From Pandoraea capi (GTDB lineage Bacteria > Pseudomonadota > Gammaproteobacteria > Burkholderiales > Burkholderiaceae): 64,000 bases of DNA. The translations under genes and the position numbers were made by a program. A model generated the notes under the pieces. It was given only the letters and a program-made list of their open reading frames with translations. It was not told the DNA's origin and searched no databases. Positions 1 to 64,000 of this stretch are shown here, one piece after another (position 1 is the first letter of the stretch; every line of letters starts with the position of its first letter). The stretch covers positions 248,001-312,000 of the forward strand of contig NZ_CABPRV010000005.1 in NCBI RefSeq assembly GCF_902459735.1, in the 5' to 3' direction.

Positions 1-605
1 TCGCGCTGGCTGCGGCAGTGGCTGCCGTCGCCGGAACGTGTCAGGCGCAAGACCTTTGGCTCGTGAGCGGTGAGCTCGCCGGCACGCACGCCACCGTCGA
101 AAGCGGCGTGGCTGTGGGGGTATCGGGCGCACTGGGCGTGAATCAGGCCGCCGGTGTGAACAACGCTCAGGCCAACAGCGCGCTCATTGCCAATGGCGGC
201 AGTGTGACGACCGGCATGTCGAGCACGAATCAACAGGCACTCGTCACGACGACGACGGGCGCCGCGAGCGCCGCAATTCAGGGCAACGCATTTTCAGGCA
301 CCTCGGGGCTGACGCAAGTCAACCAGGCGAGCGGTGCCGGCAATCTTCAACGCAACGCGACCGTCATTGTGACTGGCGATGCGTCTGGAGTGGCGAGCGT
401 ATCGGATACGGCACTATCCGCTGCGATCTCCAAGGGTGGCCCGGCTGGCCACCACAACCTCAACGATCAGTTCCGCACGGCGTCGATTTCCAGTGACGCC
501 TTCCGTGGAGCCAGTGGAGTGTTGCAGGTGAACCAGTCGGCTGGGATAGGCAATGTAACCGCAAATGTTTTTGTGCTCCGTCCCCCGGCGGGCACATCTT
601 TTTAA
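1..605 (+). CDS. Fap-type amyloid subunit-like secreted protein (5' end outside window)
   Basis: The open frame runs in from the window edge; the first visible residues (ALAAAVAAVAGTCQAQ) look like the end of a signal peptide, so the true start lies upstream and the GTG at 18 is internal. The mature part is rich in Gly, Ala, Asn, Gln and Ser and carries three copies of a motif of the form VNQxxGxxNxxxN (nt 138-179, 315-356, 526-567), for example GVNQAAGVNNAQANS. This resembles the imperfect repeats of Pseudomonas FapB/FapC, the nucleator and main subunit of functional amyloid in biofilms. It sits 30 bp upstream of a larger protein with the same kind of repeat and is followed by C39 peptidase and FapF-like genes, which supports a fibre-subunit role, probably the smaller FapB-like one. 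A generic secreted adhesin is the alternative. Homology is inferred from motif and context only. Confidence 0.65.
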   Translation, partial: ALAAAVAAVAGTCQAQDLWLVSGELAGTHATVESGVAVGVSGALGVNQAAGVNNAQANSALIANGGSVTTGMSSTNQQALVTTTTGAASAAIQGNAFSGTSGLTQVNQASGAGNLQRNATVIVTGDASGVASVSDTALSAAISKGGPAGHHNLNDQFRTASISSDAFRGASGVLQVNQSAGIGNVTANVFVLRPPAGTSF

Positions 606-635
606 CTGGGTAACTCTCTCGTCAAGGAGATGGTC

Positions 636-2015
636 ATGAAAACGAAAGCAATTGCAGCGGCTGCACTGCTGGTAGCAACGGGTACCGCCATGGCGTCGCC
701 CCATCACCAGCAATATAGCTTCTCGTTCATCGGCAACGAGACCAACGTTCTGAACCTGGTCGGTATTTTCGGTCTGATCGGGATTCGCGGCTGCGTCACG
801 GTGGATAACACCGGCAACGCCGTCGTGCAGAACAACCAGAAGGTCGACGTGCATCACGTGAACCTGACGGGCCCGCTGCTCGGCTCCTATGTCACGGGGC
901 ATGTGACGACGGGCGTCAATTCGAAGACCACCACGGTCTCGAACACGGGCGGCGCGTATCTGATCGGCGGCGCAACCACCACGTCGTATAACAACACGAC
1001 GTCGTGGGTGAATGCCGAGGCCAACGGCCACCTGAACACCAGCCAGTCGTTCCAGGCCGGTGCCGGGTATGTCGCAGGCCAGTCGAGCTCCGGTTCGGGC
1101 GGCTTCGTGACCGGTGGCGGGTATCAGTATTCCAACGTGGCAGCAGCCGGCGGCATCATCGGTGGCGGCATCATCCCGCTGCCGGGTGGCCTCGCACTGT
1201 ATGGCGGCTACATCGTTGGCAATGCCGGTGCCGGTCAAGGTTCCGCCTGGGGTGGCTACGCTTACGGCCAGCAGTCGCAAGCGGCCGGAGGCTTCCTCGC
1301 CGGTGGCTTCCTGAACACGCAGAAGAGCTTCGATGCCGCATTCCATGGTCTGTTCAACGCAGGTCAGGCTTCGGTCTCGAGCGAGTCGATCGCGGCGGGC
1401 GCACTGTGGGGCTTCTCGAACACCTACACGAAGGCCACCACGTGGCAGAAGGGCGCGCTCACGCTCCACGTCAATACGGCAACGTATCAGACGATGGGCG
1501 CAACGCTCGGCAACGGCGCGCTGGCTAACGCCAACGGCAACGTCGGTGTGAACGTGGCAGCAGGTGCCGATAACGCTCAGGCCAACAACGTCGCCATCGC
1601 CTCGCTCAACGCGCAGCCGGTGTATGCGTCGGCCCAGGTGTTCTCGAACCAGTCCTCGCAAGGCTCGGCCAAGATCTCGCAGTTCATGGTCAACGCCAGC
1701 GTGGGTGACGGTGCACTGGCAGGGGCGACCGGCAACGTCGGCGTGAACGTGGCTTCGGGTGTCGGCAACGTGCAGGGCAACAACCTGTCGGCGGCTGTCT
1801 CGCAAGGCGCGCATGGCTGGTACAAGGGCGGTGCTGCCAACTCGACGGCACAAACCGACCAGGTCGCAGGCATGAAGGCCTCGGGTGACTTCGTCGCCAA
1901 TGCAGCACTTGGCAACGGTGCCCTGCAATGGGCCAGCGGCAACGTGGGTGTGAACGTGGCAGCCGGTATCGGCAACGTTCAGGCCAACAGCCTCGCCATC
2001 TCGGCAATCAAGTGA
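636..2015 (+). CDS. fapC: FapC-like functional amyloid subunit with three repeats
   Basis: Predicted secreted protein of 459 residues with a signal peptide (MKTKAIAAAALLVATGTAMA, cleavage after A20). The ATG at 636 is chosen over the one at 630 because AAGGAG at 624-629 then has a 6-nt spacing. The C-terminal third holds three repeats beginning near residues 292, 357 and 426, each G-[ND]-G-A-L-x(4)-GNVGVNVA-[AS]-G-x(2)-N-x-Q-x-N, separated by about 65-69 residues. Residues 130-250 are a Gly/Ala/Tyr-rich segment (repeated GGY, GGG, AGG). Repeats plus linkers match the architecture of Pseudomonas FapC, the major amyloid fibre protein. Only one cysteine is apparent (GIRGCVT), so the C-terminal Cys-x-x-Cys reported for Pseudomonas Fap subunits is absent. 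A perfect terminator follows the stop, so this gene is probably expressed above those downstream. Confidence 0.7.
   Translation: MKTKAIAAAALLVATGTAMASPHHQQYSFSFIGNETNVLNLVGIFGLIGIRGCVTVDNTGNAVVQNNQKVDVHHVNLTGPLLGSYVTGHVTTGVNSKTTTVSNTGGAYLIGGATTTSYNNTTSWVNAEANGHLNTSQSFQAGAGYVAGQSSSGSGGFVTGGGYQYSNVAAAGGIIGGGIIPLPGGLALYGGYIVGNAGAGQGSAWGGYAYGQQSQAAGGFLAGGFLNTQKSFDAAFHGLFNAGQASVSSESIAAGALWGFSNTYTKATTWQKGALTLHVNTATYQTMGATLGNGALANANGNVGVNVAAGADNAQANNVAIASLNAQPVYASAQVFSNQSSQGSAKISQFMVNASVGDGALAGATGNVGVNVASGVGNVQGNNLSAAVSQGAHGWYKGGAANSTAQTDQVAGMKASGDFVANAALGNGALQWASGNVGVNVAAGIGNVQANSLAISAIK
1509..2012 (+). repeat. Three imperfect amyloid repeats inside the fapC-like gene
   Basis: Units start at about nt 1509, 1704 and 1911 and share the core GNVGVNVA[AS]G..N.Q.N. 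The nucleotide copies around the core (for example aacgtcggtgtgaacgtggc) are near-identical, suggesting tandem duplication or homogenisation of a roughly 65-70-codon unit. Confidence 0.75.
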
Positions 2016-2023
2016 TGTACCTG

Positions 2024-2054
2024 ACCGGTCCGGGGAATCCCGGACCGGTTTTTT
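2024..2054 (+). terminator. Intercistronic rho-independent terminator (fapC-like / fapD-like)
   Basis: ACCGGTCCGGG (2024-2034) and CCCGGACCGGT (2039-2049) form a perfect 11-bp GC-rich stem with a GAAT loop, followed by six T (2049-2054). It lies entirely in the 52-bp gap between the amyloid gene stop and the start of the downstream peptidase, so partial read-through would set subunit over peptidase ratio. Confidence 0.85.
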
Positions 2055-2067
2055 CATGAGGTGTGTC

Positions 2068-2778
2068 ATGAGCGATACGCGTCGTGCCGTCGTAAGGATC
2101 GCTACGGTTTGCGCTCTGGCGTGCGCAAGCGTGGCCGGGCACGCGCAGTATGCATCGGTGAACCTGGAGTCTTCGATCGGTGTACCGGCGGTCAAGAAGA
2201 TGCGCTCGTTCAAGTCGATGCACTACGTGAATCTGGTCCAGCAGGAATACGACTTCAGTTGTGGGTCCGCAGCGCTCTCGACGCTGCTGCGATACGGCTA
2301 CGGGATCAACATTCCCGAGACGGAAATGATTCAGCGAATGATGGCCTTCTCCAATCCGGACACGGTCATCAAGAACGGCTTCTCGATGCTCGACATGAAG
2401 AAATTCGTGGAGACGCTGGGACTCGAGGGGCGAGGTTTCAAAGTCGATGTCAGTGCGCTCTACGACCTGAAGATCCCGGTCATTGCGCTCATCGACGTCA
2501 ATGGATATCAGCACTTCGTGGTCGTAAAGGCGGCGAAGGACGGTCGGGTGTTCGTCTCCGATCCGGCGCTGGGCAATCGCATCATCGAGCAGGCCGATTT
2601 TGCCAAGCAGTGGAATGGCTTGGTGCTGGCGGTCATCGGCAAGCCGTTTCTGGAGGATTCACCGCTGCTCAAAGGCAATGAATCCCTGGCAGCCAAGTTG
2701 CGCGATGGCGCGCTGGCGACCGGGACGTCACCGACCCCGATGGTGGACTTCGGCATCATCCGGGCGGATCTGTTTTGA
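2068..2778 (+). CDS. fapD: Stand-alone C39 family cysteine peptidase (FapD-like)
   Basis: About 236 residues with an N-terminal hydrophobic leader ending near GHAQ, so probably periplasmic. The C39 signature is complete: catalytic Cys65 in QEYDFSCGSAALST, His149 in GYQHFVVVKA and Asp165 in VSDPALGNR (numbering from ATG 2068, preferred to ATG 2056 because GAGGTG precedes it). There is no ABC transporter membrane or ATPase domain, unlike bacteriocin exporters; a free C39 peptidase beside amyloid subunits is the hallmark of FapD, needed for Fap export and maturation. It follows the fapC-like gene after a terminator hairpin and is 12 bp upstream of the next secreted protein. A peptidase for another secreted substrate is possible, but the neighbours argue for Fap processing. 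Confidence 0.8.
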   Translation: MSDTRRAVVRIATVCALACASVAGHAQYASVNLESSIGVPAVKKMRSFKSMHYVNLVQQEYDFSCGSAALSTLLRYGYGINIPETEMIQRMMAFSNPDTVIKNGFSMLDMKKFVETLGLEGRGFKVDVSALYDLKIPVIALIDVNGYQHFVVVKAAKDGRVFVSDPALGNRIIEQADFAKQWNGLVLAVIGKPFLEDSPLLKGNESLAAKLRDGALATGTSPTPMVDFGIIRADLF

Positions 2779-2790
2779 GACCAGACCATC

Positions 2791-3540
2791 ATGAATCGAT
2801 ATGTCCCGATGTTGGCCATCCCGCTGTTCGCAAGCGCCGTGCCGGCATTTGCGTCGAGTGTGGTGCCCGAGAGCTGGACGCCTGTAAGCGATGAAGTCCT
2901 CTCGCATGCGACCGGCAAATACGCACAACAGAACATGATCACGGGCTTTCAGCTCGTCATGCAATCGCAGTGGCAGATGCCGACCGGGGCGAGCCTGATG
3001 GCGACCGGTGTGCTCGGCGTGACTAACGGTCAGGTCCAGACCGGTAGCTCGACGGCGATCATCCCCGGTGTCGTGAATGCGACGGCGCCCACGACGCAAT
3101 CGGTTACCGGTGGCGCCAACGTGCTGATGAACGGCGTCGCACAGATCACGCAGGTTGCAGGCGACGCAAACAACGCCATGAACAAAGCCATCATCCAGTA
3201 CGGCCCGGGCATATCGCTCGCGCTGCTGGTGCCGGTGAGCGGAAGCAGTACCAGCAGCTCGAACACCACGGTGGGCAATCTGAGCGCCAGCGTGGCGATC
3301 TCGTCGGCCGGCATGCAACTCGCGCTCAACACGCCGAACGGCAACCTCGGGCAGAGCATCGCCGGTGGTGCGGGCGGCGCGATGAACCAGATCATGCAGG
3401 TCGTGCAAGTCGCAGGCAACGCGCAACAGGTGATGAACACGTTGCAACTGAACTTGCAGACGGGCGCGCTCACGTCGGCAGGGCTGCGTCAGCTCGGTGT
3501 GCAGAACGCGATGGCGAACATGATCGCCGTGCGCCATTGA
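2791..3540 (+). CDS. Secreted protein with Fap-like motif pair (possible FapE counterpart)
   Basis: 249 residues with a signal peptide (MNRYVPMLAIPLFASAVPAFA). Not recognised as a named family. The mature protein is low in charge and rich in Ala, Asn, Gln, Ser, Thr and Met, and contains two related segments, ITQVAGDANNAMNKAII and VVQVAGNAQQVMNTLQL, that echo the N-x-A-x-G-x-x-N-x-x-x-N pattern of the upstream subunits but with Met in place of some small residues. No cysteine is visible. Its position between a FapD-like peptidase and a FapF-like porin is that of FapE, a minor extracellular component in Pseudomonas. A fibre-associated role is inferred; direct FapE homology is not demonstrated. 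Confidence 0.6.
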   Translation: MNRYVPMLAIPLFASAVPAFASSVVPESWTPVSDEVLSHATGKYAQQNMITGFQLVMQSQWQMPTGASLMATGVLGVTNGQVQTGSSTAIIPGVVNATAPTTQSVTGGANVLMNGVAQITQVAGDANNAMNKAIIQYGPGISLALLVPVSGSSTSSSNTTVGNLSASVAISSAGMQLALNTPNGNLGQSIAGGAGGAMNQIMQVVQVAGNAQQVMNTLQLNLQTGALTSAGLRQLGVQNAMANMIAVRH

Positions 3541-3864
3541 CGTTCAGACACGCGAGGTCACGACAGTCGTTGCCGTGGCCTCGGTGAAGGCAGTGATCGC
3601 AGTGGCAAGGGTAGTGACGTCGCCGGACTGTCGTGCATGAACGGTCCGGCTTCGGCCGCAACGTCCGACAGGACGCCATGACAACAAGACGTGGGGCGCC
3701 GCCGCAGAGCACTCGCGGCGTACAAGAAGGTGATGTCGGCAGAGCCCGGTCCGGGTTTCGCACGCATCACCCCGCAGTCGAGCAGCAAGGACAACCGTTG
3801 TTGGCAATACGTGTTTGTTGGATTGCGCGCGGACGCCCGTCCGCTTTTTCACCCGGGGGGGATC
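3541..3864 (+). other. 324-bp gap upstream of the FapF-like gene
   Basis: No convincing gene. It holds an imperfect hairpin CGAGGTCACG/CGTGGCCTCG (3553-3562 with 3574-3583) just after the preceding stop, with no T tract, and a terminator-like hairpin at its end (3829-3849). The frame of the FapF-like gene stays open upstream to 3691 but encodes an unconvincing Arg/Ala-rich stretch with no signal peptide, so it is treated as untranslated. Confidence 0.5.
3829..3849 (+). terminator. Terminator-like hairpin just before the FapF-like start
   Basis: GCGGAC (3829-3834) and GTCCGC (3839-3844) form a 6-bp stem with a GCCC loop followed by TTTTT (3845-3849). It is short but has the right layout, 15 nt before the start codon, repeating the arrangement upstream of the C39 peptidase. 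It may attenuate transcription into the outer-membrane gene. Confidence 0.5.
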
Positions 3865-5196
3865 ATGAACACTCACCGCTTTTTTCCCGTTGCCGCTATT
3901 CCGTTGGGGGTACTGCTTTTCACGCTATCGGCCCAGGCTCAGGAGCATACGAACCCATCGCCGGACAACCGTATCCAGATGTTGATGGATATGGTTGACC
4001 GGCAGCAGCGGGAAATTTCTTCTCTCAAGCAGCGCCTCACGGATATCGAGATGGCGCAACGCGGGCGCGGTCTGACCGCATGGGATACCGCGCAGATCGC
4101 GCAAGTCTCGCCAGGCGACGGCTCTGCCGCCGGCTCGGCAGGCACACCGGGCGGCGGCGCTGCCGGGGCTGCCGGGCCGACCTCGGCCACGCCGATCGGC
4201 GAGACGCAGCAAATGCAGAAGAGCGAGACCGAATCGCAGCGCACGCCGGCCGAAGAAGCCGTGGTGCAGGCGCAGCACGCCCCGCTGTTCGACCGCAAGC
4301 TCACCATCGACGCCGGTATCAGCTACAGCTACTACGATCGCCGTCAATTGGTGCTGAGCGGTTTTCTCGCGCTCGATGCCATCTTCCTCGGTCAGTTGAA
4401 CCTCGGCCAGACCAAGGCCAACGTGTGGACGTTCGACGTCAATACGCGTTACGGGATCACCGACCGGTTGAGCGTGTCGTTCGACGTGCCGTACCTGTAT
4501 CGCAACTCGGACTTCATTTCCGGGGGCGTAGGCGGTGCGGCGTCGTCGATCAGCGACATCAGCAAGAACTCCGCGAATATCGGCGACGTGAACGCGTCGA
4601 TCTACTACCAGCTCGTCAAGGAAAATGCGAACTGGCCCGATATCGTGGCGTCGTTGCGCGTGACGGCGCCGACCGGCACGTCGCCGTTCGGCATCAAGCT
4701 CGGCACGCCCGACCCGAGCAACAACAACCTGACCACCCCGTCGCGTCTGCCCACAGGGAACGGCATCTGGGCAATTACGGCGGGCCTGTCGTTCCTGCGG
4801 ACTTACGATCCGATCGTGTTGTTCGCGAACGTAGCCTACACGTACAACGTGGCGCGCTCGTTTGACGACATTTCGACCATCGAAGGCACCACGTCCCCTG
4901 CGAAGGTCAAGCTGGGCGATATCGTCCAGGTCGGCGCGGGGATGGCATTGGCGCTCAACGACAAGACGGCGCTGTCGATCTCGTATTCGACCGCGATTTC
5001 GCGGGCGACCAAGACGGCGTCGCCGGGCGCGGGCTGGACGACGGTGGCGGGCAGTACGACCAACGCGGCGTCGCTCAACTTCGGCATCAACTACGCCATC
5101 AACAAGCATTGGACCGTGAATGGGTACGTCAACGCCGGCATGTCGCCGGATGCACCGAACTATGTGATCGGTGTCCGCTTCCCGTACACGTTCTGA
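3865..5196 (+). CDS. fapF: Outer-membrane beta-barrel with N-terminal coiled coil (FapF-like)
   Basis: 443 residues from ATG 3865, chosen because it gives a clean signal peptide (ends LSAQAQ) behind a purine-rich GGGGGGGA. Residues 34-65 (MLMDMVDRQQREISSLKQRL) are a heptad-type coiled coil; residues 75-130 are a Gly/Ala/Pro/Gln linker; from about residue 146 the protein alternates hydrophobic and polar residues as in transmembrane beta strands and ends GVRFPYTF with the C-terminal Phe expected by the BAM machinery. Pseudomonas FapF has this layout: a trimerising coiled coil, a plug and a barrel through which amyloid subunits leave the cell. Cluster position supports the same role here. It also resembles phenol-degradation meta-pathway porins, the likely automatic annotation. 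Confidence 0.7.
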   Translation: MNTHRFFPVAAIPLGVLLFTLSAQAQEHTNPSPDNRIQMLMDMVDRQQREISSLKQRLTDIEMAQRGRGLTAWDTAQIAQVSPGDGSAAGSAGTPGGGAAGAAGPTSATPIGETQQMQKSETESQRTPAEEAVVQAQHAPLFDRKLTIDAGISYSYYDRRQLVLSGFLALDAIFLGQLNLGQTKANVWTFDVNTRYGITDRLSVSFDVPYLYRNSDFISGGVGGAASSISDISKNSANIGDVNASIYYQLVKENANWPDIVASLRVTAPTGTSPFGIKLGTPDPSNNNLTTPSRLPTGNGIWAITAGLSFLRTYDPIVLFANVAYTYNVARSFDDISTIEGTTSPAKVKLGDIVQVGAGMALALNDKTALSISYSTAISRATKTASPGAGWTTVAGSTTNAASLNFGINYAINKHWTVNGYVNAGMSPDAPNYVIGVRFPYTF

Positions 5197-5406
5197 ACGT
5201 AGCGAAAGCTGTCAACGGCGCTCGCCTCTCATCCGTAGGGGCGGCGCCTTTCAGTTCCGTCAGCAGGAACGGACGCGCGAGTGTTCTGCGTGCATCCGAC
5301 GTCGGTGCGCACAGGTTTTGGTGTTCTGAATGGGTAACGATGTGACCGAAGGGGCAGTGGGACTGCCGGGCGTTGGCGTTTGTCGCTGCGCTCGGTGGTG
5401 ATTCGG

Positions 5407-5877
5407 TTAGCGTGCGGGCCCGGCGTGCATGCGCGTGACGACAGCGCCGGCATTCGCCTTGAAGCTCGTCGCCATCATGGTCGCTGGCGCCTGTTGCACT
5501 TGCGGCATCGGCTGTGCCGCCGAGACGGCAACGATGGTGCGCGGCTGCGCTGAGGGCGGCAATGACCCTTGCGCCGGCTTAGGCGACGGGGCCGGCGGGA
5601 TCACTTCGTCCCACAAGCGAACGTTGTTGGCGGTGCTGATCGTTGTTGAATGGGCCGGCGCGAGGGCCGCAGGCGCGGCATTGCCGATACTGGTGACGAG
5701 GCTGCGTTGCAGGTTGGCGGCGTGCGTGCTGGCAAGCAGTGCATCGCTGACGGCTACCGGAACGGCGCCGCCAATGCCGCCAAGGCCATTGACATCGGCT
5801 TGTGCAGTATTCGCGATGCACGCAGCGGCAACACAAAATATCGCCCTGCGCGTCGTGCTGACGGTGATCTTGAACAT
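5407..5877 (-). CDS. Small secreted Ala/Pro-rich protein of unknown function
   Basis: 156 residues on the opposite strand, convergent with the FapF-like gene. A strong signal peptide (ends ANTAQA) is followed by a Gly-rich stretch, an Ala-rich helix-prone segment and a Pro/Ser/Gln/Ala-rich tail; no domain is recognised. The start ATG at 5877 is preceded on its strand by a G-rich stretch (plus-strand cccccccggg at about 5884-5893). Lying between the amyloid cluster and its probable regulator, it could be a periplasmic helper or a fibre-associated protein. FapA, a small periplasmic chaperone, is the obvious missing Fap component in this window, but no specific similarity to FapA was seen. Confidence 0.55.
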   Translation of the reverse strand: MFKITVSTTRRAIFCVAAACIANTAQADVNGLGGIGGAVPVAVSDALLASTHAANLQRSLVTSIGNAAPAALAPAHSTTISTANNVRLWDEVIPPAPSPKPAQGSLPPSAQPRTIVAVSAAQPMPQVQQAPATMMATSFKANAGAVVTRMHAGPAR

Positions 5878-6269
5878 GGCCTGCCCCCCCGGGCTCCGTG
5901 TGCTGTCCTCACAGACTTTTTGTATTCTATTGCGCGATTCGAGAAAGGAAAGGGAAAAAGTAATAGCGGAATCTCCGAAAATTGAGTAAATAATTTACGC
6001 AGATTGCGGTTTGTCGCGCTCAGGCAACAAGCACAGGCATTCGTGACGGGCGGACTCGCCGTTGCGCGGGCTTCACGCATAAACTGCCTTGAAAGCAAGG
6101 CGACGCCTTATGCGTAAAGTATGGCGAGAACTGGAGGGTTTCTTCGGTTTTTGTCCGGGTGAGATGCGACGTGCATGTCACCGGCATATCAATAAGGCCA
6201 AAGGCGCGGTAAGCATGACAAAAATGGGGCGGCGGCGCGGGGGTGCCGACCGGAATATCAGGGGAAATC
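5878..6269. other. 392-bp divergent intergenic region with a long inverted repeat
   Basis: It separates the leftward secreted-protein gene from the rightward LuxR gene and is much more AT-rich (5920-6000) than its surroundings. On the minus strand TAGAAT (plus 5925-5930) is a possible -10 for the small secreted protein, with no good -35. The inverted repeat at 6071-6118 is listed separately. No gene is seen. Confidence 0.45.
6071..6118. repeat. 48-bp imperfect inverted repeat
   Basis: Outer arms CTTCACGCATAA (6071-6082) and TTATGCGTAAAG (6107-6118) match at 11 of 12 positions; inner arms GCCTTG (6086-6091) and CAAGGC (6096-6101) form a stem with an AAAG loop. It could be a regulator operator or a structured RNA element upstream of the LuxR gene. 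There is no T tract, so a terminator is unlikely. Confidence 0.6.
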
Positions 6270-6995
6270 ATGCGTGTGCTGGTCGTAGGTGAGGCTGCCA
6301 CCTGGCTGAGCGGCCTGCAAATCGCATTGCAAACCGATGCGAACGTGACACCACCGGTCTTGCGGCACGTGGAGCATGTGACCACGCAGGACTGGGTCTG
6401 GCTGCGCGAGTTGCCGTCGCGTCGCGCGCTGGTGCTCGATGAGTCTGTCGCGCGGACGCCGGCGGTCGACACGCTGTGCGCGATTGCCGCCGAATGCGTG
6501 CCGCCTGTGCCCGTCGTCGTCGTAGGCGATGCGGGTTTTCCCGACGAGATCATTCGGTGGTTGCAGGCTGGCGTGGCCGCCTGCCTGCCGTGGCCCAATT
6601 CCGTCGCGCGTGTTCGCTCCGTGTTCGATCTGGCATTCTCGGGCGGTCGTTTCGTGCCGGAAGAGGCGCTCTCAACGCTGCTGGTGCTCTGGCGGCAAGA
6701 GGCGCTGGGCGACGCATTGCCGCTATCTCGCCTGCCGGTGTTTCCGCTTGGGGGCGACAAGGCGACGCAGCTTGCTGAATCGGCGCTGCTCGGCATCTCT
6801 CAACGGCAATATGAAATTCTGGCGCTCCTCTCACGCGGGCTGTCCATCAAGACGATCTGCCAGCAACTGGTGATCTCCGAGGGCACGGCGAAGACCCATG
6901 TGTCTGCGCTGTACCGGCGACTCGGCGCGCGCAATCGCGGTGAGGCAATTTATATTGCAGCGCAGCGCGGTGCGCGCCATCTGTTCGAGACCTGA
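6270..6995 (+). CDS. LuxR/NarL-type transcriptional regulator with degenerate receiver
   Basis: 241 residues from ATG 6270, preceded by AGGGGA. Residues 1-130 have the alternating beta/alpha pattern of a response-regulator receiver, with a possible Asp57 (RALVLDESV), but the N-terminal acidic pair is replaced by V-V-G-E and the conserved Lys by Trp108 (ACLPWPNS), so normal phosphorylation is doubtful. Residues 175-231 are a canonical GerE/LuxR helix-turn-helix (SQRQYEILALLSRGLSIKTI, then SEGTAKTHVSALYRRLG). It lies at the edge of the Fap-like cluster with no histidine kinase beside it, and the next operon is functionally unrelated, so control of the amyloid genes or of the adjacent secreted protein is the best guess. 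DNA binding is well supported; the target is inference. Confidence 0.8.
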   Translation: MRVLVVGEAATWLSGLQIALQTDANVTPPVLRHVEHVTTQDWVWLRELPSRRALVLDESVARTPAVDTLCAIAAECVPPVPVVVVGDAGFPDEIIRWLQAGVAACLPWPNSVARVRSVFDLAFSGGRFVPEEALSTLLVLWRQEALGDALPLSRLPVFPLGGDKATQLAESALLGISQRQYEILALLSRGLSIKTICQQLVISEGTAKTHVSALYRRLGARNRGEAIYIAAQRGARHLFET

Positions 6996-7211
6996 GAAGG
7001 TCTCGTCCGGGCTCGGTTCGGTTAGTGGATATCGGATATTGCGACAAACCGGCTCGGACGATTCCGGATTTCCCCTGAGTTTGTTGGCCGATCCCCGCTG
7101 TCGAATTACTATACGAACTTCATTTGCCAACTATTTGCACGGGCGCCGCCGACCGGCAGCGTCTCGAGCGCCGACCGTGATGCGTGTCGGCCAGGCTCAG
7201 GAGTCCCAGCG

Positions 7212-8540
7212 TTGTCCAAGTCGTCCACGCCGTTCGAATCTACGCCGCCGCAAGGTGCTGCTTCGGCATCCTCGCCATCTGTCACATCCTCCTTGCCGTC
7301 TTCCGGTGCTCCCGATCGTTCCGCGCAGGCCGCTGGCGTGCCGGGCTTCGGTGCGCTTGCCGGCGTCAAAGTGCTCGAACTCGGTACGCTCATTGCCGGC
7401 CCGTTCGCGGCCCGCATGTTGGGCGAGTTCGGCGCCGAGGTCATCAAGATCGAAGACCCGCAGCATGGCGATCCGCTGCGCAAGTGGCGCAAGCTGCATC
7501 CCGACGCAGGGGGGACCTCCCTCTGGTGGGCCGTGCAGGCGCGCAACAAGAAGTCGGTCACGATCAATCTGAAGTCGCCGGAAGGGCAGGCCATCGTGCG
7601 CAAGCTCGCGGCGCAGGCCGATATCGTCGTCGAGAATTTCCGGCCCGGACTGCTCGAGCGTTTCGGGTTGGGTTACGAGCAACTCTGTGCCGAGAACCCC
7701 GGGCTGGTGATGGTGCGGCTTTCTGGCTATGGCCAGACGGGCCCGTACCGTGACCGTCCCGGTTTCGGTGCGATTGCCGAATCGATGGGTGGGTTGCGTC
7801 ATATCACGGGGTACCCGGAACTGCCGCCGCCGCGCATCGGCATCTCTATCGGCGACTCGATTGCCGCGCTGCATGGTGTGATCGGCGCCATGATGGCCCT
7901 GCATCACCGCAACATGAATGGCGGACGAGGGCAGGTCGTCGATGTCGCCTTGTACGAGGCGGTATTCAATCTGATGGAGAGTGTGGTGCCGGAGTACAGC
8001 GTGGCGGGCATGGTGCGGGAGCGTACCGGTGCGTCGCTGCCGGGCATCGTGCCGTCGAACACCTATCCGTGCGCGGACGGCATGATCGTCGTCGGCGGCA
8101 ATAGCGATCCGATTTTCAAACGTCTGATGCACGCCATCGGACGCACCGATCTGGCCGAAGATCCGGGGCTGGCCCATAACGATGGCCGTGTGCCTCGTAC
8201 GCAGGAGATCGACGAGGCTATCGGTCGGTGGACGCAGGTGCATTCCATCGACGAGGCACTGGCGGTGCTTCAGGGCGCCGACGTGCCGGCGAGCCGGATC
8301 TACACGGTGGCCGACATGTTCAAGGATCCGCAGTTCATTGCGCGTCAGATGATCCAGCGTCATACGTTCCCCGACGGTACGCCGATCGATCTGCCCAACA
8401 TCTCGCCGAAGCTCTCCGACACACCCGGCGAGACCCAGTGGCTCGGCCCCGAGCTGGGCGCACACACGGACGAGGTGCTTGGGCAACTGGGTTATGATGC
8501 CGGGCAAATCAAGGCATTGCGCGAGAACGGCGTTATCTGA
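7212..8540 (+). CDS. CaiB/BaiF family (class III) CoA-transferase
   Basis: 442 residues. The N-terminal conserved block (VKVLELGTLIAGPFAARMLG, then EVIKIEDPQHGDPLR), the RLSGYGQTGPY segment and GFGAIAESMGG are class III CoA-transferase hallmarks; such enzymes move CoA between carboxylic acids (formyl-, carnitine-, benzylsuccinyl- or itaconyl-CoA types). Substrate cannot be read from sequence. The proposed start is TTG 7212 with AGGAG at 7199-7203; about 45 Ser/Ala/Pro-rich residues precede the first conserved block, so a later start is possible. It lies 108 bp upstream of, and in line with, an NMT1-type ABC importer, suggesting that an imported organic acid is activated as its CoA thioester. 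Confidence 0.88.
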   Translation: MSKSSTPFESTPPQGAASASSPSVTSSLPSSGAPDRSAQAAGVPGFGALAGVKVLELGTLIAGPFAARMLGEFGAEVIKIEDPQHGDPLRKWRKLHPDAGGTSLWWAVQARNKKSVTINLKSPEGQAIVRKLAAQADIVVENFRPGLLERFGLGYEQLCAENPGLVMVRLSGYGQTGPYRDRPGFGAIAESMGGLRHITGYPELPPPRIGISIGDSIAALHGVIGAMMALHHRNMNGGRGQVVDVALYEAVFNLMESVVPEYSVAGMVRERTGASLPGIVPSNTYPCADGMIVVGGNSDPIFKRLMHAIGRTDLAEDPGLAHNDGRVPRTQEIDEAIGRWTQVHSIDEALAVLQGADVPASRIYTVADMFKDPQFIARQMIQRHTFPDGTPIDLPNISPKLSDTPGETQWLGPELGAHTDEVLGQLGYDAGQIKALRENGVI

Positions 8541-8648
8541 GACGTCGCTACGCGCAGCATCACGGGGCGCAGTTCTGGCTGCGGTCCGAGAATAAAGCAC
8601 GTCGAACAAACAAAGAAAGTACGTTGCAACCACGGAGACAACAACACC

Positions 8649-9680
8649 ATGCAAAGACGTCAGTTCGTCACGGCACTGGCCGCTACCAGCCTGATTGGCG
8701 CAGGCATTCGCCCCGGCTTCGCGCAAAACAAGCTGGAGAAGACCAAGGTCGCCATCGCGGTCGGGGGTAAGAACCTCTTCTATTACTTGCCCCTCACGAT
8801 TGCCGAGCGCCTGAATTACTTCAAGGACGAAGGACTCGATGTCGAAATCTCCGACTTTGCTGGCGGTTCGAAAGCTTTGCAGGCACTCGTCGGCGGGAGT
8901 GCCGACGTGGTCTCGGGGGCCTACGAACACACGATTCTGTTGCAGGCGAAGAACCAGTTCATCCGCGCCTTCGTGTTGCAGGGGCGTGCGCCGCAGATCG
9001 TTTTCGGCGTGTCGAACAAGACGATGCCGAATTACAAGTCGATTGCCGATCTGCGTGGCAAGAAGATCGGTGTGACGGCGCCGGGTTCGTCGACCAACAT
9101 CATGGCGAACTTCGTGCTGGCCAAGGGCGGCATCAAGCCCAATGAGGTGGCCTTCGTCGGTGTCGGGGCGTCGTCGGGCGCGCTGGCCGCGGTCCGCTCG
9201 GGCAACATCGACGCGATCGTCAACCTGGACCCGGTGATCACCATGCTCGAGCGCGACAAGGAGATTCGTGTGATCTCGGATACGCGTACGCTCAAGGAAA
9301 CGGTGTCCGTGTTCGGTGGCAACATGCCGGCCGGTTGCCTCTACACGAACGAATCGTTCATTCAGAAGAATCCGAACACCACGCAAGCACTGACCAATGC
9401 GATGGTCCGCGCGCTGCGCTGGCTTCAGACGGCAGGGCAGGCCGACCTCATCAAGACGGTTCCCGACGCCTATCTGCTGGGGGACCGCGCGCTTTACCTC
9501 GACGCGTGGAGCCGGGTGAAGGAAGCCATCTCGCCGGACGGTCTGATTCCGGCGGACGGCCCGGCGACTGCGCTGCGCACGTTGCAGGCGTTCGACGAGA
9601 CCGTGAAGGGCAAGTCGATCGATCTGTCGAAGACGTTCACGAACGAGTTCACCAAGAAAGCCGACGCCAAGTACAAATGA
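8649..9680 (+). CDS. ABC transporter substrate-binding protein (NMT1/SsuA type)
   Basis: 343 residues with a twin-arginine-like leader (MQRRQFVTALAATSL, cleavage near GFAQ). The mature protein shows the NMT1/THI5 pattern of nitrate, sulfonate and pyrimidine binding proteins: YYLPLTIAERLNYFKDEGLD, then GGSKALQALVGGSADVVSG and RGKKIGVTAPGSSTN. It should bind its ligand in the periplasm and deliver it to the permease encoded downstream. Its stop overlaps the ATPase start (ATGA), showing translational coupling. Ligand is unknown; the neighbouring CoA-transferase hints at a carboxylate or aromatic acid rather than nitrate or taurine. Confidence 0.88.
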   Translation: MQRRQFVTALAATSLIGAGIRPGFAQNKLEKTKVAIAVGGKNLFYYLPLTIAERLNYFKDEGLDVEISDFAGGSKALQALVGGSADVVSGAYEHTILLQAKNQFIRAFVLQGRAPQIVFGVSNKTMPNYKSIADLRGKKIGVTAPGSSTNIMANFVLAKGGIKPNEVAFVGVGASSGALAAVRSGNIDAIVNLDPVITMLERDKEIRVISDTRTLKETVSVFGGNMPAGCLYTNESFIQKNPNTTQALTNAMVRALRWLQTAGQADLIKTVPDAYLLGDRALYLDAWSRVKEAISPDGLIPADGPATALRTLQAFDETVKGKSIDLSKTFTNEFTKKADAKYK

Positions 9681-10492
9681 TGACTGCGCCGGCTCTGAGT
9701 TTCGAAAGCATTAACTGTACCTTCGTCGCGCGCGACGATCGCGCCAAACGCTATACGGCCGTGGCCGATACGTCGCTCGACATCGCGCCCGGCGAATTCG
9801 TCTCCGTCGTCGGGCCGACGGGCTGCGGCAAGTCCACGCTGCTCAATGTGGCCGCGGGTTTGCTGGCGCCGTCGTCCGGATCGATCAAGGTGTTCGGGGA
9901 GCCGCTCAAGGGGATCAACGCCCGGGCCGGCTATATGTTTCAGGCCGAAGCCCTGATGCCCTGGCGCAACGCGATCGACAACGTGACTGCCGGGCTGGAG
10001 TTTCGCGGTGTGGCACCCGACGAAGCGAAGGCACGCGGGCATGATTGGCTCAAGCGTGTCGGGCTGGGCGGTTTCGGCGACCGGTACCCGCATCAACTCT
10101 CCGGGGGCATGCGCAAGCGTGTCGCCATGGCGCAGACGCTGATTCTGGATCCGGACATCATCCTGATGGACGAGCCGTTTTCGGCACTCGATATTCAGAC
10201 GCGTCAGCTCATGGAGAACGAGTTGCTGGAGTTGTGGGCGGCCAAGCGTCGTGCCGTGTTGTTCATCACGCACGATCTGGATGAGGCCATTGCCTTGTCC
10301 GATCGCGTCGTGGTGCTCGCGGCCGGGCCGGGTACGCACCCGATCGGAGAGTTTCGGATCGATCTGCCGCGCCCGCGTGACGTAGCGGAAATCCGGAATC
10401 ATCCCCGCTTCACCGAGTTGCATGCCCAGATATGGGATGTGCTGCGCGAGGAAGTCCTCAAGGGCTATGCACAACAGTTAAAGGCGGTCTGA
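9677..10492 (+). CDS. ABC transporter ATP-binding protein (nitrate/sulfonate/taurine class)
   Basis: 271 residues from ATG 9677, overlapping the upstream stop by four bases. Walker A is GPTGCGKST (residues 46-54), the Q-loop is in MFQAEALMPW, the signature is LSGGMRKRVAMAQ and Walker B is IILMDEPFSALD, followed by the switch His in FITHDLDEAI. These are the features of SsuB/TauB-type ATPases paired with NMT1 binding proteins. It energises import through the permease at 10667. All catalytic motifs are intact. Confidence 0.92.
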   Translation: MMTAPALSFESINCTFVARDDRAKRYTAVADTSLDIAPGEFVSVVGPTGCGKSTLLNVAAGLLAPSSGSIKVFGEPLKGINARAGYMFQAEALMPWRNAIDNVTAGLEFRGVAPDEAKARGHDWLKRVGLGGFGDRYPHQLSGGMRKRVAMAQTLILDPDIILMDEPFSALDIQTRQLMENELLELWAAKRRAVLFITHDLDEAIALSDRVVVLAAGPGTHPIGEFRIDLPRPRDVAEIRNHPRFTELHAQIWDVLREEVLKGYAQQLKAV

Positions 10493-10498
10493 ATCGTC

Positions 10499-10621
10499 AT
10501 GTGGCAAATCGCAGGTTTTCTTACCGTCTCGCTAAACTGGCTCAACTGGCCGGGTTGGCTCGACTGGATGGACTGGTTCGATTTGCCGGACGGCTTTGGC
10601 TTGTTCGACTGGCTGGTCTGA
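10499..10621 (+). CDS. Tryptophan-rich 40-residue ORF inside the ABC operon
   Basis: ATG at 10499, 7 bp after the ATPase stop, opens a 40-codon frame ending at TGA 10619-10621. The peptide has seven Trp in 40 residues, mostly in a W-x-x-W rhythm (NWLNWPGWLDWMDWF), and resembles no known domain. It is hydrophobic and slightly acidic and could lie at the membrane interface as a small accessory subunit of the importer, or act as a leader peptide upstream of the permease. No Shine-Dalgarno sequence is obvious; coupling to the ATPase stop would be needed. The AATCG spacing and the intact frame are the only support, so it may be untranslated spacer. Confidence 0.4.
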   Translation: MWQIAGFLTVSLNWLNWPGWLDWMDWFDLPDGFGLFDWLV

Positions 10622-10666
10622 GGACTCGGCCTGTCGCTCGTCTGATATTCCCGGAATTCGTTCGTC

Positions 10667-11485
10667 ATGCGTAATCGTTCGTTCATGCGGCACCTGCGGC
10701 TGTGGCAATGGCTGCTGCTGGTGGTGGCCTTTCTCGTCTGGTATGTCCTCACGAGTCCCACGCTGCTGCCCGCGTTTTATTTCGACAGCCCGGACAAGGC
10801 CGCCTTTTTCTTCGGCGAACCGCAAAAGGTGCTGCTTCAGATCTGGCAGTGGTTCGTTAGCGGAGAGATCTATCTGCACCTTGGCGTGACTTTGCTCGAA
10901 ACGATGCTGGCGTTTGCCATCGGCACCGTGCTCGGTCTGGCGGTGGGGTTGTGGCTGGCGCTCTCGCCCAGCGCCGGTGCACTGCTCGACCCGTACATCA
11001 AGGCCGCCAACTCGATGCCTCGCGTGATCCTCGCCCCGATCTTCGGCGTGTGGTTCGGGCTTGGCATCTGGTCGAAGGTCGCACTCGGCGTCACGCTGGT
11101 GTTCTTCATCGTCTTCTTCAACGTGTATCAGGGCGTGAAGGAAGTCAGCCCGGTGGTGCTCGCCAATGCGCGCATGCTCGGGGCGAACCAACGCCAGTTG
11201 CTGCGTCGCGTGTATCTGCCCAGCGCAACCAGTTGGGTGTTCTCGAGCCTGCACAACTCGGTCGGTCTGGCGTTTGTCGGGGCAGTGGTCGGGGAGTACC
11301 TGGGCTCGGCGCGCGGTGTGGGTTATCTCATTTTGCAGGCGGAAGGCACGTTCGACATCAACGCCGTCATCGCCGGGGTGTTGATTCTCACCGCGTTCGC
11401 GCTGGTGCTCGATGGGCTGGTGGGCGTGGTCGAGCGACGTTTGCTCGTCTGGCAGCCGCAAGCCGGAGAAACGGAGAAGATGTAG
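10667..11485 (+). CDS. ABC transporter permease (SsuC/TauC type)
   Basis: 272 residues with about six hydrophobic segments. The cytoplasmic EAA-type loop is readable as EVSPVVLANARMLGANQRQL, where the permease docks on the ATPase. N-terminal residues 1-13 are basic (MRNRSFMRHLRLW), then the first membrane helix. It completes the importer with the genes at 8649 and 9677, with a 174-bp gap that holds the W-rich small ORF. Substrate is unknown, as for the binding protein. Confidence 0.9.
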   Translation: MRNRSFMRHLRLWQWLLLVVAFLVWYVLTSPTLLPAFYFDSPDKAAFFFGEPQKVLLQIWQWFVSGEIYLHLGVTLLETMLAFAIGTVLGLAVGLWLALSPSAGALLDPYIKAANSMPRVILAPIFGVWFGLGIWSKVALGVTLVFFIVFFNVYQGVKEVSPVVLANARMLGANQRQLLRRVYLPSATSWVFSSLHNSVGLAFVGAVVGEYLGSARGVGYLILQAEGTFDINAVIAGVLILTAFALVLDGLVGVVERRLLVWQPQAGETEKM

Positions 11486-11632
11486 CGGAGTCCGGCGTCA
11501 TGGCGACGCCGTTCCATCGCGGTCTCGTCGCCGTGACGCTACTGTGAAGGCGCGACGACCTGGTGGTGCATGGGGCAGGGCGGAACGCCAAAGTTGGCGC
11601 CATGGCGTCATATCGGAGCACCTTTCCTCGGT

Positions 11633-11638
11633 TACAAT
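11633..11638 (+). promoter_or_regulatory. Candidate -10 box directly upstream of surE
   Basis: TACAAT ends six bases before the surE ATG at 11645. No convincing -35 is seen and no Shine-Dalgarno lies between the box and the ATG. If used, transcription would start at or within a base or two of the start codon, giving a leaderless mRNA. Confidence 0.35.
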
Positions 11639-11644
11639 TGCCGC

Positions 11645-12406
11645 ATGCGAATCCTGCTCAGCAACGACGATGGGTATCAGGCGCCAGGCCTGGCCGCGCT
11701 TTACGAAGCGCTGGCACCGCTTGGCGACATTACCGTGGTGGCGCCCGAACAGAACTGTAGCGGTGCGTCCAATTCCTTGACCTTGCAACGGCCGCTTTCC
11801 GTCTTCAAAGCGCCCAACGATTTCACTTTTATCAACGGCACGCCGACCGATTGCGTCCACGTGGCGTTGACTGGCTTGCTCGACCAGCGTCCCGATATCG
11901 TGGTCTCGGGTATCAACAACGGTCAGAACATGGGCGAAGACACGCTCTATTCGGGGACCGTGGCCGCCGCCACCGAGGGGTTTCTTTTCGGGATCCCTTC
12001 GTTCGCGTTCTCTCAGGTCGACAAAGGCTGGGGGCATCTCGATAGCGCGGCGCTCGTGGCGCGCGAGGTGGTCGAGCGCTACATGGAGCGGCCGTTGGGC
12101 GCGCCGTTCCTGCTGAACGTCAATATTCCCAATTTGCCGTACGAGCGCCTGAAAGGTGCATTGGCGACGCGCCTCGGCAAACGACACCAATCGCAGCCGG
12201 TCATCCGTCAGGAAAATCCGCGCGGCGAAGCGATTTACTGGATCGGCCCAGCCGGCGACGCGCGCGATAGCAGCGAAGGCACCGATTTCCACGCCGTGGC
12301 GCACGACTACGTCTCGGTCACCCCCTTGCAACTGGATCTCACGCATACCGCACGACTTGGCGTCGTGCACGATTGGCTGGCCAGCGCAGGGGTGGCCCAA
12401 CGATGA
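11645..12406 (+). CDS. surE: 5'/3'-nucleotidase SurE
   Basis: 253 residues, the usual SurE length, starting [16 protein letters not shown] with the metal-binding N-D-D motif at residues 7-9 (S-N-D-D-G), and later [13 protein letters not shown] and [19 protein letters not shown], all SurE signatures. It is a metal-dependent nucleoside monophosphatase linked to stationary-phase survival. The ATG at 11645 is fixed by the conserved N-terminus although no Shine-Dalgarno precedes it. The stop overlaps the next start (ATGA), and surE-pcm-nlpD-rpoS is the classic order. Confidence 0.97.
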
Positions 12407-13539
12407 CGACATCGCCGAAGCGTTTTCCCCTCCCTCTGGCCGAAGTGATGACCCGCCGGCAGCGCAAGGCGCCGGTGCTCGACAAGTCGTCGCGTGCGAG
12501 TCCGGCCGGGGCGCCGCCTGCGGCCATGACGCGCAAGGCGCCGAATGGCACAGCGACATCGGCGAATCAAGGCGTGGGGAAGACGTCGGCGGTAGGCAGT
12601 CACAATGGTTTGCGTGCGGCTTCGACGTCGCTGGCGGGTGCTTCTGCGCGTCCAGCCGGTGCGCACGCTTCGCACGCGGTGGTGCCCAAAGGGCTGGCGC
12701 GCCCGGCGGCGACGCCACACGCGCAGCCCGCGCCTCATGGTGTGAAAATTCCGGTCAGGCCGGGCGGTAAGGCGCCAAATGCCACCGTTGTGTCCAAACC
12801 GGCGCCTGGCGCGCCTTCGAGCAAAAGTACGGTGCGGCCCACGACAGGTGTGAAAGTGTCGGCCGGGATCTCGTCGGTCGGTGTTTCCCCCGACGGGATC
12901 GGCCTGACGTCGGAGCGCGTGCGCGCCCGCATGGCTGAACGCGTGGCGGCCTCGGGCGTCAAACACCCGGGCGTGCTGGCAGCGCTTGCGACTGTGCCGC
13001 GCCACGGGTTCGTCGACGCGGCGCTGGCCAATCAGGCTTATGAGGATGCCGCCCTTCCGATCGGTCATGGGCAGACGATTTCGAAGCCGTCCGTGGTCGG
13101 GCGCATGATTGAGCTGCTGCTCGCTGGCGGGCGTCCCCTGGAGAAGGTGCTGGAGATCGGTACTGGCTGCGGTTATCAGGCGGCGGTGCTGTCCTGTGTC
13201 GCGAAGGACGTTTATTCGATCGAACGGGTGCGGCCGCTGCACGAACGTGCGAAAGCCAATCTTCGGCCGTTGCGGGTGCCGAATATCCGTCTGCATTACG
13301 GCGACGGGCGGCTGGGGCTGCCGGCGGTGGCGCCGTTCGACGGCATCGTGATCGCCGCGGCAGGCCTCGAGATTCCGGATGCGCTGGTCGATCAGCTGGC
13401 GGTGGGGGCGCGTCTCGTCGCCCCCGTTGGTGGTGAGCAACAAATTTTGACCCTCATCGAGCGCATCGGTGCGCGCCAATGGCGCGAGACGCAGCTTGAT
13501 AGGGTGTTATTCGTCCCCTTAAAATCGGGCATCATTTGA
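12403..13539 (+). CDS. pcm: Protein-L-isoaspartate O-methyltransferase with long N-terminal extension
   Basis: 378 residues from ATG 12403, overlapping surE. The catalytic part (about residues 165-378) has the Pcm family blocks: [28 protein letters not shown] split across the conserved substrate region, the SAM-binding [16 protein letters not shown], and the C-terminal RLVAPVGG. It repairs isoaspartyl residues in ageing proteins. Usual Pcm enzymes are about 210 residues; here residues 1-160 are a basic Ala/Pro/Ser/Lys-rich, probably disordered extension without recognisable domain. Extended Pcm forms are common in Burkholderiaceae, so this is not a frameshift artefact, but its role is unknown. 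Confidence 0.94.
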
Positions 13540-13570
13540 GCCCGTCGGGCCAATTCTGCGGAGGATTTGA

Positions 13571-14413
13571 GTGAATTTGCGAGCGGGTTTCCAACAACGC
13601 GTTGCCAGTGTCCTGTTGCTGAGCATGCTGGCAGCGTGCGCATCGCGACAAGTCGGCGCACCGGTCGTCGACCGTACCGTAGGCGGTACGACGACCGACA
13701 GCAGTGTACCGGGCGCTACCGTGCCCATCGTCGACAACACGCCGGTTCCGCCGGGGTTTTACCGGGTCAAGCCGGGGGACCGTCTCTATCGCATCGCGTT
13801 GGAGAACGGGCAGAATTATCGCGATATCGCGCGCTGGAACAATATTCAGAACCCCGACCAGATCGAAGTCGGTCAGGTGCTGCGCGTGAAGCCGCCTGCG
13901 GGCGACACCGGTACGCCGTTGCCGCCGCCGGTGGCCAGCACGCCGGCCTCGAATGGCAATAACGCCGCTGCCGTGCCGCCGGCTGTCGTGACGCCGCCGG
14001 CCACCAGCTCGGCGGCTTCGGGGGCGCCGTCGGCAGTGTCCAGCGGTGACTTGCAACTGTCGTGGCCGGCCAAAGGCGACGTGGTGGGCCGCTTCGACGA
14101 TTCGAAGAACAAGGGCCTGAATATCGGTGGCAGGGTCTCGGATCCGATCTACGCCGCTGGCGCGGGGAAAGTGGTGTACTCGGGGGCCGGCCTTCGCGGG
14201 TATGGCAACCTCATCATCATCAAACACGATGCCACCTTCTTGACGGCGTATGCGCACAACAGCAAACTGTTGGTCAAGGAAGGCGACTCCGTGACGCGGG
14301 GTCAGAAAATCGCCGAAATGGGCAACTCGGATGCAGATCGTGTCATGCTGCATTTCGAGGTGCGTAAGGACGGTAAGCCTGTGGATCCGATGAAGTATTT
14401 GCCGCCTCACTAA
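13571..14413 (+). CDS. nlpD: NlpD-like LysM/M23 (LytM) lipoprotein
   Basis: 280 residues from a GTG start with GAGGA 10 bp upstream. The lipobox is LAAC (Cys23). Residues 61-107 are a LysM peptidoglycan-binding domain (FYRVKPGDRLYRIALENGQN) and residues 160-280 a LytM domain (RGYGNLIIIKHDATFLTAYA, ending MLHFEVRKDGKPVDPMKYLP). The first Zn ligand motif of active M23 enzymes (H-x(3)-D) is replaced by N-I-G-G, so the domain is probably catalytically inactive, as in NlpD, which activates amidases during septation. The gene lies directly before rpoS, whose promoter is inside nlpD in many proteobacteria. Confidence 0.92.
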   Translation: MNLRAGFQQRVASVLLLSMLAACASRQVGAPVVDRTVGGTTTDSSVPGATVPIVDNTPVPPGFYRVKPGDRLYRIALENGQNYRDIARWNNIQNPDQIEVGQVLRVKPPAGDTGTPLPPPVASTPASNGNNAAAVPPAVVTPPATSSAASGAPSAVSSGDLQLSWPAKGDVVGRFDDSKNKGLNIGGRVSDPIYAAGAGKVVYSGAGLRGYGNLIIIKHDATFLTAYAHNSKLLVKEGDSVTRGQKIAEMGNSDADRVMLHFEVRKDGKPVDPMKYLPPH

Positions 14414-14428
14414 AATAGGCAGGGTCGA

Positions 14429-15535
14429 ATGCTCAAGAGAAAGCGTCGTACTTCGCAAGAGGAAGACCTCGCTGCCCCGGAGACCGATCAGGACGTTGAC
14501 GATCGGCAATCCCGGCAGGATGAGGACGTGGACGACGCTTTCGACGAGCGCGAGGCGGAGGATGACGACGCCTCGTCATCCGACGGTGAGGCTGGCGAAG
14601 AGGGCTCCGACTCCGGTTCTGGATCGGGCCGCAAACGCAAGTCCGCCGACGCCGACGACTTCGGCACCGTGCTGCAGGCCGAACTCACGGCCGACACCGT
14701 TCAGCACTATCTCAATCGCATCAGTGTCAAACCGCTGCTGACGCCCGCGGAGGAGCTTGATTACTCCACGCGCGCGCAAGCCGGCGAGTTCGCGGCGCGT
14801 CAGGTCATGATCGAGCGCAATCTGCGTCTCGTCGTGAGCATCGCCAAGGGTTATCTCAATCGTGGCGTGCCGTTGCTCGATCTGATCGAGGAAGGCAATC
14901 TCGGGTTGATGCACGCCATCGAGAAATTCGACCCGGGCCGTGGATTCCGTTTCTCGACGTACGCAACGTGGTGGATTCGGCAGAGTATCGAGCGCGCCAT
15001 CATGAATCAGGCGCGCACGGTGCGTTTGCCGGTACACGTCATCCGCGAACTCAATCAGGTGCTACGCGCGAAGCGTCACCTCGAGAAAAGCGCGGCTTAC
15101 GTCGATGGTGGCGAGCAGCGCGACGCGAGCATCGAGGATATCGCGGATCTCACGGGCAAGACGCCGGAGGAGATCACCGATATCCTGGCGCTCAACGAGC
15201 ATGTGGCCTCGCTCGACGCGCCGCTCGATATCGATCCCGGCAGCAGTCTGCTCGATCTGCTTTCCGACGATCACAGCGAAGCGCCCGAGCAGGAAGTGCA
15301 GCATCGCGAACTGGAAGATCTCATGCGGCTCTGGCTGTCGCGGCTGTCGACCAAGCATCGTTACGTCATCGAGCGACGGTTCGGCCTTAACCGTGTGGAA
15401 CCCGCAACGCTGGAAGAACTGGCCGACGAAATGGGGCTGACCCGTGAGCGCGTGCGGCAGATCCAGCAAGAGGCACTCGTCAAACTCAAGCGCTATTTCG
15501 CGTCGAACGGTGTGCGCAAGGACGCCGTGCTCTGA
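14429..15535 (+). CDS. rpoS: RNA polymerase sigma factor RpoS
   Basis: 368 residues. An acidic, low-complexity N-terminus (residues 1-75, many Asp/Glu) precedes region 1.2 ([20 protein letters not shown]), region 2 ([20 protein letters not shown], then [19 protein letters not shown]), region 3 and region 4 ([20 protein letters not shown]). This is the stationary-phase/general-stress sigma factor and the position after nlpD is diagnostic. It starts 15 bp after the nlpD stop. An internal nlpD promoter probably contributes, but none was identified by eye. Confidence 0.97.
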
Positions 15536-15687
15536 CCAGCGAGGCGTGTCGCCCACACCAACGTTTCTCGCCCGCCTGACGATTCATGGCGATGGGGCGC
15601 GGTCTGACGGGCCATGAAGGGCCGTGATGGGCGGACGCATCGACGTCGAATGGCGACACCTTCTGATTTTTTCCTCTGAATTTCACC

Positions 15688-16464
15688 ATGTCATCTCCCG
15701 TTCTCGTCTTCGATATTGAAACGATTCCCGATGTCGACGGTCTGCGCAAACTTGAGCCTGCGTATGCCGGACTGACGGATGACGCAGTCGCCGAAGCGGC
15801 GTTTGCCGCGCGCCGCGAAAAGGTGGGGCACGACTTCCTGCCGCTGCATTTGCAGCGCGTTGCTGCGATCTCCTGTGTCTTTCGCGATCGCGACGGTTTT
15901 CGTGTGAAGTCGTTGGGCGCGCTGGAGGACGGGGAGGGGGCGCTTGTGTCGGGGTTCTATCGCACGATCGAGAAGTACGCGCCGCAACTCGTATCCTGGA
16001 ATGGCGGTGGCTTCGATTTGCCGGTGTTGCACTACCGCGCGATGATCCACGGCATTTCCGCGCCGCGTTATTGGGATATGGGCGAGGACGACCGCGAGTT
16101 CAAGTGGAATAACTACATCAGCCGGTATCACCAGCGCCATCTGGATCTGATGGATCTGCTCGCGATGTATCAGGCGCGCGCGAATGCACCGCTCGACGAT
16201 CTGGCCAAGCTGTGCGGATTCCCGGGCAAGCTCGGCATGGACGGCAGCAAGGTGTGGCAGGCCTATCGCGAGGGCAAGCTCGAAGAGATCCGGAATTATT
16301 GCGAGACGGACGTGGTGAATACCTATCTGGTTTACTGCCGCTACCAGTTGATGCGCGGCGGATTGCGTCAGGCCGAATACGAGCAGGAGATCGACTTCGT
16401 GAAGCGCTCTCTCGAGCAGGAGCCGGCGGCGCATTGGAAGGAATACCTTGGCGCGTGGGGCTAA
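15688..16464 (+). CDS. Predicted 3'-5' exonuclease related to the PolB exonuclease domain
   Basis: 258 residues starting MSSPVLVFDIETIPD, which is the Exo I motif (D-x-E) of DEDD exonucleases, followed by LVSWNGGGFDLPVLHYRAM (Exo II region) and NYCETDVVNTYLVYCRYQL (Exo III with the final Asp). The protein is a free-standing exonuclease domain without a polymerase. Its substrate is not known; a role in DNA repair or RNA trimming is conjecture. It lies alone between rpoS and rlmD. Confidence 0.9.
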   Translation: MSSPVLVFDIETIPDVDGLRKLEPAYAGLTDDAVAEAAFAARREKVGHDFLPLHLQRVAAISCVFRDRDGFRVKSLGALEDGEGALVSGFYRTIEKYAPQLVSWNGGGFDLPVLHYRAMIHGISAPRYWDMGEDDREFKWNNYISRYHQRHLDLMDLLAMYQARANAPLDDLAKLCGFPGKLGMDGSKVWQAYREGKLEEIRNYCETDVVNTYLVYCRYQLMRGGLRQAEYEQEIDFVKRSLEQEPAAHWKEYLGAWG

Positions 16465-16598
16465 TCCGGGGGGGGGGACTTGCCCGTTTTTGCAACGGGC
16501 GTGTGCGCCAGCGAAAACCCGACAAACATCCGCCGTGCATAACTCGCGGACGAATCGATTAAAATGCCGGGTTTGCTGTCGCATATGAGAATAAAGAC

Positions 16599-18122
16599 GT
16601 GACCCGTTCCTCCCGAAACTCTTCGCGCAATCGGCCCAGCGCCGAGCCCGGCATTATCGATATCGAATCGCTCGACATGGAGGCGCGCGGCGTTGGCCGT
16701 ACCGCGTCCGAGGGCGAGCCGGGCACGCCGGAATTCAAACCCGGCAAGGTGATCTTCGTCGAAGGCGCACTGCCGGGCGAACGTGTCACGTACCTCAGTT
16801 ACCGCCGCAAACCCAAGTTCGAGCAAGCCGAGACGATCAGCGTGCTGCGCTCCAGCTCGATGCGCGCCAAACCGCAGTGCCCGCATTTCGGCAAATGCGG
16901 CGGCTGCTCGATGCAGCATCTCGAGCCGCGTGCCCAGATCGCCATTAAGCAGCGCGTGCTGGAGGATAATCTGGCGCGTCTCGGAAAGGTCAGGGCCGAG
17001 GCGATGCTTCGCCCGATTCAGGGGCCGGACTGGGGCTACCGTTTCCGGGCTCGCCTTACGGTGCGCTATGTGCCGAAGAAGGGCGGCGTACTGATCGGTT
17101 TCCACGAGCGTAAGAGCAGTTACGTGGCCGACATGGATTCATGCGAAGTGCTGCCGCGTCACGTGTCGGACATGCTGGTGCCGCTGCGTCGACTGGTGGA
17201 GTCGCTGTCGATTCGCGAGCGTCTGCCGCAAATCGAACTGGCCATCGGCGCCGATGTCACGGCGCTCGTCCTGCGAATTCTCGAGCCGCTGACCCCTGCC
17301 GACGAAGATATCCTGCGGGCTTTTGCCGACGCGAATCACGTGCAGTTCTGGGTGCAACCGAAGGGGCCGGATACGGCAGTGCCGTTCTATCCGCTGACGC
17401 CGGAGCTTCACTACACGCTGCCGGAATATCAGATCCGCATGCCGTTCAAGCCGACGGACTTCACGCAGGTCAATCACCAGATCAACCGCGTGCTCGTGCA
17501 TCGGGCGTTGCGCCTGCTCGCGCCGCAGTCGAACGAGCGGGTGCTCGATCTGTTTTGCGGGCTGGGTAACTTCACGTTGCCGCTGGCGCGTCGCGCCGGT
17601 ACGGTGATGGGCATTGAGGGCAGTACGGCATTGACGGAGCGCGCGCTGGCGAATGCACAGCGCAATGGCGTCGCCGAGCGTACGGAATTTGCTTGCCGGA
17701 ACCTGTTCGACATTACCGCAGAAGATATCCGGGCGCTGGGAGCATTCGATCGCTATCTGATCGATCCGCCGCGTGAAGGGGCGCTGGCCGTCTCGAAGGC
17801 GCTTGCAGAGCTGGCGCAACAAGGTTATGAAGGTCTGCCCAAGCGCATCGTCTATGTCTCGTGCAGCCCTGCCACGCTGGCGCGTGACGCGGGCCTGCTG
17901 GTGCACGAGGCTGGTTACCGTCTCACGCTCGCGGGTGTCGTCAACATGTTCCCGCACACCTCGCATGTGGAGTCGATGGCCGTTTTCGAGCACGAAAGCA
18001 TTGGTCAGCCGTGGGTACCGCGTATTCGCGTGTCCGAGGCGTCCGAGCGCGATGAAGGCGTAGAAGCCATTGCTGGCGCTGCTGGCGGCGAAGGTGTGAT
18101 CCACGACGCGCCTGACGTCTGA
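16599..18122 (+). CDS. rlmD: 23S rRNA (uracil-5-)-methyltransferase RlmD
   Basis: 507 residues from a GTG start. An N-terminal TRAM-like domain ([20 protein letters not shown]) is followed by the 4Fe-4S cysteine cluster ([14 protein letters not shown]) and a C-terminal SAM methyltransferase ([20 protein letters not shown]) with the catalytic Cys in [12 protein letters not shown]. RlmD makes m5U1939 in 23S rRNA. About 50 extra residues follow the usual C-terminal [11 protein letters not shown] block. A bidirectional terminator lies downstream. Confidence 0.95.
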
Positions 18123-18201
18123 GCGGCGGAGCGCGTTCGGGCACTTCTCGCGCCGTATGAGGGCGCCGAGCAAAGACATCGAGCAAAGACCGCGAGCAAA
18201 G

Positions 18202-18233
18202 AAAAAGCCAGCCCCGAAGGGCTGGCTTTTTTT
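18202..18233. terminator. Bidirectional terminator between rlmD and the Bax inhibitor gene
   Basis: AGCCAGCCC/GGGCTGGCT 9-bp stem with a CGAA loop, five A on the left and seven T on the right, so it can stop both convergent genes. Confidence 0.9.
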
Positions 18234-18290
18234 GTCCGTCGAGCCGACGGATGGTGCCGGAAAACTGGCACCGTCGCTACCTTCCGCGCT

Positions 18291-18992
18291 TTAGTTGCGG
18301 TTCCCGCCCAGCACGCCAAGAATGGCGAGCAGGTTGGTGAAGATGTTGTACAGGTCGAGGTAAATCGCCAGCGTCGCAGTGACGTAGTTCGTTTCGCCGC
18401 CGTTCACCACGCGTTGTACGTCGAAAAGGATGTACGCCGAGAAGATCGCGATGGCGAGCACCGACACCGTCAGCATCAAGGCCGGCAGTTGCAGCCAGAT
18501 GTTGGCGACCGACGCCAGCAGGATCACGATCACGCCCATGAACAGCCACTTGCCCAGGCCGCTGAAGTCGCGCTTGCTGACCGTGGCGACCGATGCCATC
18601 ACCGTAAAGATCACGGCGGTGCCGCCGAATGCCAGCATGATGAGCGATGCGCCGTTCGAAAAGCCGAGCACGAAGCTCAGCAGGCGCGTGAGCATCAGGC
18701 CCATGAAGAACGTGAAGCCCAGCAGCAGGGCGACGCCCACGCCACTATTCTTGAAGCGCTCGATGGCGAACATGAAGCCGAAAGCGATGGCAAGGAACAA
18801 GATCACGCTGACCATCGGGCTGCCCGCAAACAGCGCGAAGCCGTACGTCACGCCCAGCCAGGCCCCCGCAATCGTCGGCAGCATCGACAGCGCGAGCAGC
18901 CAATACGTATTGCGCAGCACCTTGTTGCGCACCTGTGCGGTCGAGACGCCACCCGTCCCACCGTAGCCGAAGCGTTGGAAATCCTGGTTCAT
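18291..18992 (-). CDS. Bax inhibitor-1/YccA family inner-membrane protein
   Basis: 233 residues with about seven hydrophobic helices (from LLALSMLPTIAGAWLGVTYG to LYNIFTNLLAILG) and the family features, including an acidic residue in the C-terminal LYLDLYNIF region. Related E. coli proteins (YccA, YbhL) are inner-membrane proteins; YccA modulates FtsH, and this genome also has the FtsH partners HflKC nearby (30326-32575). The start at 18992 has GGAG about 10 bp upstream. It may be a calcium-leak channel of the TMBIM fold; substrate unproven. Confidence 0.9.
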   Translation of the reverse strand: MNQDFQRFGYGGTGGVSTAQVRNKVLRNTYWLLALSMLPTIAGAWLGVTYGFALFAGSPMVSVILFLAIAFGFMFAIERFKNSGVGVALLLGFTFFMGLMLTRLLSFVLGFSNGASLIMLAFGGTAVIFTVMASVATVSKRDFSGLGKWLFMGVIVILLASVANIWLQLPALMLTVSVLAIAIFSAYILFDVQRVVNGGETNYVTATLAIYLDLYNIFTNLLAILGVLGGNRN

Positions 18993-19398
18993 ATATTGTG
19001 TTCTCCGTGGTCGTTGTGCCTGTTGGCGGGGCCGGCAGGCGCCTCATGACGCATACGATGGCCGGCACTCCGGCCGGCGAATCCCCCGCAGCCGTTGCTC
19101 CGGCTTGTCGTCGAAGCTCAAGGATACCCAAAGATATCCGGGAAAGCGCTCGGACGATTCCTGAAATCTTTGGGCAAAAGCCTGAATTTCAATCCACCGT
19201 CAGCACCCAAACCCTCCCATTTAGGTAAGGTCCGGGACGCGCATCCCTGTGTCCACTTCGCGAAAAGCCGGATAGTCCCGGCCGTCTTGCGTTTGAGCGG
19301 TACGCGCACTGTAGGTTCCATCCCCATCATAACAGCCTTCGTGCTACAATTACGGGTTCATGTTGGTTATATAACTGCTTAATTTTTTGGAGTTTTTC
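18993..19398 (+). other. 406-bp intergenic region with a 9-bp dyad and the ndk promoter
   Basis: No gene seen. CCCAAAGAT (19127-19135) and ATCTTTGGG (19166-19174) form a perfect inverted repeat 30 bp apart, possibly an operator for one of the divergent flanking genes. An extended -10 for ndk is at 19342-19350. Confidence 0.45.
19342..19350 (+). promoter_or_regulatory. Extended -10 promoter element for ndk
   Basis: TGCTACAAT matches the extended -10 consensus (TG-N-TA-N-AAT). It lies 49 bp before the ndk ATG in a locally AT-rich stretch; no strong -35 is present, as is usual for extended -10 promoters. Confidence 0.45.
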
Positions 19399-19824
19399 AT
19401 GGCAGTCGAACGCACTTTGTCGATTATCAAGCCCGATGCCGTTGCTAAGAACGTGATCGGCCAGATTTACAGCCGCTTCGAAGCCGCAGGCCTGAAGATC
19501 GCCGCTGCCAAGCTGGTGCATCTGTCGCGCGCAGAAGCCGAGCAGTTCTACGCTGTTCACAAGGAGCGCCCGTTCTTCAAGGACCTGGTCGATTTCATGA
19601 TCTCGGGCCCGGTGATGATCCAGGCACTGGAAGGTGAAAACGCCATCGCGAAGAACCGCGAACTGATGGGCGCCACCGACCCGAAGAAGGCAGATAAGGG
19701 CACGATCCGCGCTGACTTCGCTGACAGCATCGACGCCAACGCCGTGCACGGTTCGGACGCTGCCGAAACCGCCGCTGTGGAAGTGGCTTTCTTCTTCCCG
19801 GGCATGAACGTCTACTCGCGCTAA
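19399..19824 (+). CDS. ndk: Nucleoside diphosphate kinase
   Basis: 141 residues, the standard length, starting [21 protein letters not shown] (split here only for reading). The active-site His is in the block [17 protein letters not shown] and conserved Arg/Asn are present. The enzyme balances NTP and dNTP pools by ping-pong phosphotransfer. ATG 19399 is chosen with TTGGAG upstream. First gene of the conserved ndk-rlmN-rodZ-ispG block, 59 bp before rlmN. Confidence 0.97.
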
Positions 19825-19883
19825 GCCGCGTATAGTCGCTCAATCGCAGGAAGATACCGAAGGGATGTTGACGGACCAGGGCC

Positions 19884-21005
19884 ATGACCAACCTTACGAA
19901 TCTGCTTGATTACGATCCGGACGGTCTGGCCGCCTATTGCGGCACGCTCGGCGAAAAGCCGTTCCGTGCGCGCCAGCTCCAGCGTTGGATCCACCAGATG
20001 GGGGCCGCCGATTTCGACGGCATGACCGATCTGGCCAAATCGCTTCGCGAGAAGCTGAAGACGCGCGCGAACATCGTTGCGCCTGCGGCCATCACCGACC
20101 ATTTGTCGGCCGATGGCACGCGCAAATGGCTGCTCGACGTAGGCAACGGCAACGCCGTTGAGACCGTCTACATCCCCGAGGAGACGCGTGGCACGCTTTG
20201 TGTTTCGTCACAAGCGGGCTGCGCCGTCAACTGCCGGTTCTGTTCGACCGGCAAGCAGGGGTTCTCGCGCAATCTGACGCTCGGCGAAATCATCGGTCAG
20301 CTTTGGATGGCCGAATTCGCACTGCGTCGTGACCTCGGGCGCGAAGGCAAGAACGAGCGTGTCATCACCAACGTCGTGATGATGGGCATGGGCGAACCGC
20401 TGCTCAATTTCGACAATGTGGTGGGCGCCATGCGCCTCATGCTCGACGACAATGCCTATGGGCTGTCGCGCCGTCGCGTAACTTTGTCGACATCGGGGGT
20501 GGTGCCGATGATGGACCGTCTGGGGCAGGAACTGCCCGTGGCGCTGGCCGTCTCGCTGCACGCGCCGAACGATGCGCTGCGCGATGTGCTTGTGCCACTC
20601 AACAAAAAATATCCGTTACGCGAGCTGATGGGCGCGTGCGAGCGCTACCTTGAAGTGGCGCCGCGTGACTTCATCACGTTCGAGTATTGCATGCTCGACG
20701 GTGTGAACGACACCGAAGCGCATGCGCGCGAGCTCGTCGCCCTGACGCGCGACGTGCCGTGCAAATTCAATCTGATCCCTTTCAATCCGTTCCCTGAGTC
20801 CGGTCTGCTGCGATCGAAGGATCCGCAGATCAAGCGTTTCGCGCAGATTCTGCTCGATGCGGGCCTGGTCACGACCGTGCGTAAGACGCGTGGCGATGAC
20901 ATCGACGCCGCCTGTGGCCAGCTGGCCGGCGAAGTGCAGGATCGCACGCGGTTGGCGCAGCGTGGCAAATTCGGGAAAATCGCGGTCGAGGTGCGTACCG
21001 TATGA
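19884..21005 (+). CDS. rlmN: Dual-specificity 23S rRNA/tRNA (adenine-C2)-methyltransferase RlmN
   Basis: 373 residues. The radical-SAM cluster is CAVNCRFC (Cys113, Cys117, Cys120), followed by [17 protein letters not shown] and, near the C-terminus, the methyl-carrying cysteine in [10 protein letters not shown]. It makes m2A2503 in 23S rRNA and m2A37 in some tRNAs. It follows ndk as in other Burkholderiales. The C-terminal tail ([10 protein letters not shown]) is ordinary. Confidence 0.96.
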
Positions 21006-21100
21006 CGGGGCGCATGGGCGGGCGTGGACCGTGGCGAGGGCCGTCGGCCCCGCACGCACCATGCCGTCCGTCGGATCAGTCTTGCACTAAAGCATTCCTT

Positions 21101-21127
21101 GCGCGGGACATGTTTCATGCCCCGCGC
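21101..21127 (+). other. Hairpin in the 261-bp rlmN-rodZ gap
   Basis: GCGCGGGACATG and CATGCCCCGCGC form a 12-bp stem with one mismatch and a TTT loop; no T tract follows. The rest of the gap (21006-21266) holds no supportable gene. In related genomes a pilF/pilW lipoprotein gene is expected here; nothing resembling it is seen. Confidence 0.5.
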
Positions 21128-21266
21128 GATTCCGTCAGTTCCTTGTCGAGTCTTCCGGAGCGTCGCGCAGATCTTCACGTTGCGCGCACGGCGGACGATG
21201 CAGCGGGACTGTCGCCAGCATATCCTCAGCCGCTGCGGGCGGCTGCTTACGAACGGGGGCGTATCG

Positions 21267-22334
21267 ATGGATAACCAGAATCAGGCGGATGCAGGCGGAC
21301 AAGCCGGGGCTCAAGGCCAGGGATTGCCGCAGGGAGCACCTGCCGGATGGGCTGAGCTGGGCGCGCAAGTGGGGGCGCAACTGGCGGCATTGCGCGAGAA
21401 GCGCGGCATGTCGGTCGAAGACGTGTCGGCGCGATTGAAAGTCTCCGTGCAGAAGCTCAAGCGTCTTGAAGCTGGCGAGTGGGACGCGTTGCCGGAAATG
21501 CCGTTCATTCAGGGTGTGGTGCGTAGCTATGCCCGTATGGTGGGCGGCGATCCAGAGCCGATGATCGAATCGTTGCGCCGCGTTGGTGGAACGCCTCAGG
21601 CCGCGATCGAGATTCCGCAGCCACAGTCGGGGCAGCCGAGCATCCCGAAGAGCCCTGTGCGTTTCCGTTCGCCGGTGGCCGCCTCGCAAGCGAAATGGCC
21701 GTGGGCGCTCGCGGCATTGGTGGTGATCGCCGGTGCTGCCTGGTACTTCGGCAACGCCCACAAGGCCGGGCGCGGTGCGACCGAGCCGGCGGAACTGGCT
21801 AGCGGTGCGTCGGCCCAAGGCGCGACGGAAGCGGCGGAACCCGCCAGTCAGCCGGTCGTTGCCGATGCAAACGGCACGCCGCCGGGGGCGGACGGTACGA
21901 ATTCGGCCAACAACGGGAATACGGAAGGTACGGTCGATAACGCGTCCGCCAGTGCGGCCGCCGCGGGGCCTGGCCTGATTGCCGCGGTCGACCCGACGCA
22001 CGTGGTCGCCGGGCTGGCCAGTGCTGCTATGGCGCCTGCGGTCACAGCGACGCCGCCGGCTGAAGTGAAGGCGTCGAGCGCAGGTGCGCCGGGCAATGGC
22101 AAGATTGCGTTGCGCCTGAAGGCAGACAGTTGGGTGGAAGTGCGTTCGAAGGACGGCAAGGTGCTGTTCTCCCAACTGATGCGTGCAGGTGCCGAACAGG
22201 AAATTACGGGCGATGCGCCGCTTAAAGTCGTTGTGGGTAACGTCGCGGGCGTCGAATCGCTGGAATTCAACGGTCAACCGGTCGAGATCAAGTCCCGTAA
22301 TGCGGGCAATGTGGCGCGTCTGACGCTCCAGTGA
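21267..22334 (+). CDS. rodZ: RodZ-like helix-turn-helix membrane protein
   Basis: 355 residues from ATG 21267 (MDNQNQADAG). Residues 30-100 are a HTH_25/Xre-like domain (LAALREKRGMSVEDVSARLK, then PEMPFIQGVVRSYARMVG), residues 143-161 a single membrane helix (WPWALAALVVIAGAAWYFG), residues 165-270 a low-complexity periplasmic linker and residues 275-355 a DUF4115 C-terminal domain (LRLKADSWVEVRSKDGKVLF). This is the layout of RodZ, which links MreB filaments to the membrane and keeps rod shape. It precedes ispG by 18 bp, as in enterics. Confidence 0.88.
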   Translation: MDNQNQADAGGQAGAQGQGLPQGAPAGWAELGAQVGAQLAALREKRGMSVEDVSARLKVSVQKLKRLEAGEWDALPEMPFIQGVVRSYARMVGGDPEPMIESLRRVGGTPQAAIEIPQPQSGQPSIPKSPVRFRSPVAASQAKWPWALAALVVIAGAAWYFGNAHKAGRGATEPAELASGASAQGATEAAEPASQPVVADANGTPPGADGTNSANNGNTEGTVDNASASAAAAGPGLIAAVDPTHVVAGLASAAMAPAVTATPPAEVKASSAGAPGNGKIALRLKADSWVEVRSKDGKVLFSQLMRAGAEQEITGDAPLKVVVGNVAGVESLEFNGQPVEIKSRNAGNVARLTLQ

Positions 22335-22352
22335 GACCGAAAGAGGGTAATC

Positions 22353-23633
22353 ATGGCTTCTGTAGAATGCATGCCGATCATCGGTGGTCCGGCACCCCGT
22401 CGCAAGTCCCGTAAGGTCGGGATTCGCTGGGGCGGCCAGCTTGTGACGGTTGGCGGCGATTCGCCGATTCGCGTGCAATCGATGACCAACACCGACACGG
22501 AAGACGTGATCGGCACGGCCATTCAGGTCAAGGAACTCGCGCAAGCAGGTTCGGAACTCGTGCGTATTACGGTGAATACGCCGGAAGCCGCGGCTGCCGT
22601 GCCCGAGATTCGCAACCAGCTCGATCGTATGGGCGTGACCGTGCCGCTGGTCGGCGACTTCCATTACAACGGTCATACGCTGCTTGCCGACTATCCGGCA
22701 TGCGCCGAAGCGTTGTCGAAGTACCGTATCAACCCGGGCAACGTCGGCAAGGGTGCGAAGCGCGATACGCAGTTTGCGCAAATGATCGAAATGGCGATCA
22801 AGTACGACAAGCCGGTGCGTATTGGCGTGAACTGGGGCAGCCTGGACCAGACGCTGCTCGCTCGCATCATGGACGAGAATGCGGCGCGTGCTACGCCTTG
22901 GGATGCGCAGAGCGTGATGTACGAAGCGCTCATCACGTCGGCACTGGAATCCGCGGATCTGGCGCAGCGTGTCGGTTTGTCCGCCGACAAGATTCTGCTG
23001 TCGTGCAAGGTGAGCGCGGTACAGGATCTGATCGCGGTGTACCGCGAGCTGTCCAAGCGCTGCGACTACGCGTTGCACCTCGGGCTGACCGAGGCCGGTA
23101 TGGGCTCGAAGGGCATCGTTGCCTCGACGGCAGCGTTGTCGGTGCTGTTGCAGGAAGGGATTGGCGACACGATCCGTATTTCGCTGACGCCGGAACCGGG
23201 CGGCGCGCGTACGGGCGAAGTTGTGGTGGCGCAGGAAATCCTGCAGACGATGGGCCTGCGCGCGTTCGCACCGATGGTCATCGCCTGTCCGGGGTGTGGC
23301 CGCACGACGAGTACCGTGTTCCAGGAACTGGCGGCGAGTATTCAGAAATATCTGCGTGAACAAATGCCGGTGTGGAAGGCTCAATATCCGGGCGTCGAGA
23401 ACATGAACGTTGCGGTGATGGGCTGCATCGTGAACGGCCCGGGCGAATCGAAGCACGCGAATATCGGTATCAGCTTGCCGGGTTCGGGTGAGTCGCCGGC
23501 GGCGCCGGTGTTCGTCGACGGCGAGAAGGTGCGCACGCTGCGCGGCGACCATATCGCGGAAGAGTTCCAGCAGATCGTCGACGACTACGTGAAGACCCAC
23601 TACGGTGAGGCCGAAGGCGTCGTTGCCGCGTAA
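22353..23633 (+). CDS. ispG: 4-hydroxy-3-methylbut-2-en-1-yl diphosphate synthase (IspG/GcpE)
   Basis: 426 residues with the N-terminal TIM-barrel start ([19 protein letters not shown]) and the C-terminal 4Fe-4S cysteines (CPGCGRTT and [10 protein letters not shown]). It catalyses the penultimate step of the MEP isoprenoid pathway, converting MEcPP to HMBPP. The gene lies between rodZ and hisS as in E. coli. Length and motifs are complete. Confidence 0.97.
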
Positions 23634-23709
23634 GTCGGGCATTCAAGTCGGCATTCAAGCCGGCATTTGGGCTGGACGCCGGCAGCATGCAGGCAGAACA
23701 CAAGAGAAT

Positions 23710-25086
23710 ATGACTGACGCAAAGAAGAATCGCCTCGCCAAACTGGCCGGGGTCAAAGGCATGAACGATATCCTCCCGCAGGACGAAGCCCTGTGGGAGT
23801 TTTTCGAGGAATCCGTGCGCGCCATGCTGCGCGCCTATGGCTACCAACAGATCCGTACGCCAATTCTCGAGCATACGCAGTTGTTCACGCGCGGCATCGG
23901 TGAAGTGACCGATATCGTCGAGAAGGAGATGTACAGCTTCACCGACTCGCTCAACGGCGAACAACTGACGATGCGCCCGGAAGGTACCGCAGCTGCCGTT
24001 CGCGCGACGCTCGAACACAACCTGCTGTACGGTGGCCCGAAGCGCCTGTGGTACTTCGGCCCGATGTTCCGTCACGAGAAGCCGCAACGCGGCCGCTATC
24101 GTCAGTTCCATCAGGTCGGTGTGGAAGCGCTCGGTCTGGCGGGGCCGGATGCCGACGTTGAAATCATTCTGATGTGCCAGCGCCTGTGGGACGATCTCGG
24201 TCTGACCGGTATCCACCTGCAACTCAATTCCCTGGGGCAGGGTGAGGAGCGTGCGCGTCATCGTGCCGATCTGATTGCGTACCTCGAGAAGCACGTCGAT
24301 CTGCTGGACGAAGACGGCAAGCGTCGCCTTTACACGAACCCGCTGCGCGTGCTCGATACGAAGAACCCGGCAATGCAGGAGATGGTCGAAGGAGCGCCGA
24401 AGCTCATCGATTACCTCGGCGAGGCGTCGATCAAGCATTTTGAGGGCGTGCAGTCGCTGCTCAAGGCGAACAACATTCCGTTCACGATCAATCCGCGTCT
24501 GGTGCGTGGTCTGGATTATTACAATCTGACCGTGTTCGAGTGGGTGACCGATAAGCTGGGTGCGCAGGGCACGGTGGCCGGTGGGGGGCGTTACGATCCG
24601 CTCATCGAACAACTGGGCGGTGACGCCACGCCGGCATGCGGCTGGGCGATGGGCGTCGAACGTATTCTCGAACTACTGCGCGAAGACGATCTCGTGCCGC
24701 AGGCCGAAGGTGCCGATGTCTACGTCGTGCATCAGGGTGAATCGGCGGTGGCGCCAGCGTTGATCGCTGCGGAACGCATGCGCGACGCGGGGTTGAACGT
24801 GGTGTTCCACTGCAGCCCGGATGGCAATGGCAGCAGCTTCAAGTCGCAGATGAAGCGCGCGAATGCGAGCGGCGCGAATTTCGCGGTCATTATCGGTGAG
24901 AACGAAGTGGCTTCGGGCACTGCCGAAGTCAAGCATCTGCGTGCCGCCGAACAGACGAATAATCAGACGAGCGTGCCGTTCGACGGGCTCGCCGAGTATC
25001 TGATCGACGCTATCGTTGCGAGTGCAGACGAAAGCGTGAACGAAAGCCTGGGTGAAGACGGTCCGGGCAACGAAACCCTTCATTAA
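23710..25086 (+). CDS. hisS: Histidyl-tRNA synthetase
   Basis: 458 residues from ATG 23710. Class II synthetase motifs are present: the [20 protein letters not shown] start, motif 2 ([16 protein letters not shown]), the histidine-binding [15 protein letters not shown] and motif 3 ([13 protein letters not shown]). The C-terminal anticodon domain ([20 protein letters not shown]) is intact. A His-tRNA paralogue, HisZ, which lacks synthetase function, is encoded at 32878. It is followed after 32 bp by the yfgM-type gene. Confidence 0.97.
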
Positions 25087-25118
25087 TTCACGACGCCAGA
25101 CACGGAGAATACCGGCGA

Positions 25119-25748
25119 ATGAGCAGCTATCACGAGGAACAGGAACAGATCGAGAACGTAAAGGCCTGGTGGAAGCAGTACGGCAATTACGTTATCTGGA
25201 CGCTCGTCGTCATCATGCTCGCCTATGGCGGCTGGAATCTGTGGCGCTATTACGAGCGTAAGCAGACGGTGGAGGCCGGTGTGCTGTATGGCGAGCTGGA
25301 AACCGCCATCGACGCGAAGGACAAGGCGAAGGTCACGCGTATTGCGTCCGATATGGAGAGCAAGTTCAGCGGCACGCCGTATGCGCAAATGACTGCACTG
25401 CTCGCCGCCAAGACGCTGGCGGATGCGGGCGATGCGGCAGGTGCGAAGGCGCAGTTGCAATGGGCCGTGTCGAATGCCAGGGACGACGAGTACAAGCAAC
25501 TCGCCAAACTGCGTCTGGCGGGGGTGTTGCTCGACGAGAAGGCGTATGACGAGGCGCTCAAGCTACTGGACAATCCGCCGGCGCCGTACGCTGGTGTGTT
25601 TGCCGACCGTCGCGGCGACGTGCTCGTCGCGCAGAGCAAGGTGGCCGACGCTCGTACGGCTTACAAGCTCGCGCTCGACAAGCTCGACAAGCAGGATTCG
25701 GGCATGCGCCAGTTTGTTCAGTTCAAGCTCGACGCGCTGGGGGCCTGA
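25119..25748 (+). CDS. YfgM-type tetratricopeptide membrane protein
   Basis: 209 residues. A short cytosolic N-terminus (MSSYHEEQEQIENVKAWWKQ) is followed by one membrane helix (residues 24-42, VIWTLVVIMLAYGGWNLW) and a periplasmic TPR-like region (AKAQLQWAVSNARDDEYKQL, YDEALKLLDNPPAPYAGVF). This is the layout of YfgM, an ancillary subunit of the SecYEG/PpiD complex that helps periplasmic chaperone transfer. The hisS-yfgM-bamB order is conserved. Conserved family, function by homology only. Confidence 0.88.
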   Translation: MSSYHEEQEQIENVKAWWKQYGNYVIWTLVVIMLAYGGWNLWRYYERKQTVEAGVLYGELETAIDAKDKAKVTRIASDMESKFSGTPYAQMTALLAAKTLADAGDAAGAKAQLQWAVSNARDDEYKQLAKLRLAGVLLDEKAYDEALKLLDNPPAPYAGVFADRRGDVLVAQSKVADARTAYKLALDKLDKQDSGMRQFVQFKLDALGA

Positions 25749-25804
25749 TGCGCGTCGGCAATCCGTTGGCAAGTATTACCCTCCCATAACGCATAACCGG
25801 GTAC

Positions 25805-27040
25805 ATGATGATCCTTAACGACTTCCGTCGATCGATGCCGCAAACGATGGCCACGTCTCAGTCTGCACAGGTTGGCCTGGCGGCCTCGTCGCGCCGGGGC
25901 ATTTTCAAGCGTGCGGGCACAGCGGTGCTGACGCTGGCCGTACTTGGCACGCTGGGTGGTTGCGGGCTCTTCGGCAGCAAGCCGGCGCATGAGCCGACGC
26001 CGCTCACGGAGATCAAGCAAGCGTTGACCGTCAAGCAGATCTGGACGGCGAGCGTTGGCAAGGCCGGTGCTTACAGCTTCGCGCCGGTGGCCGTTGGCAA
26101 CGCGGTGTTCGCGGCAGGTGCGAACGGCAGCATCGTACGTGTGGATGCGGAAACGGGCGCGTCGAACTGGTCCGCCAAGGCTGATACAGACATTACGGCC
26201 GGGCCGGGCAGCGACGGAGAGACGACCGTCGTCGCCACGCACAAGGGCGACGTGATCGCGTTCGATCACGACGGCAAGCCGGCATGGAAGGCAAACGCGG
26301 GCAGCGAAGTCCTCACTGCACCGCTGGTCGGGCGGGGCCTGGTGGTGGTGCGTGCCATCAACAACCGCGTCACGGCGTTCGACTCGGGCACCGGTTCGGT
26401 GCGCTGGTCGTACTCGCAGCCGTCGACGACGTTGACGCTGCGCACGGGGACCGGCATGACGTTCCTGGGCGACCGTTCGGTCATTACCGGCTTCCCGGGC
26501 GGCAAACTGGTCGCACTCGACGCTAACACGGGCAACCCGCAGTGGATCACGCCGCTGTCGTATCCGAAGGGTGTGACCGAGGTTGAGCGTGTGAATGACG
26601 TCACGGGTTCACCGGTCGTGTTCGGCCGTCAGGTGTGCGGCGCAACGTTCCAGGGTCGTGTGGGATGTGCCGACGTGCAGACCGGCAACGGCCTGTGGGC
26701 GCGTGATTTCTCGTCGCCGAATGGTGTGACGCAGGATGAGCGGGTGGTGGCGGCTGTCAATACCGATGGCGCCGTCTACGCGTTCAACGCTGCCGATGGC
26801 AGTACACTGTGGCAGAACGACAAGCTCAAGTACCGCGATCTGTCGGCGCCGTTGGCGCTCGGCCGTGTCGTGGTCGTGGGCGACAAGCAGGGCTATCTGC
26901 ATTTCCTGTCGCGGGACAACGGTGAGTTCCTCGCCCGCGTCAAGCTGAGCGGCGCCATCAGTGCGCAGCCGGTCATTGCCGGCCAGACACTGGTCGTGCA
27001 AACCCGCGATGGCAATATTTATGGCTTCCGCCCGGAATAA
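25805..27040 (+). CDS. bamB: Outer-membrane assembly lipoprotein BamB
   Basis: About 411 residues. The lipobox is at TLGGC (Cys53 from ATG 25805); because the leader before it is long, a start at ATG 25847 is equally plausible. The mature part has eight PQQ-like beta-propeller blades (for example GSIVRVDAETGASNWSAKA and GAVYAFNAADGSTLWQN). BamB is the scaffold lipoprotein of the BAM complex that inserts beta-barrels, including the FapF-like barrel in this window. It is followed by a terminator and then der. Confidence 0.94.
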   Translation: MMILNDFRRSMPQTMATSQSAQVGLAASSRRGIFKRAGTAVLTLAVLGTLGGCGLFGSKPAHEPTPLTEIKQALTVKQIWTASVGKAGAYSFAPVAVGNAVFAAGANGSIVRVDAETGASNWSAKADTDITAGPGSDGETTVVATHKGDVIAFDHDGKPAWKANAGSEVLTAPLVGRGLVVVRAINNRVTAFDSGTGSVRWSYSQPSTTLTLRTGTGMTFLGDRSVITGFPGGKLVALDANTGNPQWITPLSYPKGVTEVERVNDVTGSPVVFGRQVCGATFQGRVGCADVQTGNGLWARDFSSPNGVTQDERVVAAVNTDGAVYAFNAADGSTLWQNDKLKYRDLSAPLALGRVVVVGDKQGYLHFLSRDNGEFLARVKLSGAISAQPVIAGQTLVVQTRDGNIYGFRPE

Positions 27041-27075
27041 CCGGTAACCGGCAAGCACCCGGGCATTTTCCGGGA

Positions 27076-27108
27076 ACGGCCGGCAGCGCGCCGGCCGTCT
27101 TCGTTTTT
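27076..27108 (+). terminator. Rho-independent terminator after bamB
   Basis: ACGGCCGGC (27076-27084) and GCCGGCCGT (27090-27098) make a perfect 9-bp stem, followed by CTTCGTTTTT. It lies between bamB and der, whose start is only 12 bp further, so it may attenuate rather than end the transcript. Confidence 0.7.
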
Positions 27109-27119
27109 AGGGCTTATTC

Positions 27120-28457
27120 ATGAAACCCGTGATCGCGCTCGTAGGGCGCCCCAACGTCGGCAAATCGACGCTATTCAACCGTTTGACCCGCTCGCGCGAC
27201 GCGCTCGTCGCCGACATGCCCGGGCTCACGCGCGACCGTCACTATGGCGAGGGGCGCGTTGGCGAGCATCCGTATCTGGTGATCGATACCGGTGGCTTTG
27301 AGCCCGTGGCCAAGGAAGGCATTTTCCACGAAATGGCCAAGCAGACGCGACAGGCCGTGGTCGAAGCCGACGTGGTGATCTATATCGTCGACGGCCGTCA
27401 GGGCCTCACGCCGCAAGATCAGATCATCGCCGACTACCTGCGCAAGACGGGGCGCAAGATCATGCTCGTGGTCAACAAGGCCGAGGGCATGAAGTACACC
27501 ACGGTGGCGAATGACTTCTACGAACTGGGTCTCGGCGACCCGCTGGCGATTTCGGCCGCCCACGGCGATGGCGTGAAGGAAGTCATCGACGAGGCGATTG
27601 CGCCGTTCTACGCCAACCCGGATGAAAGTGAAGACGACGGCAAGAACGACGGGCGCGTCAAGATCGCCATCGTTGGGCGTCCGAACGTCGGTAAGTCGAC
27701 GCTGGTCAACACGCTGCTCGGCGAAGAGCGTGTGATCGCCTTCGACATGCCCGGCACTACGCGCGATTCGATTCATATCGATTTCGAGCGTCAGGGCAAG
27801 AACTACACGCTGATCGATACGGCGGGTCTGCGTCGTCGCGGAAAAGTCTTCGAGGCGATCGAGAAATTCTCGGTTGTGAAAACGCTGCAATCGATCGCAG
27901 ATGCGAACGTCGTGATCCTCATGCTCGATGCCCGTCAGGACATCTCGGACCAGGATGCGCACATCGCGGGCTTCATTCTGGAGTCCGGCCGTGCCGTGGT
28001 CGTGGGCGTGAACAAGTGGGACGGCCTGGACGAGTACACCCGTGAGCAGGCGAAGCAGGAACTTGAGCGAAAGCTCAAATTCCTCGGTTTTGCGAACTTC
28101 CACTTCATTTCGGCCGCAAAGGCGACCGGTATCGGCCCGCTGATGCGCTCGGTGGACGAAGCGTACGCAGCGGCGATGAGCAAGCTGCCGACGCCGAAGC
28201 TGACCAAGGCGCTCATTGAGGCTGTGGAACACCAGCAACCGCGCCGCTCGGGCTTCTCGCGTCCCAAGTTGCGTTACGCACACCAAGGGGGCTCGAACCC
28301 CCCGATCATTGTCATCCACGGGAATAGTCTGGATGGTGTGACCGATAGCTATCGCCGCTATCTCGAGAACCGTTTCCGCGAAACTTTTAAGTTGAAGGGC
28401 ACTCCATTACGCATAGAGTTCCGCAACAGCGCGAACCCTTACGCCAAGGGCGAGTGA
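27120..28457 (+). CDS. der: Ribosome-associated GTPase Der (EngA)
   Basis: 445 residues with two tandem GTPase domains: the first with [17 protein letters not shown] and D-x-x-G in DTGGFEPVA, the second with [17 protein letters not shown] and [10 protein letters not shown], then a KH-like C-terminal domain ending in [18 protein letters not shown]. The two G domains plus KH define Der, required for 50S subunit assembly. It follows bamB as in E. coli. All G1-G4 motifs look intact. Confidence 0.97.
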
Positions 28458-28583
28458 AAGCCAGTCCGGGGCGGGGTTTTGCTGGCGACGCTAGCAAAAT
28501 CGGCTATAGTGTGGAAGTCAGGGTGGGAAGCGCGCACACGCCCTGGCTTACGGTCATTTGCTAAAAATACAATGGAGTAACTT

Positions 28584-28820
28584 ATGAGCAACAAAGGGCA
28601 ACTTCTACAAGACCCGTTTCTGAACGCCTTGCGTAAGGAGCATGTTCCCGTCTCGATCTATCTGGTCAACGGTATCAAGCTGCAGGGAAACATCGAGTCG
28701 TTCGACCAGTATGTCGTCCTGCTGCGCAACACGGTCACCCAAATGGTCTACAAGCACGCCATTTCGACGGTCGTTCCTGCGCGTCCGGTGAATTTCCATC
28801 CGGAAGCCGAGCAGTCCTGA
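28584..28820 (+). CDS. hfq: RNA chaperone Hfq
   Basis: 78 residues, starting [20 protein letters not shown], with the Sm1 block ([20 protein letters not shown]) and the Sm2 block ([10 protein letters not shown]). Hfq forms a hexamer that pairs small RNAs with mRNAs. The C-terminal tail is very short ([14 protein letters not shown]), as in other Burkholderiales. It lies between der and hflX; an imperfect hairpin at 28829-28858 follows. Confidence 0.98.
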
Positions 28821-28828
28821 TTCAGGCT

Positions 28829-28858
28829 CGCCCGACCGGGAGTCTCTCCGGCCGGGCG
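28829..28858 (+). other. Hairpin between hfq and hflX
   Basis: CGCCCGACCGG and CCGGCCGGGCG form a stem with one A/C mismatch; only AATTTAT follows, so it is a weak terminator or processing site rather than a strong stop. Confidence 0.45.
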
Positions 28859-28883
28859 AATTTATCTTCCCCGCCGCCCGCTC

Positions 28884-30089
28884 TTGTCCAACAGTCCCAA
28901 TACCCATTCCCAGCGTAGCTTGACCACCAACGCCGCGCTCGTCGGCATCGATTTCGGCAAACTCGATTTCGAAGCCAGTCTCCAGGAACTCGACCTTCTG
29001 ACGCAATCCGCAGGCGCGACGCCTGTCGTGACCATTACCGGTCGTCGCCACAGCCCCGATGCCAAATTGTTCATCGGCAGCGGTAAAGCTGAAGAGCTGC
29101 GCGAGGCCATTGCCGAATTCGACGTCGATCTGGTGATTTTCAATCACGCACTGACACCTGGTCAGCAGCGTAACCTCGAACACCTTCTGCAACGCCGTGT
29201 GGTCGACCGTACCAGCTTGATTCTCGATATCTTTGCTCAACGCGCGAAGAGTCATGAGGGCAAGTTGCAGGTCGAACTCGCGCAGTTGCAGTATTTATCT
29301 ACGCGTCTGGTGCGCGCCTGGACTCACTTGGAGCGCCAGAAGGGCGGTATCGGTCTGCGGGGGCCGGGTGAGACGCAGCTGGAAACCGACCGTCGTCTGC
29401 TGGGCGAGCGTGTGAAATCGCTCAAGATCCGGCTCGAAAAACTCCAGCGCCAGCACGACACGCAGCGCCGCGCTCGTCAGCGCAGCGGCACGATGTCGAT
29501 TTCGCTCGTGGGCTATACCAACGCCGGCAAATCCACGCTGTTCAATGCGATGACGAAGGCCAATGCCTACGCCGCCGATCAGCTGTTTGCCACGCTCGAT
29601 ACGACCTCTCGTCGCGTTTATCTTGGCGATGTCGGGAACATCGTGCTGTCTGATACTGTCGGATTCATCCGCGAGTTGCCGCACCAGTTGGTCGCGGCGT
29701 TCCGGGCGACGCTTGAGGAGACGGTTCACGCCGACATGCTGCTGCATGTGGTGGATGCGTCGAGTCAGGTGCGCAAGGAGCAAATGGCCGAGGTCAACGC
29801 CGTTCTGGCGGAGATCGATGCGGCCGACATCCCGCAGATTCTCGTCTGGAACAAGATCGACGCAGTACCGGAACTGGCGGCACAAGGGCCGAGAATCGAG
29901 CGGGACGAAGACGGGCGCATTACGCGTGTCTTTTTGAGCGCGCGTACTGGCCAGGGCCTGGACCTGCTGCGCGAGGCCATCAGCGAGGCGGTTGTGGCCG
30001 GCACGGGTGGGTTACAATCGCAGCACGAAGCGCCCGATGTCCGGCTCATCGACCGTTGGGACGATGTGCCGCGCGCAGAAGACAGATAA
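28884..30089 (+). CDS. hflX: GTPase HflX
   Basis: 401 residues by the TTG start at 28884; a second TTG at 28920 directly before the conserved AALVGIDFG is an alternative, and neither has a clear Shine-Dalgarno. Motifs: the N-terminal HflX domain (TITGRRHSPDAKLFIGSGKA), the glycine-rich linker RGPGETQLETDRR, and the G domain (SLVGYTNAGKSTLFNAMTKA, DTVGFIRELPHQL, NKID). HflX splits stalled ribosomes under stress. The gene lies in hfq-hflX-hflKC as in E. coli. Confidence 0.95.
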   Translation: MSNSPNTHSQRSLTTNAALVGIDFGKLDFEASLQELDLLTQSAGATPVVTITGRRHSPDAKLFIGSGKAEELREAIAEFDVDLVIFNHALTPGQQRNLEHLLQRRVVDRTSLILDIFAQRAKSHEGKLQVELAQLQYLSTRLVRAWTHLERQKGGIGLRGPGETQLETDRRLLGERVKSLKIRLEKLQRQHDTQRRARQRSGTMSISLVGYTNAGKSTLFNAMTKANAYAADQLFATLDTTSRRVYLGDVGNIVLSDTVGFIRELPHQLVAAFRATLEETVHADMLLHVVDASSQVRKEQMAEVNAVLAEIDAADIPQILVWNKIDAVPELAAQGPRIERDEDGRITRVFLSARTGQGLDLLREAISEAVVAGTGGLQSQHEAPDVRLIDRWDDVPRAEDR

Positions 30090-30325
30090 CACGAGACGTC
30101 GCACCGCGAAGGGTGGGTTGCCCCGGGGAATACCGGCAGCACTCCGACGCGGGTGACGAACTGGCAAGAGACTAGACGGAGGCCGGGAAAGGCCGCCGAT
30201 CGGCAAACCAGATTCGGGAACCACGCGCGAACCGGCAACATGCGTGCTCCGATGCGAGGCGCGCCGGTCGCAACGCCCAACCCGCTTCAGTCACCACGCT
30301 TCTACCTATGCTTCCAAGAGCTTTG

Positions 30326-31663
30326 ATGCGACGAGTTGGCCTGATTTTCTCCCTGAACGACCCGCGCTGGGGGCGGGACGGCGGCGGCGATACGCCGTCC
30401 GGCAATCAGGAGCCGAATCGCCCCGATCGGGCGAACAATCCGAATTCGCAAGATCAGAAGGAGCCGCAGCGCGGACCGCAAGGCCCGCAGCAGGACGGTC
30501 CGCCCGATCTCGACGAATTGTGGCGCGATTTCAATCGCCGTCTGAACCGTATCTTCGGCCGTAAGAACGGCGGGGGCGGTAATGGCGGTTCGAACAATAA
30601 TTTCTCCGGCGGCTCGCGAGGTTCGGGTATCGGTGTCGGCGTTGTCGTCGCACTCGCGTTCCTGATCTGGCTGGCGACGGGCGTGTTCATCGTCCAGGAA
30701 GGCCAGGTCGGTGTCGTCACCCAGTTCGGTAAGTACAAGTACACGACGACGTCGGGGATCCAGTGGCGTTTGCCGTACCCGTTCCAGTCGGTCGAAGTCG
30801 TCAACATGTCGCAGATCCGGTCCGTGGAAATCGGTCGTTCCAACACGATTCGGGATACGGATCTTAAGGACTCATCGATGCTCACGGGCGATGAAAACAT
30901 CATCGATGTGCGCTTCGCCGTGCAGTACCGGATCAAGGACGCGACCGAGTTCCTGTTCAATAACGTGGACGCCGAAGCATCGGTGAATCTGGCGGCGCAA
31001 ACGGCTGTGCGCGAGATTGTCGGCAAGAGCAAGATGGACTTCGTGCTCTACGCCGGTCGTGAAGAGATCGCGAATGAACTCGTGACGTCGATTCAACGCA
31101 TTCTCGACAGCTACAAGACGGGTATTCTCGTGACGAGCGTCACGATGCAGAGTGTTCAACCGCCGGAGCAGGTGCAAGCGGCGTTCGACGACGCTGTGAA
31201 GGCCGGTCAGGATCTGGAGCGTGCGAAGAACGAAGCGCAGGCCTATGCCAACGACGTGATTCCGCGTGCCAAGGGTACGGCGTCGCGTCTGACGGAAGAG
31301 GCCGCCGGTTACAAGGCGCGTGTGGTGTCGCAGGCTCAGGGTGACGCCGATCGCTTCAAGTCGGTGCAGGAAGCCTATGCCAAGGCGCCTGGTGTGATCC
31401 GCGAGCGTATGTACCTCGATACGATGCAGCAGATCTACTCGCGCACCACCAAGATCATGGTGGATTCGAAGAACAACAGTTTGTTGTATCTGCCGTTGGA
31501 CAAGATCATGGAACGCACGCGCAGCGACGCGTCGACCCCGGCGCCGGCATCCGGCGCAGGTACGGGGGCGGCCGCGGGAGCGCCTGCCACTGATGACAAC
31601 AATGATGTCGACCATGATCGATCGCGCGCGGCACTGCGCAACCGCGACCGCGATTCACGCTAA
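30326..31663 (+). CDS. hflK: FtsH protease modulator HflK
   Basis: 445 residues from ATG 30326, preferred to ATG 30308 because AAGAG (30316-30320) precedes it and the family start (SLNDPRWG) follows. Residues 1-100 are Gly/Asn/Gln-rich and cytosolic; residues 103-125 form a membrane anchor (VVVALAFLIWLATGVFIVQE), then the SPFH/band-7 domain and a long helical segment. HflK pairs with HflC to form a cage around FtsH hexamers. The start of the next gene is 12 bp on. Confidence 0.94.
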   Translation: MRRVGLIFSLNDPRWGRDGGGDTPSGNQEPNRPDRANNPNSQDQKEPQRGPQGPQQDGPPDLDELWRDFNRRLNRIFGRKNGGGGNGGSNNNFSGGSRGSGIGVGVVVALAFLIWLATGVFIVQEGQVGVVTQFGKYKYTTTSGIQWRLPYPFQSVEVVNMSQIRSVEIGRSNTIRDTDLKDSSMLTGDENIIDVRFAVQYRIKDATEFLFNNVDAEASVNLAAQTAVREIVGKSKMDFVLYAGREEIANELVTSIQRILDSYKTGILVTSVTMQSVQPPEQVQAAFDDAVKAGQDLERAKNEAQAYANDVIPRAKGTASRLTEEAAGYKARVVSQAQGDADRFKSVQEAYAKAPGVIRERMYLDTMQQIYSRTTKIMVDSKNNSLLYLPLDKIMERTRSDASTPAPASGAGTGAAAGAPATDDNNDVDHDRSRAALRNRDRDSR

Positions 31664-31675
31664 GGGGATAAGCGC

Positions 31676-32575
31676 ATGAACCGTATTGGAACCGTTATCG
31701 TCGCGCTGATCGTCTTGCTGATCGTGCTCGCCTCGACCATGTTCGTGGTGGACCAGCGCCGTTATGCCGTAGTGTTCTCGCTGGGCGAGATCAAGGATGT
31801 CTACAACCAGCCGGGCCTGAAGTTCAAGTTGCCGCCGCCGCTCCAGACCGTGTTGTATCTGGACAAGCGCATCATGACCATCGACAACCCGGAACCGGAG
31901 CGCTTCATCACGGCCGAGAAGAAGAACCTGATTGTCGACTCGTACGTGAAGTGGCGCATCATCGATCCGCGCAAGTTCTATGTGAGCTTCAAGGGCGATA
32001 ACCGCCTTGCACAGGATCGTCTGACGCAGCAGATTCGCTCGGCTTTGCAGGAAGCGTTCACGAAGCGCACTGTGACCGAAGTCGTGTCGACGCAGCGTGA
32101 CCAGGTGATGCAGTGGGTCAAGCAGAAGGTGGGCGACGAAGCTGCGCAGGTGGGTATCGAAATTGTCGACGTGCGTATGCGTCGGGTCGACCTCGCCGCC
32201 GGTATCAGCGATTCGGTGTATAGCCGGATGGCCGCCGAGCGTAAGCGCGTGGCGAACGAACTGCGTTCGACGGGCGCGGCTGAAGCCGAGCAGATCCGTG
32301 CTGATGCCGATCGTCAGCGTGATGTGACCGTTGCCGAAGCGTATGCCAAAGCCCAGCAGGTCAAGGGCGAGGGCGACGCCGCTGCCGCAAGCATCTATGC
32401 GCAGGCATTCGGCCGTGATCCGCAGTTCGCTCAGTTCTATCAGAGTCTCGAAGCGTACAAGGCGACCTTCCGTGACAAGAGGGACGTGATCATCGCCGAC
32501 CCGAACAGCGATTTCTTCCGATTTATGCGCGGTTCCGGTGGTGCTGGCGCGCCGGCCGGAAAAGCGGGAAAATAA
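31676..32575 (+). CDS. hflC: FtsH protease modulator HflC
   Basis: 299 residues with an N-terminal membrane helix (VIVALIVLLIVLASTMFVVD), the SPFH domain (RRYAVVFSLGEIKDVYNQPG, then VDSYVKWRIIDPRKFY) and the conserved helical end (FRDKRDVIIADPNSDFFRFM). Partner of HflK. A strong terminator-like hairpin follows at 32598. Confidence 0.95.
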   Translation: MNRIGTVIVALIVLLIVLASTMFVVDQRRYAVVFSLGEIKDVYNQPGLKFKLPPPLQTVLYLDKRIMTIDNPEPERFITAEKKNLIVDSYVKWRIIDPRKFYVSFKGDNRLAQDRLTQQIRSALQEAFTKRTVTEVVSTQRDQVMQWVKQKVGDEAAQVGIEIVDVRMRRVDLAAGISDSVYSRMAAERKRVANELRSTGAAEAEQIRADADRQRDVTVAEAYAKAQQVKGEGDAAAASIYAQAFGRDPQFAQFYQSLEAYKATFRDKRDVIIADPNSDFFRFMRGSGGAGAPAGKAGK

Positions 32576-32597
32576 CGCCTCTGACATCCGAGTAGCT

Positions 32598-32632
32598 GCC
32601 ACCGCCCGCGTCATCGCGGGCGGTGGCGTTTT
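32598..32632 (+). terminator. Terminator-like hairpin after hflC
   Basis: A perfect 13-bp stem GCCACCGCCCGCG/CGCGGGCGGTGGC with a TCAT loop, then GTTTT. The T tract is short, so efficiency is uncertain; the DUF2065 gene start lies 15 bp beyond. Confidence 0.65.
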
Positions 32633-32646
32633 GGCCGAGTCCCCAA

Positions 32647-32835
32647 GTGACCAGCAGCACAATCATTCTCGCTTTCGCCCTCATGCTGATCGTCGAGGGA
32701 CTGTTTCCGTTTGTCGCCCCGGACCGGTGGCGGCAAAGTTTTCGTAAAATAACGGAAATGCCGTCCGGCCAGATTCGTTTCTTCGGCCTGGCCGCTGTCC
32801 TGCTAGGGCTGGTTCTGATGTTGCTGATCGATTAA
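32647..32835 (+). CDS. DUF2065 small membrane protein
   Basis: 62 residues from GTG 32647; the open frame extends to a GTG at 32623 but that codon lies inside the preceding hairpin. Two hydrophobic helices (IILAFALMLIVEGLFPFV and FFGLAAVLLGLVLMLLI) flank a polar loop (PDRWRQSFRKITEMPSGQIR). This is the DUF2065/YjeT family, always small and two-helix, function unknown, typically between hflC and purA, as here. Confidence 0.88.
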   Translation: MTSSTIILAFALMLIVEGLFPFVAPDRWRQSFRKITEMPSGQIRFFGLAAVLLGLVLMLLID

Positions 32836-32877
32836 TCAAAGGCGCTTTTTGCGCGCCGTCTGAATTCCGAAATTCCC

Positions 32878-34038
32878 ATGCCTAACTGGCTACTTCCCGA
32901 AAATATCGCCGACGTGCTGCCGTCCGAGGCGCGCAAGATCGAAGATCTGCGCCGTCTCATGCTCGATCGCTTCCGTACCTATGGCTACGAACTCGTGATG
33001 CCGCCGATGCTCGAGTACGTCGAGTCGCTGCTCACCGGTACCGGCCATGATCTCGATCTGCGCACGTTCAAGCTCGTCGACCAGCTCTCGGGGCGTACCA
33101 TGGGTCTGCGCGCGGACATCACGCCGCAGATCGCGCGGATCGATGCGCATTTGCTGAACCGGAAGGGCGTAACGCGTCTGTGCTATGCGGGAAGCGTGTT
33201 GTTCACCCGTCCGCGTAATCTGCTTGCCACGCGCGAGCCGTTCCAGATCGGTGCCGAAATCTTCGGTCACAGTGGGCTGGAGGCCGATCTTGAAATTCAG
33301 GAATTGTTGCTGTTCTGCTTGCAACTGGCTGGCCTGAAACAGATTCGTATCGATCTTTGCCACGCGGGCGTGCTGGAAGCGTTGCTGGAGGGGGTTCCGG
33401 CGGCCGAGGCTATTGAAAGCCAATTGTTTGGCGCACTCGCGACCAAAGATGTGCCTCAGTTGCAGGAGTTGACGCGCGACCTTCCCGAGCATGTTCGCGA
33501 TGCCTTGCTAAGCTTGACCACGTTGTATGGTGAGCCGGCCGAAACACTCGCTCGTGCGCGTAAGGTTCTGCCGGACCTGCCCGGCGTAACGTCGGCATTG
33601 AACGATCTGGCATATCTGGCGGAATCGCAAGGCCAGGGCGGCCCGGCGGTACTGTCGATCGATCTGGCCGATCTGCGTGGCTATCAATATCACAGTGGTG
33701 TGATGTTCGCCGCCTACGTGGATGGCATTCCCAACGCCATCGCTCGCGGCGGCCGTTACGACAAGGTTGGTCAAGCGTTCGGTCGTGATCGGCCGGCGAC
33801 CGGTTTTTCGCTCGATTTGCGCGAGTTGGCGGCGATTTCGCCAGTTGAGGCGCGTAGTAACGCGATTTTGGCGCCAGCGGATGATGTGCCGGGCTTGCGT
33901 GCCAAAATCGACAGCCTGCGCGATGCGGGGGAGGTCGTAATCCGCATGCTGCCGGGCCACGCTCAGGATTTCGAGGAATTCACGGGAGACCGTGTCCTCG
34001 TCGAAAAAGATGGCCAGTGGGTTGTGACGCCCCGGTGA
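32878..34038 (+). CDS. hisZ: ATP phosphoribosyltransferase regulatory subunit HisZ
   Basis: 386 residues related to the catalytic domain of histidyl-tRNA synthetase ([50 protein letters not shown]) but lacking the anticodon-binding domain of HisS. It pairs with a short HisG to form the first enzyme of histidine synthesis and provides feedback inhibition. The position upstream of purA is the usual betaproteobacterial one. hisG itself is not in the window. Confidence 0.93.
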
Positions 34039-34081
34039 ATTCGCTGAAAAAAGCGGCACTCGCCTGCGCCAACACGGGTAG

Positions 34082-35452
<1,371 letters not shown>

Positions 35453-35479
35453 AAAACAGCAGGACTGGCAAGACACACC

Positions 35480-36016
35480 ATGAATCAGCCCCAAAACGAC
35501 GATAAGAACCTCTGGGTCTCGTGGGACGAATACCATCGACTGGTCGAGCGCTTGGCGCTCAAGGTCTATGAGTCCAACTGGAAGTTCGACAAGATCCTGT
35601 GTCTGGCCCGTGGTGGCTTGCGCGTGGGCGATCAGCTCGCGCGCATCTACGACGTGCCGCTCGCCATTCTGGCAACGAGTTCGTATCGGGAAGCCGAAGG
35701 CACCATTCGTGGTGACCTCGACATCGCTCAGTACATCACCATCACGCGCGGCGAGCTTGAGGGCCGTGTGCTGCTGGTCGACGATCTGGTCGATTCCGGC
35801 GTGACGCTTGAGCGCGTTGGCAAGCACCTAAAGGAGCGTTTCCCGAAGGTGACGGACGTGCGTTCGGCGGTGCTGTGGCACAAGGCGTGCTCGAAGGTGG
35901 CGCCGGACTACGCGGTCGATTTCCTGCCGACGAATCCGTGGATTCACCAGCCGTTCGAAGAGTACGACACGCTTCGCCCGCATAACCTGTCGGCGTGGAT
36001 CAAACGTGGGACCTAA
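35480..36016 (+). CDS. Phosphoribosyltransferase family protein
   Basis: 178 residues with the PRPP-binding loop VLLVDDLVDSGVTL (D-D-L-V-D-S-G) and the N-terminal FDKILCLARGGLRVG. Type I phosphoribosyltransferases salvage nucleobases. The exact base is unclear; its nearest look is hypoxanthine/xanthine-guanine enzymes, and its place after purA favours purine salvage. A terminator follows at 36081. Confidence 0.85.
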   Translation: MNQPQNDDKNLWVSWDEYHRLVERLALKVYESNWKFDKILCLARGGLRVGDQLARIYDVPLAILATSSYREAEGTIRGDLDIAQYITITRGELEGRVLLVDDLVDSGVTLERVGKHLKERFPKVTDVRSAVLWHKACSKVAPDYAVDFLPTNPWIHQPFEEYDTLRPHNLSAWIKRGT

Positions 36017-36080
36017 CAGGTTCTGAGGTACCTGGGCTTGCCGGAATACCGGTATGCCTGATCGGGTCTCTCCGGTCATG

Positions 36081-36116
36081 ACAGGCGGTGATATCGAAAG
36101 ATGCACCGCCTGTTTT
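36081..36116 (+). terminator. Terminator after the phosphoribosyltransferase gene
   Basis: ACAGGCGGTG (36081-36090) pairs perfectly with CACCGCCTGT (36104-36113) over a 13-nt loop, followed by TTT. The rest of the 300-bp gap 36017-36316 shows no gene. Confidence 0.7.
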
Positions 36117-36316
36117 GTATTTGGCCCACGGATTGTTCGCGCGTTGGACCGTGTGCGGTGACCCCGCCGAAAACACGCTGCGCGGGACTGATACCCCCAT
36201 CGGCAGCCTATTAAGCGGGCAAAACCCCTTTAGTTTGCGGCTTCATTCGGGCTTGTCGTATGGTCTGATGCGCTATTGCTTCCGTTGATGGCTGACTCTG
36301 GGCCGACTGTTTCGTC

Positions 36317-36949
36317 ATGAACAGGTTGTTTCGCCTCTTCTTGCTTTGCGCCGCAGGCATTGCCGGTGCGACCCCTTTGACCAGCGTGTCGGCATACGCG
36401 GCCTCTGCCGTGGCTGGGCTTCGCACGGCGAATGGATTGCGCTATGTCTATGTGACCAACCAGACGTCGATGGCCAAAGCCAAGGTGGCGGCACTGGATC
36501 GGTGCCGGACGCAATTGGCGCCGGGAAGCAGGGGCGGGCGTTGCGACGTACTGATGGCAGGGAACGGCCCGGCCTATTGGGCTGTCGTGCGTGCCAGCAA
36601 CGGTGAGGTGGGGGTCGCGTTGGGTGACACGCAAGAATCCGCCGCGCAGGATGCGTTCGTGGTCTGCCAGCGGGGAGGGCAATGCGCCATGGAGAGCGCT
36701 CAGGTCTGGTTCGATAGCGGGCAACGTGCGGGACGGCGTTTACCGCCGCCCAAAGCGGTACAGGCGGCGCCGACGCAATGCCGGATCCCGACGGGGCAGG
36801 TGGTGCGAATGCAGACTCAATGTATTAACGGCGAATGCACCCGGACGTACGAGAACGGCTGTACCGTTCGATTTCAGGCGGCCAGATGCCTGGATAAGGA
36901 AACGCATAGCTACGTCTGGCGCCCCAACGGATGTGACGACGATAGCTAA
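36317..36949 (+). CDS. DUF4189-like secreted cysteine-containing protein
   Basis: 210 residues. Signal peptide (LFLLCAAGIAGATPLTSVSA, cleavage near SAYA). The mature part resembles the DUF4189 pattern: SMAKAKVAALDRC, YWAVVRASNGEVGVALGDTQ, ESAAQDAFVVC. A Cys-rich tail (CRIPTG, MQTQCINGECTRTYENGC, ARCLDKE) suggests disulphides. Function unknown; periplasmic or exported. It is isolated, with a terminator downstream, shared with oligopeptidase A on the other strand. Confidence 0.7.
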   Translation: MNRLFRLFLLCAAGIAGATPLTSVSAYAASAVAGLRTANGLRYVYVTNQTSMAKAKVAALDRCRTQLAPGSRGGRCDVLMAGNGPAYWAVVRASNGEVGVALGDTQESAAQDAFVVCQRGGQCAMESAQVWFDSGQRAGRRLPPPKAVQAAPTQCRIPTGQVVRMQTQCINGECTRTYENGCTVRFQAARCLDKETHSYVWRPNGCDDDS

Positions 36950-37119
36950 GGGCAGCGTGCACGGTAAGGGAGTGTGGCGCTTGCAGCAAACTGGCGGCGA
37001 CACGATCGTAGACACAAGTGTGCTGACTGGGCGGTGGTAAGGCGTCTGTGTGAGCTTCGTGCGTGAGTGAAAAGCACAACCCTGTACGAAGCTGCTTGCT
37101 CTCCTCATGTGCGGAACGC

Positions 37120-37155
37120 AAAACGGGCGTCGACTTTCGTCAGACGCCCGTTTTT
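37120..37155. terminator. Bidirectional terminator between the DUF4189-like gene and prlC
   Basis: AACGGGCGTC (37122-37131) and GACGCCCGTT (37143-37152), with A run on the left and five T on the right, flanked by convergent genes. Confidence 0.85.
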
Positions 37156-37176
37156 CATCGATACGCTCGCCGAGTG

Positions 37177-39255
37177 TCAGCTTGCCGACATACCGCTATG
37201 GCGAAGCAGCGCATCCACTTGCGGAGCGCGGCCGCGGAAGGCAACGAACGACTCCATGGCCTCCCGGCTTCCGCCCACAGCAAGAATCTCATCGCGGTAG
37301 CGCGCACCGGTCGCGGTATCCAGTACCGATCCACTGACTTTGGCTGCTTCTTCGAACGCCGAGTAAGCATCTGCGGACAGTACTTCTGCCCACTTGTAGC
37401 TGTAATACCCTGCCGCATAACCGCCGGCGAAGATATGGCTGAACGTGTTCGGCCAACGCGAAAACTCTGCCTGTGGCGTCACATGCAAACGATCGTTGAT
37501 GCGGCGTGCAACCTCGAGCACAGACTCCTTGCCGCGCGGATCGAAGTCATAGTGCAGGTGCATATCGAAGTCGGAGAAGACGATCTGACGCAGCATCATC
37601 AATCCGCTCTGGAAATTGCGTGCCGCGATCATCTTGTCGAACAGCTCGCGAGGCAACGGAGCGCCGGTTTCGACATGTGCCGTCATGTGTTCGAGCACAT
37701 CCCATTCCCAGCAGAAGTTCTCCATGAACTGCGACGGCAACTCCACCGCATCCCATTCGACACCGTTGATGCCTGCGACACCGGCATCTTCGACCTGCGT
37801 CAGCATGTGATGCAGGCCGTGGCCGAATTCGTGGAACAGCGTGATGACGTCGTCGTGCGGCAGTAATGCAGGCTTGTCACCAACCGGTGCCGGGAAATTG
37901 CAGACGAGATAGGCGACAGGCGTTTGCAGCGAGCCATCATGCAGGCGCTTGCGCGTACGGGCGCTGTCCATCCATGCGCCGCCGCGTTTGCCTTCGCGAG
38001 CGAACAGGTCCATGTAGAACTGCGCGACCAGTTCCCCATCGCGTTCGATGCGGAAGAAGCGCACGTCCGGGTGCCAGGTTTCGGCGTCTTGCGGGCGGAT
38101 CGTGACGCCGAACAAAGTGCCGGCGACACGGAACAGACCGTCCAGTACTTTGGGCAGGGGGAAGTATTGGCGAACTTCCGTTTCCGAGAAGGCGTAACGC
38201 TCCTGACGCAGTTTCTCCGACGCGTAAGCGGTGTCCCAAGGTTGCAGTTTGTCGATGCCGAGCGCCTTGGCGGCAAAAGCCTGAAGCGCTTCCCAATCCT
38301 GTTCGGCATAGGGACGCGCGCGGCGTGCGAGATCTTCGAGGAACTCAAGGACTTGTGCCGGCGATTCGGCCATCTTCGGTTCGAGCGATACCTCGGCGTA
38401 ATTCTTGAAGCCGAGCATTTGCGCCTCTTCTCGACGCAGCGCCAACTGCTCGACGACGATACCGGTATTGTCCCAACCCGCGTCGCCCTCACCAAACTTG
38501 GGGCCGAGCTCTGAGGCACGAGTCACGTTCGCGAGATAGAGCTTTTCCCGCAGAGCGCGATTGTCTGCGTACTGAAGGACCGGGAAATACGATGGGAAAT
38601 GCAGCGTGAATTTCCATCCTTCAACGCCATCGCGCTCCGCAGCCGCACGTGCGGCAGCCTTGTCGTCGTCTGGCAGGCCGGCAATTTCCTGCTCATCGGT
38701 GATGACGAGAGAAAACTTGTTGGTGGCGTCGAGCACGTGGTCGGAAAAACGCTTGGCCAGATCGGCTTGCGCTTCCTGAATCTCGGCAAATCGTGGTTTC
38801 TGGTCCTCGGGGAGTTCTGCGCCACCCAACCGGAAGCCGCGCATCTCGTTGTCGAGGATTTTCTTGCGCGCGGACGAGAGCCCGGCAAACTCCGTCCCAG
38901 CGGCGATCGCCTTGTACTTATCAAACAGCGCGAGGTTCTGGCCAACGCTTGCCGAAAACTCTGTCACGCGGGGCAGATTCTCGCTATAAGCCGCGCGCAG
39001 CTCAGGCGTGTCGGCCACGGCGTTAAGGTGTCCGACGATCTCCCACGCGCGGCCCAGACCTTCGGTGCCGTCTTCCACGGCGTCGAGAATATTGGCCCAG
39101 GTCGCCGGCGTAGTGGGATCTGCTGCCCGGTCCACCGCTGCGCGTGCCTGCTCGAGCAGCACGTCAACGGCAGGCGTGACGTGTTCCGGGCGGATTTCGG
39201 CAAAACGCGGAAGTCCTTCGATATCGAGAAGAGGATTGGTTTGCGGCGTATTCAT
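37177..39255 (-). CDS. prlC: Oligopeptidase A (M3 family metallopeptidase)
   Basis: 692 residues from ATG 39255 (MNTPQTNPLLDIEGLPRFAE); a GTG 15 bp upstream is the less likely start. The zinc motif is HEFGHGLHH with the downstream Glu of gluzincins, in the block VITLFHEFGHGLHHMLT; the C-terminal GGYAAGYYSYKWAEVLSADA is the M3 signature. PrlC degrades signal-peptide fragments and short peptides in the cytosol. It stands alone; a terminator lies just downstream. Confidence 0.96.
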   Translation of the reverse strand: MNTPQTNPLLDIEGLPRFAEIRPEHVTPAVDVLLEQARAAVDRAADPTTPATWANILDAVEDGTEGLGRAWEIVGHLNAVADTPELRAAYSENLPRVTEFSASVGQNLALFDKYKAIAAGTEFAGLSSARKKILDNEMRGFRLGGAELPEDQKPRFAEIQEAQADLAKRFSDHVLDATNKFSLVITDEQEIAGLPDDDKAAARAAAERDGVEGWKFTLHFPSYFPVLQYADNRALREKLYLANVTRASELGPKFGEGDAGWDNTGIVVEQLALRREEAQMLGFKNYAEVSLEPKMAESPAQVLEFLEDLARRARPYAEQDWEALQAFAAKALGIDKLQPWDTAYASEKLRQERYAFSETEVRQYFPLPKVLDGLFRVAGTLFGVTIRPQDAETWHPDVRFFRIERDGELVAQFYMDLFAREGKRGGAWMDSARTRKRLHDGSLQTPVAYLVCNFPAPVGDKPALLPHDDVITLFHEFGHGLHHMLTQVEDAGVAGINGVEWDAVELPSQFMENFCWEWDVLEHMTAHVETGAPLPRELFDKMIAARNFQSGLMMLRQIVFSDFDMHLHYDFDPRGKESVLEVARRINDRLHVTPQAEFSRWPNTFSHIFAGGYAAGYYSYKWAEVLSADAYSAFEEAAKVSGSVLDTATGARYRDEILAVGGSREAMESFVAFRGRAPQVDALLRHSGMSAS

Positions 39256-39597
39256 GCGTTCGTTATCCACTTGAAGGGGCTTACGAAGAGTGTGGGGGCA
39301 ACCTGTCGAATTTTCCAGTCGTTTTTTTCAACCGAAGCGATTGGTGACAATCGGCGGGAAAACGCTGCCAAACCTTGTTTTGTATGGATTTTCGGCAAAG
39401 CAGATACAAAAGGCGTTGAGGTGGGCGCGCAATTTGTCACTCGCCGCAGGCGTGTTTTTCGGGATGTTCCGATGCAATTGCCGGATATTTCGTCGTCAAA
39501 ACCTGTGGACCGTTTTGAGCCCCAATGAAAAGGGCGCACACGACCGCTCGGTCGTGCGCGCCCTGCCATGCAGCGATATCGTGCCGGTGATCGATGA
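39256..39597. other. Intergenic stretch between prlC and folD
   Basis: 342 bp upstream of prlC (leftward) and downstream of folD (leftward). It contains the folD terminator (39528-39563). The rest is AT-richer than average and must hold the prlC promoter; no confident hexamer pair was found. Confidence 0.4.
39528..39563 (-). terminator. Terminator of folD
   Basis: GGGCGC-A-CACGACC / GGTCGTG-C-GCGCCC hairpin (39532-39563), one internal mismatch, ending in TTTT on the minus strand (plus AAAA 39528-39531). Confidence 0.85.
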
Positions 39598-40449
39598 TCA
39601 GCCCAGCGCGCGCTCTGCGGCTTCGATCGTATTGACCAGCAGCATGGTGATGGTCATGGGGCCAACGCCGCCGGGAACCGGCGTGATAAAGCCTGCCACT
39701 TCCTTGACGCCCTGGAAGTCGACGTCGCCGCACAATTTACCTTCGTCGTCACGATTCATGCCCACGTCGATGACCGCAGCACCCGGTTTGACCATGTCTG
39801 CGGTGACGATGTTGCGCTTGCCCACGGCAGCCACGATCACGTCGGCGTTGCGGGTGTGTGCGGCCAGATCGCGAGTCTTGCTGTTGCAAATCGTGACGGT
39901 CGCACCTGCCTGAAGCAGCATCATGGCCATCGGCTTGCCCACGATGTTCGATGCGCCAATCACGACGGCGACCGCGCCACGCAGCGGGAATTCCACCGAT
40001 TCAAGCATCTTCATGCAGCCATAAGGCGTGCACGGGCGGAAGAGCGGTGCGCCGGTCATCAGCGCGCCAGCGTTCGACACGTGGAAGCCATCGACGTCTT
40101 TTTCCGGTGCAATGGCTTCGAGCACCTTGTGGCTGTCGATGTGCTTGGGCAGCGGCAGTTGCACGAGAATGCCGTTGATCTTCGGATCGCGGTTCAATTC
40201 ATCGATACGCGCGAGCAGGGCGCTTTCCGTCAGGTCTGCCGGGTAGCGATCGAGCGACGAATACAGGCCATTGTCTTCGCATGCCTTGACCTTGTTGCGC
40301 ACATAGACCTGACTGGCAGGATCCTCACCAACGAGGACCACGGCGAGGCCTGGCTGGTGGCCACGGGCAGTGAGGGCGGCGGCGCGCGTGGCGACTTCGG
40401 CGCGAATGCGTTTGGCGAGGGCGTTGCCGTCGATGAGGGTGGCAGTCAT
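39598..40449 (-). CDS. folD: Methylenetetrahydrofolate dehydrogenase/cyclohydrolase FolD
   Basis: 283 residues. Conserved blocks: [20 protein letters not shown] (active-site Lys), [23 protein letters not shown], and the NAD(P) site [18 protein letters not shown]. The bifunctional enzyme interconverts methylene-THF and formyl-THF. A consensus -10 (TATAAT, minus) lies about 90 bp upstream. The gene is monocistronic with its own terminator. Confidence 0.97.
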
Positions 40450-40538
40450 GATGCGTGGATGTCGTATGAAGGATGGGGGCAGGCCCGCAGGCCGGATGGA
40501 GCAGCGCCAGTCACGTGGGTGACATGAGCAAAGACCGT

Positions 40539-40544
40539 ATTATA
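40539..40544 (-). promoter_or_regulatory. Consensus -10 box upstream of folD
   Basis: Minus-strand TATAAT (plus ATTATA at 40539-40544), 90 bp upstream of the folD start; no clear -35 is found at 16-18 bp, so it is listed as a candidate only. Confidence 0.4.
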
Positions 40545-40729
40545 GCGGCGCGATGGGGCAGGCGGGAGAGGGCTGTCGGCCGTCCCGGCAGGACAAGCGC
40601 GGCAAGCACGTGGAAGCGCGGAAGGGAGCGACGGGCGGCTGATGCGCCCGTCGGTGCTGCCAAATCAGACGCCGGTCAACGAATGAGCGCGGCGCCGTTC
40701 ATGCAACGGCAGTCAAGACTGCGACTGAC

Positions 40730-41398
40730 TCAGGGGCGGGGTGAGCCGCTCGAACGCTTCGACAGCGCGAGACGAAGCAGATCGGCAACGGTGTTGACGT
40801 TCAGCTTTTCCATGATGTTGGCGCGATGCGCTTCGACCGTTTTGATGCTGATACCGAGATCGTCGGCGATCTGCTTGTTCAGACGGCCGGCAATAATGCG
40901 TTCCAGCACCTGATGCTCGCGGCTGGTGAGCTTTCTCAGCAGTTCCTCTGCCGCTTGCTGTTCCCGATGGCTGCTGGCTTCCTGGCGGGCCTTCGACAGC
41001 ATCTTTTCGACTTGCAAACGAAGTTCGGCTTCGTCGAACGGCTTTTCGATGAAATCCATCGCGCCCTTTTTCATCGTCTCGACGGCCATCGGCACGTCGC
41101 CATGCCCTGTCACGAAGATGATCGGAAGGTTGATGTTTCGCTCGATCAACGCGTCCTGGAGCTCAAGACCACTCATGCCCGGCATGCGGACATCGAGGAT
41201 CAGACAGCCCACGAGGTTGTTGGGGCGATTGCTCTGGGTCACGTCGCCGCAGAACTGAAGAAAATCGTCAGCACTGCCAAAGCCTCGCACGTGATACCCA
41301 TTGGCTTCGAGAAGCCAGCGAAGCGAGTCGCGGACAGCCTCGTCGTCATCGACGACAAAGACGGTTTCTTGATCGGTATTGATATTGGGTGTCGTCAT
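40730..41398 (-). CDS. FixJ-family response regulator
   Basis: 222 residues from ATG 41398, which overlaps the kinase stop (ATGA). The receiver domain has the acidic triplet VVDDDEAV, phospho-acceptor Asp69 (CLILDVRMPGMSG) and Lys near residue 119 (FIEKPF); the C-terminal LuxR helix-turn-helix reads REHQVLERIIAGRLNKQIAD then LGISIKTVEAHRANIMEKL. Fully functional residues, in contrast to the LuxR protein at 6270. It is the partner of the kinase at 41395-43878. Target genes are not clear; folD is nearby but unrelated. Confidence 0.93.
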   Translation of the reverse strand: MTTPNINTDQETVFVVDDDEAVRDSLRWLLEANGYHVRGFGSADDFLQFCGDVTQSNRPNNLVGCLILDVRMPGMSGLELQDALIERNINLPIIFVTGHGDVPMAVETMKKGAMDFIEKPFDEAELRLQVEKMLSKARQEASSHREQQAAEELLRKLTSREHQVLERIIAGRLNKQIADDLGISIKTVEAHRANIMEKLNVNTVADLLRLALSKRSSGSPRP

Positions 41399-43878
41399 AG
41401 TCCTCCCCCGGATCCGGATGTCGTATCGCTTTCTAACGGTAACAGAATACAAAAAGTACAACCATTCCGCACGCCGTCGATTTCATTGTTTTCTACCCAC
41501 AGACGGCCGTGATGCGATTCGATGATCGAACGGCAAATATTCAGGCCCATGCCCATGCCGTCCGACTTAGTACTAAAGAACGGTTCAAACAGTCGTTCGA
41601 TAGTCGCTTCGTCGACGCCGGGCCCGTGATCGGATACCTGGAATTCGACGGATTTGTCTCGTCTTTCCACGTGCAGGCGCACGGTCGGATCGCGTCGCTG
41701 ACCGGGCGGCGGCGTATAGCCGTGCATGGCCTCCGCCGCGTTCTTGAGCAGGTTCATCAGGACCTGTTCGATCAGCACCGGGTCGACGTTGATCTGTGGC
41801 AGTCCTGCCGGAAGCTCGGTGACGATGCGAATGCGGCGCTTGCGCGCCTCGATCTCGGCGAGGCCCACGGCATCTGCCACGATCTCATAGATCGATGACG
41901 GTTGACGTTTCGGTTCGCTACGCTTCACGAATGCGCGAATCCGCTTGATGATCATGCCAGCCCGCACGGCTTGCTGAGACGTTTTTTCGAGCGCAGGCAG
42001 TAAGGTTTCTGGCGACGTGCGGCCCGCGCGCACCAGTGCGGCGGTGCCCATGCAGTAATTGTTGATGGCGGCAAGCGGCTGGTTCAGCTCGTGTGCGAGC
42101 GAGGAGGCCATTTCGCCCATCGTCGTCAAACGTCCCGTAAATTGCAGGCGTTCTTCTTCCTGTCGGGCCAGTTCTTCCGCGTGGCGTCGCGCTGTAATGT
42201 CCGTCGCCACCTGCAACTGCGCGAGGTGTCCGTCGACCCATTGGATGTATTGTCGTCGGACTTCGAACCATTTCTGATGCGTGGGCAGGTAGATTTCCTG
42301 CGTTTCTGCGGCCGTATCGGTCAGCGACGCTGCGGGCAGTCCGGCAAACGCGTCGACCATGTCGATGTGGTCGAGCGATGTCGGTGACAGTTCGCCGCCG
42401 CCGGACAATTCGAGATGGCCCTCCGGGCGAGTGCCGAACAATTGCCGGTAATAGCGGTTTGCAAAGAGCAGTTCGGCCTTGTCGACGGCGAGCACCGACA
42501 CCGAGGCATCAAGGCTTTCCAGCACCGTTGTGAATCGTTCGTGGGCGGCGGCGAGTTCTTCGCGCGCCCGCTTGGGTTCGCTGATGTCCGTGAGCGAGGA
42601 CATCCAGCCGGTCTGGCGACCGTGAGCATCCACGAGCGGCGAGACGAACATGCGCGCGTAGAAAATCGTACCGTCCTTGCGCTGCACCCGAATTTCAAAG
42701 CCATGAGACGGCGCTTTGCCACGCAGCGTCATATCGATGCGGCGTTGCATTTCGTGGATATCGTCTTTGGGCCAGTACGGATAGGGCGGTGCACGATTCA
42801 TGAGATCGGGCTCGTCCCAGCCCGTCATGCGGCAAAACGCCGGGTTCACGTAGGTGATGTGACCCTGAAGGTCGAGCACTCGCATCCCGATCACGATGGA
42901 GTTCTCCATCGCTCGTCGGAAAGACGTCTCATTGAACAGCGCCTGCTGTGCCTCGAATCGCTGGCGAGTGTGCCGCCACAGGCTCCAGAGGCTCCACAGC
43001 ACGAAGCAGGACAGCCCCGCGATCAGCCATACCAGCGTGTTGTTGACGAAGTTACCGACGGCTGGATACGAGTAGATCCGCACCGCGAGACTATGTCCCG
43101 GCGGATCGAGCAGCAGTTCGTAGGAGACGTCGCGAGGCAACGGCGGTCGGGTGGAGGTCGTGGCGAGCTCGTTGTTATGCGTGTCGATGAACGACACCTT
43201 GAACTTGTCGCCCAGTTCCTGCGGTAGTTCGTGGATCAGTAGTCCTTCGACCGAATAGACCGCGCTGATGGTGCCGAGAAACTCTCGTTCCCGTAATACC
43301 GGCACCTGCACGACGATGTAGCTCGCCCCGGAGGCGTCGTAGATCAGGGTGGAATAGGCGGAGCGTCGGGAGTCGCGCGCCGCGCGAAACGCCACGAGGA
43401 GTTCGTCCTCCATCGGGTGTTGCGCCGAGCCTTGCAGGCGCGAGGCGAACGGGGAGTCGGCGGGGACGGCCCATTTCGGTCGCTGCGACGCGTCGAGCCA
43501 GTTCATGAAGACGATATCCGCATGATTCTGCATCAACTCGCTAGCCGTGTTCTGGAAGTGCGCGACATCCTGAGGTTTGGCAGCCGTGTCGCGCGCAAGG
43601 GAACTGATCTGGTCCTGGATGGCCAGCATGTTAAGACGGATCTGCTGCTGCGCCCATGCGACGTTCCGATACAGGGTGTCCTGCTGCTGCTCCGTTTCCC
43701 GGCGGTTCAGACTCCACAGGATCAAGCTCATCACCACGAGGAAGATCACAATGGAGACGAGCGGCACCAGCAAGTAGTAATGCGACTCCGCAAACCCCTG
43801 CAACCAACGGTTGGAGCGGGCTGGCGTAGCAGCGGACCGGGACGGCGGGGAGGAGTTTGCGAGGCGTGGCGAAAGCAT
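41395..43878 (-). CDS. Membrane PAS-containing sensor histidine kinase (FixL/DctB-like)
   Basis: 827 residues. A first membrane helix (YYLLVPLVSIVIFLVVMSLI, near residue 40), a large periplasmic sensor, a second helix (TLVWLIAGLSCFVLWSLWSL), then two PAS-type domains (ITYVNPAFCRMTGWDEPDLM) and a transmitter domain with the phosphorylatable His in ASSLAHELNQPLAAINNYCM and the ATP-binding N, G1 and G2 boxes (NLLKNAAEA, DHGPGVD, GMGMGLNICRSI). The HELNQPL box is typical of FixL/DctB-type kinases. Signal is unknown; no haem-binding evidence was examined. Translation is coupled to its regulator. Confidence 0.92.
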   Translation of the reverse strand: MLSPRLANSSPPSRSAATPARSNRWLQGFAESHYYLLVPLVSIVIFLVVMSLILWSLNRRETEQQQDTLYRNVAWAQQQIRLNMLAIQDQISSLARDTAAKPQDVAHFQNTASELMQNHADIVFMNWLDASQRPKWAVPADSPFASRLQGSAQHPMEDELLVAFRAARDSRRSAYSTLIYDASGASYIVVQVPVLREREFLGTISAVYSVEGLLIHELPQELGDKFKVSFIDTHNNELATTSTRPPLPRDVSYELLLDPPGHSLAVRIYSYPAVGNFVNNTLVWLIAGLSCFVLWSLWSLWRHTRQRFEAQQALFNETSFRRAMENSIVIGMRVLDLQGHITYVNPAFCRMTGWDEPDLMNRAPPYPYWPKDDIHEMQRRIDMTLRGKAPSHGFEIRVQRKDGTIFYARMFVSPLVDAHGRQTGWMSSLTDISEPKRAREELAAAHERFTTVLESLDASVSVLAVDKAELLFANRYYRQLFGTRPEGHLELSGGGELSPTSLDHIDMVDAFAGLPAASLTDTAAETQEIYLPTHQKWFEVRRQYIQWVDGHLAQLQVATDITARRHAEELARQEEERLQFTGRLTTMGEMASSLAHELNQPLAAINNYCMGTAALVRAGRTSPETLLPALEKTSQQAVRAGMIIKRIRAFVKRSEPKRQPSSIYEIVADAVGLAEIEARKRRIRIVTELPAGLPQINVDPVLIEQVLMNLLKNAAEAMHGYTPPPGQRRDPTVRLHVERRDKSVEFQVSDHGPGVDEATIERLFEPFFSTKSDGMGMGLNICRSIIESHHGRLWVENNEIDGVRNGCTFCILLPLESDTTSGSGGGL

Positions 43879-44221
43879 GGCGAGATTGTAGCGCAGGCCA
43901 GCCCGTTTCCCGCTGTCATAGTCGGTCGAGCGCTGCTTTTCGGAAGTGTCCGATCTTTTCGGTAAGAATGCCGCTCAAAGTCCTCTCAAGACCGATCGGT
44001 ACGCTCGATATTCGTGATCTGATGGGGCCGGCAACCCTTTGATTTTATGTGCACTGCAGCAGAATTCCGCATTATGAAAATTGCTATCGTAATCTGAAAT
44101 TTCGCTTGCGAAGGCGGGAATATCCTTCGTACAATGCCCCGGTAAAAATGCCGGTAGGCCCGTCCATGAAGCGGGTTACGACCATTAATGCCAACCCGCT
44201 AACGACAGACAAGGAGACACC
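43879..44221 (+). other. Divergent intergenic region with the aceE promoter
   Basis: 343 bp between the leftward kinase gene and aceE. AT-rich from 44040. It contains the aceE promoter listed at 44106-44135; no gene seen. Confidence 0.5.
44106..44135 (+). promoter_or_regulatory. Sigma-70 promoter for the PDH operon
   Basis: TTGCGA (44106-44111), 18-bp spacer, TACAAT (44130-44135). Transcription would begin near 44142, giving an 80-nt leader that contains AAGGAG (44210-44215) before the ATG at 44222. Confidence 0.6.
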
Positions 44222-46909
44222 ATGTCCGCCGTACCTGAAGAAGCCCTGAAGATCGTATCCCCTGCGGACGCCGATCCCCAAGAAACGCAAGAATGGCTGG
44301 CCTCGCTCGAAGGCGTGCTGGCTGCCGAAGGCCCGGAGCGCGCGCACTACCTGCTCGAGAAGCTGATCGAGTTCGCTCGCATCAACGGTGAGCATCACCC
44401 GTTCTCGGCAAACACCCCCTACATCAACACCATCCCCGTCGACCAGCAAGCCCGTATTCCGGGCGATCAGGACGTCGAGCACACGATTCGCTCGTACACC
44501 CGCTGGAATGCGATCGCGATGGTGCTGCGTGCCGGTAAGGACACGAACGTCGGCGGCCATATCGCCTCGTTCGCCTCGGCCGCAACGCTTTACGACGTTG
44601 GTTTCAACCACTTCTGGCATGCGCCGTCCGACAAGCACGGTGGTGACCTGGTGTTCGTCCAGGGTCACTCGTCGCCGGGCGTGTACAGCCGCGCGTTCCT
44701 GCTGGGCCGTCTCGAAATGACCCAGCTCGAGAACTTCCGTCAGGAAGTGGACGGCGGCGGTCTGTCGTCGTATCCGCACCCGTGGCTGATGCCGGACTTC
44801 TGGCAATTCCCGACGGTGTCGATGGGGCTGGGTCCGATCATGGCGATCTACCAGGCGCGCTTCATGAAGTACCTCGAGTCGCGCTCCATCGTGAAGACCG
44901 AAGGCCGCAAGGTCTGGGCGTTCCTCGGCGACGGTGAGACGGATGAGCCGGAATCGCTGGGCGCTATCGGCATGGCCGGTCGCGAGCAACTCGACAACCT
45001 CGTGTTCGTGATCAACTGCAACCTGCAGCGCCTGGACGGTCCGGTGCGCGGTAACGGCAAGATCATTCAGGAACTCGAATCCGAATTCCGTGGTGCCGGC
45101 TGGAACGTGATCAAGGTGATCTGGGGTAGCCGCTGGGATTCGCTGCTGGCCCGCGACAAGCAGGGCTTGCTCATGAAGCGCATGATGGAATGCGTGGACG
45201 GCGAATATCAGACGTACAAGTCCAAGGACGGCGCTTTCGTTCGCGAGCATTTCTTCAATACGCCGGCATTGAAGGCCATGGTGGCCGACTGGTCGGATGA
45301 GGACATCTGGGCGCTGAACCGTGGTGGTCACGATCCGCACAAGATCTACGCCGCGTATCAGGCTGCGACGACCCACAAGGGTCAGCCGACCGTCATTCTG
45401 GCCAAGACCATCAAGGGCTATGGCATGGGTGAAGCCGGTCAGGCCATGAACATCACCCACCAGCAGAAAAAGATGCCGGTGGAGTCGCTCAAGAAGTTCC
45501 GCGACCAGTTCAAGCTGCCGATTTCGGACGATCAGATTGCCGACGTGCCGTACCTCAAGTTCGAGGATGGTTCGAAGGAACTGGAGTACATGCGCGCTCG
45601 CCGTATGGAACTCGGCGGCTATCTGCCGCAGCGCCGTACCAAGGCTGCCTCGCTGCCGGTGCCGGCACTGAACGCGTTCGATGCACTGCTCAAGGCGACC
45701 GCCGAAGGCCGTGAGATTTCGACGACGATGGCATTCGTGCGTATTCTCAACGTGCTGCTCAAGGACAAGGCGCTGGGTCAGCGCATTGTGCCGATCGTGC
45801 CGGACGAGTCGCGCACCTTCGGTATGGAAGGTCTGTTCCGCCAGATCGGTATCTGGAGCCAGGTCGGTCAGCGCTACATCCCGCAGGATCAGGATCAACT
45901 GATGTTCTACAAGGAATCTGAAAACGGTCAGATTCTGCAGGAAGGCATCAATGAAGCTGGCGGTATGTGCGACTGGATCGCAGCTGCGACGTCGTACTCG
46001 ACGCACGGCGAGACGATGATCCCGTTCTATATCTTCTACTCGATGTTCGGCTTCCAGCGTATCGGCGATCTGGCGTGGGCTGCTGGCGACATGCGCGCTC
46101 GTGGTTTCCTCGTGGGCGGCACGGCCGGTCGTACGACGCTGAACGGCGAAGGTCTTCAGCACGAAGACGGTCACTCGCTGCTGTGGGCATCGTCGATCCC
46201 GAATTGCCTGCCCTACGATCCGACGTTCGCGTATGAACTCGCTGTGATCGTTCAGGACGGCCTGCGTCGCATGGTGCAGGATCAGGAAGACGTGTATTAC
46301 TACCTGACGGTGATGAACGAGAACTACGCACACCCGGCCATGCCGGAAGGCGTGGAGCAGGACATCCTGAAGGGTATGTACGCCTTCCGTCGTGGTACGG
46401 ACAACAGCAAGGCACCGCGCGTGCAGCTGCTGGGTTCGGGCACGATCTTCAACGAAGTGATTGCCGCCGCTGAAATGCTCAAGAACGATTGGGGCGTCGA
46501 GTCGGACCTGTGGAGCTGTCCGAGCTTCACGGAACTGGCCCGCGAAGGCAACGACGTCACGCGTCACAACCTGCTGCACCCGACCGAGACGGCGCGCCTG
46601 TCGCACGTTGAGAAGTGCCTCAATGAAACGCGTGGTCCGGTCATTGCATCGACCGACTACATCCGTACCTACGCAGATCAGATTCGTCCGTTCGTCCGCG
46701 GCCGCTATGTGGTCCTGGGTACCGACGGTTATGGTCGCTCGGATACGCGTGAAAAGCTGCGTCACTTCTTCGAGGTGGATCGTAACTGGGTCACGGTTGC
46801 GGCGCTCAAGGCACTGGCCGACGAAGGCACGCTACCGGCAAGCAAGGTTGCCGAAGCCATCGCCAAGTACAACCTGGATCCGAATAAACCCAACCCGATG
46901 ACCGTCTAA
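44222..46909 (+). CDS. aceE: Pyruvate dehydrogenase E1 component AceE (homodimeric)
   Basis: 895 residues. The thiamine diphosphate motif is [10 protein letters not shown] beginning near residue 236, ending in [15 protein letters not shown] about 30 residues on, and the transketolase C domain follows ([20 protein letters not shown]). It decarboxylates pyruvate and acetylates the lipoyl groups of AceF. Strong Shine-Dalgarno AAGGAG. First gene of aceE-aceF-(BPH)-lpdA. The 95-bp gap to aceF contains a large inverted repeat. Confidence 0.98.
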
Positions 46910-46918
46910 AGGCCGCTG

Positions 46919-46974
46919 CATGCAGCGAGCGCCTGTCGGCCGCCCCCCAGCGGCAGGCGGGCGCATGCTGCATG
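46919..46974 (+). other. Large imperfect hairpin between aceE and aceF
   Basis: Outer arms CATGCAGC (46919-46926) and GCTGCATG (46967-46974) and inner arms CGCCTG (46930-46935) and CAGGCG (46954-46959) make a long interrupted stem. No T tract follows, so it looks like an mRNA processing or stability element rather than a terminator. Confidence 0.5.
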
Positions 46975-47004
46975 TCAAGCGCAGCCTCGAGGAGACTGTG
47001 GAAA

Positions 47005-48681
47005 ATGAGTCAAGTGATCGAAGTGAAAGTCCCCGATATCGGTGACTTCAAGGACTTGCCCGTAATCGAAGTGCTGGTGAAGGCGGGCGACAAGATCGAC
47101 GCCGAGCAGGCCCTGATCACGCTGGAGTCGGACAAGGCCACCATGGATGTGCCGAGCCCGGCCGCCGGCGTCATCAAGGCGCTTAGCCTGAAGGTTGGCG
47201 ACGAAGTATCCGAAGGTTCCGTCATTCTGACGCTCGAGACGGCGAACGGCTCGGGCGCGCAAACCAATGGTGCCGCAGCACCTGCGCCTGCTGCTGCACC
47301 GCAAGCCGCACCGGCAGCACCTGCCGCAGCGCCTGCACCGGCTGCCGCGCCGGCGGCGCCGCAGGCGACCGGTGGCACGAGCAAGATCGACGTGAAGGTG
47401 CCGGATATCGGTGGCTACGACGATGTGCCCGTGATCGAAGTGCTGGTCAAGGTGGGCGACACCGTGACGGCCGAGCAATCGCTGGTGACGCTGGAGTCGG
47501 ACAAGGCGTCGATGGATGTGCCGAGCCCGGCCGCTGGCGTTGTGAAGGAATTGAAGGTGAACGTCGGCGACAAGGTCTCCGAAGGCTCGCTGATTCTGGT
47601 GCTCGAAGGCGCCGCAGCGGCGGCACCTGCTGCATCGGCGAAGGCAGCCGCACCTGCTGCTGCGCCCGCGCCGGCAGCGCAGGCGTCCGCACCGGCACCC
47701 GCCGCAACTCCGGCGCCTGCGCCGGTCGCTGCAGCACCTGCCGCCTCGGGTAGTCAGCCTATCAGCCACGCAAGCCCCTCCGTGCGCAAGTTTGCCCGCG
47801 AACTTGGTGTGGATGTCACGCAAGTGAAGGGCACCGGTCCCAAGGGCCGCGTGGTGGTCGAAGACGTGCGTAATTTCGTCAAGAGCGCGCTCGCAGGTAA
47901 TCGCCCGACGGCTGGCGGCGCTGCGCCGGCAGGTGGTGGCGAGCTGAATCTGCTGCCGTGGCCGAAGGTCGACTTCTCGAAGTACGGTCCGGTCGAACCG
48001 AAGGCGCTCTCGCGCATCAAGAAGATCTCCGGCGCGAACCTGCATCGTAACTGGGTGATGATCCCGCACGTCACGAACAACGACGAAGCGGATATCGGCG
48101 AGCTCGAAGCGTTCCGCGTGCAATTGAACAAGGAAAACGAGAAGGCCGGCATCAAGGTGACGATGCTTGCGTTCGTGATCAAGGCTTGCGTGCTGGCTTT
48201 GAAGAAGTTCCCGACGTTCAACGCCAGCCTCGACGGCGACAATCTGGTCTTCAAGCAGTATTTCCACATTGGTTTCGCAGCCGATACGCCGAATGGCCTC
48301 GTGGTGCCGGTCGTTCGCGACGCAGACAAGAAGGGTGTCTTCGAGATCGCTCGCGAAACGTCGGAACTGGCGAAGCTCGCTCGCGAGGGCAAGCTGAAGC
48401 CGGATCAGATGCAAGGTGGTTGCTTCTCGATTTCATCGCTCGGCGGTATCGGCGGTACGACGTTCACGCCGATCATCAATGCGCCGGAAGTGGCGATTCT
48501 GGGTCTGTCGCGTTCGTACCAGAAGCCGGTGTGGGACGAAGGTAAGCAACAGTTCCTGCCGCAGCTGACGTTGCCGCTGTCGCTGTCCTACGATCACCGT
48601 GTGATCGATGGCGCGGAAGCCGCTCGCTTCAACGCCTACCTGGGTCAACTGTTGGCGGACTTCCGTCGCGCGATGCTGTAA
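47005..48681 (+). CDS. aceF: Dihydrolipoamide acetyltransferase AceF with two lipoyl domains
   Basis: 558 residues from ATG 47005 (GAGGAG upstream). Two lipoyl domains with lipoyl-lysines Lys44 (LESDKATMD) and Lys167 (LESDKASMD), joined and followed by Ala/Pro-rich flexible linkers; a peripheral subunit-binding domain ([20 protein letters not shown]); and the catalytic domain ending [15 protein letters not shown] with the active-site His. E2 core of the PDH complex. The two lipoyl domains differ only in sequence detail, suggesting duplication. Confidence 0.97.
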
Positions 48682-48760
48682 TGGGCACGGGCCGCCGGTA
48701 GCGTATCAATGCGCCAGCGGCCCTCGCGCACGCTTCAGGATTCTGGACGGGGAGGGCAAC

Positions 48761-49342
48761 ATGACCACCGTGGTAGTCGTCAAGAAGGCAGGTGAGATCG
48801 CCATTGCCGCCGATTCGCTCGTCACGTTCGGCGATACGCGGCTTTCGCAATCGTACGAAGAGAACCGCAAGGTCTTTCTTGTGGGCGATTCGTATGTCGG
48901 TCTGGCCGGCACGACAGCGCACTTTCCGGTCATGCGCGCTATTCTCTCCGGCATGGCGGACGAATGTCGTCTGCATTCCCGCGACGAAGTCTTTCGCACG
49001 TTCTGCCGCGTCCACCAGAAGCTCAAGGAAGAGTATTTCCTCAACACGAAGGAAGAGGAAGACGACCCGTACGAGTCGTCGCAGATCACCAGCGTGATCG
49101 CGAATCCGACCGGAATCTACGGGGTCTATTCCTACCGGGAAGTGTTTGTTTTCGATCGGTTCTGGGGCATCGGGTCGGGGCGTAATTTCGCGCTCGGCGC
49201 CATGTATGCCCTCTACGACCAGGATCTGAGCGCACGTGCCATCGCCGAGGCGGGCGTCAAGGCGGGCGCAGAATTCGATAAGAGTTCGGCTGGCCCGTTT
49301 CAGGTGCATGCGTTTCCGATCGATACCACCATCAAGTCATAA
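48761..49342 (+). CDS. Proteasome-like Ntn hydrolase of the BPH type
   Basis: 193 residues from ATG 48761 with a strong GGGGAGGG upstream. The start [19 protein letters not shown] resembles HslV and proteasome beta subunits: once Met is removed the N-terminal Thr would be the nucleophile, D18 (AADS) matches Asp17 and Lys37 (ENRKVFL) approximates Lys33. [12 protein letters not shown] and [16 protein letters not shown] are the proteasome-fold glycine turns. No propeptide, no HslU neighbour. It is close to the betaproteobacterial proteasome homologue (BPH), reported to form a double-heptamer ring without a known unfoldase. It lies in the PDH operon, 79 bp after aceF and 20 bp before lpdA. A co-transcribed quality-control role is speculation. 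Confidence 0.8.
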
Positions 49343-49362
49343 ATGCGACAGGGAGACCCCGC

Positions 49363-51141
49363 ATGAGTCTCATTGAAGTCAAGGTGCCGGATATCGGCGC
49401 AGAGGGCGTGGATGTCATCGAAGTGATGATCAAGCCCGGCGACAAGATCGCCAAGGATGCGTCGCTCATTACGCTGGAATCCGACAAGGCTTCCATGGAA
49501 GTGCCGTCCGAAGTGGCGGGCACGGTCAAGGAAGTCAAGATCAAGGTGGGCGACAAGGCCAGCGAAGGTACGCTGATTGCCATCGTCGAAGCCGAAGACG
49601 CAGCAGCGGCCAAGCCGGCGGCTCCTGCAGCCGCACCGGCCGCCGCGCCTGCTCCGGCTGCGCCGGCAGCCGCCCCCGCTGCAGCGAGTGCCCCGGCACC
49701 GGTCGCCGCACAGCATACCGGCGGCGCCGATATCGAGTGTGAAGTGCTTGTGCTGGGCGCAGGCCCCGGCGGTTACTCCGCAGCGTTCCGCAGTGCTGAC
49801 CTGGGCCGAAAGACGGTGCTGGTTGAGCGTTACGCAACGCTCGGCGGCGTGTGTCTGAACGTCGGCTGTATTCCGTCGAAGGCGTTGCTGCATACGGCGG
49901 CGGTGCTTGAAGAAGCGCAGTCGCTCGGCCATCACGGCATCTCGTTCGCGAAGCCGGAAGTCGATCTCGATAAACTGCGTGCTTACAAGGAAAGCGTTGT
50001 CGGCAAGCTGACCGGTGGTCTGGCCGGAATGGCCAAGATGCGCAAGGTCGAGGTCGTCCATGGTGTCGGTGCATTCCTCGATGCCAACCACGTCGAAGTG
50101 GTCGACAAGGACGGGGCCAAGCGCGTGGTGAAATTCGCTCAGGCGATCATCGCCGCGGGTTCGCAAGCCGTGAAGCTGCCGTTCCTGCCGGAAGATCCGC
50201 GCATCGTCGATTCGACTGGCGCGTTGGAATTGCGTCAGTTGCCGAAGAAGATGCTCGTCATCGGTGGTGGCATCATCGGTCTGGAAATGGCGACGGTCTA
50301 TAGCGCATTGGGCTCCGAGATCGACGTCGTGGAAATGCTCGACGGTCTGATGCAAGGTGCCGACCGCGATCTGGTCAAGGTCTGGGAGAAGATGAACGCG
50401 AAGCGCTTTGGTCGCGTCATGCTCAAGACCAAGACCGTGGGTGCCGAGGCGAAGGCCGATGGTATCTACGTGAAGTTCGAAGGTGAAGCGGCGCCGGCCG
50501 AACCGCAGCGCTACGATCTCGTGCTGGTTGCCGTGGGCCGTAGCCCGAACGGTAAGAAGATCAGTGCGGAGAAGGCAGGCGTGGTGGTCGGCGATCGCGG
50601 GTTCATCTCGGTGGACAAGCAGATGCGTACCAACGTGTCGAACATCTTCGCGATCGGCGATATCGTCGGTCAGCCGATGCTTGCGCACAAGGCCGTGCAC
50701 GAAGCGCACGTTGCCGCTGAGGCGGCCGCAGGTGAGAAGGCCTACTTCGACGCGATCCAGATCCCGTCGGTGGCATACACCGATCCGGAAGTGGCTTGGG
50801 CTGGCAAGACCGAAGACCAGTTGAAGGCCGAAGGCGTGAAGTATGGCAAGGCCGTGTTCCCGTGGGCAGCGTCGGGCCGCGCCATTGCCAACGGTCGTGA
50901 CGAAGGCTTCACCAAGGTGCTGTTCGACGAAGAGACGCATCGCATCGTGGGTGGCGCCATCGTCGGCACGCATGCGGGCGATCTGATCGGCGAACTGTGC
51001 CTGGCAGTCGAGATGGGCGCAGATGCGGTCGATATCGGCAAGACGATTCACCCGCACCCGACGTTGGCTGAGTCGGTCGGTATGGCCGCCGAGATCTATG
51101 AAGGTGTCTGCACCGACGTTCCGCCGCCGCGCAAGAAGTAA
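49363..51141 (+). CDS. lpdA: Dihydrolipoyl dehydrogenase with N-terminal lipoyl domain
   Basis: 592 residues. Residues 1-78 are a lipoyl domain with Lys42 (LESDKASME), an Ala/Pro linker follows, then the FAD-binding E3 body with the redox disulphide Cys164/Cys169 ([13 protein letters not shown]), NAD-binding [19 protein letters not shown] and the C-terminal His-Pro active site ([10 protein letters not shown]). It reoxidises dihydrolipoyl groups of AceF. The extra lipoyl domain is a known variant in Neisseria and Burkholderiales. A bidirectional terminator follows. Confidence 0.97.
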
Positions 51142-51264
51142 TTTGGCGTGAATGCCAGAACGCATCGCCCGCTCATGCAGTGACGGGCGATTGCGGGACG
51201 GTGAAACGCGTCCATGCCACATAGTTCTCCTCGCAAGCGCGGGAGGACTGCCGATGGCAGCGTG

Positions 51265-51302
51265 AAAAAACCGTCATCCCAATCCGGGGTGACGGTTTTT
51301 TA
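51265..51302. terminator. Terminator of the PDH operon
   Basis: AAAAAACCGTCATCCC and GGGGTGACGGTTTTTT form a long stem with AATCC loop; A and T runs on both sides make it bidirectional. Confidence 0.9.
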
Positions 51303-51384
51303 TTGTGCGATGAGTGTGCCGGGGGGGGGGAGGGGCGCAGGGCGGTTCGGTCATTCGACGACATGGCGATCGCATCGCACACCC

Positions 51385-51411
51385 AAAAGAAAACCCGGCG
51401 CAAGGCCGGGT
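51385..51411 (-). terminator. Terminator of phaP
   Basis: ACCCGGC (51393-51399) and GCCGGGT (51405-51411) form a 7-bp stem; on the minus strand it is followed by TTTTCTTTT. Confidence 0.8.
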
Positions 51412-51526
51412 CCGAAAGGTACCTGCGGTACCGAGGAGACAACTGGGCGTGGCTTCCGCTCGGGCCACCGCTACAACGATGGTGACTTGCGGAGGGCGTC
51501 CCTCCTCAATGCAGGGGCGCTATCGA

Positions 51527-52087
51527 TTACTTCTTGGCAGTGGCAGCACGCGAAGCCTGAGCCGCAGCCTTCGAGGCGACGCTGGTCGCAGCAGCGAAGT
51601 TCGTTTCGGCGATTTCAACGGCTTGCTTGGTTGCCTTCTGCACGCTGTCGAACGCGCTGTTGGCGGCGGACAGTGCCGACTTGGCCAGCGCAACTGCCGA
51701 CTCCGAACCGGCCGGGGCGTTCTTGGCCAGATTGTCGAACAGGGCTTGCACGTTGTGCGAGCCTTCCGCCAGTTGGGCTTCGGCGACCTTGGTCACTTCG
51801 GCTTGCGTCGACGAAGCGATTTCATACAGGTGACGGCCGTAAGCGAGTGCCTTCTCGGCAGCCGGCTGAACCAGGTTGGCTTGCAGGGCGAGCAGCTCCT
51901 GGGCGTCCTTCACTGCGAAAGCCTTCTGTGCGGTCGAGGCGGTCTCGGCCAGCGATGCCTTCACGGCTTGCAGGTTCAGCTCGACCAGCTTCTCAACGCC
52001 TTCGAAGGCTTTGTTGGTCAGACCGAAGAGGGTTTCCAGATTGGCTTTGTGGGCGGCAGCGAGTTGCTCGGGGGTCAGAAACGACAT
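51527..52087 (-). CDS. phaP: Phasin family protein PhaP
   Basis: 186 residues, Ala/Lys/Glu/Gln-rich and almost entirely helical. It begins [20 protein letters not shown] and ends in [11 protein letters not shown], the pattern of PHA granule-coating phasins in Burkholderiales (TIGR01841 type). Phasins stabilise polyhydroxyalkanoate granules in the cytosol and are strongly induced under nutrient excess. No polymerase is in the window. The upstream promoter with two palindromes suggests repression by PhaR. Confidence 0.94.
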
Positions 52088-52205
52088 GGCGTTCTCCTAT
52101 GGTGTCTTACACAGCATATGGACCCACTCCGTGTTCGCTCGTTGGTTCTCACCTTATGGCGGTGAAACCACGGTTGGGGCCTTCTCAAATTCGGTGCGAT
52201 TTCTT

Positions 52206-52220
52206 TTGTGCATCGCACAA
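52206..52220. promoter_or_regulatory. Palindromic operator 1 at phaP
   Basis: TTGTGC-ATC-GCACAA (six-base perfect arms). It covers the predicted transcription start (near 52219 on the minus strand), so a bound protein would block transcription. Confidence 0.6.
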
Positions 52221-52225
52221 TTGCA

Positions 52226-52253
52226 AGTGTAGAGATATTTTTGTGACTGTCAA
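52226..52253 (-). promoter_or_regulatory. Sigma-70 promoter of phaP
   Basis: Minus strand: TTGACA (plus 52248-52253), 16-bp AT-rich spacer, TACACT (plus 52226-52231). Almost consensus. The leader is about 130 nt. Confidence 0.8.
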
Positions 52254-52260
52254 GCTATTT

Positions 52261-52275
52261 TTGTGCGGCGCACAA
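52261..52275. promoter_or_regulatory. Palindromic operator 2 at phaP
   Basis: TTGTGC-GGC-GCACAA, same arms as operator 1, centred 55 bp away and just upstream of the -35. The pair brackets the promoter. Confidence 0.6.
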
Positions 52276-52592
52276 ATTCAATAAAGACTTAAGAAATCAA
52301 AAGCTTGGGATCCCGTGGCGACGATGTGACACCGCGTTGCGGCGAATCTGTCATCCGTGGCAAATCGTTGGTGGATGCGGCTTTGCACCGAATTTACCCC
52401 ATCGATTTGCACCATTCTGGCGCCCCGCGTCCCTTGTCGGGCGATGGTAATATCGATGAGTTCCGGCACTGGCAGGACGGCTACGCGCATGTTACCGACC
52501 CTCGTTTAGAGGAAGGCTTCGCGATTGCCGTTCGCCAGTGCCGCTGTCATTCAACGCTTTTCGCGCGCCATCACCGTCGGCCACCTGCATCG

Positions 52593-53543
52593 ATGCAAGC
52601 GTTCTACAGCGATCATTTCGTCCTGCCATTGCCGCCGGGTCACCGGTTCCCTATGGAAAAGTACGCGCGCTTGCGCGAGCGCGTTGCGCGTGAATTACCC
52701 CAGGTCGAGCTCGCCGAAGCGTTGCCTGCTGACGATACGATGCTCGGTCGTGTCCATTCGGCTGAGTACGTCGCACGAGTAGGTGCAGGTGAGCTGGATC
52801 CGAAAGAGCAGCGCAGTATCGGGTTTCCCTGGTCGCTGCAGATGGTCGAACGGTCGCGTCGCTCGGCCGGCGCAACGGTCGCCGCGTGCCGTGCGGCCCT
52901 GATCGACGGCGTGGCGGCCAACCTTGCCGGGGGCACGCATCATGCCTACGCTGACCGAGGTGAGGGCTTCTGTGTCTTCAACGATGCCGCCGTGGCGGCC
53001 CGCGCGATGCAAGCGGAACTCGGACCGGGCACACGCGTGGCGATCATCGACCTCGATGTGCATCAGGGTAACGGCACCGCTGCCATCTTCGAGCACGACC
53101 CGAGTGTCTTTACGCTGTCGCTGCACGGCGAGCACAACTACCCTTTTCACAAGGCGACCGGCGATCTCGACGTGGCATTGCCCGATGGCTGCGGCGACGA
53201 CGAATACCTCGTCGCGCTCGGCCACGCGCTCACTGACTTATTTGCGCAATTCACGCCGACACTCGCGATCTATCTTGCCGGCGCCGATCCGCTGGAAAAT
53301 GACCGTCTCGGACGCCTCGCGCTCACGCACGACGGCCTGCTCGCACGCGACCATCGAGTGCTGACGGCGTGCGCAGAGCGCGGTTTGCCGGTCGCGATAG
53401 CGATGGCAGGAGGCTACGGACGCGACATCGGGCAGACCGTGGCGGCGCACTTTGCAACGATCCGGCTTGCCAGCCAGTTCGCCCGGATCAACTGGAGCAG
53501 CCGTGGCGAAGATCGCGCGTCGTCAGGCGGGATGTACGCATGA
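52593..53543 (+). CDS. Histone deacetylase-like amidohydrolase
   Basis: 316 residues from ATG 52593 (MQAFYSDHFVLPLPPGHRFP). Class II-type deacetylase signatures: GGTHHA (His116, His117), DLDVHQGNGT (Asp153, Asp155, His157) and the second Asp in LAGADPLENDRLG; all Zn ligands and charge-relay residues appear present. Bacterial relatives deacetylate polyamines or acetoin-related substrates (AcuC, acetylpolyamine amidohydrolase); the substrate here is unclear. Its stop overlaps the transporter start (ATGA), so the two are co-translated. Confidence 0.88.
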   Translation: MQAFYSDHFVLPLPPGHRFPMEKYARLRERVARELPQVELAEALPADDTMLGRVHSAEYVARVGAGELDPKEQRSIGFPWSLQMVERSRRSAGATVAACRAALIDGVAANLAGGTHHAYADRGEGFCVFNDAAVAARAMQAELGPGTRVAIIDLDVHQGNGTAAIFEHDPSVFTLSLHGEHNYPFHKATGDLDVALPDGCGDDEYLVALGHALTDLFAQFTPTLAIYLAGADPLENDRLGRLALTHDGLLARDHRVLTACAERGLPVAIAMAGGYGRDIGQTVAAHFATIRLASQFARINWSSRGEDRASSGGMYA

Positions 53544-54547
53544 GTGAGCCTCGAATGAACCCGTCCCCTACATCCCATCCCGCCGCTGTTGAATCGACGA
53601 GGAGCGGGCGAATGGCCATCTGGACGGCGACCATGCCGTGGTGGTTCGTGCTGATCTGGAGCACGGGATTCATCGTGGCCAAGTACGGCATGCCCAATGC
53701 CGAACCGCTGACGTTTCTTACCTGGCGCTACGGTTGCACGCTAGTGGTGATGTTGCCGATCATGTGGTTGACGCGCACGCCGTGGCCGATGCGGCATGGG
53801 CTGGAGGGGAATGTCCGCGAGGTGACGACAGTTCGCGCCGAGCGCATTGACTGGCCGTTAATTGCGCATCTCGCGATCTCCGGCATTCTGATTCAGGCGG
53901 TGTATCTCGGTGGTGTCTGGGCGGCGATCAAACACGGGGCGCCCGCAGGGTTGGCGGCATTGATCGTTGGCATTCAACCGCTTCTGACCGCGCTTTTCGC
54001 GCGTGTTGTCGGTGAACCTGTGTCGCGCCGTCAATGGCTGGGGCTGCTGTGCGGCTTCATCGGGGTCGGCCTGGTGGTGGCCAACAAGGTGGGCGTACGC
54101 GGCGTCGGGGTGGGGGTGATCGCGCTGTGCGTGCTCAGTCTGGTTGCGATTACGGCCGGTACGCTGTACCAGAAACGCTTTTGCTCGCACTTCGATCTGC
54201 GTGTGGGCACGGTGGTGCAATTCGGTGCCGCATTCCTGGTGACGTTGCCCGCCGCATGGGCGCTGGAGACGATGCAGGTGCGCTGGAACGCGGAGATGAT
54301 CGGCGCTCTGGCGTGGTCGGTGCTTGCGCTCTCCATCGGCGCCATCTCGCTGCTGTTCCTGCTGATTCGTCGAGGGGCGGCGACCAAGGTTTCCAGTCTG
54401 ATGTATCTGACGCCCCCGACCACGGCCGTCATGGCGTGGTTGTTGTTCGGCGAGACGTTATCCCCGCTGAGTGCGGCGGGGATGATTGTGGCCGCGTTGG
54501 GCGTTGCGCTCGTGATCGAGCGCCGGGCGGCGCCCTCGACCTCATGA
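53540..54547 (+). CDS. EamA/DMT family transporter
   Basis: 335 residues with about ten hydrophobic helices in two EamA repeats (WWFVLIWSTGFIVAKYGMPN and the second half GALAWSVLALSIGAISLLFL). Typically exports amino acids or metabolites. ATG 53540 overlaps the upstream stop by four bases; ATG 53552 is a possible alternative. Coupling to a deacetylase-like enzyme suggests export of its product, but this is inferred only. Confidence 0.86.
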   Translation: MSEPRMNPSPTSHPAAVESTRSGRMAIWTATMPWWFVLIWSTGFIVAKYGMPNAEPLTFLTWRYGCTLVVMLPIMWLTRTPWPMRHGLEGNVREVTTVRAERIDWPLIAHLAISGILIQAVYLGGVWAAIKHGAPAGLAALIVGIQPLLTALFARVVGEPVSRRQWLGLLCGFIGVGLVVANKVGVRGVGVGVIALCVLSLVAITAGTLYQKRFCSHFDLRVGTVVQFGAAFLVTLPAAWALETMQVRWNAEMIGALAWSVLALSIGAISLLFLLIRRGAATKVSSLMYLTPPTTAVMAWLLFGETLSPLSAAGMIVAALGVALVIERRAAPSTS

Positions 54548-54605
54548 GCGTCGCGCCACGTCGCTCCCTCTTTGCCGTCAGCCGTCAACGAAGCAACGAA
54601 GCGTT

Positions 54606-55517
54606 ATGAAACACCCAGATCCGCGTACAGCCGCTACGTCGGCAACAACGTCCACCGCTGATTCCGCTATCTCTGCAAACGTTCCTGCCATGCCTAACTC
54701 CGCTGAGTCCGCTGACGCCTCCCGCGCGTCGAGCGCCACCGATATTTCTAGCGCGTCGAGCGCGGCGAACATCCACGTGCCGCCGGAGGCTGGGGAAAGT
54801 ACGCATCCCCCGGCTGTCAACGATAACGCGGGGTTGCGCGTGGAATATGTCGACGAGGCCATTCGCAGCCGTCGATCGATTCGTGCCTATCTGCCGACGC
54901 CGGTGCCGCAGGCGACCGTGGCGGACATCCTGTCGGTTGCGTCGCGTGCTCCATCGGGCAGCAACATCCAGCCATGGCAGACGTACGCGCTTTCGGGCGA
55001 TGCGCTGAAGCGGTTGACGTCGCGCCTGCTGGAAGCGTTCAACGACCCGGCGCAGCGATTGATGCATCAGGAGGAGTACGCGTACTACCCACGCGAGTGG
55101 ACCGAGCCGTATCAGGCGCGGCGTCGCAAAGTGGGGTGGGATCTGTACGGCTTGCTGGGCATCGGACGCGCGGACAAGGCGAGGATGCATGGTCAGCACG
55201 CGCGCAACTTCACGTTCTTCGACGCGCCGGTCGGGTTGATTTTCACCATCGACCGGCATCTGGAGCAGGGCAGTTGGCTTGACTACGGCATGTTCCTGCA
55301 AGGTGTGATGATTGCGGCACGGGCGCGCGGGCTGGATACCTGTCCGCAAGCGGCGTTTGCCACGTTCCACCAGGTCATTGCCGACGAGCTGCGTTTGCCG
55401 GAGACCCGGATGGTGGTATGCGGCATGGCGTTGGGTTACGCGGACCCGAATGCCGTTGAAAACGGTCTCGTCACCGAGCGTGCGCCCCTCCAGGAGTGGG
55501 CGCACTTCCTGACCTGA
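54606..55517 (+). CDS. Nitroreductase family oxidoreductase
   Basis: 303 residues from ATG 54606, or 225 from GTG 54840, which lies directly before the conserved EYVDEAIRSRRSIRAYLPTP. The 78 extra residues are Ala/Ser/Thr-rich and not expected in the family, so the shorter start is credible. FMN-binding features: SRAPSGSNIQPWQ and the C-terminal VVCGMALGYADPNAVEN. Such enzymes reduce nitro groups, quinones or flavins with NAD(P)H. It follows the exporter by 58 bp. Confidence 0.88.
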   Translation: MKHPDPRTAATSATTSTADSAISANVPAMPNSAESADASRASSATDISSASSAANIHVPPEAGESTHPPAVNDNAGLRVEYVDEAIRSRRSIRAYLPTPVPQATVADILSVASRAPSGSNIQPWQTYALSGDALKRLTSRLLEAFNDPAQRLMHQEEYAYYPREWTEPYQARRRKVGWDLYGLLGIGRADKARMHGQHARNFTFFDAPVGLIFTIDRHLEQGSWLDYGMFLQGVMIAARARGLDTCPQAAFATFHQVIADELRLPETRMVVCGMALGYADPNAVENGLVTERAPLQEWAHFLT

Positions 55518-55705
55518 CGAATATCAAGCGGTTGGCGTTATTTGGCAAAATGTGGCAAATGTGGAATTGAGCGCGTTGCGCTGCACAAAACTGCCAGATG
55601 CCGGTTTAAGTATTTCAGCTAAGTCATTCATATTGCTTATTTTTTCGGAAGTTACTAAACTTCTCCCAAACTCGTTGCCTGCCAACCTTACGCTACTCCC
55701 AATCT

Positions 55706-56971
55706 ATGTACGCGATCACCACCCTTGCGCGTCTGTGCCGCTCCCGTCTCTGGGGTGCTGCCGTCGTGGCGATCTCGCTCGCCGCCGGTGCCCCGGCAGT
55801 CGTTCACGCCGCCGGTAAGACGAGCGATTGCTCGAAGACGGCCAAGACTGCTGCCCAGAAACGCGCGTGCGCGAATCCCAAGGCGACGAAAGCCGTTGCT
55901 ACGTCCAAATCCGGTGCCAAGCGTGCCGCCGCCACACCTGCCGCTCGTGAAGTGAAGAGCGCGAAGGTCAACGGCAAGGCACGCAAGCTCGCCGCCGTCG
56001 AAGACGACGGGCCCGCAGCGAAAAAGGTCGCCGTCAAACGCGTCGTCTACAAGAACGGCAAGCGCCGTGTCGTGACGTCGTATCGCACCGTCAACTTTGC
56101 ACCGCAAGCACCGGAGCGTCTGTCGACGGGCCGTGCCTTCGGCCTGCATGAGACGCCCGATGCGCTCGCGCTGCGCTCCTCCGTCGCGTATGTCGTCGAC
56201 GAACGCACGGGTGAATCGCTGTTCGACAAGAATTCGCAAGCGGTGCTGCCGATCGCTTCGATCTCGAAGCTGATGACGGCCATGGTGTCGCTCGACGCGG
56301 GTGTCCCGATGACGGACGTCATGGAAGTGACCGACGAAGATCGCGACTACGAGAAGGGCACGGGCTCGCGCCTGTCGGTGGGCTCGCGTCTGTCGCGCGA
56401 AGACATGCTGCACATTGCGCTGATGTCGTCGGAAAACCGTGCGGCTGCTGCACTGTCGCGTTACTTCCCGGGTGGCCGTCCGGCGTTCCTCGCCGCGATG
56501 AACGCCAAGGCGAAGCAACTCGGCATGAACGACACGCACTTCAACGATCCGACGGGCCTGTCGAGTCAGAACGTATCGAGCGCGCGTGACCTCGTGAAGA
56601 TGGTCAAGGCTGCGTATCAGTACCCGATGATTCGTCGTTTCTCAACGGACAGTAACTACGACGTCAACACCGGTCGTCGCGAATTGCATTACGTCAGCAC
56701 CAACCACCTGATCGGTCATTCGGGTTGGGAAATCGGCTTGCAGAAGACGGGCTACATCAACGAAGCCGGTCAGTGTCTCGTGATGCAGGCGAACGTCGAA
56801 GGCCGCCCGGTGATCATGATTCTGCTCGACTCGACGGGCAAGTATTCGCGCTTCGCAGACGCCACGCGCGTTCGTAAGTGGCTGCTGGAAGGTGGCGGCG
56901 CTACGCCGCAGCGCACCGCAGGTAACGTGCCGACGGCACAGGTTGCGACCAACAACGGTCACGCGCTGTAA
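55706..56971 (+). CDS. D-alanyl-D-alanine endopeptidase (S11, PbpG-type)
   Basis: 421 residues. Signal peptide to about residue 32, then a basic Lys/Ala-rich segment (residues 35-115) that is unusually long, then the S11 domain with SxxK at Ser185 (ASISKLM), the SSEN motif (SxN) and KTG (LQKTGYINE). The catalytic set is complete. It cuts peptidoglycan cross-links in the periplasm, like PbpG. The basic linker may bind the polymer. Terminator downstream. Confidence 0.9.
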   Translation: MYAITTLARLCRSRLWGAAVVAISLAAGAPAVVHAAGKTSDCSKTAKTAAQKRACANPKATKAVATSKSGAKRAAATPAAREVKSAKVNGKARKLAAVEDDGPAAKKVAVKRVVYKNGKRRVVTSYRTVNFAPQAPERLSTGRAFGLHETPDALALRSSVAYVVDERTGESLFDKNSQAVLPIASISKLMTAMVSLDAGVPMTDVMEVTDEDRDYEKGTGSRLSVGSRLSREDMLHIALMSSENRAAAALSRYFPGGRPAFLAAMNAKAKQLGMNDTHFNDPTGLSSQNVSSARDLVKMVKAAYQYPMIRRFSTDSNYDVNTGRRELHYVSTNHLIGHSGWEIGLQKTGYINEAGQCLVMQANVEGRPVIMILLDSTGKYSRFADATRVRKWLLEGGGATPQRTAGNVPTAQVATNNGHAL

Positions 56972-57001
56972 TTCGACGCGTCAGCGACCCGGCATCAAAA
57001 G

Positions 57002-57028
57002 AAAGGCGCTCCCTCGGGAGCGCCTTTT
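57002..57028. terminator. Terminator between the S11 peptidase and IclR genes
   Basis: AAGGCGCTCCC/GGGAGCGCCTT stem with a short loop and TTTT; A run to the left serves the convergent gene. Confidence 0.85.
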
Positions 57029-57045
57029 GTTTTGCACCTTTTGCT

Positions 57046-57870
57046 CTACTCCACCGTCGCCATTTGCGACAGGCCGTTCGTGTCTGGATTGGGGGCATGG
57101 AAGCCGAGTGACGACGAGATTTGCAGCGCCGTCTCGTTCAGATTCGCGAGCCAGGCATCTTGCAATCGGTCGGCCGGTGCGGATAGCGACAGTCCCGCGA
57201 CCAGCTTGCCGCTGTCGTCATAAATCCCGGCAGCGATGCATCGCACCCCTAACTCAAGTTCCTCGTTATCGCGCGCATATCCCGATTTGCGGACGTGCGT
57301 CAGCTCGCGTTCGAGCTTTTGCAGGTCGGTGATGCTGTTGCGCGTGTGACCCGAGAGTCCGGTGCGTGTCGCATAGGCGCGCACGCGTGAGGCTTCGTCG
57401 GCCGCAAGAAACAGCTTGCCGACGGAGGTGAGATGCAACGGCGCGTGGCCCCCGATGGCGCGCACGACCTGCATGCCCGAGCGCTCGCTGTAGGCGCGCT
57501 CGATGTAGACGATTTCGTCCCCCTGGCGTACCGACAGATTGACCGTCTGCCCCGTGATACGGTGCAGCCCGCGCATCGGCGTGAGGGCGGCGTCGCGTAC
57601 CGACAGGCGCGCTTTGACCAGATTGCCGAGTTCGAGCAGACGCATGCCGAGACGGTAGGTCCCCGGATCGCAACGATCGACGAAGCGGCACGCCACCATG
57701 TCGTTCAGGATGCGGTGCGCGGTGGATGGATGAAGTTCAGTGGCTTGCGCCAACTCCTTGAGGCTGACGGGATCGGCATGACCGGCAAGTGCATCGAGCA
57801 GACGCATCATGCGCTCGATTACCTGAATGGACGTGCGCGACTCCGTGCTTTGACTGGTGTCGTCTTTCAT
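57046..57870 (-). CDS. IclR family transcriptional regulator
   Basis: 274 residues from ATG 57870 (MKDDTSQSTE); the frame extends back to TTG 57900, whose upstream -10-like TATAGA overlaps it. The winged helix is SLKELAQATELHPSTAHRIL, then the IclR effector domain (GLHRITGQTVNLSVRQGDEI, ending VAGLSLSAPADRL). It probably controls catabolism of an aromatic or organic acid; no target operon is adjacent. Confidence 0.9.
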   Translation of the reverse strand: MKDDTSQSTESRTSIQVIERMMRLLDALAGHADPVSLKELAQATELHPSTAHRILNDMVACRFVDRCDPGTYRLGMRLLELGNLVKARLSVRDAALTPMRGLHRITGQTVNLSVRQGDEIVYIERAYSERSGMQVVRAIGGHAPLHLTSVGKLFLAADEASRVRAYATRTGLSGHTRNSITDLQKLERELTHVRKSGYARDNEELELGVRCIAAGIYDDSGKLVAGLSLSAPADRLQDAWLANLNETALQISSSLGFHAPNPDTNGLSQMATVE

Positions 57871-58130
57871 GAGGTAGGGCCGAGTTTCGTATAGCATCAA
57901 TTCTATATCATATTGTGAAAAATTCGCACCCTTCCTGTAGAGGACTTCTGCGAAAACGCGACGCCGGATGTGACTTCCACAAGGGATGCGTCGAAGTTGC
58001 AGTATCTGGGTGCCGAAACCGAAAGTGGCCCGAATCGCGCGTCGCTAGCATGCCTCCCTACTTCATCAACGACGCCTGACCCCTGCGTTGCAACGTGAGT
58101 GGTCGACGCGTCAAAACGGAGGTGTTGCGC

Positions 58131-59609
58131 ATGTTCGGGTATGTGTACGCACCGGCGGTCGCGAAGTGGCCAGTGGGGCAGAAGCGGATGCAGCGCGTTG
58201 ACGCCGGCGTGGGCGCGTCCATTGCCGGGACGCGGGCCGAAATCGCCGGAAGGTTCGCCAGTATCGCCAACGCAAGGTCTCGTCTCGGGATGAGTACCCA
58301 CGATATCGGTGAGCTGGAGGCGTCTTTTCAGAAGGCATTCAGGAAAGCGACGTCCGGCTACTGGAAGGGTGGGTTGTGGGATGGGTGCTGGCGGTACCGA
58401 TCGTCGATTGCTCAACACGGGGTGTACTCGCGGGTTCGCGATCAGTTGGAGGTTCGGCATCCGGAGCACCTGACGCCATCCGCGAAACGCTTTCGCGAGA
58501 TTCTGGCGCGTCTCGACGACGTGCTGCTGAAAGAGGAGGAGGCCATTGAGCATTGCACACGACTACGCGATCGTGCTGCCCAACTGGAAGCCAGGATATT
58601 CGCCGGCGTCTGCGACGAGCGAGCGGCCTATGCCGACGTCAAGGCGGATTGCGCCGTGGCGATTGCGCAGATCAGCCGGTGCCTTGCCGATGCCCGCCGA
58701 GCGGCAGCGCTGGCGTCCAGGCAGGTCTGGCCCGACAAGAAGCATTACGGCAAGCGATTTTCGCTTTCGGGCGGTTTGTATCTGGTGGCGGCGACTGTTG
58801 CGGCACTGGCGCTTGCAAAGGTAGGTCTGGTGATTGCCGTGATCGGATTTGCGGTGACGATGCTCATCCGCATTGTGAGTCTGGGGAGTATCCGCGGATT
58901 CGATCGCGAGCGTGGGTGGAAGGCGACGGAGAGCCTGTTGGAGTCAACGAAGCAACTATTACGAAATGAGGAGACGGAAATGAGAACGTATCTTGAGGGT
59001 ATTCAGGCGAAAACTTCGCAGCGTCTGGACGACATGGTGTGGAATCGTCTCGGCAATCTCATGGAAGGACAGCAGGAGATGTCCCGTGACTTGCGCGGTC
59101 TTGAGCACAGAATGTCGGGCGTCGAGCAGAAGTTGGACGGTATGGATCGAAGAATCGGCGACGTCTCTGGCAAGGTGGAGGGGATGGATCGAAGGGTTGG
59201 CGGTCTCTCTGACAAGGTGGATGGGATGGATCGAAGAATCGACGACCTCTCTGCCAAGGTGGACGGGATGGGGCGAAGCATTGACGACCTCTCTGCCAAG
59301 GTTGACGGGATGGGGCGAAGCATCGGCAACGTCTCTGACACGTTGGGCCGAAGAATCGACGACGTCTCTGAGAAGGTGGACCGAAGAGTCGGCGACGTCT
59401 CCGACAAGGTGGACAGGCTGCGCGATTCGCTCACCGACCGGATGGACGCGATGAGCGCCGATCTGCGCGCTGTAGCGGAGGCACAGCGCGCGCATTCGTG
59501 TGGCCGGCAGGCGTCGCCGGAAGCTACCGCCCTTGCGTCCGACCGGATGCCGCCGTCGCGCGCGAATTCCTGGGGCTACTACAGCAAGAACGTGCCGCAC
59601 ATGGCATAA
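58131..59609 (+). CDS. Unrecognised membrane protein with coiled-coil repeats
   Basis: 492 residues from ATG 58131, preceded by a perfect GGAGGTG at 58118-58124; an in-frame GTG at 58095 lacks this. Residues 1-210 are mixed, largely helical, with a helical Glu/Arg-rich stretch; residues 214-249 form a hydrophobic hairpin (GGLYLVAATVAALALAKVG, then LVIAVIGFAVTMLIRIV); residues 290-450 are a long coiled coil with fourteen-residue repeats of the type GMDRRIDDLSAKVD. No family was recognised. It is alone between an IclR gene and lutA. The repeats suggest a structural role in oligomerisation or spanning of the periplasm. Confidence 0.7.
   Translation: MFGYVYAPAVAKWPVGQKRMQRVDAGVGASIAGTRAEIAGRFASIANARSRLGMSTHDIGELEASFQKAFRKATSGYWKGGLWDGCWRYRSSIAQHGVYSRVRDQLEVRHPEHLTPSAKRFREILARLDDVLLKEEEAIEHCTRLRDRAAQLEARIFAGVCDERAAYADVKADCAVAIAQISRCLADARRAAALASRQVWPDKKHYGKRFSLSGGLYLVAATVAALALAKVGLVIAVIGFAVTMLIRIVSLGSIRGFDRERGWKATESLLESTKQLLRNEETEMRTYLEGIQAKTSQRLDDMVWNRLGNLMEGQQEMSRDLRGLEHRMSGVEQKLDGMDRRIGDVSGKVEGMDRRVGGLSDKVDGMDRRIDDLSAKVDGMGRSIDDLSAKVDGMGRSIGNVSDTLGRRIDDVSEKVDRRVGDVSDKVDRLRDSLTDRMDAMSADLRAVAEAQRAHSCGRQASPEATALASDRMPPSRANSWGYYSKNVPHMA
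59139..59348 (+). repeat. Five 42-bp repeats coding for a 14-residue coiled-coil unit
   Basis: Unit consensus GM[DG]R[RS][IV][GD][DGN][LV]S[DAG]KV[DE], that is two heptads. Copies differ by a few bases, mostly silent, showing recent duplication. Confidence 0.85.
59349..59447 (+). repeat. Three 33-bp repeats coding for an 11-residue unit
   Basis: RRIDDVSEKVD, RRVGDVSDKVD, RLRDSLTDRMD: a shift from 14 to 11 residues per unit by loss of the Gly-Met-Asp part, giving a hendecad. Confidence 0.75.
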
Positions 59610-59699
59610 GCGCTCACGCGGCATGCGGGAATCCACGCTGGGCCGGTGCGGCCCAGCGACTTATAATGGCGCATTATTCCCGAAAAGAGGATTCCCCCA

Positions 59700-60425
59700 A
59701 TGCGCGTCGGACTGTTTGTCACATGTCTGATCGACATGATGCGCCCGGAGATCGGTTTCTCTACGCTCAAGCTGCTTGAGACAGCCGGCTGCGAGGTCGT
59801 GATTCCCGATTCCCAGACTTGTTGCGGCCAGCCGGGCTACAACTCCGGCGAGCGGGCCATCGCCCGCGATCTCGCCCAAAAATTCCTCGACGAATTCGAA
59901 TCCTTCGACTACGTGGTCGTGCCGTCGGGATCGTGCGGCGGCATGGTCAAGGCGCACTACGGCGATCTCTTTGCCGACGACCCCGAACTGATGGGGCGCT
60001 ACGAACGTCTGCGCCCGCGCGTCTACGAACTGACGGACTTCCTCGTGAACGTGCTTCACATCGACACCGTGCCGGGCGATTACAACGGTGAAGTGACGTA
60101 TCACGATTCCTGCTCCGGCCTGCGTGAGCTCGGCGTGAAGACGCAGCCGCGCGCGCTGCTGGCGAAAATGCCGGGCGTGAGGATGACCGAGATGAAGGAC
60201 TGTCAGGCGTGCTGCGGCTTCGGCGGTACGTTCGCGCTCAAGTACGGCAACATCTCGACAGCTATCGTCGACGAGAAGTGCGCCAACATTGCGGCGAGCG
60301 GTGCACCGGCTGTGGTGCTGGGCGACCTGGGCTGCATGCTGAACATCGAAGGGCGTCTGCGTCGCACCGGTGATACGAAAACGCGCGTGCTGCACATCGC
60401 CCAGGTGCTCGCCGGGGACGCATGA
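59700..60425 (+). CDS. lutA: LutA-type Fe-S protein of L-lactate oxidation
   Basis: 241 residues of the two-CCG-domain type (CCGQPGYNSGE and CCGFGGTFALKYG). LutA, with LutB and LutC, oxidises L-lactate to pyruvate in many bacteria (YkgE family). Cysteines of both CCG domains are intact. It precedes lutB by 107 bp. Confidence 0.93.
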   Translation: MRVGLFVTCLIDMMRPEIGFSTLKLLETAGCEVVIPDSQTCCGQPGYNSGERAIARDLAQKFLDEFESFDYVVVPSGSCGGMVKAHYGDLFADDPELMGRYERLRPRVYELTDFLVNVLHIDTVPGDYNGEVTYHDSCSGLRELGVKTQPRALLAKMPGVRMTEMKDCQACCGFGGTFALKYGNISTAIVDEKCANIAASGAPAVVLGDLGCMLNIEGRLRRTGDTKTRVLHIAQVLAGDA

Positions 60426-60532
60426 GCGCGATGCATAAACACGCCGCTCTTTTTCCGATCCAACCGATCTCCGGGCCCATGCGCGTTGCTGATGTCGCTG
60501 GCGCGTCCGGTCTTCGCTTCTCGTGAGTCGCG

Positions 60533-61942
60533 ATGCAAGTTCAATCGATGCAATTCAAGGCGCGCGCCGGGCAAAAGCTCGCGGACCAGCGTCTGCAAGC
60601 CAACCTCAAGAAACTCTCAACCAAGTTCGTGACGGCGCGTGCCGCCGCCATCGAGGAAATTGATTTCGAAGCCACCCGTGAGGCGCTCAAGGAGCGGCGC
60701 AATCGTGGCATCGAGAATCTGGACGTCTGGCTGGGCATCTTCGAGCGCGAAGCGACGCGACGCGGCGCCACCGTGCTGTTCGCCGAGTCGACGCAGGACG
60801 CCGCGCGTCTGATCGCCGAGATCGCCCGCAAGCACGACGTCAAGAAGGTGATCAAGTCGAAGTCGATGGTCACCGAAGAGCTGCAACTCAACAAGGTGCT
60901 TGCCGATATGGGCGTGCAGTCCGTCGAGACGGACCTTGGCGAGTACATCTTGCAGATCAACGACAACGAGCCGCCGTCGCACATCATTGCGCCGGTCGTC
61001 CACAAGGACAAGGACGAGGTTGCCGATCTGTTCGCGCGCGTGCACCAGAAGCCGCGTCTGACGGAAATTCCGTTGATGACGCGCGAGGCGCGCGAGATGC
61101 TGCGTCCGCAGTTTCTGTCGGCTGACATGGGCGTGACCGGCGGTAACTTCCTCGTGGCAGAGACCGGTTCCGTTGCCGTGGTGACCAACGAGGGCAACGA
61201 AGGCATGTGCACGATCATGCCGCGTGTTCACGTCGCCGTGACGGGCATCGAGAAGGTACTCCCGACGCTCGAAGATCTGGCGACCGCCATGCGATTGCTG
61301 CCACGTTCGGCGACGGGGCAGGGCACGTCGAACTACTTCTCGTTACTCACCGGCACGCGCGCAGAAGGAGAAGTCGACGGTCCCGATCACATGTATTTCG
61401 TGCTCGTCGACGGCGGCCGTTCGGGGCTGATCGGTGGCGCGTTTCAGGAGATGCTGCGCTGCATTCGTTGCGGTGCGTGCATGAACCACTGCCCGGTGTA
61501 TCAGAAGATCGGCGGCCATGCGTATGGATGGGTGTATCCGGGGCCGATGGGGTCGGTGCTCACGCCGAGCTACGTCGGTCTGGAAAAGACGCTCGATCTG
61601 CCGCAGGCGGCAACGCTGTGCGGTGAGTGCAATCGGGTCTGCCCGGTCGGCATTCCGATTTCGGATCTGTTGCGCAAGCTGCGTGAGCGTCAGGTGGATC
61701 GCGGGTTGCGTCCGTGGCAGGAGCGCGCGGCGTTGGCGGCGTGGGCATTTGCGGCTCGGCGTCCGCGTCTGTATGCAACGCTCTCGAGCCTCGGGTCGTG
61801 GGCGCTGCGGCGGATGGGGCGCGATCGCGGCAGCATCTCGAAGCTGCCGCTTGCCGGTGGCTGGACCGATACGCGTGAGATGCCGGCGCCGAGCGGCAAG
61901 ACGTTCCGTGCGATGTATCGCGAGCGTCGCGCACCGCGTTGA
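60533..61942 (+). CDS. lutB: LutB-type Fe-S protein of L-lactate oxidation
   Basis: 469 residues. An LUD domain (residues 70-300) precedes two 4Fe-4S clusters (CIRCGACMNHCPVYQKIGG and CGECNRVCPVGIPIS) and a C-terminal tail. YkgF family. The usual third gene, lutC, is not found downstream: a terminator follows at 61997 and the next gene is on the other strand. Confidence 0.95.
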   Translation: MQVQSMQFKARAGQKLADQRLQANLKKLSTKFVTARAAAIEEIDFEATREALKERRNRGIENLDVWLGIFEREATRRGATVLFAESTQDAARLIAEIARKHDVKKVIKSKSMVTEELQLNKVLADMGVQSVETDLGEYILQINDNEPPSHIIAPVVHKDKDEVADLFARVHQKPRLTEIPLMTREAREMLRPQFLSADMGVTGGNFLVAETGSVAVVTNEGNEGMCTIMPRVHVAVTGIEKVLPTLEDLATAMRLLPRSATGQGTSNYFSLLTGTRAEGEVDGPDHMYFVLVDGGRSGLIGGAFQEMLRCIRCGACMNHCPVYQKIGGHAYGWVYPGPMGSVLTPSYVGLEKTLDLPQAATLCGECNRVCPVGIPISDLLRKLRERQVDRGLRPWQERAALAAWAFAARRPRLYATLSSLGSWALRRMGRDRGSISKLPLAGGWTDTREMPAPSGKTFRAMYRERRAPR

Positions 61943-61996
61943 GTCTGCGACGTAGCGAATTCGCGGCGGCGCTGCCAAAGTGCCTTCGCCGAAATG

Positions 61997-62034
61997 AAAA
62001 AAGCTGGCTTCCTGTGGGAGCGCCAGCTTTTTTT
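61997..62034. terminator. Bidirectional terminator after lutB
   Basis: AAGCTGGC and GCCAGCTT stem with a 13-nt loop, A run on the left and seven T on the right. Confidence 0.85.
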
Positions 62035-62052
62035 ACGTCGCCTGCGTAACCG

Positions 62053-62712
62053 TCAGGTTCGAGCGGGCAGGGCGAGGCGTTTTTCGATGCGACGTTGCAG
62101 GGCCGACAGTCCCGTCGATAGTACCCAGTAAATGGCGGCGCACGCGAGGTAGAGCGGTAGCGGCTGATACGTCGACGCGATCACTTCCTGCGCCGAGCGC
62201 AGCAATTCCGTCACGGTAATGACGGACACGAGCGACGTATCCTTGATCAGGCTGATCAGGCTATTGCCAAGACTCGGCACGGCCATGCGCAGCGCTTGCG
62301 GCGCAATGATGTAGCGCAGCGTCTGCCAGTACGACAGACCGAGGCTATACGCCGCAAGCCATTGCCCGCGAGGCATGCCTTCGAGCGCGCCGCGCATGCT
62401 TTCCGACAGATACGCGCCCACGTTCAGGCTGAGGGTGAGCACGCCGGCGGGCGTCGGGTCGAGCGAGATGCCGATGCCCGGCAAACCGTAATAGACCACG
62501 AAGATCTGTACCAGCAGCGGCGTGCCGCGCATGATGCTGACGTAGGCGCGCGCAATGCCGCGAAACACGCGTACTTTGCCGATGCCCATGATTGCCACGA
62601 TGATGCCGATCGCCAGGCCGAACACCATCGACATCAAGGCGAACTTGATCGTGAGCACGGTGCCCTGCAACAGCACCGGCATGGATTGGGCAGCGAGTTC
62701 GAATGGATTCAT
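62053..62712 (-). CDS. Polar amino-acid ABC transporter permease (HisM family)
   Basis: 219 residues with five hydrophobic helices and the amino-acid permease block (RGTPLLVQIFVVYYGLPGIG) and the EAA loop (GALEGMPRGQWLAAYSLGLS). It probably forms a homodimer with the ATPase of a general polar amino-acid importer. The ATPase gene is not in the window. The binding protein is encoded upstream at 62859. Confidence 0.93.
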   Translation of the reverse strand: MNPFELAAQSMPVLLQGTVLTIKFALMSMVFGLAIGIIVAIMGIGKVRVFRGIARAYVSIMRGTPLLVQIFVVYYGLPGIGISLDPTPAGVLTLSLNVGAYLSESMRGALEGMPRGQWLAAYSLGLSYWQTLRYIIAPQALRMAVPSLGNSLISLIKDTSLVSVITVTELLRSAQEVIASTYQPLPLYLACAAIYWVLSTGLSALQRRIEKRLALPART

Positions 62713-62858
62713 GGGGGGATGTCTGATGATATGTCGTGGCGCGCAAAGACGACGGCCGGCATCCGCGTGATGGGCGTGATGCCGGCCGTGGGGTCATCTC
62801 CGGCGTCGGGCGTCATGGCGGTCCGACGGCCGAAGATTATCGCTACGCGGCTTGCGTT

Positions 62859-63656
62859 TTACTGCGCCGGCTTGGACGTATCCTTGCCGAACCACTTCTG
62901 CGAGAGCTTGGCGAGCGAGCCGTCTTGCTTCATGGCCGTCAGCGCGTCGTTAATGGCTTTCGCAAACTTCGGATTGTTCTTCTTGAACGGAATGCCGACG
63001 GCCTGATTGGTGCCGGGCAGCACGGCGCCGGCTTCGAGCGGCAGCTTCGCGTTCTCGAGCAGGTAGGCCATCATCAACTGATCGTTGAGGGCAGCGTCGA
63101 CACGGCCGGCGGCGAGGTCGGCGAGATACTCGGGCGCGCCCGGATACGTACGCACGTCGATGCCCGGCACGGCCTTGGCCATCGTGTCGTAGTTGCTGCC
63201 AAGACTCACGCCCAGCTTGTGGCCCTTGAGCGCGTCGAGCGTGGCGAACGGGCGCTTGTCGTCTTTACGGCGAATCAGTTGGGCTGCCGAATACGTGTAC
63301 GGCTCGCTGAAGTCCAGCGACTTCTTGCGCTCGTCGGTGATCGCGACCTGATTGACGATGACGTCGAACTTGCCGGCCTGAAGGCCGCCGATGATGCCGC
63401 TCCATTCCGTCGTGACGAACTGGGGCTTCACACCGAGGCGTTGTGCCACGGCTTTAGCGACATCCACGTCGAAGCCGTCGAGCTGACCGCTCTTGTCGCG
63501 GTAGTTGAACGGCGGGTAGGTGCCTTCGATGCCGATCTTGAGCACGCCCGCCGACTTCACGGTGTCGAGCAGGTCGGCGGCGCGGGCCGGCGACGTACCG
63601 ATGAGTGCTGCGGCGGCGAGCGGTACGAGGCAAAGCGTCTTGAGCCAGGATTTCAT
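62859..63656 (-). CDS. Amino-acid ABC transporter periplasmic binding protein
   Basis: 265 residues from ATG 63656 (MKSWLKTLCLVPLAAAALIG signal, cleavage after PARA). Family 3 solute-binding signatures: GVLKIGIEGTYPPFNYRDKS, GFDVDVAKAVAQRLG and FSEPYTYSAAQLI. It is likely specific for cystine or another polar amino acid. It is followed by the permease after 146 bp. Confidence 0.94.
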   Translation of the reverse strand: MKSWLKTLCLVPLAAAALIGTSPARAADLLDTVKSAGVLKIGIEGTYPPFNYRDKSGQLDGFDVDVAKAVAQRLGVKPQFVTTEWSGIIGGLQAGKFDVIVNQVAITDERKKSLDFSEPYTYSAAQLIRRKDDKRPFATLDALKGHKLGVSLGSNYDTMAKAVPGIDVRTYPGAPEYLADLAAGRVDAALNDQLMMAYLLENAKLPLEAGAVLPGTNQAVGIPFKKNNPKFAKAINDALTAMKQDGSLAKLSQKWFGKDTSKPAQ

Positions 63657-63715
63657 AGTGTCTGGTTTTCCCTTTGGCAGATGAGGCGGATGATGGGGCG
63701 CCAACGTTCGACCTG

Positions 63716-64000
63716 TCAGACCGTACGCAGCGCTTGCACGCATTCTCGCACCAGCTCGGGGCCGCGGTAAATCAGGCCGCTGTACACCTGTACCAGACTG
63801 GCGCCCGCATCGAGCTTCGCCTGCGCGTCCGCGCCCGACAGAATGCCGCCCACACCGATGATTGGCAACGCGCCGCCCAACTCGGTCGCCAGGGCGCGGA
63901 TCACGCGATTCGAGGCGTCGAACACGGGGCGTCCCGACAGGCCGCCGGTTTCGTTGGCGTTCGGCAGACCGGCGACGGCTTCGCGAGAGAGCGTGGTATT
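63716..64000 (-). CDS. pyrD: Dihydroorotate dehydrogenase (3' end only)
   Basis: C-terminal 94 residues visible, beginning NTTLSREAV and with the conserved [38 protein letters not shown] and [13 protein letters not shown] of the quinone-dependent class 2 enzyme. It catalyses dihydroorotate to orotate in pyrimidine synthesis on the inner membrane. The start lies beyond the window edge at 64000. Confidence 0.95.

Follow-up and report, generated by a model that had tools for sequence, protein, structure and literature searches.

A predicted Fap functional-amyloid operon of Pandoraea and a leader-like motif shared by FapE and an accompanying secreted protein

Introduction

Functional-amyloid (Fap) loci are known from Pseudomonas and from other Beta- and Gammaproteobacteria (Dueholm et al. 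2013, PMC3792158; Rouse et al. 2018, PMC6173800), and the second of these, a review, already names Pandoraea sp. as Fap-encoding and places Pandoraea among the genera with isolates from lung infections. In P. fluorescens PF07, fap is reported to be driven from a -24/-12 promoter by RpoN and BrfA (PMC9207406, PMC13101488), brfA being the reverse gene behind fapF according to the same two sources. On secretion, Rouse et al. (2017, PMC5557850) report that the C38A replacement in FapD abolishes export of FapC; they state the target of FapD to be unclear, describe Fap proteins as being without canonical C39 sequences, and suggest that an alternative recognition sequence is possibly used.

We analysed a window of 64,000 nucleotides from Pandoraea capi, at the start of which a reading from the letters alone had proposed a divergent Fap system of a betaproteobacterium; the host does belong to such a genus, Pandoraea. 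The operon proves to be one more representative of an amyloid system already known, and its useful part lies in the comparison with other loci, which brings out a motif in FapE and the family of the secreted protein X1.

Results and Discussion

Window positions 1-5196 hold fapB-fapC-fapD-fapE-fapF, all on one strand and with open reading frames (Table 1). In profile searches, six of six genes matched the NCBIfam Fap models in the canonical order fapABCDEF on one strand, with E-values far beyond chance, from 3.8e-112 for FapF to 3.6e-5 for FapA. The original prediction had recognized the order from B to F and supposed that fapA might lie beyond position 1, and the gene is indeed present just before the window. 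It had also proposed searching with FapB/C, FapD and FapF profiles, which did find similarity. The opposite outcome, no profile similarity, did not occur, since residues 143-443 of FapF match the solved barrel sequences 5o65, 5o67 and 5o68 (phmmer, E 3.9e-80) and the repeat part of FapC, residues 288-458, aligns with the FapC sequences in 9nqd and 9u4u (E 6.5e-13). In our reading (probability roughly 0.88), X1-fapABCDEF forms a complete operon for functional amyloid of the Fap type, behind which X2 lies in convergent orientation; the amyloid role is assigned by homology.

Table 1. Features of the Pandoraea fap locus (plain numbers, window positions; L002:12001 corresponds to window position 1).
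Feature	Position	Strand	Remarks
sigma54 activator with VpsR domain	L002:8831-10189	+	upstream of window
X1	L002:10895-11461	+	first operon gene, upstream of window
fapA	L002:11467-11973	+	just upstream of window; NCBIfam E 3.6e-5
fapB	1..605	+	NF058557 (NCBIfam) E 2.9e-23; 5' end 31 bases before window; full gene L002:11970-12605, 211 aa; three Fap repeats
fapC	630..2015	+	461 aa; NF058558 (NCBIfam) E 4.5e-18
fapD	2056..2778	+	C39 peptidase; NF058616 E 9.8e-59; PF03412 E 2.3e-26
fapE	2791..3540	+	minor secreted subunit; NF058559 E 1.7e-14
fapF	3865..5196	+	outer-membrane beta-barrel transporter; NF058560 E 3.8e-112
X2	5407..5877	-	small secreted protein, convergent to fapF; X1 paralogue
LuxR/NarL-type regulator	6243..6995	+	GerE E 8.6e-13; CsgD model E 6.9e-10, HTH part only

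Both FapB (VNQAAGVNNAQAN, VNQASGAGNLQRN, VNQSAGIGNVTAN) and FapC (GVNVAAGADNAQAN, GVNVASGVGNVQGN, GVNVAAGIGNVQAN, at residues 306, 371 and 440) contain the three predicted repeats, which are of the G-x-x-N-x-Q type expected of Fap subunits. In FapC these occupy about the last 175 residues, behind a long, glycine-rich N-terminal part. FapD carries Cys69, His153 and Asp169 at the C39 positions, which we take to be the catalytic residues, and so bears out the claim of a stand-alone C39 peptidase; its N-terminus appears by eye hydrophobic and signal-like. FapF is a homologue of the solved trimeric 12-stranded barrel, judging from the sequence match to 5o65, and its N-terminal segment looks coiled-coil-like by eye. 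By analogy with Pseudomonas, FapA to FapF would cross the inner membrane by Sec, FapD would act as a periplasmic cysteine peptidase required for secretion, FapF would form the outer-membrane pore, and FapC would build the body of the fibre, to which FapB and FapE would contribute minor components.

It is highly improbable that the locus instead encodes FapD/FapF-type secretion of the Fil or COG4313 kind with a non-amyloid cargo. FapD does match the NCBIfam FilB model (E 1.3e-37) and FapF the FilC model (E 1.6e-12); Fil-type pairs (pilus_FilB, pilus_FilC) also combine a C39 peptidase resembling FapD with an adjacent barrel resembling FapF, with RGG motifs seen by eye in neighbouring secreted proteins, and loci L118-L121 contain FapD/FapF-like pairs with no match to fapB/fapC. 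However, the two proteins fit the FapD and FapF models much more closely (9.8e-59 and 3.8e-112), and the Pandoraea proteins score lower on Fil than on Fap models. Moreover, the stretches with Fil-type pairs gave no FapB/FapC match, whereas fapA, fapE, and fapB and fapC with three repeats each are all present in Pandoraea.

How far the locus is divergent depends on what it is compared with. None of the six Fap proteins passes the curated NCBIfam cut-offs. In a class-wide draw of 369 genomes, however, 16 carried FapE and all 16 scored below the FapE cut-off, whereas 12/12 FapE-bearing Pseudomonas-like genomes passed it (59 searched); the cut-offs thus mark the Pseudomonas-like group. The description as divergent therefore holds relative to Pseudomonas but not relative to Fap loci elsewhere. 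Similarly, the single cysteine of the main subunit is real (C55 of FapC, with no CxxC) but is no oddity, since CxxC occurs in FapC at only 4 of the 22 loci that lie outside the Pseudomonas-like family (2/17 in a subset count), against 10 of the 11 Pseudomonas-like loci in which FapC could be distinguished from FapB. We accordingly rejected loss of CxxC as a special Pandoraea trait. The supposedly unusual third secreted protein is FapE, an ordinary Fap component. Most of the differences originally listed are thus normal for the family; the extra small convergent gene, X2, is a genuine addition, and it has a paralogue, X1, as the first gene of the operon.

Pandoraea and Pseudomonas share gene order, subunit repeats, the C39 peptidase, the FapF barrel, a -24/-12 promoter and a nearby sigma54 activator with a VpsR domain. 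Pandoraea differs in its FapC, which lacks CxxC and has the long glycine-rich N-terminal part, in the additional secreted proteins X1 and X2, in the position of the activator (upstream, rather than behind fapF), in the LuxR-type neighbour and in scores below the NCBIfam cut-offs. Fap loci of other Beta- and Gammaproteobacteria, as far as they are described in PMC3792158 and PMC6173800, agree with Pandoraea in order, level of divergence and the usual absence of CxxC; X2 differs, having been found only in Pandoraea loci in the sets searched. Within the genus the fap locus is syntenic, and fapF occurs in 31 of 32 genomes, the present one included.

X1 and X2 are secreted and paralogous (BLASTP of X2 to X1, E 4e-5) and belong to no named family, X2 having no hit in Pfam or NCBIfam at E-values up to 1. 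X2, which carries LWDE at residue 88, is present in every Pandoraea stretch compared that extends past fapF. X1-type genes reach further: of 19 non-Pandoraea loci that are not from the Pseudomonas-like family, 7 have one, and across 369 genomes the matches to X1 stood beside fap-type genes in 11/11 loci. X1 thus represents a family of unannotated secreted proteins tied to fap-type loci, which is relevant to the laboratory rebuilding of such systems; the literature searched, mostly openly accessible papers, yielded no description of it. The idea that X1 substitutes for FapA was dropped, as ORFs that look by eye like divergent fapA adjoin X1 in L140 and other loci. Such ORFs escaped the profile, so that counts of fapA absence are unreliable.

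C39 double-glycine leaders show a conserved LSxxELxxI pattern before the cut. A similar motif, VSDEVLSHATGKY, occupies residues 32-44 of Pandoraea FapE (about bases 2884-2922), shortly after the signal peptide as judged by eye. Across all 35 FapE sequences aligned, from Pandoraea to Pseudomonas-like genomes, the N-terminal part contains a motif close to [LVI]-x-D-x-x-L-x-x-x-R-G-[RK]-[YF]. The alignment follows the hydrophobic and acidic leader pattern, with D in 30/35 and L or M in 35/35 at the corresponding places, and G-R or G-K stands in 35/35 where a leader would have glycine-glycine. In locus L118, which has FapD and FapF and is without fapB and fapC, a FapE-like protein that matches the FapE profile at E 1.6e-6 has a true double glycine at this position (VADARLAAMRGGF); among the secreted RGG proteins of L119, L120, L121 and L158, none matched that profile credibly. 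One motif expression matched 34 of 35 FapE sequences, and a looser one also matched 1/34 FapC and 1/33 activators. A background set of 45 ORFs (18,659 residues in all) gave no match to the expressions, although this is not a blind test, as they were written after FapE had been inspected.

X1 shares the leader-like motif. Compared with the FapE profile, the X1 profile aligned exactly at the motif (E 1.4e-5, probability 80), with six control profiles at E 0.01 to 0.32. In X2, the glycine-basic end of the motif is missing in most rows, and 0/24 sequences matched the expressions. FapA was considered as a further carrier (ELSDADYASMESG and similar) and set aside because its profile support was weak (E 0.0022).

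We tentatively propose, at somewhat less than even odds, that the FapE motif is the site at which FapD recognizes and cuts in all Fap systems, and that X1 and X2 constitute an unnamed seventh class of Fap component. This class would bear the same site, would be the first product of the operon, and would either compete with FapE processing or license it, thereby timing the opening of FapF. FapD would recognize the motif close to the N-terminus of mature FapE and then process the protein; X1, and perhaps X2, would be further clients. Rouse et al. (PMC5557850) report N-terminal processing to be complete for FapE alone, and the motif, conserved in 35/35 FapE, names residues relevant to their question of the FapD target. 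The passages and listings consulted, from mostly openly accessible literature, contain no description of it. In the study of Rouse et al., no FapE peptides were detected for roughly the first 70 residues, a longer gap than cleavage at the motif (residues 32-44 here) would by itself account for.

The motif might instead be a diverged half of a Fap repeat, FapE and X1 being capping or nucleating mini-subunits untouched by FapD. The repeats of Pandoraea FapC begin D/N-x-A-L-x-x-x-x-G, and DGALAGATGN has the same D-to-G spacing; X1 also ends in GxxNxQ as a Fap repeat does, and its alignment with a FapB repeat is weak (E 0.01). We nevertheless consider this unlikely, given that the N-terminal FapE profile fails on FapB (E 0.2) and FapC (E 0.42) but aligns to X1 (E 2.1e-5), that no R-G-[RK]-[YF] end was observed in any repeat, and that the motif sits close behind the FapE signal peptide, where the L118 protein has its RGG.

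Alternatively, FapD could act on the FapF linker behind the coiled coil rather than on FapE, with the FapE motif serving only as a signal for targeting to FapF; FapF was also considered as a FapD target in PMC5557850. Similar motifs do lie behind the coiled coil in L141 (PTDRELGHLRGK), L140 (VPDSELERLAGRG) and L113 (LNELEMRQTRGRG), and Pandoraea FapF has LTDIEMAQRGRG, with a spacing one shorter. But the expression that matched 34/35 FapE matched only 2/35 FapF, a minority that led us to reject the motif as a general FapF feature; the N-termini of 12 Pseudomonas-like FapF proteins are by eye without it, and the comparison of FapE and FapF profiles was weak (E 0.027). This reading seems slightly less probable still than a half repeat, and recognition and cutting of FapE by FapD is the one we prefer.

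Regulation of the Pandoraea operon appears to resemble that in Pseudomonas. A -24/-12 promoter, TGGCACGgaagTCGCT, begins 45 bases before the start of X1. A scan of 24 distinct Pandoraea genomes placed the beginning of the site at -44 or -45 relative to X1 in 22 of them; two genomes whose X1 match began within the gene could not be assessed. The upstream activator has Sigma54_activat and VpsR domains and a GAFTGA motif. The same two domains were present in all four activators examined next to fap loci elsewhere; two of these four belong to the Pseudomonas-like family and lie convergent behind fapF. By analogy with Pseudomonas, the activator and RpoN would switch the operon on, probably at high c-di-GMP; as regards c-di-GMP sensing, the domain search of the activator found only VpsR.

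Elsewhere the promoter scan gave mixed results. Outside the Pseudomonas-like family, 10 of 18 loci had a site that no more than 9 of 200 shuffles equalled (in one case inside an ORF) and 8 did not; among 12 Pseudomonas-like loci, 3 had such a site (one inside an ORF), and in 9/12 at least 13 of 200 shuffles reached it too. The scan thus neither supports nor refutes the published promoter of Pseudomonas-like loci. No conserved sigma54 site was found ahead of X2, the LuxR-type gene or the orphan repeat protein. The LuxR-type gene, which had been noted as a flanking regulator, stays beside the fap locus throughout Pandoraea and starts at GTG 6243 or, as judged by eye, at ATG 6270.

Completeness and occurrence of the fap locus

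Reading of the preceding 12 kb together with the window, G000:C5:248001-312000 (stretch L002, in which position 12001 is window base 1), showed that the locus of this 5.85-Mb genome is complete. The original prediction of a Fap-type B-C-D-E-F order was borne out by HMM searches, in which the best NCBIfam family of each of the six proteins was its own Fap model, all six scoring under the curated cut-off. The suspicion that fapA might lie beyond position 1 also proved correct. FapF matched the sequences of the crystal structures 5o65, 5o67 and 5o68, and FapC, over its residues 288-458, the FapC sequences in 9nqd and 9u4u; FapD, recognized from the outset as a stand-alone C39 peptidase with Cys-His-Asp, retains Cys69, His153 and Asp169. 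The third secreted protein, initially considered unusual, is FapE; a gap of 324 bases separates its gene from fapF. By analogy with Pseudomonas, the Fap proteins would be exported via Sec, with FapF as the pore and FapC as the fibre.

Features of the locus and related genes mentioned in the text
Feature	Coordinates	Strand	NCBIfam match	Remark
sigma54 activator	L002:8831-10189			first in locus order
X1	L002:10895-11461			small secreted gene between activator and fapA
fapA	L002:11467-11973		FapA, 3.6e-5
fapB	L002:11970-12605 (window up to 605)		FapB, 2.9e-23
fapC	window 630-2015		FapC, 4.5e-18
fapD	window 2056-2778		FapD, 9.8e-59
fapE	window 2791-3540		FapE, 1.7e-14
fapF	window 3865-5196		FapF, 3.8e-112
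X2	window 5407-5877	minus		convergent small gene
LuxR/NarL-type regulator	window 6243-6995			HTH part matches CsgD model
orphan repeat protein	G000:C7:49163-49591 (L073, L103)			own genome, distant from operon
FapB-like protein	L196:8153-8866			comparison locus

A scan of named genomes for FapF returned 17 loci, every one from Pandoraea; the P. anhela protein is 99.5% identical over its whole length and 100% in the best segment. Among 61 genomes (our own and 60 relatives), 32 belong to the same genus, and FapF and X1 occur in the same 31 of these, our own counted, although G030 shows FapF in part only, at a contig end. The sole same-genus genome with neither a fapF nor an X1 match, G003, is a reduced one, as its size of 1.2 Mb indicates. 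Fap systems have been described from Beta-, Gamma- and Deltaproteobacteria, where three repeats and the gene order fapABCDEF are the norm (Dueholm et al. 2013, PMC3792158), and Pandoraea sp. is named among Fap-encoding species (Rouse et al. 2018, PMC6173800). The locus is therefore a known kind of system in an already listed genus. Synteny of the locus holds across Pandoraea, and the LuxR/NarL-type regulator adjoins fap throughout the genus, with identity as low as 41%.

The comparison set consisted of 16 stretches, taken from 15 genomes in a class-wide draw of 369, the relatives G035 and G044, Aeromonas caviae, and a Pseudomonas-like family chosen via an RsmY match exceeding the gathering score (G222), which contributed 12 stretches. 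None of the 369 class-wide genomes, 16 of which have a FapE match, passed the NCBIfam FapE cut-off, and all 12 FapE-bearing Pseudomonas-like genomes (59 searched) did. CxxC was present in FapC at 4 of 22 loci outside the Pseudomonas-like family versus 10 of 11 inside, where in the twelfth a FapC was not separated from FapB. A real difference is the long glycine-rich N-terminal part of FapC, about residues 24-287, which places some 260 residues ahead of the three repeats and had no PDB match. It cannot fit into the short FapC frames of two genomes, the deep-branching G015 (266 residues) and G035 (284). Should the repeats make up the fibre core, the fibre would display this glycine-rich part.

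Regulation

A -24/-12 site, TGGCACGgaagTCGCT, starts 45 bases ahead of X1, the first gene of the operon. Such a site, agreeing with the consensus at 10 to 11 of 12 positions, stands at -44 or -45 in 22 of the 24 distinct Pandoraea genomes scanned (row L108, a repeat of L068, was not counted); in the two exceptions, L110 and L117, the X1 match began inside the gene, so that the region taken as upstream was the wrong one. Of 500 mono-nucleotide shuffles, 0 to 5 scored as high. Ahead of fap in non-Pandoraea loci, the outcome of the scan was mixed.

The activator of the locus has Sigma54_activat and VpsR domains and a GAFTGA motif. A VpsR-type activator is present in 15 of 16 class-wide fap stretches (the exception, L141, shows neither fapB nor fapC) and in 11 of the 12 Pseudomonas-like ones, and 29 of 33 such activators carry GAFTGA. 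Both domains were confirmed in four other activators, including two Pseudomonas-like ones that are encoded behind fapF and convergent to it. In P. fluorescens PF07, brfA lies in reverse orientation behind fapF, and BrfA is described as an RpoN-dependent, c-di-GMP-sensing fap activator (PMC9207406, PMC13101488). From the promoter site, the activator domains and this Pseudomonas precedent, we infer that RpoN and c-di-GMP would control Pandoraea fap in the same manner.

A candidate FapD site in FapE

An alignment of 35 FapE sequences (the 16 class-wide stretches, G035, G044, A. caviae, the 12 Pseudomonas-like and four Pandoraea) revealed a conserved block soon after the signal peptide, approximately [LVI]-x-D-x-x-L-x-x-x-R-G-[RK]-[YF], exemplified by IELKDQELAQLRGKY, VEISDAELSQLRGRY and PVSDEVLSHATGKY; the motif expressions were defined only after FapE had been inspected. 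The aspartate is kept in 30 sequences and the arginine in 31 (threonine in the four Pandoraea), while L or M, G, R or K, and Y or F are found at their positions in all 35. C39 peptidases recognize double-glycine leaders of the pattern LSxxELxxIxGG, which the block resembles, but with R or K in place of the last glycine. Near FapD/FapF-like pairs whose stretches have no fapB or fapC match (L118-L121 and L197), secreted proteins with real RGG sites were seen by eye at L118-L121. That of L118 matches the FapE profile (E 1.6e-6) across the block; the remaining RGG proteins had no match to this profile.

Rouse et al. (2017, PMC5557850) report that the FapD cysteine is required for secretion and that N-terminal processing is complete in FapE alone; the target of FapD is there called unclear, since Fap proteins are without canonical C39 sequences. 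Given these data, the conservation of the block and the L118 match, the motif is the best candidate for a putative FapD site, through which FapD may read FapE. A point against this reading is that in Pseudomonas the part of FapE from which peptides are absent extends beyond the motif.

X1 and X2

X1 and X2 are paralogous (BLASTP 4e-5 across the ANxVxLWDE region). Four X1/X2 sequences scanned gave no convincing Pfam or NCBIfam family, one relative grazing DUF6160 at E 0.01. Ten aligned X1 sequences share invariant V-x-LWD and G-x-x-N-x-Q and a D-x-x-L-x-x-x-R-G block with nearly invariant D and G; in X2, V-S-D-x-L-L is kept in most rows and the glycine-basic end is mostly absent. In a profile-profile comparison, the only part of X1 that aligned with FapE was the motif (E 1.4e-5, 22 columns); E-values for six control profiles ranged from 0.01 to 0.32. 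X1, and perhaps X2, may be clients of FapD, or competitors of FapE for it.

Of 19 stretches neither Pandoraea nor Pseudomonas-like, 7 (L114, L139, L140, L142, L143, L145, L149) have an X1-type gene ahead of the fap subunit genes, in some cases recognized via LWD[ES] only; in the 12 Pseudomonas-like stretches none was found. When the ten-X1 profile was run against 369 genomes, scoring no more than 11 first-look candidates in each, 12 matches were obtained, spread over 10 genomes. One is the N-terminus of FapE itself (G200), and seven, our own locus among them, had gone into the model. This left four as an independent test, and each of them adjoins fap-type genes: FapB, FapC and FapD (L194), the activator and FapB (L195), the activator, FapB, FapC and FapF (L196), or the activator with FapD and FapF only (L197). 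X1 is therefore linked to fap-type genes in 11 of 11 loci. The FapB-like protein of L196 itself has VISDNAMSNVRGA upstream of its repeats.

Possible further cargo

A secreted orphan protein, 143 aa long and containing two FapC-like repeats, is encoded in 27 of the 32 same-genus genomes, our own counted, and was not found in G003, G015, G024, G026 and G030. It has no conserved sigma54 site upstream and is possibly an extra fibre subunit. The FapD/FapF-like pairs, three of whose five loci (L118, L119, L197) have a VpsR-type activator, perhaps serve another cargo class of the same machinery.
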